From NCBI GenBank assembly GCA_030653355.1, contig JAURZN010000168.1:1-33089 (forward strand): a stretch of 33,089 bases of DNA, in the 5' to 3' direction. The number at the start of each line of letters is the position of its first letter. Position 1 is the first letter of the stretch. This stretch comes from Gallionella sp. (GTDB lineage: Bacteria; Pseudomonadota; Gammaproteobacteria; Burkholderiales; Gallionellaceae). The position numbers and the translations under genes are program-made. The notes beneath the pieces are model-generated. The model searched no databases and was not told where the DNA came from. It was given only the letters and a program-made list of their open reading frames with translations. Shown here in pieces: positions 1 to 33,089 of the stretch.

Positions 1-1
1 T

Positions 2-1048
2 ATGTTACGCATCCTGATCGTGGAAGATTCATCAGTCGTTGCGCTGCTGCTCAAGGCGATTTTTCAACAACAGCCTGATATGCAAGTGGTCGGTCACGCA
101 AAGAACGGACGAGAAGCGGTGCAAATGGCGCTTGAACTCAAGCCGGATGTGATCACCATGGATATCCGCATGCCGGTGATGGACGGTTTCGAGGCAACGC
201 GCCTGATCATGGCAGGCAGCCCGACGCCCATTGTCGTGGTCAGTTCCAGTGTGGATGATGAAGAGTTGCGCATCACCTTCCGCGCCATTGAAGAAGGCGC
301 GCTGGCGGTCATGGAAAAACCGCGCGGTTTTACCCACCCCGATTTTGAAACGATACGCCGCGATCTGGTGGACACCGTGCGCGCCATGTCGCAAGTCAAG
401 CTGTTCAAACGTTTTAAAGTTGAGCGATCCCGTGGCGCTGATGTCTATGAAAAAGCGATTCATCAGCGTACTAAAACCTATGAGTTGCTGGCGATAGGCT
501 GTTCTACCGGCGGCCCACAGGCCCTGCATCGAATATTTGCATCGCTGCCTATAGGCTTTCCGGTGCCTGTCGTGGTGACACAGCACATTTCCAAGGGGTT
601 CGTCGGCGGCCTGGCGGCCTGGCTGGCGGGGAACACTTTGCTGAACGTCAAGCTGGCTGAGCAAGGCGAGCCGCTGAAGGCGGGAACGATTTATTTCGCA
701 CCGGACGATCATCATCTGCTGGTTACCCGTACCCATGAGGGACTGGCAGTGGATTTGAATCAGGAAGCACGCTTCAATGGTTTTCGACCTTCGGCCAGTC
801 CGATGTTCAAGTCGGTGGCGACGGCCTGTCAGAATCGTGCGATAGGGGCGCTGCTGACGGGTATGGGTGTGGATGGCGCGGATGGACTGCTGGCGCTCCG
901 CAGCGCCGGCAGTCATACGCTGGTACAGGATGAGGCAAGCGCCGTGGTATATGGTATGCCGGGTGCGGCAATCGCACTGGACGCAGTGGATCAGGTGGTG
1001 GCGCTGGACAATATGCCCGCCTATTTGAGCAGCATCGTCTGTCAATAG
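2..1048 (+). CDS. cheB: Chemotaxis protein-glutamate methylesterase/glutaminase CheB
   Basis: CheB removes methyl groups from glutamates of chemoreceptors, and deamidates glutamines, resetting the receptor array during adaptation. The 348-residue protein has the standard two-domain layout. The N-terminal receiver domain (about 1-120) has acidic residues E8/D9 and phospho-acceptor D54 in ITMDIRMPVMDG. The C-terminal esterase domain (about 155-345) has the serine motif GCSTGGP, the histidine in TQHISKGF and the aspartate in LLTGMGVDGADG, so all catalytic residues are present. The ATG lies at base 2 of the window, so the gene is complete but its upstream context is missing. The following three genes are tightly packed and look like the same operon. 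Confidence 0.97.
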   Translation: MLRILIVEDSSVVALLLKAIFQQQPDMQVVGHAKNGREAVQMALELKPDVITMDIRMPVMDGFEATRLIMAGSPTPIVVVSSSVDDEELRITFRAIEEGALAVMEKPRGFTHPDFETIRRDLVDTVRAMSQVKLFKRFKVERSRGADVYEKAIHQRTKTYELLAIGCSTGGPQALHRIFASLPIGFPVPVVVTQHISKGFVGGLAAWLAGNTLLNVKLAEQGEPLKAGTIYFAPDDHHLLVTRTHEGLAVDLNQEARFNGFRPSASPMFKSVATACQNRAIGALLTGMGVDGADGLLALRSAGSHTLVQDEASAVVYGMPGAAIALDAVDQVVALDNMPAYLSSIVCQ

Positions 1049-1058
1049 GTGCGGTGAT

Positions 1059-1457
1059 ATGGAGGAAATGCGGGAGGATATGGTTGAGGCATTTTGTGTG
1101 GATTGCCGTCAACGCATGCAATGTGTTGCCGATATCGTGCAAACAGGCATGCCGCTGAGCCGCACGCAGTTGGATCAATTGCATCAGGAATTTGATACCC
1201 TGTTCGGCGGTGCGCGCGCCGTGCATCTGCCGGAAATGGAACGTTTTTTACGCAGTATGGCGATCTACGCACGCTATTTGCGTAATCGCCTGAGGGACGG
1301 GCAAACGATAGACCAGTCCTGCTGGCAGGATTTGCGGGCGGGTATTGCAGTGCTCAGGCGCTGCGGGGATGAGATGTGCCTTGAAGCTTGCAATGATGAC
1401 AGGGACGCCAAGCTGCTAGCGATAGAAAGCCGAATCAATAAGGGAGATGCGAGATGA
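1059..1457 (+). CDS. Small Hpt-like helical protein of unknown function in che operon
   Basis: This is a 132-residue, mostly helical protein with no signal peptide or membrane segment. Residues 40-80 resemble the phosphotransfer (Hpt/CheA P1) helix pair: DTLFGGARAVHLPEMERF sits where Hpt domains show HTLKGGA followed by a GL-rich helix. If that alignment is right, the phosphorylatable histidine is replaced by D46, so the domain could not act as a phospho-relay. It starts 10 bases after cheB and its TGA overlaps the ATG of the next receiver gene (ATGA), which implies translational coupling and a role in the same signalling module. The Hpt relationship is inferred by eye; the gene itself is well supported by its operon fit. 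Confidence 0.75.
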   Translation: MEEMREDMVEAFCVDCRQRMQCVADIVQTGMPLSRTQLDQLHQEFDTLFGGARAVHLPEMERFLRSMAIYARYLRNRLRDGQTIDQSCWQDLRAGIAVLRRCGDEMCLEACNDDRDAKLLAIESRINKGDAR

Positions 1458-1807
1458 AAATTTTGATTGTGGATGACAGCATGACCTCGCGTATGCTGTT
1501 CAAGGCTTACATGCCTAAAGACGGGCGGCATGAACTGTACGAGGCGGCGGTGTTGCCGGATGCGCTGGAGAAGATGCGGGAAGTGCAACCGGAACTGGTG
1601 ATACTGGATTACAACATGCCGGAACACAACGGGGTGGAAATGGCGCAGGCCATGCTGGGCGCCGGATTTAAGGCAAAATTTGTGTTGCTGACGGCCAATA
1701 CCCAAAGAACAGTGGTTGATGCGGCGCTGGCAGCCGGCTTCATTCAGGTTGTAGAGAAGCCGGTCAATGCGGCAAAAATTGTCGCGCTGTTGGCGCAGGT
1801 GGCATGA
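1454..1807 (+). CDS. Single-domain response regulator (CheY-like)
   Basis: This is a 117-residue stand-alone receiver domain. Visible features are the acidic pocket in ILIVDDSMTSR (D8, D9), the phospho-acceptor aspartate in LVILDYNMPEHNG, the conserved threonine in LLTANTQ and the lysine in VVEKPVN. It has no output domain, so it should work by protein contact, like CheY or a phosphate sink. A ribosome-binding site AGGGAG lies seven bases before the ATG. The gene overlaps its neighbours on both sides by ATGA junctions; the following gene is a CheC-type phosphatase, whose substrate in other species is phospho-CheY, so this receiver is the obvious candidate partner. Confidence 0.93.
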   Translation: MKILIVDDSMTSRMLFKAYMPKDGRHELYEAAVLPDALEKMREVQPELVILDYNMPEHNGVEMAQAMLGAGFKAKFVLLTANTQRTVVDAALAAGFIQVVEKPVNAAKIVALLAQVA

Positions 1808-2430
1808 TGGAACTCGATGAGCTGGAACGCGACGCATTGCGCGAATTAGCCAACATAGGCCTGAGTCGCGCTGCTACGCAGCTGTCCGAGTTGCTGAACG
1901 ATCACATCGAAATGACGGTGCCTCTGGTGCAGGTGGTTCCCTATGGCCAGGTAACACAGGCTTTGCAGCTTGATCCGCACGCCATGGTCGCCACAGTCTG
2001 GCAAAGTTTTTCTGGCCAGAGTGAGGGGACATCCATGCTGATGTTTCCCTCGGAGGACAGCAAAAGACTGGTGCATGCCCTGGTCGGACCCTCCATGCGG
2101 GAGGTGGGTGAGGACGATTTGCGCGGCATCGAACACGAGGCGATGATGGAAATCGGCAATATCATCATCACCTCGGGAATGGCGGTGATTGCCGATATGC
2201 TGGGTCAGGAAGTGCAGATGTCGTTGCCGGGCTATATGGAAGGTAATTTGCCGGACATCATGGAGCAGCGCAACCGTGACAATGCCGGACGGGAAATGCA
2301 GGCGATTATCATGTTCACGCAGCTGAAGGCAGCGCAGCGAGAAGTTGAGGGGCGCATGGTGATGTTGATGTCGGTTGACTCGGTGCAGGTGTTGTTTGAC
2401 CGTTTGCATAAATTGCTGAGGGGCTTGTAA
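1804..2430 (+). CDS. cheC: CheC-family chemotaxis phosphatase
   Basis: The 208-residue protein matches the CheC/CheX/FliY phosphatase family, which dephosphorylates CheY-P. Two copies of the active-site helix pattern (acidic-x3-E-x2-N) are visible: DALRELAN near residue 11, and EAMMEIGN in the second half, preceding a helix rich in small residues. Both sites therefore look intact, as in CheC rather than single-site relatives. ATG codons at 1804 and 1807 are both possible; the first overlaps the receiver stop as ATGA, the second is better spaced from an AGGTGG at 1797. Proteins of this family are classically known from Bacillus and Thermotoga. Here it probably serves the adjacent receiver protein. 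Confidence 0.85.
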   Translation: MMELDELERDALRELANIGLSRAATQLSELLNDHIEMTVPLVQVVPYGQVTQALQLDPHAMVATVWQSFSGQSEGTSMLMFPSEDSKRLVHALVGPSMREVGEDDLRGIEHEAMMEIGNIIITSGMAVIADMLGQEVQMSLPGYMEGNLPDIMEQRNRDNAGREMQAIIMFTQLKAAQREVEGRMVMLMSVDSVQVLFDRLHKLLRGL

Positions 2431-2471
2431 TTTGACATGCCGGAATCGCTGAAGGCATCGGAGTACACGCA

Positions 2472-3658
2472 ATGAAACGCTGGAAATCAGGCTGGTTCAG
2501 GACACCGCTGCGCATCGTGGTCGCAGTGGGAGCGGTGGTGTTTGGCGTTGAGTTTCTGTTCATGGCATTGCTGCATGACGTGATCATGCCTCTCACGTCA
2601 TTTACAGTTTCGGACACCATCTGGAGCATCATAGATGCGGTCACGCTGGTCGTACTGGTTTCCCCGGTGCTGTACTTTCTGGTTTTCGTCCGGATGCAGA
2701 GGGATTTTGCCGAGCTTACCCGGTTCTTCGCCGAGCTGACCGACACCTTGATGATGGGCGTGTTGCTGGTTGATACGGATTTGCGCGTGCATAGATGGAA
2801 TCAATGGATGGAACGGAAAACAGGAATTTCTTCGCAGCAGGCATGTGGCAAACTGTTAACGGAGTTGTTCGCGGACTTTAATAGTCCGCGCCTGCTATCG
2901 GCTATTGATCTTTGTATAAAACACAAATCGCCACAGCTGATATCGCAGACGTTGAATCGTTATGTGCTGCCCATACCGCTGCTTTCCACCATGCATGATT
3001 TGAAGCTGATGCAGCAGCAGGTGAGCGTGGCGCCATTGACCAATAGTCGTGGCGAAACGCTGGCGGTAATCAGCATCAATGACGTGACCGAGAGCGTTGC
3101 CAAGTCTTCCGCATTGGCGCGGCTGGCCACGAAAATGGAATCGCAGAGCAACCGTGATCAGTTGACGGGCGCGTTAACCGGCATTTTCTGTGGTCATGGC
3201 TGGCGCCGCAACTCAAGCAAAGCGTGCGCCATAGCCAGGCGCTCAGTTGCCTGATGCTGGACATCGATTATTTTAAACGCATCAATGACACTTACGGCCA
3301 TGACGTGGGTGATGCCGTGTTGCGCGGTTTTGCCGAAATACTGCACGAGCAAATGCGCGACTCGGATATTCTGGTGCGCTACGGCGGTGAAGAATTCGTG
3401 GTGCTCCTGACGCATGCCGATGCCGTAGTCGCACTGGAGATCGCCAATCGCATTCTGGATTGTGTGCGCAATACCGCCATTGCGCCGCTGGATGTGGGCG
3501 ATGTGCGGTGCAGCATCGGTGTTTCCAGCTGGACGCCGGAAGTGCCCTGTTCGGCTGCAGAGTTGCTCAAGGAAGCAGATCGGCGTCTGTACCACGCCAA
3601 GCATAACGGGCGCGATCAGGTAGTGATTGATTACGAGTCGCCACGCAGCTTGCGATAA
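2472..3658 (+). pseudogene. Membrane PAS-GGDEF diguanylate cyclase, broken by a single-base frameshift
   Basis: Read through, this is one diguanylate cyclase: two membrane helices (residues about 12-34 and 50-70), a PAS sensor region (about 88-205), then a GGDEF domain making cyclic-di-GMP. The first frame (2472-3254) runs up to RDQLTGALT and is then nonsense. The domain continues in another frame from about 3185 with FLWSWLAPQLKQ, then DIDYFKRINDTYGH, the inhibitory-site RDSD and the catalytic YGGEEF, ending at 3658. At 3171-3180 the DNA reads GCGTTAACCG; one extra A (GCGTTAAACCG) would restore the family motif as TGALNRHFLW. So one A is missing at about 3176. ATG 2472 has GGAG eight bases upstream. 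It is either a true pseudogene or a sequence error; the catalytic residues downstream remain intact. Confidence 0.9.
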
Positions 3659-3698
3659 GCCTGATCGTTGCCTGCGGACGCGTGGCTTCCGGGAAAAC

Positions 3699-4178
3699 TC
3701 ACAAATCAGACAACGGTTTTTCGGCTAGTTTGTCATCGGTAATTTCCAGCTGTCTGATCACATTTTCCAAAGATAAATCGAGTGCATGAATGGCTTCTGT
3801 CGATAGTGCCCGCAAGGCTTGCGGCAACACGCCATCAGCCGGGCCGGGCGCGCCTTTGATGAGGGCGGTCGCTTGCGTTGTGAGGCGCAATCCGACACGG
3901 CGCTGATCTTCCTTGCTGCGTTCCTTGGTGATCAACTTGCGTGTCACCAATTTTTCAACAAGCTGGCTGCATGTTGATTGATGGATAGACAGGCGTTCCG
4001 CCAGTTCAGAGATGCCGATCCCGGCGGTATTGGCGATTTCCTGCATAACCCACAACTGCGAACCGGTCACGCCGCAGGTTTGTTCAATCTCACGAAAATG
4101 CTGACGCACCGACCCGTAAATGATGCGGAATTTTTTAAGGGCTTGAAGAGAAAGCAGTTCTTTGCTGCGCTGGTCCAA
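3699..4178 (-). CDS. MarR-family transcriptional regulator
   Basis: This is a 159-residue winged-helix regulator of the MarR family. The helix-turn-helix is seen in ISELAERLSIHQSTCSQLVEKLVTRKLI (about residues 55-82), followed by the wing RSKEDQRRVGLRLT with the family's typical D-x-R-R pattern. Long helices at both ends serve dimerisation. It is divergent from the sucrose operon across a 289-base AT-rich gap with inverted repeats, so it most likely controls that operon and itself. MarR-type EctR regulators control the ectoine operon in halophilic methylotrophs; a comparable osmolyte role here is an inference from position only. The ligand cannot be predicted. Confidence 0.9.
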   Translation of the reverse strand: MDQRSKELLSLQALKKFRIIYGSVRQHFREIEQTCGVTGSQLWVMQEIANTAGIGISELAERLSIHQSTCSQLVEKLVTRKLITKERSKEDQRRVGLRLTTQATALIKGAPGPADGVLPQALRALSTEAIHALDLSLENVIRQLEITDDKLAEKPLSDL

Positions 4179-4467
4179 GTTGTCGCTCCTGTAATATCTG
4201 ATGCGGTTTGATGGCCGCGTTAAATTATATAGCTTGCATTATATGCTTGTGTAAATTATATTGATACAAATGTAATTTACGGCAATCTCTGCGGATCATC
4301 ACGCAGGCTGCATACTGGTGCGGCTCCTTCGGCTGCGTCACATTGGCTGATGACAATGCGCACCAGATTCGCGCTGTGAACATGTGTGCGGCGTCGCTAC
4401 CTTCGTGCACGCTGAGGAAAACAAATTTCAAAATGAAGCGATTCGCCGAGAGGAATAAAACAACCAG
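4179..4467. promoter_or_regulatory. Divergent promoter region with candidate MarR operators
   Basis: This AT-rich gap separates the MarR gene from the sucrose operon. An inverted repeat GTAAATTA (4251-4258) and TAATTTAC (4273-4280) is separated by 14 bases. The nine-mer TAAATTATA occurs twice in the same direction (4221-4229 and 4252-4260), 31 bases apart, which is about three helical turns. A GCAT-TAT-ATGC dyad lies between them (4236-4246). These fit dimeric regulator sites overlapping a promoter, but no clear -35/-10 pair was assigned. The rest (4290-4450) shows no gene I can support. Confidence 0.45.
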
Positions 4468-5424
4468 ATGACATCCGCTATAGCGTCAGAACGATCAGTC
4501 TCGCAGCCTGTTTGCGTGAGCCAGAAGGGCACGGTGGTGCTATTTGGCGAAGTGCTGGCAGACATTTTTCCAGACCGCACTGTCTTAGGCGGTGCGCCGT
4601 TTAACGTCGCAAGGCATCTCAAGGCATTCGGACAGAATCCGGTGTTAATCACCCGTCTGGGCAATGATGCGTTGCGCGATGAAGTATTAAGCGTGATGCT
4701 GCAAAATGGCATGGAAACATTGGGCGTACAAAGCAACAATAGTTATCCGACTGGCCAGGTTAAGGTGCATATTGAAGAGGGCGGTCATCGTTTCGAAATT
4801 CTCCCCTTGCAGGCGTATGATTTCATTCATTCGGGTGTGGTGCGTATGGCTGCGTTGTCCGTGCATCCTGTGCTGGTTTATTTTGGTACGCTGGCGCAAC
4901 GACACGAAACCTCAAGGCGTGCCTTGAAAGCCTTGTTGCGCAGTACCGGTGCGGTGAAGTTCCTGGATATCAATTTGCGCGCACCTTGGTATGACGAAAA
5001 AACGCTTCGGACCTCACTGGCGAACGCGGATATCGTGAAGTTGAATGATGGCGAACTGGATGAGTTGACGGAAATGTTGGACTTGCCGGGCAACGATACA
5101 CACGAACGGGTCAAGGGATTAATGAATCAATTCGATCTTGACCATGTCATGGTGACTTGCGGGGAAAAAGGTGCATGGCAGGTTAATCGGAATGGTAAGA
5201 AAGTCGAAGTCGGCATAAAGAATCCTGTAACAGAATGGGTGGATACAGTAGGGGCTGGCGATGGCTTTGCTTCTGTCTGTATACTGGGAGAGCTAAAACG
5301 CTGGCCGGTGCGCAAAACACTGGAGAGGGCTAATGCTTTCGCTGCCGCGATTTGTGCCATTCGGGGGGCCGTTCCCGATGACGGGGATTTCTACCAACCT
5401 TTTATCAGGGAGTGGGTAGTATGA
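4468..5424 (+). CDS. PfkB-family sugar kinase, probable fructokinase
   Basis: The 318-residue protein belongs to the PfkB (ribokinase-like) family. The substrate-binding motif GGAPFNVARHLKAFG is near residue 47 and the C-terminal signature DTVGAGDGF carries the catalytic aspartate. In the sps/spp/ams gene set of methylotrophs, this type of kinase phosphorylates the fructose released by amylosucrase, returning it to fructose-6-phosphate for sucrose synthesis. It is the first gene of the operon, and its TGA overlaps the next ATG (ATGA). The chosen ATG gives an N-terminal extension of about 25 residues before TVVLFGEV and its purine-rich stretch is 12 bases away. A downstream GTG near 4534, preceded by AAGGG, would also fit the family start. 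Confidence 0.88.
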   Translation: MTSAIASERSVSQPVCVSQKGTVVLFGEVLADIFPDRTVLGGAPFNVARHLKAFGQNPVLITRLGNDALRDEVLSVMLQNGMETLGVQSNNSYPTGQVKVHIEEGGHRFEILPLQAYDFIHSGVVRMAALSVHPVLVYFGTLAQRHETSRRALKALLRSTGAVKFLDINLRAPWYDEKTLRTSLANADIVKLNDGELDELTEMLDLPGNDTHERVKGLMNQFDLDHVMVTCGEKGAWQVNRNGKKVEVGIKNPVTEWVDTVGAGDGFASVCILGELKRWPVRKTLERANAFAAAICAIRGAVPDDGDFYQPFIREWVV

Positions 5425-7577
5425 AAAAGCAAGCCACAGCACCCAGACCACCCTTGTACATAGTGTTGATCAGCGTGCATGGCTTGATACGCAGTCATGA
5501 ATTCGAACTGGGGCGTGATGCCGATACCGGAGGTCAAACCAAGTACGTCGTGGAGCTGGCGCGCGCGCTGGGCGAGCGTGCCGATGTTGAAAAAGTGGTA
5601 TTGCTGACGCGGCGTGTCATTGACGGTCAGGTCAGCGCGGATTATGCGCAAGTGTTCGATCCCCTGTCTGAAAAAGCGAGCATAGTGCGCATCGAGTGTG
5701 GTGAAGAAAAATACCTGCGCAAGGAGATGTTGTGGGACTCGCTGGATAATTTTTCCGACAATGCACTGGATTTTCTCAAGAGTCAGGGACGCATCCCGGA
5801 CATTATCCACAGCCATTACGCGGATGCAGGTTACGTAGGTTCGCGGCTTTCGCATCAGCTGGGCGTGCCGCTGGTGCATACCGGCCATTCCCTGGGGCGC
5901 AGCAAGCGCAAGCAACTGCTGGCCAGCGGCATCAAGCGCAGCGAGATCGAGACAACCTACAATATTTCCCGTCGTATCGAGGCGGAGGAAACGACACTGG
6001 GCGTTGCTGAGCGCGTCATTACCAGCACGCAGCAGGAAATCGAGCAGCAATACGGACTGTACGATTTTTATCAGCCTGATCGTATGCGGGTCGTTCCGCC
6101 CGGTACCGATCTGGAAAAGTTTTTCCCGCCGCAGGGCGACGAGAAAAGCAGCGATATTGCCAACGAGCTCAAACGGTTCCTGAAACAGCCGGGCAAGCCT
6201 GTCATTCTGGCGCTGTCGCGGCCGGACCCCAGGAAAAATATTGTTGCCCTGATCAAGGCGTATGGCGAGTCACCCGAGTTGCAACATGTTGCCAATCTGG
6301 TGATTGTGGCGGGAAATCGGGATGACATTCAGGATATGGAGAATGTATCGGCTACCGTGCTGAATGACATTCTGCTGGCCATAGATAAATACAATCTGTA
6401 CGGGAAAGTGGCCTATCCGAAACATCACAAGCCGGAAGAGGTGGCGGTACTCTATCGTCTTGCGGCCGCCTTGCATGGCGTGTTTGTCAATCCCGCCCTG
6501 ACCGAACCCTTTGGGCTGACGCTGATTGAGGCGGCGGCCTGCGGATTGCCTATCGTGGCAACCGAGGACGGCGGACCCACCGACATCATCAGAAATTGTC
6601 AGAATGGTTATCTTATCAATCCGCTGGACCAGAAGGGGATGGCGGCAACATTGCTGCAGATACTGACGGACAAGCCGCAATGGCGACGGCTGGCAAAAAA
6701 CGGCATTAAAGGTGTGCGTCAGCATTATTCGTGGCAGGCGCATGTGGAAAAATACCTGGCGGTCATCCGTCCGCTGGTGGAGAAAACCGAACCCTTGCCG
6801 AGGAGAAACCTTAGCCGCCGTCCGGGGGTGTTTCGCAACCGGGCAATTTTCACCAGTCTTGATCTGAATCTGGTCGGTGACGAGCAGGCGTTGCAGGATT
6901 TTCTGCAAACCATGCAGGCGCACCGCAAATCGCTCATCTTCGGCATCGCAACGGGTCGTCATCTGGATGACGCACTGGCTACGCTCAAGCGCCACAACAT
7001 ACGGCGGCCTGACGTGCTGATTACCGGGCAGGGAACAAGAATCCACTATGCACCGAATCTGACCGAGGACACCGTCTGGAAACGTCATATCAATTATTCG
7101 TGGAATCCGCAGGCGGTGCGTGACACGCTCAAAGAGCTGCCGGGGCTTAAGATACAATCGAAAATACACCAGAGCGCGTTCAAAATCAGTTATTACGTCG
7201 ATCATGCGGTAGCCGACATTAAGGAAATCCGGCAAACCCTGTTGCGCAATGAGCTGGCTGTGAACACCATATTCTCTTTTGAGCAATTTCTTGATGTCGT
7301 CCCGGTGCGTGCTTCCAAAGGACTTGCGCTACGCTGGTGCGCGGAACAACTTGGCTTTGCGCTGGAACACACACTGGTTTCCGGCGTCACCGGCGCCGAT
7401 GCCGACATGTTGCGCGGCAATACTCTGGGTGCGGTTGTGGACAGCCATCATCTCGCCGAATTGTCTGATCTGGCCAATATAGAGAAGATTTATTTTGCGA
7501 AAAATCTGCACGCGGCCGGCATTCTGGAAGCGATGGAGCATTACCGGATTCTGGATGATGGCAAGGCCGGGGCATAA
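5421..7577 (+). CDS. sps: Sucrose-phosphate synthase with C-terminal phosphatase-like domain
   Basis: This enzyme makes sucrose-6-phosphate from UDP-glucose and fructose-6-phosphate. The N-terminal GT4 glycosyltransferase part (about 1-455) starts with LISVHGLIR, contains the glycine-rich GRDADTGGQTKYV and the nucleotide-sugar motif ALTEPFGLTLIEAAACGLPI. The last 250 residues form a HAD fold like sucrose-phosphate phosphatase, but its first motif reads SLDLN where the active enzyme has DLDxT. The nucleophile aspartate is therefore missing, and the later GDSGND motif is also altered, so the tail is probably structural or regulatory. ATG 5421 is preferred over GTG 5412 because AGGGAG lies about eight bases ahead. 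The length (718 residues) fits two-domain SPS. Confidence 0.93.
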   Translation: MKKQATAPRPPLYIVLISVHGLIRSHEFELGRDADTGGQTKYVVELARALGERADVEKVVLLTRRVIDGQVSADYAQVFDPLSEKASIVRIECGEEKYLRKEMLWDSLDNFSDNALDFLKSQGRIPDIIHSHYADAGYVGSRLSHQLGVPLVHTGHSLGRSKRKQLLASGIKRSEIETTYNISRRIEAEETTLGVAERVITSTQQEIEQQYGLYDFYQPDRMRVVPPGTDLEKFFPPQGDEKSSDIANELKRFLKQPGKPVILALSRPDPRKNIVALIKAYGESPELQHVANLVIVAGNRDDIQDMENVSATVLNDILLAIDKYNLYGKVAYPKHHKPEEVAVLYRLAAALHGVFVNPALTEPFGLTLIEAAACGLPIVATEDGGPTDIIRNCQNGYLINPLDQKGMAATLLQILTDKPQWRRLAKNGIKGVRQHYSWQAHVEKYLAVIRPLVEKTEPLPRRNLSRRPGVFRNRAIFTSLDLNLVGDEQALQDFLQTMQAHRKSLIFGIATGRHLDDALATLKRHNIRRPDVLITGQGTRIHYAPNLTEDTVWKRHINYSWNPQAVRDTLKELPGLKIQSKIHQSAFKISYYVDHAVADIKEIRQTLLRNELAVNTIFSFEQFLDVVPVRASKGLALRWCAEQLGFALEHTLVSGVTGADADMLRGNTLGAVVDSHHLAELSDLANIEKIYFAKNLHAAGILEAMEHYRILDDGKAGA

Positions 7578-7579
7578 CC

Positions 7580-8410
7580 ATGAAAAAATTTCTGCTTTGT
7601 ACTGACCTGGACCGCACGTTGATTCCGAACGGTGCGCAACCCGCCTCTCCCGATGCGATGGGGCAATTCAAACAATTGGTGAGTCGCGCAGAAATCACGC
7701 TGGCTTATGTGACGGGCAGGCATCAGGCGCTCATTGAGCAGGCTATCGCGGAATTCGATCTCCCGCGCCCGGATTTTGCCATCGCCGACGTGGGTTCGAC
7801 GATCTACCAGTTGGGTCCGTCCGACTGGCGGCAATGGGACGAATGGGACAAACAGATTGCGCCGGACTGGCGCGGATGGTCGCACGACGAACTCTACCGT
7901 TTTTTGAGCGTTTTTCCTGTGCTGCAATTGCAGGAAAAGGAGAAGCAGGGCCGCCATAAACTCAGTTTTTATATTACGCTGGAAACGGACGCACACGCGC
8001 TGAGGTTGGAAATGGACGTGCGCCTGGCGCAGGCCGGAATCAGGGCAAACCTGATCTGGAGCATAGACGAAGAGGAAGGGGTCGGTTTGCTGGATGTTTT
8101 GCCAGTCAGCGCCAACAAGCTGCATGCCATCCGCTTCCTGATGCAGCGCGCAGGATTCGGGCATGAGAACACGGTCTTTGCAGGCGACAGCGGTAACGAT
8201 CTGGATGTGTTGCTGAGCGATATTCCTTCTGTGCTGGTGGCCAATGCCGACGCTGAAGTCAAGGGCCGGGCCGCAGAGGCGAGCACTCAGACACTTTATG
8301 TCGCAAGTGGCCATTATCTCGGCATGAATGGCAATTACAGCGCCGGTATTCTGGAGGGCGCAGCGCATTACTGGCCGGAAGTGAATCTGTGGTTACGCGA
8401 ACTTAATTGA
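7580..8410 (+). CDS. spp: Sucrose-phosphate phosphatase (HAD superfamily)
   Basis: This 276-residue HAD hydrolase removes phosphate from sucrose-6-phosphate to yield sucrose, the irreversible last step. Motif I is intact as TDLDRTLI (D9, D11), the threonine/serine motif is in YVTGRH, and motif IV is GDSGNDLDVL with the Mg-binding aspartates. The cap region lies between. It starts two bases after the synthase gene ends, which supports co-translation and substrate hand-over. The intact catalytic residues contrast with the degenerate phosphatase tail on the synthase, so this gene supplies the activity. It is sometimes annotated simply as HAD-IIB family hydrolase. Confidence 0.93.
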   Translation: MKKFLLCTDLDRTLIPNGAQPASPDAMGQFKQLVSRAEITLAYVTGRHQALIEQAIAEFDLPRPDFAIADVGSTIYQLGPSDWRQWDEWDKQIAPDWRGWSHDELYRFLSVFPVLQLQEKEKQGRHKLSFYITLETDAHALRLEMDVRLAQAGIRANLIWSIDEEEGVGLLDVLPVSANKLHAIRFLMQRAGFGHENTVFAGDSGNDLDVLLSDIPSVLVANADAEVKGRAAEASTQTLYVASGHYLGMNGNYSAGILEGAAHYWPEVNLWLRELN

Positions 8411-8420
8411 AAGGGTGTTG

Positions 8421-10373
8421 ATGTACGAACAAGTTTCTCACGCACTTCTGAACGAAATTCTGGTCAAGCTGAAACCTGAAATAGGGAACGTCAGGCTACG
8501 GCATTTCTACACTCGCCTGGGGGCGAATTTTTATGCCATACACTCTCTGTTTTATCAGTTATATGGAGAACGTTCAGACTTCAAGGAGCAGATGACCAGC
8601 CTGGTTGAAACGCTGCTCTTTCGTTATATCAAGCGCCCTCCCCAGTTGCGTAAATCTGATCTGGCGCGCGAAATAAATTACAACTGGTTCCTCAGTCAGA
8701 AATGGGTCGGGATGGCGCTGTACTGCGACCGTTACGCCGACGACCTGAGAGGCTTGCGCGCAAATTTGCCTTATTTGCAGGAACTGGGCGTCAATATGCT
8801 GCACATCATGCCGATACTCGACTGCCCGCCGGATAACAGTGATGGCGGTTATGCGGTGCGTGATTTTCACCGGGTAGATCCGCGCTTCGGGACGACGAAG
8901 GATGTCGAAGTGCTGGCCGCGACGCTCAGGAGAAATGACATTCTGCTGGTGCTGGATATCGTGGTTAACCACACGTCGAATGAGCATGAATGGGCGCGGC
9001 GTGCGCGCAATGGCGAGAAAAAATACCAGGATTATTATTACGTCTTCGCCGACCGTGAGATTCCAGACCGTTTTGAAGCGAGCATGCCCGAGATATTCCC
9101 CGCCACCTCTCCCGGTAATTTCACCTGGGATGAGGAAATGGGCAAGTGGGTGATGACGGTATTCAACAGTTATCAGTGGGATTTGAATTACCGCAATCCG
9201 GCCGTGTTCATCGAGATGATAGACATCATCCTGTTCTGGGCAAACAAGGGAGCGGATATTTTGCGCCTCGATGCGGTGGCGTTTTTGTGGAAAAAAATGG
9301 GCAGCGTGTGCCAGAATGAGCGCGAGGCACACTTGATACTGCAACTAATGAAGGACTGCTGCCAGGTGACCGCGCCGGGTGTGCTGTTCATTGCGGAGGC
9401 CATCGTCTCACCCAACGAAATCACCAAGTATTTCGGCGAGGACGCGATCAATGCCAAGGAATGCGAGATAGCCTATAACGCCACGTTCATGTCGCTGCTC
9501 TGGGATGCGGTTGCGACCAAGAATGCCGCGCTGCTCAACATGGGAATCAACAGCCTGCCGCAGAAACTGGAAAGGGCGACCTGGCTCAACTACGTGCGCT
9601 GTCACGATGATATCGGTCTCGGTTTCAATGACAATGATGCACGCTTATGCGGTTACGATCCTGCGCAGCACCGGCGTTTTCTGATCGATTATTTCACCGG
9701 GCGCTTCCCCGGTTCATCCGCCAAAGGCCTGCCTTTCGGCGAAAATCCCAAGACCGGCGATGCGCGCATCTCGGGTTCACTGGCATCGCTGGTCGGGCTC
9801 GAATCCGCGCTTGAAAGTCAAAATGAGGAAGAAGTCGACAAGGCGATCAAGACCATACTGTTGTTGCACAGCATGATATTGTCTTTTGGCGGGATACCGC
9901 TGTTGTACTACGGCGATGCGATCGGCATGCTCAACAGTCTGGAATACCTCGCTGAACCTTCCAAGCGCGATGACAATCGCTGGGTGCATCGTTCGCGATT
10001 TGACTGGAACAAGGCGGGAAAACGCCATCAGACCGGCTCGGTAGAGCAGCGTATCTTCAGTGGACTGAAAAAGATGATTGCCTTGCGTAAAGAGACGACG
10101 GCATTCGCGGATTTCGACGACAGGCGGCTGCTGCCGGTAGAGAATTCCAAGTTGCTGGTTTTTTCGCGGACGGAAATAAAAAATCAGCACAACAGCGTGC
10201 TGGTGATCGCTAACTTCGACATCCACCCGCAAAAGCTGCACGTCGGTGTGTTAAGGTCGCACGGATTTTTCCAGCGCGGCAGCATGCTGGACAGCTGTTC
10301 GGGAGAGCGAACAACGGTCGAAAATGATGAAATCATCCTGCCGCCGCTATCCTGTTATTGGTTAACCGATTAA
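8421..10373 (+). CDS. ams: Amylosucrase (GH13 family)
   Basis: Amylosucrase splits sucrose, transferring glucose to an alpha-1,4-glucan and releasing fructose. The 650-residue protein has the long helical N-terminal part typical of amylosucrases, then the GH13 barrel. Visible conserved regions are VLDIVVNHTS, ADILRLDAVAFL with the nucleophile aspartate, LFIAEAIVSPNE with the acid/base glutamate, and VRCHDDIG with the transition-state aspartate. A C-terminal beta domain follows. ATG 8421 is chosen because GAAAGGG ends five bases before it; GTG 8415 lies inside that site. Placed after the sucrose-making genes, it gives the cell a route from sucrose to storage glucan, with the fructokinase recycling fructose. 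Confidence 0.93.
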   Translation: MYEQVSHALLNEILVKLKPEIGNVRLRHFYTRLGANFYAIHSLFYQLYGERSDFKEQMTSLVETLLFRYIKRPPQLRKSDLAREINYNWFLSQKWVGMALYCDRYADDLRGLRANLPYLQELGVNMLHIMPILDCPPDNSDGGYAVRDFHRVDPRFGTTKDVEVLAATLRRNDILLVLDIVVNHTSNEHEWARRARNGEKKYQDYYYVFADREIPDRFEASMPEIFPATSPGNFTWDEEMGKWVMTVFNSYQWDLNYRNPAVFIEMIDIILFWANKGADILRLDAVAFLWKKMGSVCQNEREAHLILQLMKDCCQVTAPGVLFIAEAIVSPNEITKYFGEDAINAKECEIAYNATFMSLLWDAVATKNAALLNMGINSLPQKLERATWLNYVRCHDDIGLGFNDNDARLCGYDPAQHRRFLIDYFTGRFPGSSAKGLPFGENPKTGDARISGSLASLVGLESALESQNEEEVDKAIKTILLLHSMILSFGGIPLLYYGDAIGMLNSLEYLAEPSKRDDNRWVHRSRFDWNKAGKRHQTGSVEQRIFSGLKKMIALRKETTAFADFDDRRLLPVENSKLLVFSRTEIKNQHNSVLVIANFDIHPQKLHVGVLRSHGFFQRGSMLDSCSGERTTVENDEIILPPLSCYWLTD

Positions 10374-10392
10374 TTTACAAGGAGAGAAATGC

Positions 10393-11220
10393 ATGATCAA
10401 GAAATGTCTTTTCCCCGTGGCAGGGTATGGAACACGCTTCCTTCCGGCTACCAAGGCGCAACCCAAGGAAATGCTGCCCATTCTCACCAAACCGCTCGTT
10501 CAGTACGGTGTGGAGGAAGCTCTGGCGGCGGGAATGGATCATATCGCGTTCGTTACCGGACGCAATAAGCGCGCCATTGAAGACCATTTCGATATCACCT
10601 ACGAACTGGAAGATATGATCAGCGGCACCATCAGGGAACGCCAGTTGAATTGCGTCCGAAATCTGATCGAGCAGTGTACATTTACCTACACGCGACAAAA
10701 TCACATGCGCGGACTCGGGGACGCCATTCTGATCGGTGAGGCGCTGATCGGTGAGCAGCCTTTCGGCGTAATCCTGGCAGATGATCTGGGCGTCGGCGAG
10801 CCGGATGGCATCATGGCGCAGATGGTGAGGGTCTATGAGAAATATCGTTGCAGTATCGTTGCGGTCGAGGAAGTGCCCGTCGAAGAAGTGGACAAGTACG
10901 GTATCGTCAGCGGTCAGCGTCTGGACGATCAGCATATCCGGGTCGAGCGCATGGTGGAAAAACCGTCACCGCTGGATGCACCGTCCAACCTCGCCGTCAT
11001 CGGGCGTTACATCCTGACCCCGGATATATTCGACATATTGAGGAACACGCCGCCCGGCAAGAACGGCGAAGTGCAGCTTACCGATGCATTGCAAGCCCAA
11101 GCTGCGAACGGTAAGGTGATCGCTTACCGCTTCCGGGGTCAGCGGTTTGATTGTGGAAGTATCGAAGGCTTTGTGGATGCGACCAACTTCTTTTTCAATC
11201 GTATGCAGGAACAGCAGTAA
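10393..11220 (+). CDS. galU: UTP-glucose-1-phosphate uridylyltransferase
   Basis: GalU makes UDP-glucose from UTP and glucose-1-phosphate. The 275-residue length is standard. The nucleotide-binding start FPVAGYGTRFLPATKAQPKEMLP, the central ADDLGV segment, the VEEVPxEEVDKYGIV block and the sugar-binding VERMVEKPSP are all recognisable. A GGAGAG six bases before the ATG supports the start. Being the last gene of the sucrose operon, 19 bases after amylosucrase, it probably supplies the glucosyl donor for the sucrose-phosphate synthase. Confidence 0.96.
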   Translation: MIKKCLFPVAGYGTRFLPATKAQPKEMLPILTKPLVQYGVEEALAAGMDHIAFVTGRNKRAIEDHFDITYELEDMISGTIRERQLNCVRNLIEQCTFTYTRQNHMRGLGDAILIGEALIGEQPFGVILADDLGVGEPDGIMAQMVRVYEKYRCSIVAVEEVPVEEVDKYGIVSGQRLDDQHIRVERMVEKPSPLDAPSNLAVIGRYILTPDIFDILRNTPPGKNGEVQLTDALQAQAANGKVIAYRFRGQRFDCGSIEGFVDATNFFFNRMQEQQ

Positions 11221-11224
11221 GGCG

Positions 11225-11270
11225 TTGTTCCCGCATACGACGCAAACCCGGGCGGGGTTTGCGGGAACAA
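11225..11270. terminator. Hairpin between convergent galU and reductase genes
   Basis: Two nested inverted repeats fill this short convergent gap. The inner one is GCAAACCC (11242-11249) with GGGTTTGC (11255-11262). The outer one is TTGTTCCCGC (11225-11234) with GCGGGAACAA (11261-11270). They share two bases, so the pairings partly compete. No long T-run follows on either strand, so a bidirectional transcript-end role is likely but not certain. Confidence 0.5.
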
Positions 11271-11280
11271 TGCATAATTC

Positions 11281-12288
11281 TCAACTCTTGGGAACGAAGG
11301 TGAAGGCGTCGGAAAAGAACGCTTCGTTGGGCAGACCGCGCTGCGCAGTAAAGTCCGTGTGTGCTGCTTCGACAACGACCGGGGCGCCGCAGACATAGGC
11401 TTCGTGTGCGGACAGGTCGCTGTAGTCTTCCAGCACGGCCTGATGGACGAAACCGCTGCGTCCCTGCCATTCGTCTTCAGGCAGCGCGTCAGACAGTACC
11501 GGGGTGAATTTGATCCCTTGCGCTTCCCATTGTTGAGCCATGTCCAGCATGTATAGATCGGACAATTTGCGCGCCCCCCAGTAAAAGTGCATGGCACGCT
11601 TGATGCCGATATGCAGCGCGTGTTCGATAATGGCTTTAACCGGCGCAAAGCCCGTGCCGCTGGCGACAAAAATGATAGGCCTGTCGGAGTCTTCGCGCAG
11701 GAAAAAACTACCCAGCGGGCCCTTGAAGCGCAGAATGTCGCGCTCTTTCATCTCGTTAAAAACATGCTGGGTAAACGCGCCACCGGTAATGTTGCGGATA
11801 TGCAATTCCAGTAATTCATCGTTGTGCGGCGCATTGGCCAGCGAAAAGCTGCGCGGCTTCTGATCCTTGAGCAGTATGTCTATGTACTGTCCCGCGAGGA
11901 ATTGCAGGCGTTCATTGGCGGGCAGTTTGAGTTTCAACACCATCACATCGGCAGCAGGTTTTTCCATGCTATGTACCCGGCAAGGCATGGTTTTGACTTG
12001 AATATCCTTGACTGCACTAACTTCCTGACATTCGATCACCAGATCGGATTGCGGCTTTGCGCAGCAGAACAGAGCCATCCCGCTGGTTTTTTCCGCCTCA
12101 GTCAATGCGCTGCCGTGGCCGTGATCAATCTCGCCCTGCAGCACTTTCCCCTTGCACGCGCCGCATACCCCGTCACGGCAGCTGTATGGCAGGTTATAAC
12201 CATGCCTGAGTGCGGCTTCGAGTAGGGTTTCATTCGTTTCGACGGGGAACTGGTGACCGCTGGGTTGTATCGTGGTTTGAAAAGTCAT
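11281..12288 (-). CDS. 2Fe-2S ferredoxin/FAD/NAD(P)H oxidoreductase (AscD-like)
   Basis: The 335-residue protein carries an N-terminal plant-type 2Fe-2S domain (about 1-90) with cysteines in SCRDGVCGAC and the fourth in ALFCC. It continues with a ferredoxin-NADP reductase module: FAD-binding RSFSLAN and the NAD(P)-binding glycine loop IFVASGTGFAPV. Such proteins pass electrons from NAD(P)H through FAD to the iron-sulfur centre. In betaproteobacteria they are often labelled CDP-6-deoxy-delta-3,4-glucoseen reductase, but no deoxysugar genes lie here, so that specific label is not supported. The physiological partner is unknown. It is transcribed alone, divergent from the epimerase gene. Confidence 0.88.
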   Translation of the reverse strand: MTFQTTIQPSGHQFPVETNETLLEAALRHGYNLPYSCRDGVCGACKGKVLQGEIDHGHGSALTEAEKTSGMALFCCAKPQSDLVIECQEVSAVKDIQVKTMPCRVHSMEKPAADVMVLKLKLPANERLQFLAGQYIDILLKDQKPRSFSLANAPHNDELLELHIRNITGGAFTQHVFNEMKERDILRFKGPLGSFFLREDSDRPIIFVASGTGFAPVKAIIEHALHIGIKRAMHFYWGARKLSDLYMLDMAQQWEAQGIKFTPVLSDALPEDEWQGRSGFVHQAVLEDYSDLSAHEAYVCGAPVVVEAAHTDFTAQRGLPNEAFFSDAFTFVPKS

Positions 12289-12345
12289 GATGGATTGCTG
12301 TGTGGCGGTTGCACGAAAGTGTGAATTTTAACGCATAATTCATCC

Positions 12346-13206
12346 ATGAAACGAATACTCATTGTTGGCTGTGGGGATATTGCCCTGCGCACTATCCCCT
12401 TGTTGGTCCGTCGCTACCGGGTGTACGCACTGATCCGCAATGCCGGTTACGGCGCTAAATTAAGAGCGCTGGGTGCGATTCCCGTAAGTGGCGATCTGGA
12501 TAAGCGCGCGTCTCTGACACGCATATCAGGCCTTGCCGATGCGGTGTTGCACTTCGCGCCTCCCGCTGCGACGGATGGCATCGACACGCGCACGCGTAAT
12601 TTGCTCGGTGTTTTATCCCGGGGCACTTTGCCGTCCTGTCTGGTTTATATCAGCACCAGCGGCGTGTATGGCGATTGCAAGGGGGCCTGGGTGTCCGAGA
12701 GTCATGCGCTGAATGCGCAATCGTCGCGCGCGCAACGGCGGGTGGATGCCGAACGGCAGATTCGCGACTGGGCAAGGCGCAATGAAGTGCGGGCAAGTAT
12801 TTTGCGCGTGCCGGGCATTTACGCCGCTACGCGTTTGCCATTAAGTCGTTTGCAGCAGCCGTGTATCGTGGCCGATGAAGATGGTTATACCAATCATATC
12901 CATGCCGACGATCTGGCCGGCATCAGTCTGGCGGCACTGGAACGGGGCAAGCCCTGTCGCGTTTATCACGCCAGCGATGACAGCCAGATGAAAATGGGTG
13001 AGTATTTCGATGCTGTGGCGGATGCCTATGGCTTGCCACACGCGCCGCGCATGACGCGATGCGAAGTGCAACATGCCGTGTCGCCTGTGATGTGGTCGTT
13101 TATTAACGAATCGCGCAGGCTGGAAAATGAACGTATCAAACAGGAACTGAAAGTAGTGCTGAAATATCCGACTGTGGCGGATTTTCTGTCTGAAATGAAA
13201 CGCTAG
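12346..13206 (+). CDS. NAD(P)-binding SDR-type epimerase (YeeZ-like)
   Basis: This 286-residue protein has an N-terminal Rossmann fold (ILIVGCGDIALRTIPLL) and an extended short-chain dehydrogenase layout. LVYISTSGVYGD carries the serine/tyrosine region and LRVPGIYA is the typical later strand. It resembles the YeeZ/YbjT-type family commonly called NAD-dependent epimerase/dehydratase, whose substrate is not established. The first motif reads GCGDIA, a loosened form of GxxGxxG. It lies 57 bases from the divergent reductase gene and ends at a strong hairpin facing htpG. Confidence 0.82.
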   Translation: MKRILIVGCGDIALRTIPLLVRRYRVYALIRNAGYGAKLRALGAIPVSGDLDKRASLTRISGLADAVLHFAPPAATDGIDTRTRNLLGVLSRGTLPSCLVYISTSGVYGDCKGAWVSESHALNAQSSRAQRRVDAERQIRDWARRNEVRASILRVPGIYAATRLPLSRLQQPCIVADEDGYTNHIHADDLAGISLAALERGKPCRVYHASDDSQMKMGEYFDAVADAYGLPHAPRMTRCEVQHAVSPVMWSFINESRRLENERIKQELKVVLKYPTVADFLSEMKR

Positions 13207-13211
13207 ATGTA

Positions 13212-13237
13212 ACAAGGCCGGATTGCTCCGGCTTTGT
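13212..13237. terminator. Terminator hairpin between the epimerase gene and htpG
   Basis: An 11-base stem, ACAAGGCCGGA (13212-13222) with TCCGGCTTTGT (13227-13237), has a four-base loop TTGC and one G-T pair. It sits between two convergent genes and can serve both strands; on the plus strand it is followed by a short T-containing run (CGTTT). Confidence 0.7.
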
Positions 13238-13260
13238 CGTTTACTCAGGGTACAGATTGC

Positions 13261-15159
13261 TTAGCTTGCGCGCATTTCCAGCATCAGGTGATTGATGCGC
13301 TTCACGAAACCGGCCGGATCGTCGAGTTGCCCGCCTTCAGCCAGCAAAGCCTGATCGAACAATACTGCGGCCCAGTCGTCGAAATGCTGGGTTTCAGCCT
13401 TCAGGCGAATCACCACCGGATGTTGCGGGTTGATTTCCAGAATCGGCATTGATTCCGGTATCTTCTGTCCCGCTGCTTTCAGCATGCGCGCCATGTTGCC
13501 GCTCATGTCATCTTCGTCCGCGACCAGGCAGGCAGGGGAGTCGGTCAAGCGGTGCGTGACGCGTACTTCTTTTACCCGTCCGGACAGGCTGGTTTCGATC
13601 TTTTCGGTCAGTTCCTTGTGCTCGGTTGCCTGTTTTTCCTGATCCTGCTTTTCGGCTTCATCTTCCAGCGCGCCCAGATCCAGACCGCCCTTGGCGACCG
13701 AGACCAGCGATTTTTCCTTGAATTCAGTCAGCGAACCGACTACCCATTCGTCCACGCGAGCCGAGAGCAGCAGCACTTCGATGCCCTTCTTGCGGAAGAC
13801 TTCCAGATGCGGACTGTTCTTTGCCGCATTGAAGCTGTCGGCGGTGATGTAGTAAATCTTGTCCTGACCTTCCTTCATGCGGGTGATGTAATCGGCCAGA
13901 GAAACGGTTTCGTCGGGCGTGTCGCTCAGGGTGGAGGCGAAGCGCAACAGCCCTGCAATCCTGTCCTTGTTGGCGAAATCTTGGCCTACGCCTTCCTTGA
14001 TGACCTGACCAAACTCGCCCCAGAAGGTGGTAAATTTGTCCGTGTCATTGCCAGCCAGTTCTTCCAGCAGGCCGAGCACCTTCTTGGTGCAACCCTCGCG
14101 TATCGCCTTGATGTCTTTTGATTCCTGCAGAATCTCGCGCGACACGTTGAGGGGCAGATTGTTGGAATCGACGATGCCGCGCACGAAGCGCAGATAGGAA
14201 GGCAGCAATTGTTCTGCATCGTCCATGATGAATACGCGCTTTACATACAACTTGATGCCGTGCTGCGCCTTGTGATCCCACAGATCGAATGGCGCACGGG
14301 CAGGTACATAGAGCAGCTGTGTATATTCCTGACGGCCTTCCACGCGGGCATGCGTCCACGCCAGCGGGTCTTCATAGTCGTGACCGACATGCTTGTAAAA
14401 CGCCTTGTATTCGTCTTCGGAAATCTCGTTCTTGGAGCGTGCCCACAGCGCGGACGCCTGATTGACTGTTTCGTCTTCTTCGGTGATGGTCTGGGCGCCG
14501 TCTTTCCACTCCTCTTTTTTCATCACGATAGGCTGGACGATATGGTCGGAATATTTGTGGATGATGGAGCGGACCTTGTGACCGGAGAGCAGATCGTCCT
14601 GATCTTCGCGCAGATGCAGGGTAATGGTGGTGCCGCGATTGGCTTTCTCAACCATTTCGATGACGAATTCGCCGCCGCCATCCGATTCCCAGCATACGCC
14701 CTGATCGGCATTCTCACCGGCACGGCGGGTGGTGACCGTGACCTTGTCTGCCACGATAAAGGCGGAATAGAAACCGACGCCAAACTGACCGATCAGTCCT
14801 GCGTCCTTTTGCTGGTCGCCGGAGAGCTTGGAGAAAAACTCGCGCGTGCCGGATTTGGCTATCGTACCCAGATTGTTGATCACTTCGTCGCGGTTCATGC
14901 CGATGCCGTTGTCCGCAATCGTCAGCGTGCGCGCTTCCTTGTCGTAGCTCAGACTGATTTTCAGTTCGGAATCGTTCTCGAACATCGAGTCGTTGTGCAG
15001 GGCTTCAAAGCGCAGCTTGTCGCAGGCATCAGAGGCGTTGGAAATCAGTTCGCGCAGGAAAATTTCACGATTGGAATACAGTGAATGGATCATCAATTGC
15101 AGAAGTTGTTTAACTTCTGTCTGGAATCCCATCGTTTCGCGATTAGTGCTTGCAGTCAT
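13261..15159 (-). CDS. htpG: Molecular chaperone HtpG (Hsp90)
   Basis: HtpG is the bacterial Hsp90, an ATP-driven dimeric cytosolic chaperone. The 632-residue protein shows the GHKL ATPase motifs [20 protein letters not shown] and [11 protein letters not shown] in the N domain (about 1-230), the middle domain, and a C-terminal dimerisation part. A longer open frame exists upstream, but the ATG at 15159 ([15 protein letters not shown]) is chosen because AAGGA lies five bases before it and it matches family starts. It is transcribed alone from a heat-shock promoter about 40 bases upstream. The stop lies just beyond the hairpin shared with the epimerase gene. Confidence 0.97.
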
Positions 15160-15195
15160 AGCAGTCCTTTTTACGGTTGAACAAAGTGACGAGGA

Positions 15196-15223
15196 AGATG
15201 GGGCGGTAATGCGGAATTTCAAG
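15196..15223 (-). promoter_or_regulatory. Sigma-32 heat-shock promoter of htpG
   Basis: Read on the minus strand, CTTGAA (15223-15218) is followed after 14 bases by CCCCATCT (15203-15196). This matches the RpoH consensus CTTGAAA/CCCCATnT almost perfectly. Transcription would start near 15189, giving a leader of about 30 bases before the htpG ATG. Confidence 0.85.
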
Positions 15224-15345
15224 GGGGGTAAAACAGGATTGAGGTATTAGTTGGGTAGTCGCCTACCCCAGATTGCATTGCATCCGGGCAACGCTAAAAT
15301 CACCACTTATCCATGTGATGTTTTGTCGTCCTGGCAGCGGCTGTC

Positions 15346-16377
15346 TTACTCGGCTTTTGAGAATCGTCCGCTAAACTCAATTAGTTGCTCCAGTCTGGCT
15401 TTTGCAGATCCGTCGGCGATGACTTCAGCGGCGCGTGCAATGCCGTCGTTCAGCGTAGTGCTTAATCCCGCCGCGTAGATCGCCGCACCCGCATTCAGTT
15501 GCACGATGTCGCGAGGTGCGCCTGCCTTGTTGTTCAATACGTCGCGCAGCATGTCGCAGGCTTCATCGGCATTCGACACGCGCAGCAGCTCGTTCGAGGC
15601 GCGCGTCAGGCCGAATTGCTCCGGTGTCACGCTGTACTCGCTGACTTTTCCGTCTTTCAGTTCAGCGATATAAGTTTCTGTATTTATTGATATTTCGTCC
15701 ATTCCATCCGCGCCGTGTACCACCAGCACATGACGGCTGCCGAGTTCGCCCATGACTTGTGCGAGTTTCCCGGTCAGCGATTGATTGAATACGCCCAGCA
15801 CCTGATTTTGCGCGTTGGCCGGATTGGTCAGCGGCCCCAGCATGTTGAACAGGGTGCGTACGCCGAGTTCGCGGCGCACCGGAGCGGCGTGTTTCATCGC
15901 GCTGTGATGGTTGGGCGCGAACATGAAACCGATACCGATTTTATCTACACACTGCGCGACCTGATCGGGCGTAAGACCGACATTCACGCCCAGTTTTTCC
16001 AACACATCCGCGCTGCCGCAGGTGCTGGAAACCGAACGGCCACCATGCTTGGCGACGCGCGCCCCCGCTGCTGCTGCAACGAAGGCGCTGGCGGTGGAAA
16101 CGTTGAAGGTGCTGATGCCATCGCCCCCGGTGCCGCAGGTGTCGATCAGATGGTCGGTATTATGCAGCGTTACCTTGCTGGATAATTCGCGCATCACGGC
16201 TGCCGCCGCCGCGATCTCGCTGACCGTCTCGCCTTTCATGCGCAGCGCGACCAGTACTGCGGCGATCTGTGCGGGAGTGAGTTGTCCTCCCATGATGTGT
16301 TCCATCAGTTCGCGCATTTGTGCGTAGGACAGATCATTGCGCTCTATCAGCCTGCCGAGTGTCTGTGAGTAATGCAT
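15346..16377 (-). CDS. trpD: Anthranilate phosphoribosyltransferase
   Basis: TrpD joins anthranilate to phosphoribosyl pyrophosphate, the second dedicated step of tryptophan synthesis. The 343-residue protein shows the family signature DTCGTGGDGISTFNVSTA (about 79-97), the KHGGRSVSSTCGSADVLE block, and the anthranilate-binding NHHSAMKHAAPVRRELGVRT. Its ATG overlaps the trpG stop codon by one base (TAATG), so the two are translationally coupled. Usually trpC follows, but here the next gene downstream is htpG on its own promoter, so trpC must lie elsewhere. Confidence 0.97.
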   Translation of the reverse strand: MHYSQTLGRLIERNDLSYAQMRELMEHIMGGQLTPAQIAAVLVALRMKGETVSEIAAAAAVMRELSSKVTLHNTDHLIDTCGTGGDGISTFNVSTASAFVAAAAGARVAKHGGRSVSSTCGSADVLEKLGVNVGLTPDQVAQCVDKIGIGFMFAPNHHSAMKHAAPVRRELGVRTLFNMLGPLTNPANAQNQVLGVFNQSLTGKLAQVMGELGSRHVLVVHGADGMDEISINTETYIAELKDGKVSEYSVTPEQFGLTRASNELLRVSNADEACDMLRDVLNNKAGAPRDIVQLNAGAAIYAAGLSTTLNDGIARAAEVIADGSAKARLEQLIEFSGRFSKAE

Positions 16378-16946
16378 TATTTCGCTCCCTTGAGGAAGTT
16401 TGCCAGCATCTCATGCCCGTGTTCGGTGAGGATAGACTCGGGATGGAACTGCACGCCGTGGATAGCCAGCGTCTTGTGGCGCACGCCCATAATCTCGCCA
16501 TCGTCAGTCCAGGCGGTAATTTCCAGACAGTCCGGCAGGGTCGCGCGCGCGATTACCAGCGAGTGATATCGCGTCGCGGTGAACGGATTGGGCAGGCCGG
16601 TAAACACGCTGTTGCCGTGATGATGAATCGACGAAGTCTTGCCGTGCATCAGTTGTTTGGCGTGTATGATCTCGCCGCCAAACGCCTGACCTATGCTCTG
16701 ATGGCCCAGACATACGCCGAGGATGGGAATCCTGCCGGCGAAATGTTGTATCGTGGCGACCGAGATGCCCGCTTCATTCGGCGTACAGGGGCCGGGCGAT
16801 ACCACGATATGCTGCGGATTCATTTTCTCAATCTGCTCGACGGTGATTTCGTCATTGCGATGTACTTCCACCTCAGCGCCCAGTTCGGCGAAATACTGCA
16901 CCAGATTGTAGGTGAAGGAGTCGTAATTATCGATCATTAACAGCAA
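16377..16946 (-). CDS. trpG: Anthranilate synthase glutamine amidotransferase subunit
   Basis: TrpG releases ammonia from glutamine for TrpE; this type may also serve para-aminobenzoate synthesis. The class I amidotransferase triad is visible: the cysteine in [15 protein letters not shown] and the HxE pair in GVQFHPESI. The TTG at 16946 gives [14 protein letters not shown], the usual family start, with GGA six bases upstream. The next ATG (16937) leaves no spaced ribosome-binding site. The length is 189 residues. Its normal partner trpE lies about 9.7 kb away on the same strand, separated by a restriction-modification island, so trpGD may need their own promoter or readthrough from hsdR. Confidence 0.95.
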
Positions 16947-16997
16947 TTTAATTCCAATCTTTTGATTATTAAGGAATAGCAATCTGCAACATAGTTC

Positions 16998-17019
16998 AGA
17001 TACCCCCTGAGATACCCCC
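16998..17019. repeat. Tandem AGATACCCCC pair upstream of trpG
   Basis: AGATACCCCC occurs at 16998-17007 and again at 17010-17019 with TG between. On the minus strand it reads as GGGGGTATCT twice. I recall tandem GGGGGTAT motifs near ends of integrase-borne islands, so this could be a scar at the island edge next to trpG. No integrase gene or matching second end was found. The rest of the 16947-17108 gap shows nothing I can name. Confidence 0.5.
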
Positions 17020-17108
17020 ATTCTGTTCGGGTAGTCTCGGATATTGCAACCCAGATCACCGCTCCTAAAATGGCATCTCCATTTAATCCGCTCATTATCT
17101 CATCCTAG

Positions 17109-20100
17109 TCACTGCATCGGAAAGCGTAAGGACTCTCGTGCCGCTGGACGCTCACGCAATGCCTCGTACAACTGAGCGGGGCCAAGCAGTACATCTTTTA
17201 ATCCGCTCCGCACCTTCTTCGACCCAAGTGCCTGCTTACTCAACGATGAGTGTGCCGACAGCGCATCCATGATGGCGTTCATCAGTTCATTCGCCAGATC
17301 GGGTGAATTCGCAAACTGCTCCTTGGTGTTGTTATTGGCCTGCTGTACCAGAATATCCGATTCGAGCAGCTTGCTGCGGGTATGGTTTACATAAGCCAGT
17401 TGATCTCCATCGGTAGTGTCATTGCCAAATAGCTCGTTTACCTTTGCAATAATTTCTGCGAGGTAAATCTTCTCCTGCTCCCGCACCTCGCCACTGCCGG
17501 GTTCGGTCAGTGGGACTAACTTTGGATATTCACCGTTCACCAGTGCCAAGTTGCGTTTGCCCTGATCCTTCAGCTTGTGATGGGTCAACGTCACCTTGGA
17601 CAGATCGACGCCCTCACGTTCCCGCCCGAACTCCAGCAAGGGCAACAGCCGTTTGAAGAAGATGGCGCGCTTCTCAATGGCAGTGTTGCCGTAGTCGAAT
17701 ATCTGCGACAGGAAGGCATACACCCGCTGGAATGCACCCAGATTGTGCTTGAACAACACCAGTGCATTCATTTCATCTTGCGCGGCTTGTTCCGCAGAAA
17801 CGTAAAAGTCGCGCAGCGATTCGTTTTCCCCCTCCCCCGCAAAGCGGGGGAGGGTTGGAGAGGGGGAACGGGCCTGCCCGTTGGCATCCTGTTTCATCGC
17901 GGCGGCCTTGAATGCTTCCAGTGCGGCTTTGTAGCGTTTCAACAGTCGATCCGCCACGGGTTCAATGGCAGCGGAAAGCTCAGCCTGCGACGCGTTGGGG
18001 TTCATCTCCACGTTCACCACACGATCCACCTCGTTGTCGTCGTAGTGACCATCTGCATCCAGTTTGGCGCGCAAGTCATACACCAGATTCGGATCGGTTA
18101 CACCGTCCAGTTCTGCGGTTTCAAAGTATGTCTTGAAGGCACTCAACACCTCGTCAGGATCGTTCACGAAGTCGAGTACATAGGTCGTATCCTTGCCCGG
18201 ATAGGCACGGTTCAGGCGCGACAGTGTTTGCACCGCCTGAATACCCGCCAGCCGCTTGTCCACGTACATGCCGCACAGCAGGGGCTGGTCAAATCCCGTC
18301 TGGAATTTGTTGGCGACCAGCAGAATCTGATACTCATCGGTGGCGAAGGCTTCACGGATGTCGCGCCCGTTCAGATTGGCGTTAAGCGTCTTGCTGGTTT
18401 CAGAGAGCGGATCGGGGTGTGATTCCTGATCGTATACCTCGCCTGAGAAAGCCACCAGCGTACCGATTTTGTATCCCTGTGACTTGATGTATTTGTCGAT
18501 GGCAATCTGCCAGCGCACCGCCTCCAGACGACTGCCGACTACCACCATTGCCTTGGCTTTGCCTTCGAGTAAGGGCTGCACGTTTTCACGGAAGTGTTCC
18601 ACCACCACTTGCACCTTCTGGATGATGTTGTAGGGATGCAGACGCACCCACCGCATGATGCCTTTCATCGCCGTGCTGCGTTCCACTTCCTTCTCATCCC
18701 ACTCACGCCCTTCCGGGATTGGAGATTCGCGTAGCGATTCGTTTGCCCCCTCTCCCGCATAGCGGGGGAGGGTTGGGGAGGGGGTTGTGGCGAGTTTGAA
18801 AGCCAGCTTGTACGGCGTGTAGTTCTTCAGCACATCGAGGATAAAACCCTCCTCAATAGCCTGACGCATGGAATAGACGTGGAACGGCGCAGGCAAATTG
18901 CTATCACTGGCAGGCAGTGCCAGATTGGGACGACGACCGAACAGCTCCAGCGTTTTTGCTTTGGGCGTGGCGGTGAATGCGACATAAGTGATCCCCGCGT
19001 CATTCGCCCGTGCCGCCATGTTCGCTGCCAGCAAGTCTTCCGTGCCGATCTCGCCCCCATCCGCCAATTCCTGCATTTCTTCGGCACTCAACAACTGCTT
19101 GAGCTTGGATGCGGCTGCGCCCGTCTGTGAACTGTGTGCTTCATCGGCTATCACTGCGAAGCGTTTGCCTTGAGTGGCAGCGAGTTCCTGCACGGCCTGT
19201 AGCGCAAAGGGGAAGGTCTGAATAGTACACACCACGATTTTCTTGCCGCCGGACAGTGCTTGCGCCAATTCGCCGCTCTTGCTCTGACTTTCGCCCTTGA
19301 TGGTAGCGACTACGCCAGCGGTACGTTCAAAGTCGAAGATAGCTTCCTGCAACTGCGTATCCAGCACGGTACGATCCGATACCACCAGTACCGAGTCGAA
19401 CAGTTTTTTGTGTTGCGCATCGTGTAAGTCGGCGAGGAAGTGTGCCGTCCATGCGATAGAGTTAGTCTTGCCCGAACCGGCAGAGTGTTGGATCAGATAC
19501 TTATTCCCCTCGCCCGTTTGCGGGAGAGGGGCTAGGGGAGAGGGTGAATGCTCCGCCAGCACCGCCGCCAGCAGTTTTCGGGTGGCATCCAGTTGGTGAT
19601 AACGCGGGAAGATCACAGCCTTGATCTGCTTCTTGCTGTCGCGCTTGGCGACGATATAACGCCCGATGATTTCCAGCCAGCTTTCCCGCGCCCACACCTG
19701 TTCCCACAGATAGGCGGTGCGATGCCCGTTCGGATTGACAGGATTACCCGCCGCGCCGTGGTCGCCCAGATTGAATGGCAGGAACGTCGTTACTGCACCC
19801 AGCAGGCGTGTGGTCATCATCACCGCACTGTTACTGACTGCGAAATGCACCAGTGCGCCACGCGGAAAGTCCAGCAGTGGTTCGGCGGAATTTTGCCCTT
19901 TGGGTTTGGGGTGACGGTCGAAGCGATACTGATCCACCGCATCGTCCACTGACTGCGTGAAGTTTGATTTCAGCTCTACCGTCGCAACGGCGATGCCGTT
20001 CAGGAACAGCACCAGATCAATCGAGTTTTCGTTGTGCAGCGAATAGCGCACCTGACGTACCACGCGCAGGCGGTTGGCGGCGTACTTCTGTTGTAACTCC

Positions 20101-20516
20101 GGGTTCATTGCCAGTGCGGGTTTAAACTGCGCAAGCTGCAACGGCTGACGCAAGCCCAGCAACTCAATGCCATGCCGCAATACATCCAGCGTACCGCGAT
20201 CATCCAGTTGGCGGCGTAACCGATCCAGCAAAACCGCTTCGGCGGCTGCGCCGTGACTTTTGCATAACGCGTCCCACGCCTTCGGTTGAGTATCCTGCAC
20301 CCAGGCAATTACATCGGAGGGGAATATGGCACGGGCGCGGTCATAGGCAGCAAAGTCGCCGAGCGTGGTTGTTGACGCTTCAGCGTCTTTACAACCACGG
20401 CTTACCCCTTGCGGGTGCTCCGCACTTGTCAGCGCAGGCTGATACAGCCAGCCATGCGCGGCAAGATGTGCGCAAATGTCGTTCTCGAATTCGATTTCTT
20501 TGTGCAATGCGCTCAT
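17109..20516 (-). CDS. hsdR: Type I restriction endonuclease subunit R
   Basis: HsdR is the ATP-driven DNA translocase and nuclease of type I restriction complexes. The 1135-residue protein has an N-terminal nuclease core (D167 with E181-L182-K183), a helicase Walker A SAGSGKT (about 347-353), the box ADEAHSS, motif III FTATPK and the late helicase motif QTLSRLNRAYPGK, plus a C-terminal helical domain for complex assembly. Four stretches look foreign to the family: residues about 26-53, 327-345, 576-600 and 882-904. Each coincides with a DNA palindrome read in frame, giving peptides such as SPSPTLPRYAGEG. None hits a catalytic motif, although one sits directly ahead of Walker A. Twelve bases separate it from the toxin gene upstream. 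Confidence 0.95.
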   Translation of the reverse strand: MSALHKEIEFENDICAHLAAHGWLYQPALTSAEHPQGVSRGCKDAEASTTTLGDFAAYDRARAIFPSDVIAWVQDTQPKAWDALCKSHGAAAEAVLLDRLRRQLDDRGTLDVLRHGIELLGLRQPLQLAQFKPALAMNPELQQKYAANRLRVVRQVRYSLHNENSIDLVLFLNGIAVATVELKSNFTQSVDDAVDQYRFDRHPKPKGQNSAEPLLDFPRGALVHFAVSNSAVMMTTRLLGAVTTFLPFNLGDHGAAGNPVNPNGHRTAYLWEQVWARESWLEIIGRYIVAKRDSKKQIKAVIFPRYHQLDATRKLLAAVLAEHSPSPLAPLPQTGEGNKYLIQHSAGSGKTNSIAWTAHFLADLHDAQHKKLFDSVLVVSDRTVLDTQLQEAIFDFERTAGVVATIKGESQSKSGELAQALSGGKKIVVCTIQTFPFALQAVQELAATQGKRFAVIADEAHSSQTGAAASKLKQLLSAEEMQELADGGEIGTEDLLAANMAARANDAGITYVAFTATPKAKTLELFGRRPNLALPASDSNLPAPFHVYSMRQAIEEGFILDVLKNYTPYKLAFKLATTPSPTLPRYAGEGANESLRESPIPEGREWDEKEVERSTAMKGIMRWVRLHPYNIIQKVQVVVEHFRENVQPLLEGKAKAMVVVGSRLEAVRWQIAIDKYIKSQGYKIGTLVAFSGEVYDQESHPDPLSETSKTLNANLNGRDIREAFATDEYQILLVANKFQTGFDQPLLCGMYVDKRLAGIQAVQTLSRLNRAYPGKDTTYVLDFVNDPDEVLSAFKTYFETAELDGVTDPNLVYDLRAKLDADGHYDDNEVDRVVNVEMNPNASQAELSAAIEPVADRLLKRYKAALEAFKAAAMKQDANGQARSPSPTLPRFAGEGENESLRDFYVSAEQAAQDEMNALVLFKHNLGAFQRVYAFLSQIFDYGNTAIEKRAIFFKRLLPLLEFGREREGVDLSKVTLTHHKLKDQGKRNLALVNGEYPKLVPLTEPGSGEVREQEKIYLAEIIAKVNELFGNDTTDGDQLAYVNHTRSKLLESDILVQQANNNTKEQFANSPDLANELMNAIMDALSAHSSLSKQALGSKKVRSGLKDVLLGPAQLYEALRERPAARESLRFPMQ
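17809..17866. repeat. Palindromic GC-rich repeat, copy A, inside hsdR coding sequence
   Basis: The stem is CCCTCCCCCGC (17830-17840) with GCGGGGGAGGG (17844-17854), perfect over 11 bases, flanked by GCGATTCG on one side and a GAGAGGGGG tail on the other. The 58-base unit is 53/58 identical to the copy at 18727-18784. It is read in frame as hsdR residues about 884-903. Confidence 0.85.
18727..18784. repeat. Palindromic GC-rich repeat, copy B, inside hsdR coding sequence
   Basis: The stem is CCCTCTCCCGC (18748-18758) with GCGGGGGAGGG (18762-18772), one mismatch, three-base loop. It shares the same flanks as copy A, 53 of 58 bases identical, in the same orientation and the same reading frame. 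It encodes hsdR residues about 578-597. Confidence 0.85.
19506..19543. repeat. Palindromic GC-rich repeat, copy C, inside hsdR coding sequence
   Basis: The stem is CCCCTCGCCCG (19506-19516) with CGGGAGAGGGG (19521-19531), one mismatch, followed by the GGGGAGAGGG tail. It shares only the core with copies A and B. It encodes SPSPLAPLPQTGEG about ten residues before the hsdR Walker A motif. Confidence 0.8.
20364..20399. repeat. Second type of palindrome inside the hsdR 5' coding region
   Basis: This is an inverted repeat: CGTGGTTGT (20364-20372) pairs with ACAACCACG (20391-20399), with an inner stem GACGC (20374-20378) and GCGTC (20383-20387) around TTCA. It is unrelated in sequence to copies A-C. 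It encodes hsdR residues 40-51 within an apparent insertion after GWLY. Confidence 0.75.
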
Positions 20517-20528
20517 GCTCGCTTTCAG

Positions 20529-20801
20529 TTAATAGACTGCATCATGATCGCCCACATTGACTGGGATGATTTTCCCATCCTGAATCAGCAATTCCAGCGT
20601 AATGCGATACGACAGGTTAATGGACACCGAATGCAAACCCTCGTGTTTGCCGCGCAAGCGATGTAAGCGCAAGGATGGATGGCTTGGGTTGGCGGCAAGC
20701 AGTTGCAAAGTTTTAGCGTAGGGCTGCCTAAGTTCGGGATGCCGTTTTATGAACTGGACTTCTTTGCGCTTGAATTGCTGCGTAAAAATCAGCTGGAACA
20801 T
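20529..20801 (-). CDS. RelE/ParE-superfamily toxin (type II toxin-antitoxin)
   Basis: The 90-residue basic protein resembles the RelE/YafQ/ParE toxin fold: an N-terminal strand and helix with QFKRKEVQFIKRHPEL, then HPSLRLHRLRGKHEGLHSVSINLSYRITLELL, and a C-terminal IIPVNVGDHDAVY ending typical of YafQ-like mRNA interferases. Whether it cuts mRNA or inhibits gyrase cannot be decided from sequence. Its ATG overlaps the antitoxin gene by 13 bases, the classic toxin-antitoxin arrangement, and hsdR follows 12 bases after its stop. The pair therefore lies inside the restriction operon. Confidence 0.85.
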   Translation of the reverse strand: MFQLIFTQQFKRKEVQFIKRHPELRQPYAKTLQLLAANPSHPSLRLHRLRGKHEGLHSVSINLSYRITLELLIQDGKIIPVNVGDHDAVY

Positions 20802-21052
20802 GCTTGATCAAGCCAGGCTAAATGCTCATCCAGCGATTCTGTGGTAAACCGACCTGCCGCCAGGTCCGCTTTGGTTTCAGCAATGGCGGCATCCAGCTCG
20901 CATTCGCGCAAGTAGTTGTATTGAGCAATTTCCATCACCACAAAGCGATCCTTGCCGCGCACCGACACAATCGCCTCAGAATGTTGTGCCAGCATGGCTT
21001 CGATGGCCGCCACTCCTTTGGTTTTCAAGTCATTAGCACTGATATGAGACAT
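20789..21052 (-). CDS. Phd/YefM-type antitoxin
   Basis: The 87-residue protein has the N-terminal Phd/YefM DNA-binding fold (MSHISANDLKTKGVAAIEAMLAQHSEAIVSVRGKDRFVVMEI), in which the VSVRGKDRFVVM segment is characteristic of prevent-host-death antitoxins. An acidic C-terminal tail (TKADLAAGRFTTESLDEHLAWL) should wrap the toxin. The ATG at 21052 is chosen rather than the longer upstream frame because it gives the family start MSxISANDLK and is preceded on the minus strand by CAGGAG. It lies 71 bases after hsdS. Confidence 0.85.
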   Translation of the reverse strand: MSHISANDLKTKGVAAIEAMLAQHSEAIVSVRGKDRFVVMEIAQYNYLRECELDAAIAETKADLAAGRFTTESLDEHLAWLDQACSS

Positions 21053-21123
21053 GATGCACTCCTGGTTAAACCTGTTAGAACGTGCATTTAACCATGCGAT
21101 AAACAACACTGTAAAGCGCGCTA

Positions 21124-21786
21124 TTAAACTTGCTGTTCGCGCACATCGATCTTGCCGGTCACGGCGGCGGAAATTAGCGCGCTGCGGCGTTCTTGCAGCA
21201 GTTCTACTAGCCGCCGTTGCTCGGTAATCAAAGCATCAATCTTCCCCGTCTCGCGGTCGAGGAAGGCGGCGATTTGGGTTTGCTCGACGAGGGGAGGGTT
21301 TGGAAAGCTGATATTGCCGAGACGCTCAGTGTTGAGAATCCGCAGGACATTACCCGTCGACGCGAGTTCAAGTTCAGCTCGACCAGAACAGATGGCATAA
21401 AACAAATACTGACAGTCCTCTCGCGGTACTGCCGCAGTAATTTGCTGATTGGTCGAGACGGCAGTATTTGTAATTCCGACTTTTCCAATGGTGCCGATAC
21501 AGCAAATCAAAGAGGCGCCAGCCGTGATTTGGCGTGTTTTTAACCACCCTTGTTCTGTTAAAAATTTCGATGCTTTAGTCGGTGTACCCGTTTCATTGAG
21601 GTCTTCAGGACGAACCCATTGGAATACATCATCTTCCGTGTAGTTACCCAAGTCGTCGGTTGGAGGAGTCATGCCAGTTTGAAGCCTGGCAAGGTGTTTG
21701 AGTGGCCTAACTGCCCACCCTCGCGGCACTTCGCCCAGCCATTCCACGCCGCTGGCTTTGTATTCGGGATAATTCGGAAGGCTCAT
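21124..21786 (-). CDS. hsdS: Type I restriction specificity subunit S, half-length (single TRD)
   Basis: HsdS chooses the DNA target of the type I complex. Standard proteins have two target recognition domains and about 400-450 residues; this one has 220. It begins with the usual YKASGVEWLGEVPRGW start, has one recognition domain, then the conserved helix QTQIAAFLDRETGKIDALITEQRRLVELLQERR. It ends with the normal C-terminus SAAVTGKIDV. So it has proper ends but only one repeat, as if the middle was deleted. Single-domain S subunits can work as dimers reading a palindromic bipartite site. Its ATG overlaps the GIY-YIG stop (ATGA). Confidence 0.9.
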   Translation of the reverse strand: MSLPNYPEYKASGVEWLGEVPRGWAVRPLKHLARLQTGMTPPTDDLGNYTEDDVFQWVRPEDLNETGTPTKASKFLTEQGWLKTRQITAGASLICCIGTIGKVGITNTAVSTNQQITAAVPREDCQYLFYAICSGRAELELASTGNVLRILNTERLGNISFPNPPLVEQTQIAAFLDRETGKIDALITEQRRLVELLQERRSALISAAVTGKIDVREQQV

Positions 21787-22286
21787 GCGATTTCTCCCGC
21801 TTCGTCATTCCCGCGAAGGCGGGAATCTAGTGAGTTCAAAGATTCCTGCGCAGCAGGACAATCGTTTTGTCCGCTCTGCGGGGCTGTTTGTTTTGCTGGA
21901 TTCCCGCCTACGCGGGAATGACGGGAAGGGGCGCTGGAATGACGGGAAGGGGCGCTGGAATGTTCGCCTATGTCAGGAACGCGGAAGTCGGCTTGCTCTC
22001 CTGTGATGACCGGCCAAAGGTCAAGCCAGTTTGGGTTGGTCTGTTCAATCAAGTTGAATTTCCATGCCCGATTCCATTTCTTGATGGCTTTTTCGCGGGC
22101 GATGGCGGATTCCATCGTTTCGTGTTGTTCAAACCAGACCAGCAAGGTGACGTTGTATTTTTCGGTAAAACCAGCAACTGCGTGGGTTCGGTGTTGCCAG
22201 TCGCGTTTGATCAGGTCGCTGGTGACACCGACATAGAGTGTGCCATTGCGTTGGCTTGCCATTAAATATACGGCGGGGGTTTTCAT
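21783..22286 (-). CDS. GIY-YIG nuclease-family protein with repeat-derived C-terminal tail
   Basis: The core (residues 1-100) matches small GIY-YIG proteins: AVYLMASQRNGTLYVGVTSDLIKR carries the two signature strands and the arginine, and MESAIAREKAIKKWNRAWK is the typical following helix. Family members are usually about 90-110 residues; this one has 167. The extra tail after about residue 110 is built from repeat DNA: a duplicated seven-residue unit HSSAPSR and two palindrome translations (SRHSRVGGNP, LDSRLRGND). The ATG at 22286 is preferred over a longer frame that overlaps rhuM. The stop overlaps the hsdS ATG, so it is coupled to hsdS. Any DNA-cutting role in the restriction system is unproven. 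Confidence 0.82.
   Translation of the reverse strand: MKTPAVYLMASQRNGTLYVGVTSDLIKRDWQHRTHAVAGFTEKYNVTLLVWFEQHETMESAIAREKAIKKWNRAWKFNLIEQTNPNWLDLWPVITGEQADFRVPDIGEHSSAPSRHSSAPSRHSRVGGNPAKQTAPQSGQNDCPAAQESLNSLDSRLRGNDEAGEIA
21807..21826. repeat. Inverted repeat ATTCCCGC/GCGGGAAT, copy 1
   Basis: Perfect eight-base arms, ATTCCCGC (21807-21814) and GCGGGAAT (21819-21826), surround GAAG. The same motif recurs at 21900 and 22306. Such elements are dispersed in many beta- and gammaproteobacteria and resemble neisserial dRS3. It is translated at the end of the GIY-YIG protein. Confidence 0.85.
21900..21962. repeat. Inverted repeat ATTCCCGC/GCGGGAAT, copy 2, with 21-base tandem duplication
   Basis: ATTCCCGC (21900-21907) pairs with GCGGGAAT (21912-21919). 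It runs into two identical 21-base units (21915-21935 and 21936-21956) plus a six-base partial third. Because 21 is a multiple of three, the duplication keeps frame and gives HSSAPSR twice in the GIY-YIG protein tail. Confidence 0.85.
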
Positions 22287-22804
22287 GCGCTGTACCCGTT
22301 TCTGGATTCCCGCATTCGCGGGAGTGACGAGATGGCGCGGATTTTTGCGAGCAGATTTTCGTAATAGTCTTTGCTCAGAAACGCGCCGTTCTTCAGCAGT
22401 TCCTTGTCCAGCACATAGCCGCGAATGGCGAAGTCGCGCAGTACGCCCGTGGCCCATTGGCGGAATTGGGTACCCCGGTGGCTGCGCACACGGAAGCCTA
22501 CGGCAAGGATGGCGGACAGATTGTAGTGGCGCAGATTGCGCGATACTTCGCGCCCGCCTTCCTGGCGAACTTGTAAGTAATCCTTACAAGTTGCCATCTC
22601 GTTTAGTTCGCCTTCGGCAAAGACGGCTTTCAAGTGCAGGGTGATGTTCTGCGGCGTGGTCTGGAATAGCTCCGCGAGCTGCGCCTGTGTCAGCCAGATA
22701 GTTTCACCCTCAAACCGGCATTGAATGCGACTGCTGCCGTCTTCAGTCTGGTAGAGGAGGAATTCTCCGGTTTGATTAGCTGACTGAGTGTTTTTATCAA
22801 TCAT
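22283..22804 (-). CDS. RhuM-like protein, C-terminally truncated
   Basis: The 173-residue product matches the N-terminal half of the RhuM family (named for Salmonella SPI-3 RhuM; members are often found in type I restriction loci, with unknown function). Recognisable are GEFLLYQTEDG, IWLTQAQLAELFQTTPQNITLHLKAVF with a helix-turn-helix look, and HYNLSAILAVGFRVRSHRGTQFRQWAT. Full-length proteins run to about 330 residues and continue after the YFExLLxxIREIR region. Here that region (YYENLLAKIRAI) runs straight into residues encoded by the inverted repeat at 22306 and stops. It is therefore probably a remnant. It overlaps the GIY-YIG start by four bases. Confidence 0.8.
   Translation of the reverse strand: MIDKNTQSANQTGEFLLYQTEDGSSRIQCRFEGETIWLTQAQLAELFQTTPQNITLHLKAVFAEGELNEMATCKDYLQVRQEGGREVSRNLRHYNLSAILAVGFRVRSHRGTQFRQWATGVLRDFAIRGYVLDKELLKNGAFLSKDYYENLLAKIRAISSLPRMRESRNGYSA
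22306..22325. repeat. Inverted repeat ATTCCCGC/GCGGGAGT, copy 3, at the rhuM end
   Basis: ATTCCCGC (22306-22313) and GCGGGAGT (22318-22325) surround ATTC, with one imperfect pair. It lies exactly where the RhuM-like protein loses similarity to its family and just upstream of the GIY-YIG start. Confidence 0.8.
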
Positions 22805-23086
22805 AGCCTTACCCCTTGTATCCGCAACAATGGTTGTGCAATCCAGTGTTTATTCATGTGATAGTAACCGCATGATTATAAATAATATTATATGAGTTTC
22901 CGTTTTCTGGTGTGATAAGAAAACGAATGAAATTCTTCAGGAATCCTAGGGGACGGAACGATGAAATTCGGCGAGATGTAGTAGTGTGTTCCCAACAAAA
23001 AAGTAACCCCACGGTTTGAGCGTCGTGCCGATGATCCGGCTGATAGGCTTGGAGGGTGTTGTTAGGTGAATGATACATGGCAAGGC
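22805..23086. other. Gap between hsdM and rhuM remnant, no gene seen
   Basis: This 282-base stretch has no supported gene. Its left part is AT-rich (TTATAAATAATATTATAT around 22876-22893) and on the minus strand offers TATAAT-like -10 boxes that could drive rhuM and following genes. The remainder (22920-23080) is of mixed composition with no recognised protein remnant. Confidence 0.4.
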
Positions 23087-24853
23087 TCATGCCGACAGCC
23101 CCGCGATCATGGTCAAAATCCGATCCGTACACTGCTTCAGTTCGGTATCAATCGCCGCCAGTGGGCGCGGTGGCTGAAATACGTAGAAGTGGCGATTGAA
23201 CGGGATTTCGTAACCCACTTTGGTTTTGTCGTGGTCGATCCACGCATCAGGCGCATGGGGCAACACTTCGCGCTTGAAGTAACTTTCCACATCCTCGCTC
23301 AATGGCACGTTTTCAGTATCGCGCAGACCACTATCCGATTGCGGCTTGCCTTTCAGTTTGCCCTTTTCGCCCAGCACAATCTTGCCTGCCGTATCGCGCA
23401 AGGGGCGTTCAACGGTGATGGTGCGATAGCCAAAGTCTTGATTTTTGAAGATGCGACTAATCGGCTGCCCTCTCCCCAACCCCTCTCCCGCCTGCGGGCG
23501 AGGGGCTTCGACGAAATCGCCAAACAAGCGGGTGACTTCAGCGATGTGCGCTTCAGACATTTCCTTGCGCTTGCTGCCGAGGCTCTTGCGCATCTTCTGC
23601 CACAGGCCGGAAGCGTCGATCAGTTGGACGTAGCCTTTGCGCGTTTCTGGCTTACGGTTGGAGAGTATCCATACGTAAGTGCTGATGCCGGTGTTGTAGA
23701 ACATGTCGGTGGGCAGGCCGATGATCGCTTCGACCAGATCGTTTTCCAGCACATAACGGCGAATCTCGCTCTCACCCGAACCCGCGCCGCCAGTGAACAG
23801 CGGTGATCCGTTGAGCACGATACCGAAGCGACTACCACCTTCGGCGGCTGGGCGCATCTTGTTGACGAGGTGCAGTAGAAACAGCAGCGAACCATCCGAC
23901 ACACGCGGCAGACCGGGGCCGAAACGTCCGTTGAAACCTTGCTGCTCGTGCTCCTTGCGGATGTCTTTCTCGACCTTTTTCCACTCCACGCCAAACGGCG
24001 GATTGGACAGCATGTAGTCGAATTTCTTGTGCAGGTGTCCGTCATCCGACAGGGTGTTACCCGGCATGATGTTGGCGACATCTTGCCCCTTGATGAGCAT
24101 GTCGGCTTTGCAGATGGCGTAGGACTCGTCGTTCAACTCCTGCCCGAACATGGTGAGCCGCGCTTCCGGGTTATGCTCTTCCAGATACTCGCCTGCGATG
24201 GACAGCATCCCGCCCGTGCCTGCGGTCGGGTCGTAAATGGTACGCACCACGCCCGGCTTGGACAGCACATCGTCATCTTCGATGAACAGCAAGTTAACCA
24301 TCAGGCGGATAACTTCACGCGGGGTGAAGTGCTCACCGGCAGTTTCGTTGGAGATTTCAGCAAACTTGCGGATCAGCTCCTCGAACACCAGTCCCATCTG
24401 ACTGTTGCTGACCACATCGGGGTGCAGGTCGATCTGTGCGAACTTCTCGGTGACTTGATACAGCAGGCCGGATTTGGCGAGGCGATCAACCAGTGTGTGA
24501 AAATCGAACCGCTCGAAGATGTCGCGCACGGCTGGGGAGAATGACTGGACGTAGCTGTACAGGTTTTCACGGATGTGATCCTGATCACCCATCAGTTTCT
24601 TCATGTCTAGGGCGGACGTGTTGTAGAAACTTTGCCCGGCTTTGCGCAACAGGAACGGTTCAGGATTCAGTCCGGCTTGCTGTTTTGCCTCCAGTTCGAC
24701 CAACACGGCAGGCTTGGTTGCTTCCAGCACGCAGTCCAGACGGCGTAGCACGGTGAACGGCAATATGACCTTGCCGTATTCGGATTGTTTGTAGTCGCCG
24801 CGCAGTAAATCGGCGACTGACCAAATGAAGGACGAGAGCGTTGTGTGATTCAT
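23087..24853 (-). CDS. hsdM: Type I restriction DNA adenine methyltransferase subunit M
   Basis: HsdM methylates adenine in the recognition site and, with HsdS, forms the core of the type I complex. The 588-residue protein has an N-terminal helical domain (about 1-160), the SAM-binding motif [10 protein letters not shown], and the catalytic NPPFG (N6-adenine type). A C-terminal part contains [15 protein letters not shown] and [10 protein letters not shown], typical of this subfamily. Between about residues 448 and 462 a peptide [13 protein letters not shown] is encoded by a GC-rich palindrome related to those in hsdR, in a linker of variable length. It is the first gene of the island; the partner genes follow on the same strand. 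Confidence 0.96.
23468..23504. repeat. Palindromic GC-rich repeat, copy D, inside hsdM coding sequence
   Basis: The stem is CCCCTCTCCCGC (23479-23490) with GCGGGCGAGGGG (23493-23504), one mismatch, two-base loop, with the CCCTCTCCCC arm on the left. The tail is on the opposite side compared with copies A-C, so the element is inverted relative to them. It is read in frame in hsdM. Confidence 0.8.
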
Positions 24854-24924
24854 TCGAGCCTTGCAAATTAGATTGTCGGCTATTGTAATGGCACAGCCTT
24901 AGTTTCGTCCTATCCCTTGGCAAC

Positions 24925-24981
24925 TAAAAAGCTGTCGGGAAGATTTCAGGTTCAGAAAAGACCCCGAACCCGACGCGACAG
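24925..24981 (-). terminator. Candidate terminator after the trpE-FAD protein operon
   Basis: On the minus strand, CTGTCG (24981-24976) pairs with CGACAG (24937-24932), with an inner GGTTC (24970-24966) and GAACC (24953-24949) stem. A run of five Ts follows (24930-24926). It lies downstream of the FAD protein gene and upstream of hsdM, so it would insulate the island from the trpE operon. Confidence 0.45.
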
Positions 24982-25052
24982 GTGTTCGCTTTGCCTGCTC
25001 TCAGGATGGTTTGTGTTTCTACAACACCCCCATCGGTCAGTTGATGCGCGGA

Positions 25053-26675
25053 CTATGGTGCCGGGCGTGTGCTTGATAACATGCTCAGCGCTACCGCCTC
25101 GGCGACCTCGATGCCATCCACGGCGGCAGACAGGATTCCGCCCGCATAGCCCGCACCCTCACCGGTCGGATAAAGCCCCTTTGTGTTGATGCTTTGCAGG
25201 TCGTCGGCATTGCGTCTGATGCGTATCGGTGAGGAGGTGCGCGTCTCGACGCCGGTCAGTACGGCATCCGCAAGATCGAATCCCCTGATCTGTTTAGCGA
25301 AGGCGGGGATCGCTTCCCTGATTGCGTCGATGGCGTAATCCGGCAGCGCGGTGGACAAATCTGTCAGGTGTACGCCGGGCGTGTATGACGGTTGTACCTG
25401 ACCCAAGGCCGTTGAGGCTCTGCCCGCGAGAAAGTCGCCGACCAGCTGGCCCGGCGCCTGATAGGTGCCGCCTCCCAACTCGAAAGCGCGCGATTCCCAG
25501 AACCTTTGAAATGAAACACCCGCGAGCGGGTCACCGGGATAATCTTCTTCGGGCGTGATGCCTACCACGATGCCGGCATTGGCGTTGCGCTCGTTGCGCG
25601 AATACTGGCTCATGCCGTTGGTCACCACCCGCCCCGGTTCGGATGTCGCCGCCACCACCGTGCCGCCGGGACACATGCAGAAACTGTATACGGAGCGACC
25701 GTTGCTGGCGTGATGCACCAGCTTGTAGTCGGCTGCACCGAGCAATTCATTGCCCGCATTTTTGCCATAGCGTGCGCTATCAATCAGCGATTGCGGGTGT
25801 TCGATGCGGAAACCGATGGAGAAGGGCTTGGCTTCGATGTAAATGCCGCGCTTGTGTATCATTTCGAAAGTGTCGCGCGCGCTGTGGCCGACCGCCAGCA
25901 CCAAATGTGAGGTGGCGATGTGTTCACCGCCGGCGAGCACTACGCCAGTTACCTGACCATCCTTTATGTTGATGTCATCCACGCGGCTTTCGAAGCGTAT
26001 TTCGCCGCCCAGCGACTGTATGGTTGCGCGCATTTTTTCCACCATGCCGACCAGGCGGAAGGTGCCGATGTGCGGATGGCTGACGTAAAGAATTTCTTCC
26101 GGTGCGCCCGCCTTGACGAATTCATTCAGCACCTTGCGCCCCAGATGACGCGGGTCCTTGATCTGGCTGTACAGCTTGCCGTCGGAAAATGTTCCCGCGC
26201 CGCCTTCACCGAACTGTACGTTGGATTCGGGGTTGAGTACGCCTTGCCGCCACAGCCCGAAGGTGTCCTTGGTGCGTTCGCGCACCGCCTTGCCGCGCTC
26301 CAGTATCAGCGGTCGAAAACCCATCTGCGCCAGCAGCAGTCCGGCAAACAGCCCCGCCGGGCCCATACCGATGACGACAGGTCGTGAAGGCAATTCAACC
26401 GGCGCGTGTGCGACGAAGTGATAACCTGTATCGGGCGCTACCCTGATATGTTGATCGCTGGCGAATTTCGCCAGCACCGCAGCCTCTTCGCGCACCGTCA
26501 CATCCAGTGTGTAGGCAAACAGGATGGCGCGCGGTTTGCGCGCATCCACGCCGCGCTTGAAGACGATATAGTCGATCAGCTCATCCTCGTTCAGGCACAA
26601 TCGTTTGAGGATGGCCGTCCTGATTTCGCCTTCGGCATGCGCCAGCGGTAATTTTATTTCTGTCAGTCGTAACAT
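25053..26675 (-). CDS. FAD-dependent NAD(P)-type dehydrogenase (COG2509 type)
   Basis: This 540-residue protein resembles the uncharacterised FAD-utilising dehydrogenases of COG2509. An N-terminal domain (about 1-90) precedes the dinucleotide-binding GMGPAGLFAGLLLAQMGFRPLILERG (from about residue 102), a hallmark NVQFGEGGAGTFSDGKLYSQ, a CMCPGGTVVAATSEPG stretch with two cysteines, and a C-terminal FAD-contacting GLYPTGEGAGYAGGILSAAVDG. The reaction is unknown for the family. Only 12 bases separate it from the trpE stop, so it is co-transcribed with trpE. Whether this neighbourhood is ancestral cannot be told here. Confidence 0.88.
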   Translation of the reverse strand: MLRLTEIKLPLAHAEGEIRTAILKRLCLNEDELIDYIVFKRGVDARKPRAILFAYTLDVTVREEAAVLAKFASDQHIRVAPDTGYHFVAHAPVELPSRPVVIGMGPAGLFAGLLLAQMGFRPLILERGKAVRERTKDTFGLWRQGVLNPESNVQFGEGGAGTFSDGKLYSQIKDPRHLGRKVLNEFVKAGAPEEILYVSHPHIGTFRLVGMVEKMRATIQSLGGEIRFESRVDDINIKDGQVTGVVLAGGEHIATSHLVLAVGHSARDTFEMIHKRGIYIEAKPFSIGFRIEHPQSLIDSARYGKNAGNELLGAADYKLVHHASNGRSVYSFCMCPGGTVVAATSEPGRVVTNGMSQYSRNERNANAGIVVGITPEEDYPGDPLAGVSFQRFWESRAFELGGGTYQAPGQLVGDFLAGRASTALGQVQPSYTPGVHLTDLSTALPDYAIDAIREAIPAFAKQIRGFDLADAVLTGVETRTSSPIRIRRNADDLQSINTKGLYPTGEGAGYAGGILSAAVDGIEVAEAVALSMLSSTRPAP

Positions 26676-26687
26676 TGGTTTCTTTTT

Positions 26688-28175
26688 CTAGCGATGCAGG
26701 TCTGCATCCAGGCCGTCAAGTGCCATTTCTGCCGCACGCAGCACGGCGCGCGCCTTGTTCTGGGTTTCCATCCATTCGCTGTCGGCAACCGAGTCGGCGA
26801 CAATGCCTGCACCCGCCTGCACATAAAGCGTGTTGTCCTTGACGACAGCGGTGCGCAGCGCAATGGCGACATCCATGTCGCCGTTAAAGCCCAGATAGCC
26901 GACTGCACCGGCGTAGATGCCGCGTTTGGAAGGCTCAAGTTCGTCGATGATTTCCATGGCACGCACTTTCGCGGCCCCCGATACCGTACCGGCCGGGAAG
27001 GTCGCGCGCAGCACATCCATCGCATCTAGTCCCTGTTTGAGCCTGGCCTCGACGTTGGAGACGATGTGCATCACATGCGAATAGCGTTCGATCACCATCT
27101 TGTCCGTTAATTTTACCGTGCCGTTTTGCGCGACGCGGCCGATGTCGTTGCGCCCCAGATCGATCAGCATCAGGTGTTCTGCCAGTTCCTTCGGGTCGGC
27201 CAGCAGTTCCTGCGCCAGCTCGGCATCCTGTTGTGGCGTCTTGCCGCGCGGGCGGGTTCCGGCAATCGGGCGCACCGTGACCACATCGCCTTCGAGGCGT
27301 GCCAGAATCTCCGGTGAGGAACCGACTACGTGATGGTCGCCCATGTCGTAATAGAACATGTAGGGCGACGGGTTGATGCTGCGTAGCGCGCGATACAGCG
27401 AGAGCGGTGAGGCGGGGAAGGGCTGCGTCATGCGTTGCGACAGCACCACCTGCATGATGTCGCCGTCGAAGATGTATTGCTTGGCTTTTTCCACCGCTGC
27501 CTTGAAGGCTGTTTCTCCGAATTCGGACTGCGCTTCGATGGGCGGCACGGGCGCTGCGTAGGGTATGTCCACCGGCAGACGCAGCATGGCCGTCAGTTCG
27601 CGCAGGCGCTCGCGTGCCAGTGCATAGGCATCATCCCGTGCCGGATCGGCATAGACGATAAAGGTCAGCTTGCCGGAGAGATTGTCCACCACGGCCAGTT
27701 GCTCGGTCAGCATCAGCAGGATGTCCGGTGTGCCTATCGCGTCCGGCTTGTGTACGTTATCCAGGCGCGGCTCGATGTAGCGTATGGTCTCGTAGCCGAA
27801 ATAGCCCGCCAGACCGCCGGTGTAACGCGGCAGGCCGGACAGGGGGGCAACCTTGAAGCGGGACTGATATTCGCTGATGAAATCCAGCGGGGTGCCGACT
27901 TCATGAGTCGTTTCGCTGTTTTTATGCGTCAACGTGACACGCTTGCCGCGCACGGTGATGCGGGTATCGGCAGGCAGCCCGATGAAGGAATAGCGCCCGA
28001 AACGTTCTCCGCCCTGCACTGATTCCAGCAGATAGGAATAGGGGCGGTTGGCCAGTTTGAGATACAGCGAAAGCGGCGTGTCGAGATCGGCGAAAGTCTC
28101 TGCGACCAGCGGGATGCGGTTATAGCCTTGTTGGGCCAGCGTATTGAATTCTTGCTCGGTGATGGGGTGCAGCAT
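26688..28175 (-). CDS. trpE: Anthranilate synthase component I
   Basis: TrpE converts chorismate to anthranilate using ammonia from TrpG, the committed step to tryptophan. The 495-residue protein shows the feedback-inhibition motif LLES near residue 50 ([19 protein letters not shown]). The chorismate-binding core includes [60 protein letters not shown] and the C-terminal [11 protein letters not shown] strong ribosome-binding site AGGAGG lies six bases before the ATG. That site can be paired by upstream RNA, and a candidate leader peptide precedes it. trpG and trpD are not adjacent but about 9.7 kb further along the same strand. Confidence 0.97.
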
Positions 28176-28259
28176 GAAAAACCTCCTGTGTTGTGTCGCA
28201 GGGGCGAAGAAAACTCGCCCGTGGTAATGGTTGCAGGGGCGCAGACGCCCCTGCGTGGG
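28176..28259 (-). promoter_or_regulatory. Candidate trp attenuator RNA structures
   Basis: Five segments, in minus-strand order: A GCAGGGGCG (28254-28246), B CGCCCCTGC (28241-28233), C GGGCGA (28220-28215), D TCGCCCCTGCG (28207-28197) and E CAGGAGG (28188-28182), followed by five Ts. A can pair with B or D; C with B or D; D with E. The D-E hairpin would both end transcription and hide the trpE ribosome-binding site, while C-D would prevent it. This is an inferred model. The GCAGGGGCG arms also look like dispersed repeats, which is the alternative reading. Confidence 0.5.
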
Positions 28260-28304
28260 TCAACACCATCGCCAACTATTCATCGTGTACAGGAGGGTTC
28301 TCAT
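28260..28304 (-). CDS. trpL: Candidate trp leader peptide with two Trp codons
   Basis: This 14-codon frame encodes MRTLLYTMNSWRWC and stops six bases before segment A of the proposed attenuator. Two tryptophan codons (28274-28272 and 28268-28266) lie just before the stop; tryptophan is rare in proteins, and the frame sits directly upstream of trpE. Its ATG begins one base after the gph stop codon, so it could be translated by re-initiation; no good ribosome-binding site is visible. An internal ATG (28283) would give MNSWRWC. The position of the Trp codons is what ribosome-mediated attenuation needs. Support is by context only. Confidence 0.55.
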   Translation of the reverse strand: MRTLLYTMNSWRWC

Positions 28305-28305
28305 A

Positions 28306-29004
28306 TCAGGCCAGTTTGATCAAGGACATTGCAGCCGGAAGATTGGCGATCACAGCGTCCAGGTCCAGCGTTTCCACGGGTTCGCCGTGGTTATAGCCGT
28401 AAGGCACGCAGAATGTCGGACAACCGGCGGCACGCGCGGCCAGCGTGTCATTCAGCGAGTCGCCAATCAGCAATACCTGCTCGGTGGGTACGCCGAAGAA
28501 TTTCGCGGCATGTTGCAAGGGCAACGGATGCGGTTTCTTTTCCGGCAGGGTGTCGCCCGCGAGCACGATTTCAAAATACTTCGTCAGACCGACGCCGGCC
28601 AGCAGTGGCGTAGTGAAACATTCCAGTTTGTTGGTGATGCAACCCAGACGGAAACCCGCCGCTTTCATGGCTTCCAGTCCTTCGATGACGCCTTCGAAAG
28701 TTTTACTTTCCAGCAGCAGGTCGTTGTAGTGTTTCTCGAAGATAGGCAGTGCATGATCGTATAAGGCGGCATCCGGTGTGGCGTGCATTTCGCCGGTCAG
28801 CGCGCGCTTTACCAGCCAGCTGACGCCGTTGCCGATATAGCTCGCCAGCAGCTCTTGCGAAACAGGGGCATAGTCCATATCGCGCAACATGCGGTTGGCG
28901 GCTTCGGAAAGTTCCGGTGCTGTGTGCAGCATCGTGCCATCAAGATCAATGACGATGGCTTTGATACTGACGGGGGTGGTGAATCGCTTGATGTTTTCTG
29001 ACAT
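28306..29004 (-). CDS. gph: Phosphoglycolate phosphatase
   Basis: This HAD-family enzyme removes phosphate from 2-phosphoglycolate, made by RubisCO oxygenation or DNA repair. The 232-residue protein has motif I DLDGTMLH, the ITNKLE motif II, the lysine in EKKPHPLPL, and motif IV GDSLNDTLAA. The gene order rpe-gph-trpE is a common proteobacterial arrangement. It starts eight bases after the lipoprotein gene and ends one base before the candidate trp leader peptide. Confidence 0.93.
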   Translation of the reverse strand: MSENIKRFTTPVSIKAIVIDLDGTMLHTAPELSEAANRMLRDMDYAPVSQELLASYIGNGVSWLVKRALTGEMHATPDAALYDHALPIFEKHYNDLLLESKTFEGVIEGLEAMKAAGFRLGCITNKLECFTTPLLAGVGLTKYFEIVLAGDTLPEKKPHPLPLQHAAKFFGVPTEQVLLIGDSLNDTLAARAAGCPTFCVPYGYNHGEPVETLDLDAVIANLPAAMSLIKLA

Positions 29005-29012
29005 GGGGTTCC

Positions 29013-29402
29013 TTAATGCGCTTTGGCAGGTTTCTTTTCGGGCGCGGTGGAATGATCCGGCGCGGTTTTTAATGCGCTTTCATCGCCCTTGGGTTTTATA
29101 TCTGTTGCGGCGGGTGCCGATGCAGATACCACTTGTTCGACGCTAACGGGATTGGCGCCCATGCTGGGGTCGAGTTTTCTGTCCGTTATATCCTTGTCGG
29201 CAGATTTCCAGCCCATCAGCACCGAGCTGGGGCTGTGCGCCTCGTTTTCCTTCATGCAATCTTCAGGTGTTTTCAGCGAAACACGGCAGGCATAGCCTAC
29301 CGCTTCGGCGTCATAGATTTTTTGCTCTGCCACGCCCGTGATGCGATCACAACCCGAGGTTGCGAGCACAATGATCAGCAAGGTGAAGGCGTGGCGAAGC
29401 AT
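29013..29402 (-). CDS. Small predicted lipoprotein of unknown function
   Basis: The 129-residue protein starts with a hydrophobic signal (LRHAFTLLIIVLATSGC). The cysteine at residue 18 fits a lipoprotein signal peptidase site, although the -3 position is Thr rather than the usual Leu. The mature part has two further cysteines (YACRVS, EDCMKE) and a low-complexity, lysine- and alanine-rich tail, so a short anchored periplasmic protein is likely. It sits two bases after rpe and eight before gph, hence in the same operon. I do not recognise a family. Confidence 0.75.
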   Translation of the reverse strand: MLRHAFTLLIIVLATSGCDRITGVAEQKIYDAEAVGYACRVSLKTPEDCMKENEAHSPSSVLMGWKSADKDITDRKLDPSMGANPVSVEQVVSASAPAATDIKPKGDESALKTAPDHSTAPEKKPAKAH

Positions 29403-29404
29403 GA

Positions 29405-30085
29405 TTAAACCTTGGCCAGTTCAGCGCGCATCGCGGCGATCACGGTGTCGAACTGATGCTGGTCGGTGGCTTTGCGCGCGCCGAAAATCGCCGAACCTGC
29501 CACGAAGGTGTCCACGCCGGCAGCGGCGACTTCACGGATGTTCGCAGGGCCTACACCACCGTCGATTTCCAGACGGCAGTTGTAGCCGCCTGCATCTATC
29601 AACGCGCGTACCTTGCGTGCCTTGTCCAGCGTGTAAGGGATGAATTTCTGACCGCCGAAACCCGGGTTGACCGACATCAGCAGCACCATGTCCAGTTTGG
29701 GCAGCATGTATTCCAGGATATCCAGCGGAGTGGCCGGATTGAATACCAGACCCGCTTTGCAGCCGCTTTCCTTGATCAGGCCGATTGTGCGGTCAACGTG
29801 CTCGGAAGCTTCAGGGTGGAAGGTGATGTAAGTCGCGCCCGCCTTGGCGAAATCAGGGATGATGCGATCCACAGGCTTGACCATCAGATGCACGTCTATT
29901 GGTGCGGTCACGCCGTGAGCGCGCAGCGCATCGCAAACCAGCGGCCCTATGGTCAGGTTGGGGACGTAGTGATTGTCCATTACGTCGAAGTGCACGATGT
30001 CTGCACCAGCGGCGAGAACATTATCGACTTCCTCGCCCAGCTTGGCGAAGTTGGCGGAAAGGATGCTAGGGGCGATTTGATACAT
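29405..30085 (-). CDS. rpe: Ribulose-phosphate 3-epimerase
   Basis: Rpe interconverts ribulose-5-phosphate and xylulose-5-phosphate in the pentose phosphate and Calvin cycles. The 226-residue TIM-barrel protein shows the family start [17 protein letters not shown], the metal-site strands [18 protein letters not shown] and VHLMVKP, the loop [14 protein letters not shown], and [11 protein letters not shown]. It is the first gene of the operon that continues to trpE. With cbbY and gph nearby it fits an autotrophic lifestyle. Confidence 0.96.
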
Positions 30086-30204
30086 GATGTTTCCTTAGAA
30101 AGTTATTGGCGCAGCGCGTATTCTAAACCGAAATCAGCTGCCGGAGACGATGAGGGTTGAATTCCATGCGCGCTCACATGCCGTATTTCGGCGACGGGTG
30201 CAGA

Positions 30205-30924
30205 CTAGTCAGGCAGTTTTCCGAGCGTTAATCCGGTAGCCTGATAGAACTGCTCAAGGTTGCTCAGGTCGTCAAAGACTGCCGCCGCGCCGGTAAAATC
30301 ATGGTTGCGCGTGTAGTGATTGGTGGTGACATAAGTCTTGATTCCGGCTGCCAGACTGGAACGCAGCCCGTTTTCGGAATCTTCCAGCGCGATGCAGTCT
30401 GTCGCGGCCAATCCCATTTTTTCCAGCACCCAGAAATAAATATCCGGCGCAGGTTTCTTATGCGGCACGATGTCGCCACAGCCGTTGGCGGCAAACAAGT
30501 CAGCCCAGTCTTTCCCCAACCCTACTTCCAGCAGCGCGGTAACATTCTCCGGCGTGGTGGTGGTGGCGATGGCCAGCGTGATGCCCGCTGCATGTGCGTC
30601 ATGGATCAGTTGTTTAACGCCGGGGCGCAGCGGAACATTGCCCTCGCCTATCATGGTGGTGTAATGCTGCGTCTTGATGGCATGCAGGTTTTTCACAAAG
30701 CCGTCAAAGTCGGCGGGTTTGTCGAAGTCCTGCAGGAAATCGCTGACAAAATACTTGATGCGCTCTTTGCCGCCGGTTACTTTGAGCAGTTTGTCATACA
30801 GCGCTACATCCCAGTTCCAGTCCAGGCCGTTTTCGGCGAAAGCCTTGTTGAAGGACATGCGGTGTCCGTCTTCGGTATCGGCAAGTGTTCCGTCTACGTC
30901 AAAAATAATAGCTTTTATAGTCAT
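30205..30924 (-). CDS. cbbY: CbbY-type HAD phosphatase
   Basis: CbbY proteins are HAD phosphatases of Calvin-cycle organisms that destroy xylulose-1,5-bisphosphate, a RubisCO inhibitor. The 239-residue protein begins with motif I FDVDGTLADTE, has the cap-domain stretch NWDVALYDKLLKVTGGKERI, motif II ATTTTPEN, motif III lysine in HKKPAPDIY and motif IV EDSENGLRS. The GHRMSFNKAFAENGLDWNWD segment is typical of CbbY rather than other HAD enzymes. Oddly, the region ahead of the ATG is a heptamer array ending six bases away, and no Shine-Dalgarno sequence is visible. Confidence 0.88.
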   Translation of the reverse strand: MTIKAIIFDVDGTLADTEDGHRMSFNKAFAENGLDWNWDVALYDKLLKVTGGKERIKYFVSDFLQDFDKPADFDGFVKNLHAIKTQHYTTMIGEGNVPLRPGVKQLIHDAHAAGITLAIATTTTPENVTALLEVGLGKDWADLFAANGCGDIVPHKKPAPDIYFWVLEKMGLAATDCIALEDSENGLRSSLAAGIKTYVTTNHYTRNHDFTGAAAVFDDLSNLEQFYQATGLTLGKLPD

Positions 30925-30930
30925 GATTTT

Positions 30931-30964
30931 GTTAGTCGTTAGTCGTTAGTCGTTAGTCGTTAGT
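30931..30964. repeat. Heptanucleotide tandem array (GTTAGTC), 4.9 copies
   Basis: Four full copies of GTTAGTC plus GTTAGT run from 30931 to 30964. On the cbbY strand the array ends six bases before the start codon, so it occupies the place of the ribosome-binding site and leader. Confidence 0.95.
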
Positions 30965-30984
30965 AGGAGAAGATGTTTTCTCAA

Positions 30985-31037
30985 TCCTCAGTCCTCAGTC
31001 CTCAGTCCTCAGTCCTCAGTCCTCAGTCCTCAGTCCT
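30985..31037. repeat. Heptanucleotide tandem array (TCCTCAG), 7.6 copies
   Basis: Seven perfect copies of TCCTCAG (30985-31033) plus TCCT fill the gap up to the ffh stop codon at 31042. The unit shares AGTC spacing with the neighbouring GTTAGTC array but differs in two bases. A seven-base period is not coding. Confidence 0.95.
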
Positions 31038-31041
31038 AGTT

Positions 31042-32394
31042 TTACCTCATTCCCGGCAGCTTGCCCGCCATGCTGCGCATCATTTTAGCCATGCCGCCTC
31101 CCTTGGAGAACATCTTCATCATTTTCTGCGTTTGTTCAAACTGGTTGAGCAGCTGATTGACATGCATCACCTTCACGCCGGCGCCTTCGGCAATGCGCCG
31201 TTTGCGCGAGGCCTTGATGAGTTCGGGTTTGCTGCGTTCGAGCGGGGTCATCGAGTTAATGATGCCTTCCAGGCGATTGATGGATTTGTCGTCCACCTTG
31301 GAGTCGGCCGCAGCCTGGCTGAGTTGTGCGGGCAGTTTGTCCATTAACGCGGACATGCCGCCCATCTTGCGCATCTGCACAAACTGCATTTTGAAATCGT
31401 TGAGGTCGAAGCCCTTGCCGGCCTGCATCTTTTTGGCGAGTTTCTCGGCTTCGCCCTGATCTACCCCGCGTTGCGCTTCTTCCAGCAAAGACAGTACATC
31501 GCCCATGCCCAGTATGCGCGAAGCCATGCGCTCGGGGTGAAAGGCTTCCAGCCCGTTGGGTTTTTCGCTGACGCCGATAAACTTGATCGGTTTGCCGGTA
31601 ATCTGGCGCACCGAGAGTGCTGCGCCGCCGCGCGAGTCGCCGTCCAGCTTGGTGAGGATGATGCCGGTGAGCGGCAGCGCTTCGCCGAATGCCTTCGCGG
31701 TATTGACCGCATCCTGCCCGGTCATCGCATCCACTACAAACAGGGTTTCGATCGGTTTGAGCGAGGCGTGCAGTTGCTTGATTTCCGCCATCATTGCCTC
31801 GTCGATGGCAAGGCGTCCGGCGGTATCCACGATCAGCACATCGTGATGATGTTTGCGCGCAAAGTCCAGCGCGGCCAACGCGATGTCCTGCGGACGCTGC
31901 GAGATGTCGGAGGTGAAGAAATCGGTATCGAGTTGACTGGCCAGCGTGCGCAACTGTTCGATGGCTGCCGGGCGATAAATGTCGCAACTGACCAGCAGCA
32001 CTTTTTTCTTGTTCTGTTCGCGCAACAGTTTGGCGAGTTTGCCGCAGGTAGTGGTCTTACCCGCACCTTGCAGGCCGGCCATCAGAATGACCGCAGGCGG
32101 CGTGGTGGTGAGATCGAGCGCGTCGTTGTGCTCGCCCATCAGCTTGGTGAGTTCGCGATGAACTACGCCGATGAAGGCCTGGCCAGGGTTCAGGTTGCCG
32201 ATGACTTCCTGTCCCAGCGCGGCCTGCTTGACCGAGGCGGCCAGTTCCTTGACGACCGGCAAGGCCACGTCGGCTTCGAGCAGCGCCATGCGTACTTCGC
32301 GCAGCGCATCCTGAATGTTGTTCTCGCTGAGGCGTGCCTGACCGCGCAGGTTTTTAATGACACCAGAGAGACGTTGCGTCAAATTGTCCAGCAT
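31042..32394 (-). CDS. ffh: Signal recognition particle protein Ffh
   Basis: Ffh binds signal sequences of nascent membrane proteins and, with 4.5S RNA and FtsY, targets ribosomes to the membrane. The 450-residue protein has the N domain (1-90), the GTPase G domain with GLQGAGKTTTCGKL, DTAGRLAID, and TKLDGDSRGGAAL, and the methionine-rich M domain (from about 325) with QFVQMRKMGG, KASRKRRIAEGAG and MMKMFSKGGGMAKMMRSMAG. AAGGA lies five bases before the ATG. It is divergent from the ypjD-like gene. Confidence 0.98.
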   Translation of the reverse strand: MLDNLTQRLSGVIKNLRGQARLSENNIQDALREVRMALLEADVALPVVKELAASVKQAALGQEVIGNLNPGQAFIGVVHRELTKLMGEHNDALDLTTTPPAVILMAGLQGAGKTTTCGKLAKLLREQNKKKVLLVSCDIYRPAAIEQLRTLASQLDTDFFTSDISQRPQDIALAALDFARKHHHDVLIVDTAGRLAIDEAMMAEIKQLHASLKPIETLFVVDAMTGQDAVNTAKAFGEALPLTGIILTKLDGDSRGGAALSVRQITGKPIKFIGVSEKPNGLEAFHPERMASRILGMGDVLSLLEEAQRGVDQGEAEKLAKKMQAGKGFDLNDFKMQFVQMRKMGGMSALMDKLPAQLSQAAADSKVDDKSINRLEGIINSMTPLERSKPELIKASRKRRIAEGAGVKVMHVNQLLNQFEQTQKMMKMFSKGGGMAKMMRSMAGKLPGMR

Positions 32395-32462
32395 ATCCGT
32401 CCTTGTGGGTAATCAAAGTAAATGATGTAGAATCTGCGAAGTCTAAAACATTCTGACAAAAA

Positions 32463-33089
32463 ATGTCTAATCTTCTCCTGTCACTTTTCGCTTTCGTCAC
32501 CTATTCCTTACTGGCTGTCTACTTCTGGCGCGCACATGCGCGCGGCGAATGCGATGAGCGTTGCCGCGGCACGGTCGGGCACCTGTCACTATTTCCGATT
32601 GCGTTGCATGGCTATCTGTTGTGGAGCGGCATTTTTTCGGGAGGCGGAATCGATCTGGGGGTGTTTAATGCGCTGTCGCTGATTGTCTGGTTGACGCTGC
32701 TGGTGTACTGGGTGGCGCGCTTCTTTTATCCGATAGGCGGATTGCAGGCGCTGGTGTTGCCGCTGGCGGCCGTAACGCTGTTGTTGCCGGGCGTGTTTCC
32801 TGCTGATCATCAGTTAACCCATACGGATTTGCTGGCTTTCAGGGTGCATATCGCGGTTGCGATGTTGGCTTATAGCCTGTTTACCATCGCCATGCTGCAT
32901 GCGGTGCTGATTTCGCTGGTGGAGAAACGCCTGCACCATGCGAATTTGCCGCGTGTGTTGCGCAGCCTGCCGCCGCTGCTGACGATGGAAAGTTTGCTGT
33001 TTCGCATGATAGGCATCGGTTTTGTATTGCTGACGCTGACGCTGGTGTCGGGCGTGTTGTTTTCCGTAGAAATTTTCGGCAAGGTCTGG
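32463..33089 (+). CDS. Cytochrome c assembly protein, YpjD/CcsA family (5' part)
   Basis: An open frame starts at ATG 32463 and runs off the window end after 209 codons without a stop. The product is an integral membrane protein: MSNLLLSLFAFVTYSLLAVYF opens helix 1, with further helices around LSLFPIALHGYLLW, LSLIVWLTLLVYWVARFFYP, LVLPLAAVTLLLPG, FRVHIAVAMLAYSLFTIAMLH and MIGIGFVLLTLTLVSGVLF. The histidine in RVHIAVAMLAYS matches the conserved position of the HemX/CcsA/YpjD group of haem-handling proteins. Genes of this family commonly sit divergent from ffh in beta- and gammaproteobacteria. No clear ribosome-binding site precedes the ATG. Confidence 0.88.
   Translation, partial: MSNLLLSLFAFVTYSLLAVYFWRAHARGECDERCRGTVGHLSLFPIALHGYLLWSGIFSGGGIDLGVFNALSLIVWLTLLVYWVARFFYPIGGLQALVLPLAAVTLLLPGVFPADHQLTHTDLLAFRVHIAVAMLAYSLFTIAMLHAVLISLVEKRLHHANLPRVLRSLPPLLTMESLLFRMIGIGFVLLTLTLVSGVLFSVEIFGKVW

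Follow-up and report, generated by a model that had tools for sequence, protein, structure and literature searches.

The window, a 33,089-nucleotide stretch of DNA from Gallionella sp., carries a type I restriction-modification set whose three members, HsdR, HsdM and HsdS, were recognized by their Pfam domains. The gene for the restriction subunit R, hsdR, occupies positions 17109–20516 on the minus strand and encodes 1135 aa with matches to HSDR_N, SWI2_SNF2, ResIII and a T1R_D3-like domain; its nearest homologs within the genus are 94% and 93% identical. The gene for the N6 adenine methyltransferase subunit, hsdM (23087–24853, minus strand, 588 aa), matches N6_Mtase and HsdM_N, while HsdS shows a single specificity-domain match. 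Two ORFs separate hsdM from hsdS, one of GIY-YIG type and the other short and RhuM-type. The C-terminus of the GIY-YIG ORF contains two CGTC-type palindromes (21803–21830 and 21896–21923, spanning 21803–21923, minus strand) from a repeat family other than that of the hsdR and hsdM hairpins. A general pairing of GIY-YIG nucleases with CGTC palindromes was considered and rejected, as palindromes were found at 1 of 30 GIY-YIG loci (a set that excludes the window's own) versus 3 of 37 control loci.

The initial annotation had placed four GC-rich palindromes in frame, three in hsdR and one in hsdM, and we found all four where it put them, together with a fifth insert that it had overlooked. All five are read on the minus strand. 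The first, r1, is a long unit of 84 nt at 17796–17879 (palindrome core 17830–17854) that supplies HsdR residues 880–907 (GQARSPSPTLPRFAGEGENESLRDFYVS), and r2, at 18714–18785 (core 18748–18772), supplies residues 578–601 (TPSPTLPRYAGEGANESLRESPIP) and measures 72 nt here and 84 nt in two relatives, G010 and G011. The short unit r3 (19506–19550, HsdR residues 323–337, HSPSPLAPLPQTGEG) sits inside the match to the helicase motor (SWI2_SNF2, 307–563), where it replaces GAGQ immediately ahead of the Walker A strand. A second short unit, r4 (23468–23506, HsdM residues 450–462), falls just past the N6_Mtase match (151–448). Since r3 and r4 each replace about four codons, they are not clean insertions. 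The fifth insert (20361–20435, HsdR residues 28–52, ALTSAEHPQGVSRGCKDAEASTTTL) belongs to a second palindromic family and brings to four the in-frame inserts of hsdR counted as repeats of palindrome types.

Comparison of the 58-base copies at 17809–17866 and 18727–18784 confirmed the reported identity of 53 of 58 bases. The copies at 17809, 18727 and 19506 translate as SPSPTLPRFAGEGENESLRD, TPSPTLPRYAGEGANESLRE and SPSPLAPLPQTGEG, respectively, and the hsdM copy at 23468 as 13 residues. Proline/glycine-type repeat peptides are read in frame as described; the string originally quoted, SPSPTLPRYAGEG, blends the peptides of the 17809 and 18727 copies. It is plausible that the insert sites occupy interdomain or loop positions; an AlphaFold model of HsdR built from 43 sequences (mean pLDDT 50.6, pTM 0.28) was too poor for placing the inserts.

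Alignment with relatives showed that these sites are variously filled, empty or filled with something else. Both r1 and r2 are missing in 9 of 11 relatives, in keeping with the proposal that the segments are absent in homologs; the proposal does not extend to G010 and G011, which share both (r1 in altered form in G010), or to Gallionella sp. STB_49, which also has the element at HsdR site 577. In L108 this r2/577 element is present with its core read in a different frame. Among 84 aligned HsdR sequences, 16 of the 19 insertions of at least 8 residues are repeat-type and are spread over five sites, and 75 sequences are without a repeat-type insert of this size. Two unrelated families occupy site 323, before Walker A, in different species, with an unrelated 57-nt repeat at this position in G011, G024 and L115. 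On the HsdR tree, the minimum number of changes is three at site 261 and four at site 323. At the site of the fifth insert, no insert of at least 8 residues was found in the other 83 aligned sequences. At the r4 site of HsdM, repeat-type inserts occur in G013a and G007 and none in G010, G024, G022, G019 or G013b, and G051 has a few additional residues there that are unlike the r4 repeat.

The repeats extend well beyond this locus, as the earlier suggestion of a mobile repeat would have it. A 121-base query around the 17809 copy returned nine places in the genome, part of them incomplete, and the stem pattern CCCTCNCCCG-N4-CGGGNGAGGG, allowing up to 3 mismatches, matched 42 places compared to 2 for the reversed control. 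We counted 41 copies in the genome, with a 10-bp stem, whose pairing is partly a product of the search pattern, and a loop of 4–5; the long (~84 nt) and short (~40 nt) units have one hairpin in common. Across 61 genomes of the genus, copies ranged from 0 to 139 per genome, with at least one in 52 genomes and control matches totalling one, and the second palindromic family was matched in 36 of the 61. By a curated count, 26 of the 41 copies lie in frame within Pfam-matched ORFs, among them those for CysS, RmlB, TrpC, PurL and GatB. The parallel drawn with Rickettsia elements holds in that the repeat is dispersed and lies in frame within genes, but it is not particular to a restriction enzyme, given the many unrelated ORFs that carry it. 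Empty or differently filled sites were found for HsdR, HsdM, PurL, CysS and RmlB. PDB alignments of TrpC, PurL and RmlB are gapped at the repeat, and the sites in PurL and in CysS hold many inserts. In EarP the repeat contributes four additional residues only.

We next considered how the copies are distributed between genes and intergenic DNA. A single automatic rule placed 24 of 41 copies in gene and in frame in the window's own genome, 8 of 13 in G021 and 18 of 32 in G081, where the count covers fetched stretches only (the genus survey counts 54 copies in the G081 genome). In these three genomes together, the in-gene share of 50/86 was about equal to that of random places (938/1560), with no depletion from genes. 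The observed share of 58% (interval 47–69%) compares with 46–50% expected under full tolerance and 34–40% under half tolerance, values computed with an assumed coding density (P = 0.07 against 48%). For random insertion followed by a frame filter to fit the in-gene share, almost all in-frame insertions would have to be tolerated. A share that does not fall below that of random places is also what one might see if a recombinase or a preference for single-stranded targets steered the hairpins to particular sequences, and the differing inserts found at one and the same site in HsdR (261 and 323), HsdM, PurL and CysS would then be explained by re-use of targets. We consider such site-directed insertion unlikely: visual inspection of a few empty sites revealed no shared target sequence, and a filter acting at the protein level would account for the re-use, with EcoR124I HsdR having, albeit in a weak sequence alignment, a longer segment peculiar to itself at site 323.

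Having established where the copies lie, we examined how their peptides evolve. In consensus, all six frames of the short unit and five of the six frames of the long unit are free of stops, so that in-frame survival would be easy. Peptide chemistry seems to be filtered, because the Arg-rich frame is used in only 2 of 49 in-gene loop-4 copies (P = 7.5 × 10−7). The ratio dN/dS was 0.05–0.08 for the HsdR core and 0.54–0.70 for r1 and r2 combined, a contrast with a Fisher P of 0.003 or less when calculated from rounded difference counts. The HsdR core is thus under strong purifying selection and r1 and r2 much less so; the ratio is an indirect sign that the carrier protein may be expressed and active. 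The dS of r1 and r2 (0.10–0.31) was lower than that of the core (0.49–0.51), which is unexpected for purely neutral DNA. Since the ratio for the inserts lies far above that of the core and L108 reads its element in another frame, the r1 and r2 peptides would be tolerated, and the earlier idea of a linker under selection found no support.

In its broader form, that idea would make the inserts useful linkers or regulatory loops of HsdR and HsdM, for example by loosening the motor or by slowing translation through an mRNA hairpin. Retention of r1 and r2 in three species (that of the window, G010 and G011) speaks for it, as do the non-random use of frames and the low dS of the inserts; yet, in addition to the dN/dS contrast and the frame of L108, the change to r1 in G010, the large majority of HsdR sequences that do without such an insert and the presence of the identical repeat family in many unrelated ORFs make it very improbable. 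More improbable still is that decaying pseudogenes have merely accumulated repeats. The two ORFs between hsdM and hsdS, the single specificity domain of HsdS and two stops inside the HsdR match of the near homolog G010 could be read as signs of decay, but the window's hsdR and hsdM frames run uninterrupted over 1135 and 588 codons, Walker A is complete, the other residues common to all 43 alignment rows (the window being one row) are kept, and the core dN/dS is low. The same repeats also occur in cysS, purL and gatB, which are usually essential genes.

The copies probably arrived by insertion, and we looked for traces of its mode. Of the features of a MITE, no target duplication was evident by eye at the junctions and filled/empty site pairs inspected, and the long unit seems, by eye, to have imperfect outer arms. 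The insertion event itself was not caught in the comparisons made. One RAYT in the window's own genome scored above the cut-off (NF047646, 200 bits); GTAGGTCGGGTT palindromes border it on the far side, and a contig end lies close to the other. The palindrome beside it differs from the hsdR/hsdM hairpin family. Copy number correlated with the number of RAYT matches across the 61 genomes (rho = 0.62, uncorrected for kinship), which leaves a RAYT as a possible mobilizing enzyme, but 6 of 24 genomes lacking a strong RAYT match still have at least 10 copies.

In-frame palindromic repeats are already known, and the Gallionella family is a variant of such elements. PMC2229807 describes Rickettsia palindromic elements of 105–146 bp lying in frame in conserved protein genes, and reports 19 reading frames as well as a guanylate kinase that is active; the present repeats resemble them in this placement and apparent tolerance but are set apart, by description and not by sequence, by their ~84- and ~40-nt units, their host lineage and the way in which different inserts repeatedly fill a shared site. 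In the same paper, ERIC/RU-1, RU-2, RU-3 and Correia elements of Enterobacterial and Neisserial genomes also form in-frame fusions to protein genes, as here. These are MITE-like elements of ~100–200 bp, several with target duplications, of which none was evident by eye at the junctions inspected here. The GTAG/CGTC REPs of Di Nocera and colleagues (2013, PMC3733652) are, in the main text, short stem-loops, some wholly within ORFs; that text also has two Xanthomonas with insertions at one and the same recB site and an argument from neutral loops, and these features recall the present family. However, a GTAG- or CGTC-like word lies within 8 nt of the stem in only 3 of our 41 copies, and in contrast to the mostly intergenic REPs, our rule placed 24 of 41 in genes. 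The family has the 20–40 nt stem-loop in many copies that characterizes REPs, but not their mostly extragenic location, and it shares with RAYT/REP systems a RAYT in the same genome, albeit one flanked by a different palindrome. The main text of PMC3733652 has no word starting with 'restriction' or 'hsd', and our search of the openly accessible literature, judged from titles and listings, turned up no paper recognizable as a description of this repeat family, of Gallionella-genus palindromes or of REPs in hsdR.

Taken together, our observations are very probably explained by short non-autonomous repeats that have spread in Gallionella-related genomes, with in-frame copies in permissive loops kept as tolerated peptide. 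Long and short units would disperse among these genomes; a copy landing in frame in a permissive loop would be retained and presumably translated in the cell, and copies that shift the frame or strike a sensitive place would be lost. Since a protein offers few positions where an insert is tolerated, different copies and families would come to occupy the same sites across species. HsdR and HsdM would be two among many carriers, the HsdR core being maintained by purifying selection. We advance much more tentatively, as less likely than not, the possibility that coding sequence is the main habitat of the repeat: an in-frame copy could not be lost imprecisely without a frameshift and would stay in place, so that genes would trap copies whereas those between genes would decay. 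With several other families, the repeat might then form a pool of spare peptides that refills permissive loops of essential and restriction enzymes genus-wide and provides most larger insertions in this HsdR family.

Most larger insertions in one restriction enzyme family thus derive from palindromic repeats (16 of 19 inserts of at least 8 residues among 84 sequences), and many housekeeping enzymes in a single bacterial lineage carry such repeats too. Sites repeatedly filled by different inserts, among them the PurL loop and the HsdR segment preceding Walker A, provide a natural map of insertion tolerance. With near all-frame openness, one peptide chemistry avoided and no visible depletion from genes, the family offers a testable system for selfish DNA within genes.

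The four GC-rich palindromes that the initial annotation placed in hsdR and hsdM were present and in frame. Two real peptides underlie SPSPTLPRYAGEG, although the form quoted there is a blend of both. We found a fifth, overlooked insert in HsdR (20361-20435, residues 28-52) belonging to a different palindromic family. The genes lie on the minus strand in the order hsdM (23087-24853), hsdS (21124-21786) and hsdR (17109-20516), with a GIY-YIG ORF (21783-22457, minus) between hsdM and hsdS and a short RhuM-family ORF (22283-22804, minus), whose match covers only 89 of 252 profile positions, inside the restriction operon. HsdS, with 220 aa and one specificity-domain match, is by that match a half-size subunit, which may work as a dimer. 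The 58-base hsdR copies at 17809-17866 and 18727-18784 are direct repeats whose 918-bp spacing is divisible by three; a recombination event joining them would remove 306 codons and keep the frame. The last ~50 residues of the GIY-YIG ORF include in-frame CGTC-type palindromes, with a third at 22306; these are not a general GIY-YIG trait, occurring at 1 of 30 GIY-YIG loci versus 3 of 37 control loci. Seven-base tandem repeats (GTTAGTC, CTCAGTC) at 30931-31035 adjoin or overlap ORF ends. The assembly comprises 2.6 Mb in 224 contigs, and its contig C106 is the window. The closest relatives of HsdR come from Gallionella and other Gallionellaceae assemblies (Gallionella sp. E6_maxbin.073, with 91% identity in the best segment), and by sequence the source organism is probably Gallionella-related.

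Comparison of own-genome copies, divided by eye, gave a long unit with a TCGCGYAGCGATTCGTTTGCC-like motif 5' of the stem (~84 nt in hsdR; inserts r1 and r2) and a short unit made up of the stem and a TTGGGGAGAGGG-like tail (~40 nt; r3 in HsdR, r4 in HsdM). At three or fewer mismatches the stem pattern occurred at 42 places in this genome versus 2 for a reversed control; with a loop of five there were 7 raw matches, two overlapping at one place, versus 2. From stretches around the matched places we assembled a working set of 41 copies with at most two mismatches. The trait proved not to be particular to restriction enzymes: 26 of the 41 copies sat within many unrelated ORFs with Pfam matches, 40 codons or more from both ORF ends, and the other 15 were intergenic, terminal or unclear. 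From Pfam matches, we take the carriers to be HsdR (three copies), HsdM, a second HsdM-like protein, CysS (two), RmlB, TrpC, MutM, PurL on two contigs, GatB, LysA, EarP, CobB, a UbiH-like protein, a DAO-family oxidase, a FadE-like protein, an AMP ligase, an ABC-F protein, a GAF-HD protein and an AddB-like nuclease; three loci (L072, L080, L094) are less clear. The repeat fell within one domain match in 11 of the 26 and outside the matched domain in those three loci and L100. When aligned to solved structures, PurL (21 residues), RmlB and TrpC each have the repeat opposite a gap.

The claim that the inserts are absent in homologs held, for r1 and r2, in 9 of 11 HsdR relatives, which lack both, and failed in two (G010 and G011), which have both. 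Where r3 lies, immediately ahead of GAGQKYLIQHSAGSGKT, the window carries the REP, G011 and G024 an unrelated 57-nt repeat of HPQGVRRGCKDAEASTTT type, and eight other relatives no such insert; the G030 sequence does not span the site. Among eight relatives compared at the hsdM site, G013a and G007 had repeat-type inserts, five had none, and G051 had a few extra residues that look unlike them. A wider HsdR alignment (80 loci from named genomes, 11 relatives and the window; 84 of 92 rows kept after omitting 2 short and 6 duplicate rows) contained 19 insertions that were 8 or more residues long relative to the core, of which 16 were repeat-type by DNA, at five sites in 9 of the 84 sequences, and 3 were not repeat-like. 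Minimum changes on a quick tree were 1, 3, 4, 1 and 2 at sites 28, 261, 323, 577 and 880, respectively; with 27 of 81 inner branches open and alleles perhaps exchanged between lineages, they are a weak guide to the number of independent events.

A composite query of 11 fragments matched all 37 genomes searched, and 40 places among the matches listed were examined. The PurL site was empty in 4 of 14 relatives, the remainder holding many different inserts; across loci L192-L200, L205, L081 and L088, a single PurL stretch takes in-frame inserts that differ between species of the genus, some reaching ~40 residues. In this assembly purL (L081, L088) occurs on two contigs, C175 and C194, whose inserts at that site differ, which may mean that strains are mixed in the bin. 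The CysS site held several insert types, with almost none in G015, and two of six RmlB relatives were plainly empty, judged by length. The RmlB of G011 (L187) has a further insert within the first REP, still in frame, and so presents nested coding repeats. EarP has four added residues missing in two relatives, GatB and LysA relatives have the same or a shorter form, and the single CobB relative has a different one. MutM had inserts in both relatives viewed, and DAO and UbiH also in the closest relative, G015, the sole one viewed; among these we saw no empty site.

Of six consensus frames, six are open in the short unit and five in the long unit, and because the stem is a palindrome only three peptide types arise. 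Among in-gene loop-4 copies, this genome (three loop-5 copies left out) had 17 of GEG, 5 of SPASGRG and 1 of Arg-rich PLSRLRER type, and two replicate genomes 13, 12 and 1. The Arg-rich type (2/49) is rarer than one third (p 7.5e-7, taking copies as independent, although some share sites), which we read as evidence for translation and filtering of the peptides.

Under an automatic ORF and codon rule, in-gene copies numbered 24 of 41 in this genome, 8 of 13 in G021 (its full count) and 18 of 32 in the stretches examined of G081 (genome count 54), together 50 of 86; 938 of 1560 random places in own-genome stretches passed the same rule. Full tolerance behind a frame filter predicts 46-50% at an assumed coding density of 85-90%. 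The observed share was 58% (95% interval 47-69%; p 0.07 against 48%), so the copies are not visibly depleted in genes. Of ten replicate ORFs tested, nine had a Pfam match at 1e-8, including two that matched MmeI or Eco57I-type restriction-modification families.

The initial annotation had left open whether the repeats are tolerated or selected as linkers. In pairs among the window, G011 and G010, dN/dS was 0.05-0.08 for the HsdR core, 0.54-0.70 for r1 and r2 together and 0.46 to 0.95 for single inserts, whose column ranges take in a few edge core codons. Fisher tests of insert versus core on rounded difference counts gave 0.003 or less, with small insert counts (13 to 34 differences) and three non-independent pairs. 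Against L108, a locus sharing the 577 element, r2 gave 0.39-0.61 in a comparison spanning a frame change: the core of the L108 element uses another reading frame, with compensating length changes. The frame is therefore retained, the peptide less so. The synonymous rate was lower in inserts than in the HsdR core. This argues against purely neutral drift, with copying between repeats or hairpin constraint as possible causes.

As candidate mobilisers, this genome encodes one RAYT (200 bits), adjoined by palindromes of another kind (GTAGGTCGGGTT), and one IS200-type transposase. Across 61 genomes, uncorrected for kinship and assembly quality, stem copy number and the count of RAYT matches were correlated (rho 0.62); medians, likewise uncorrected, were 14 copies in 37 genomes with a strong RAYT versus 2 in 24 without. 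Exceptions ran both ways, with at least 10 copies in 6 of the 24 and 3 or fewer in 5 of the 37.

Intragenic REPs (PMC3733652) and RPE inside genes (PMC2229807) are already published, as are the neutral-loop idea and same-site recB insertions of Di Nocera and colleagues (PMC3733652). Unlike GTAG/CGTC REPs, the present repeats lack the tag in 38 of 41 copies. In-gene palindromes are thus already known; what differs in the Gallionella-related repeats is the absence of the tag from most copies, the lack of visible depletion from genes, and the re-use of the same sites by several families, in restriction and housekeeping enzymes alike.
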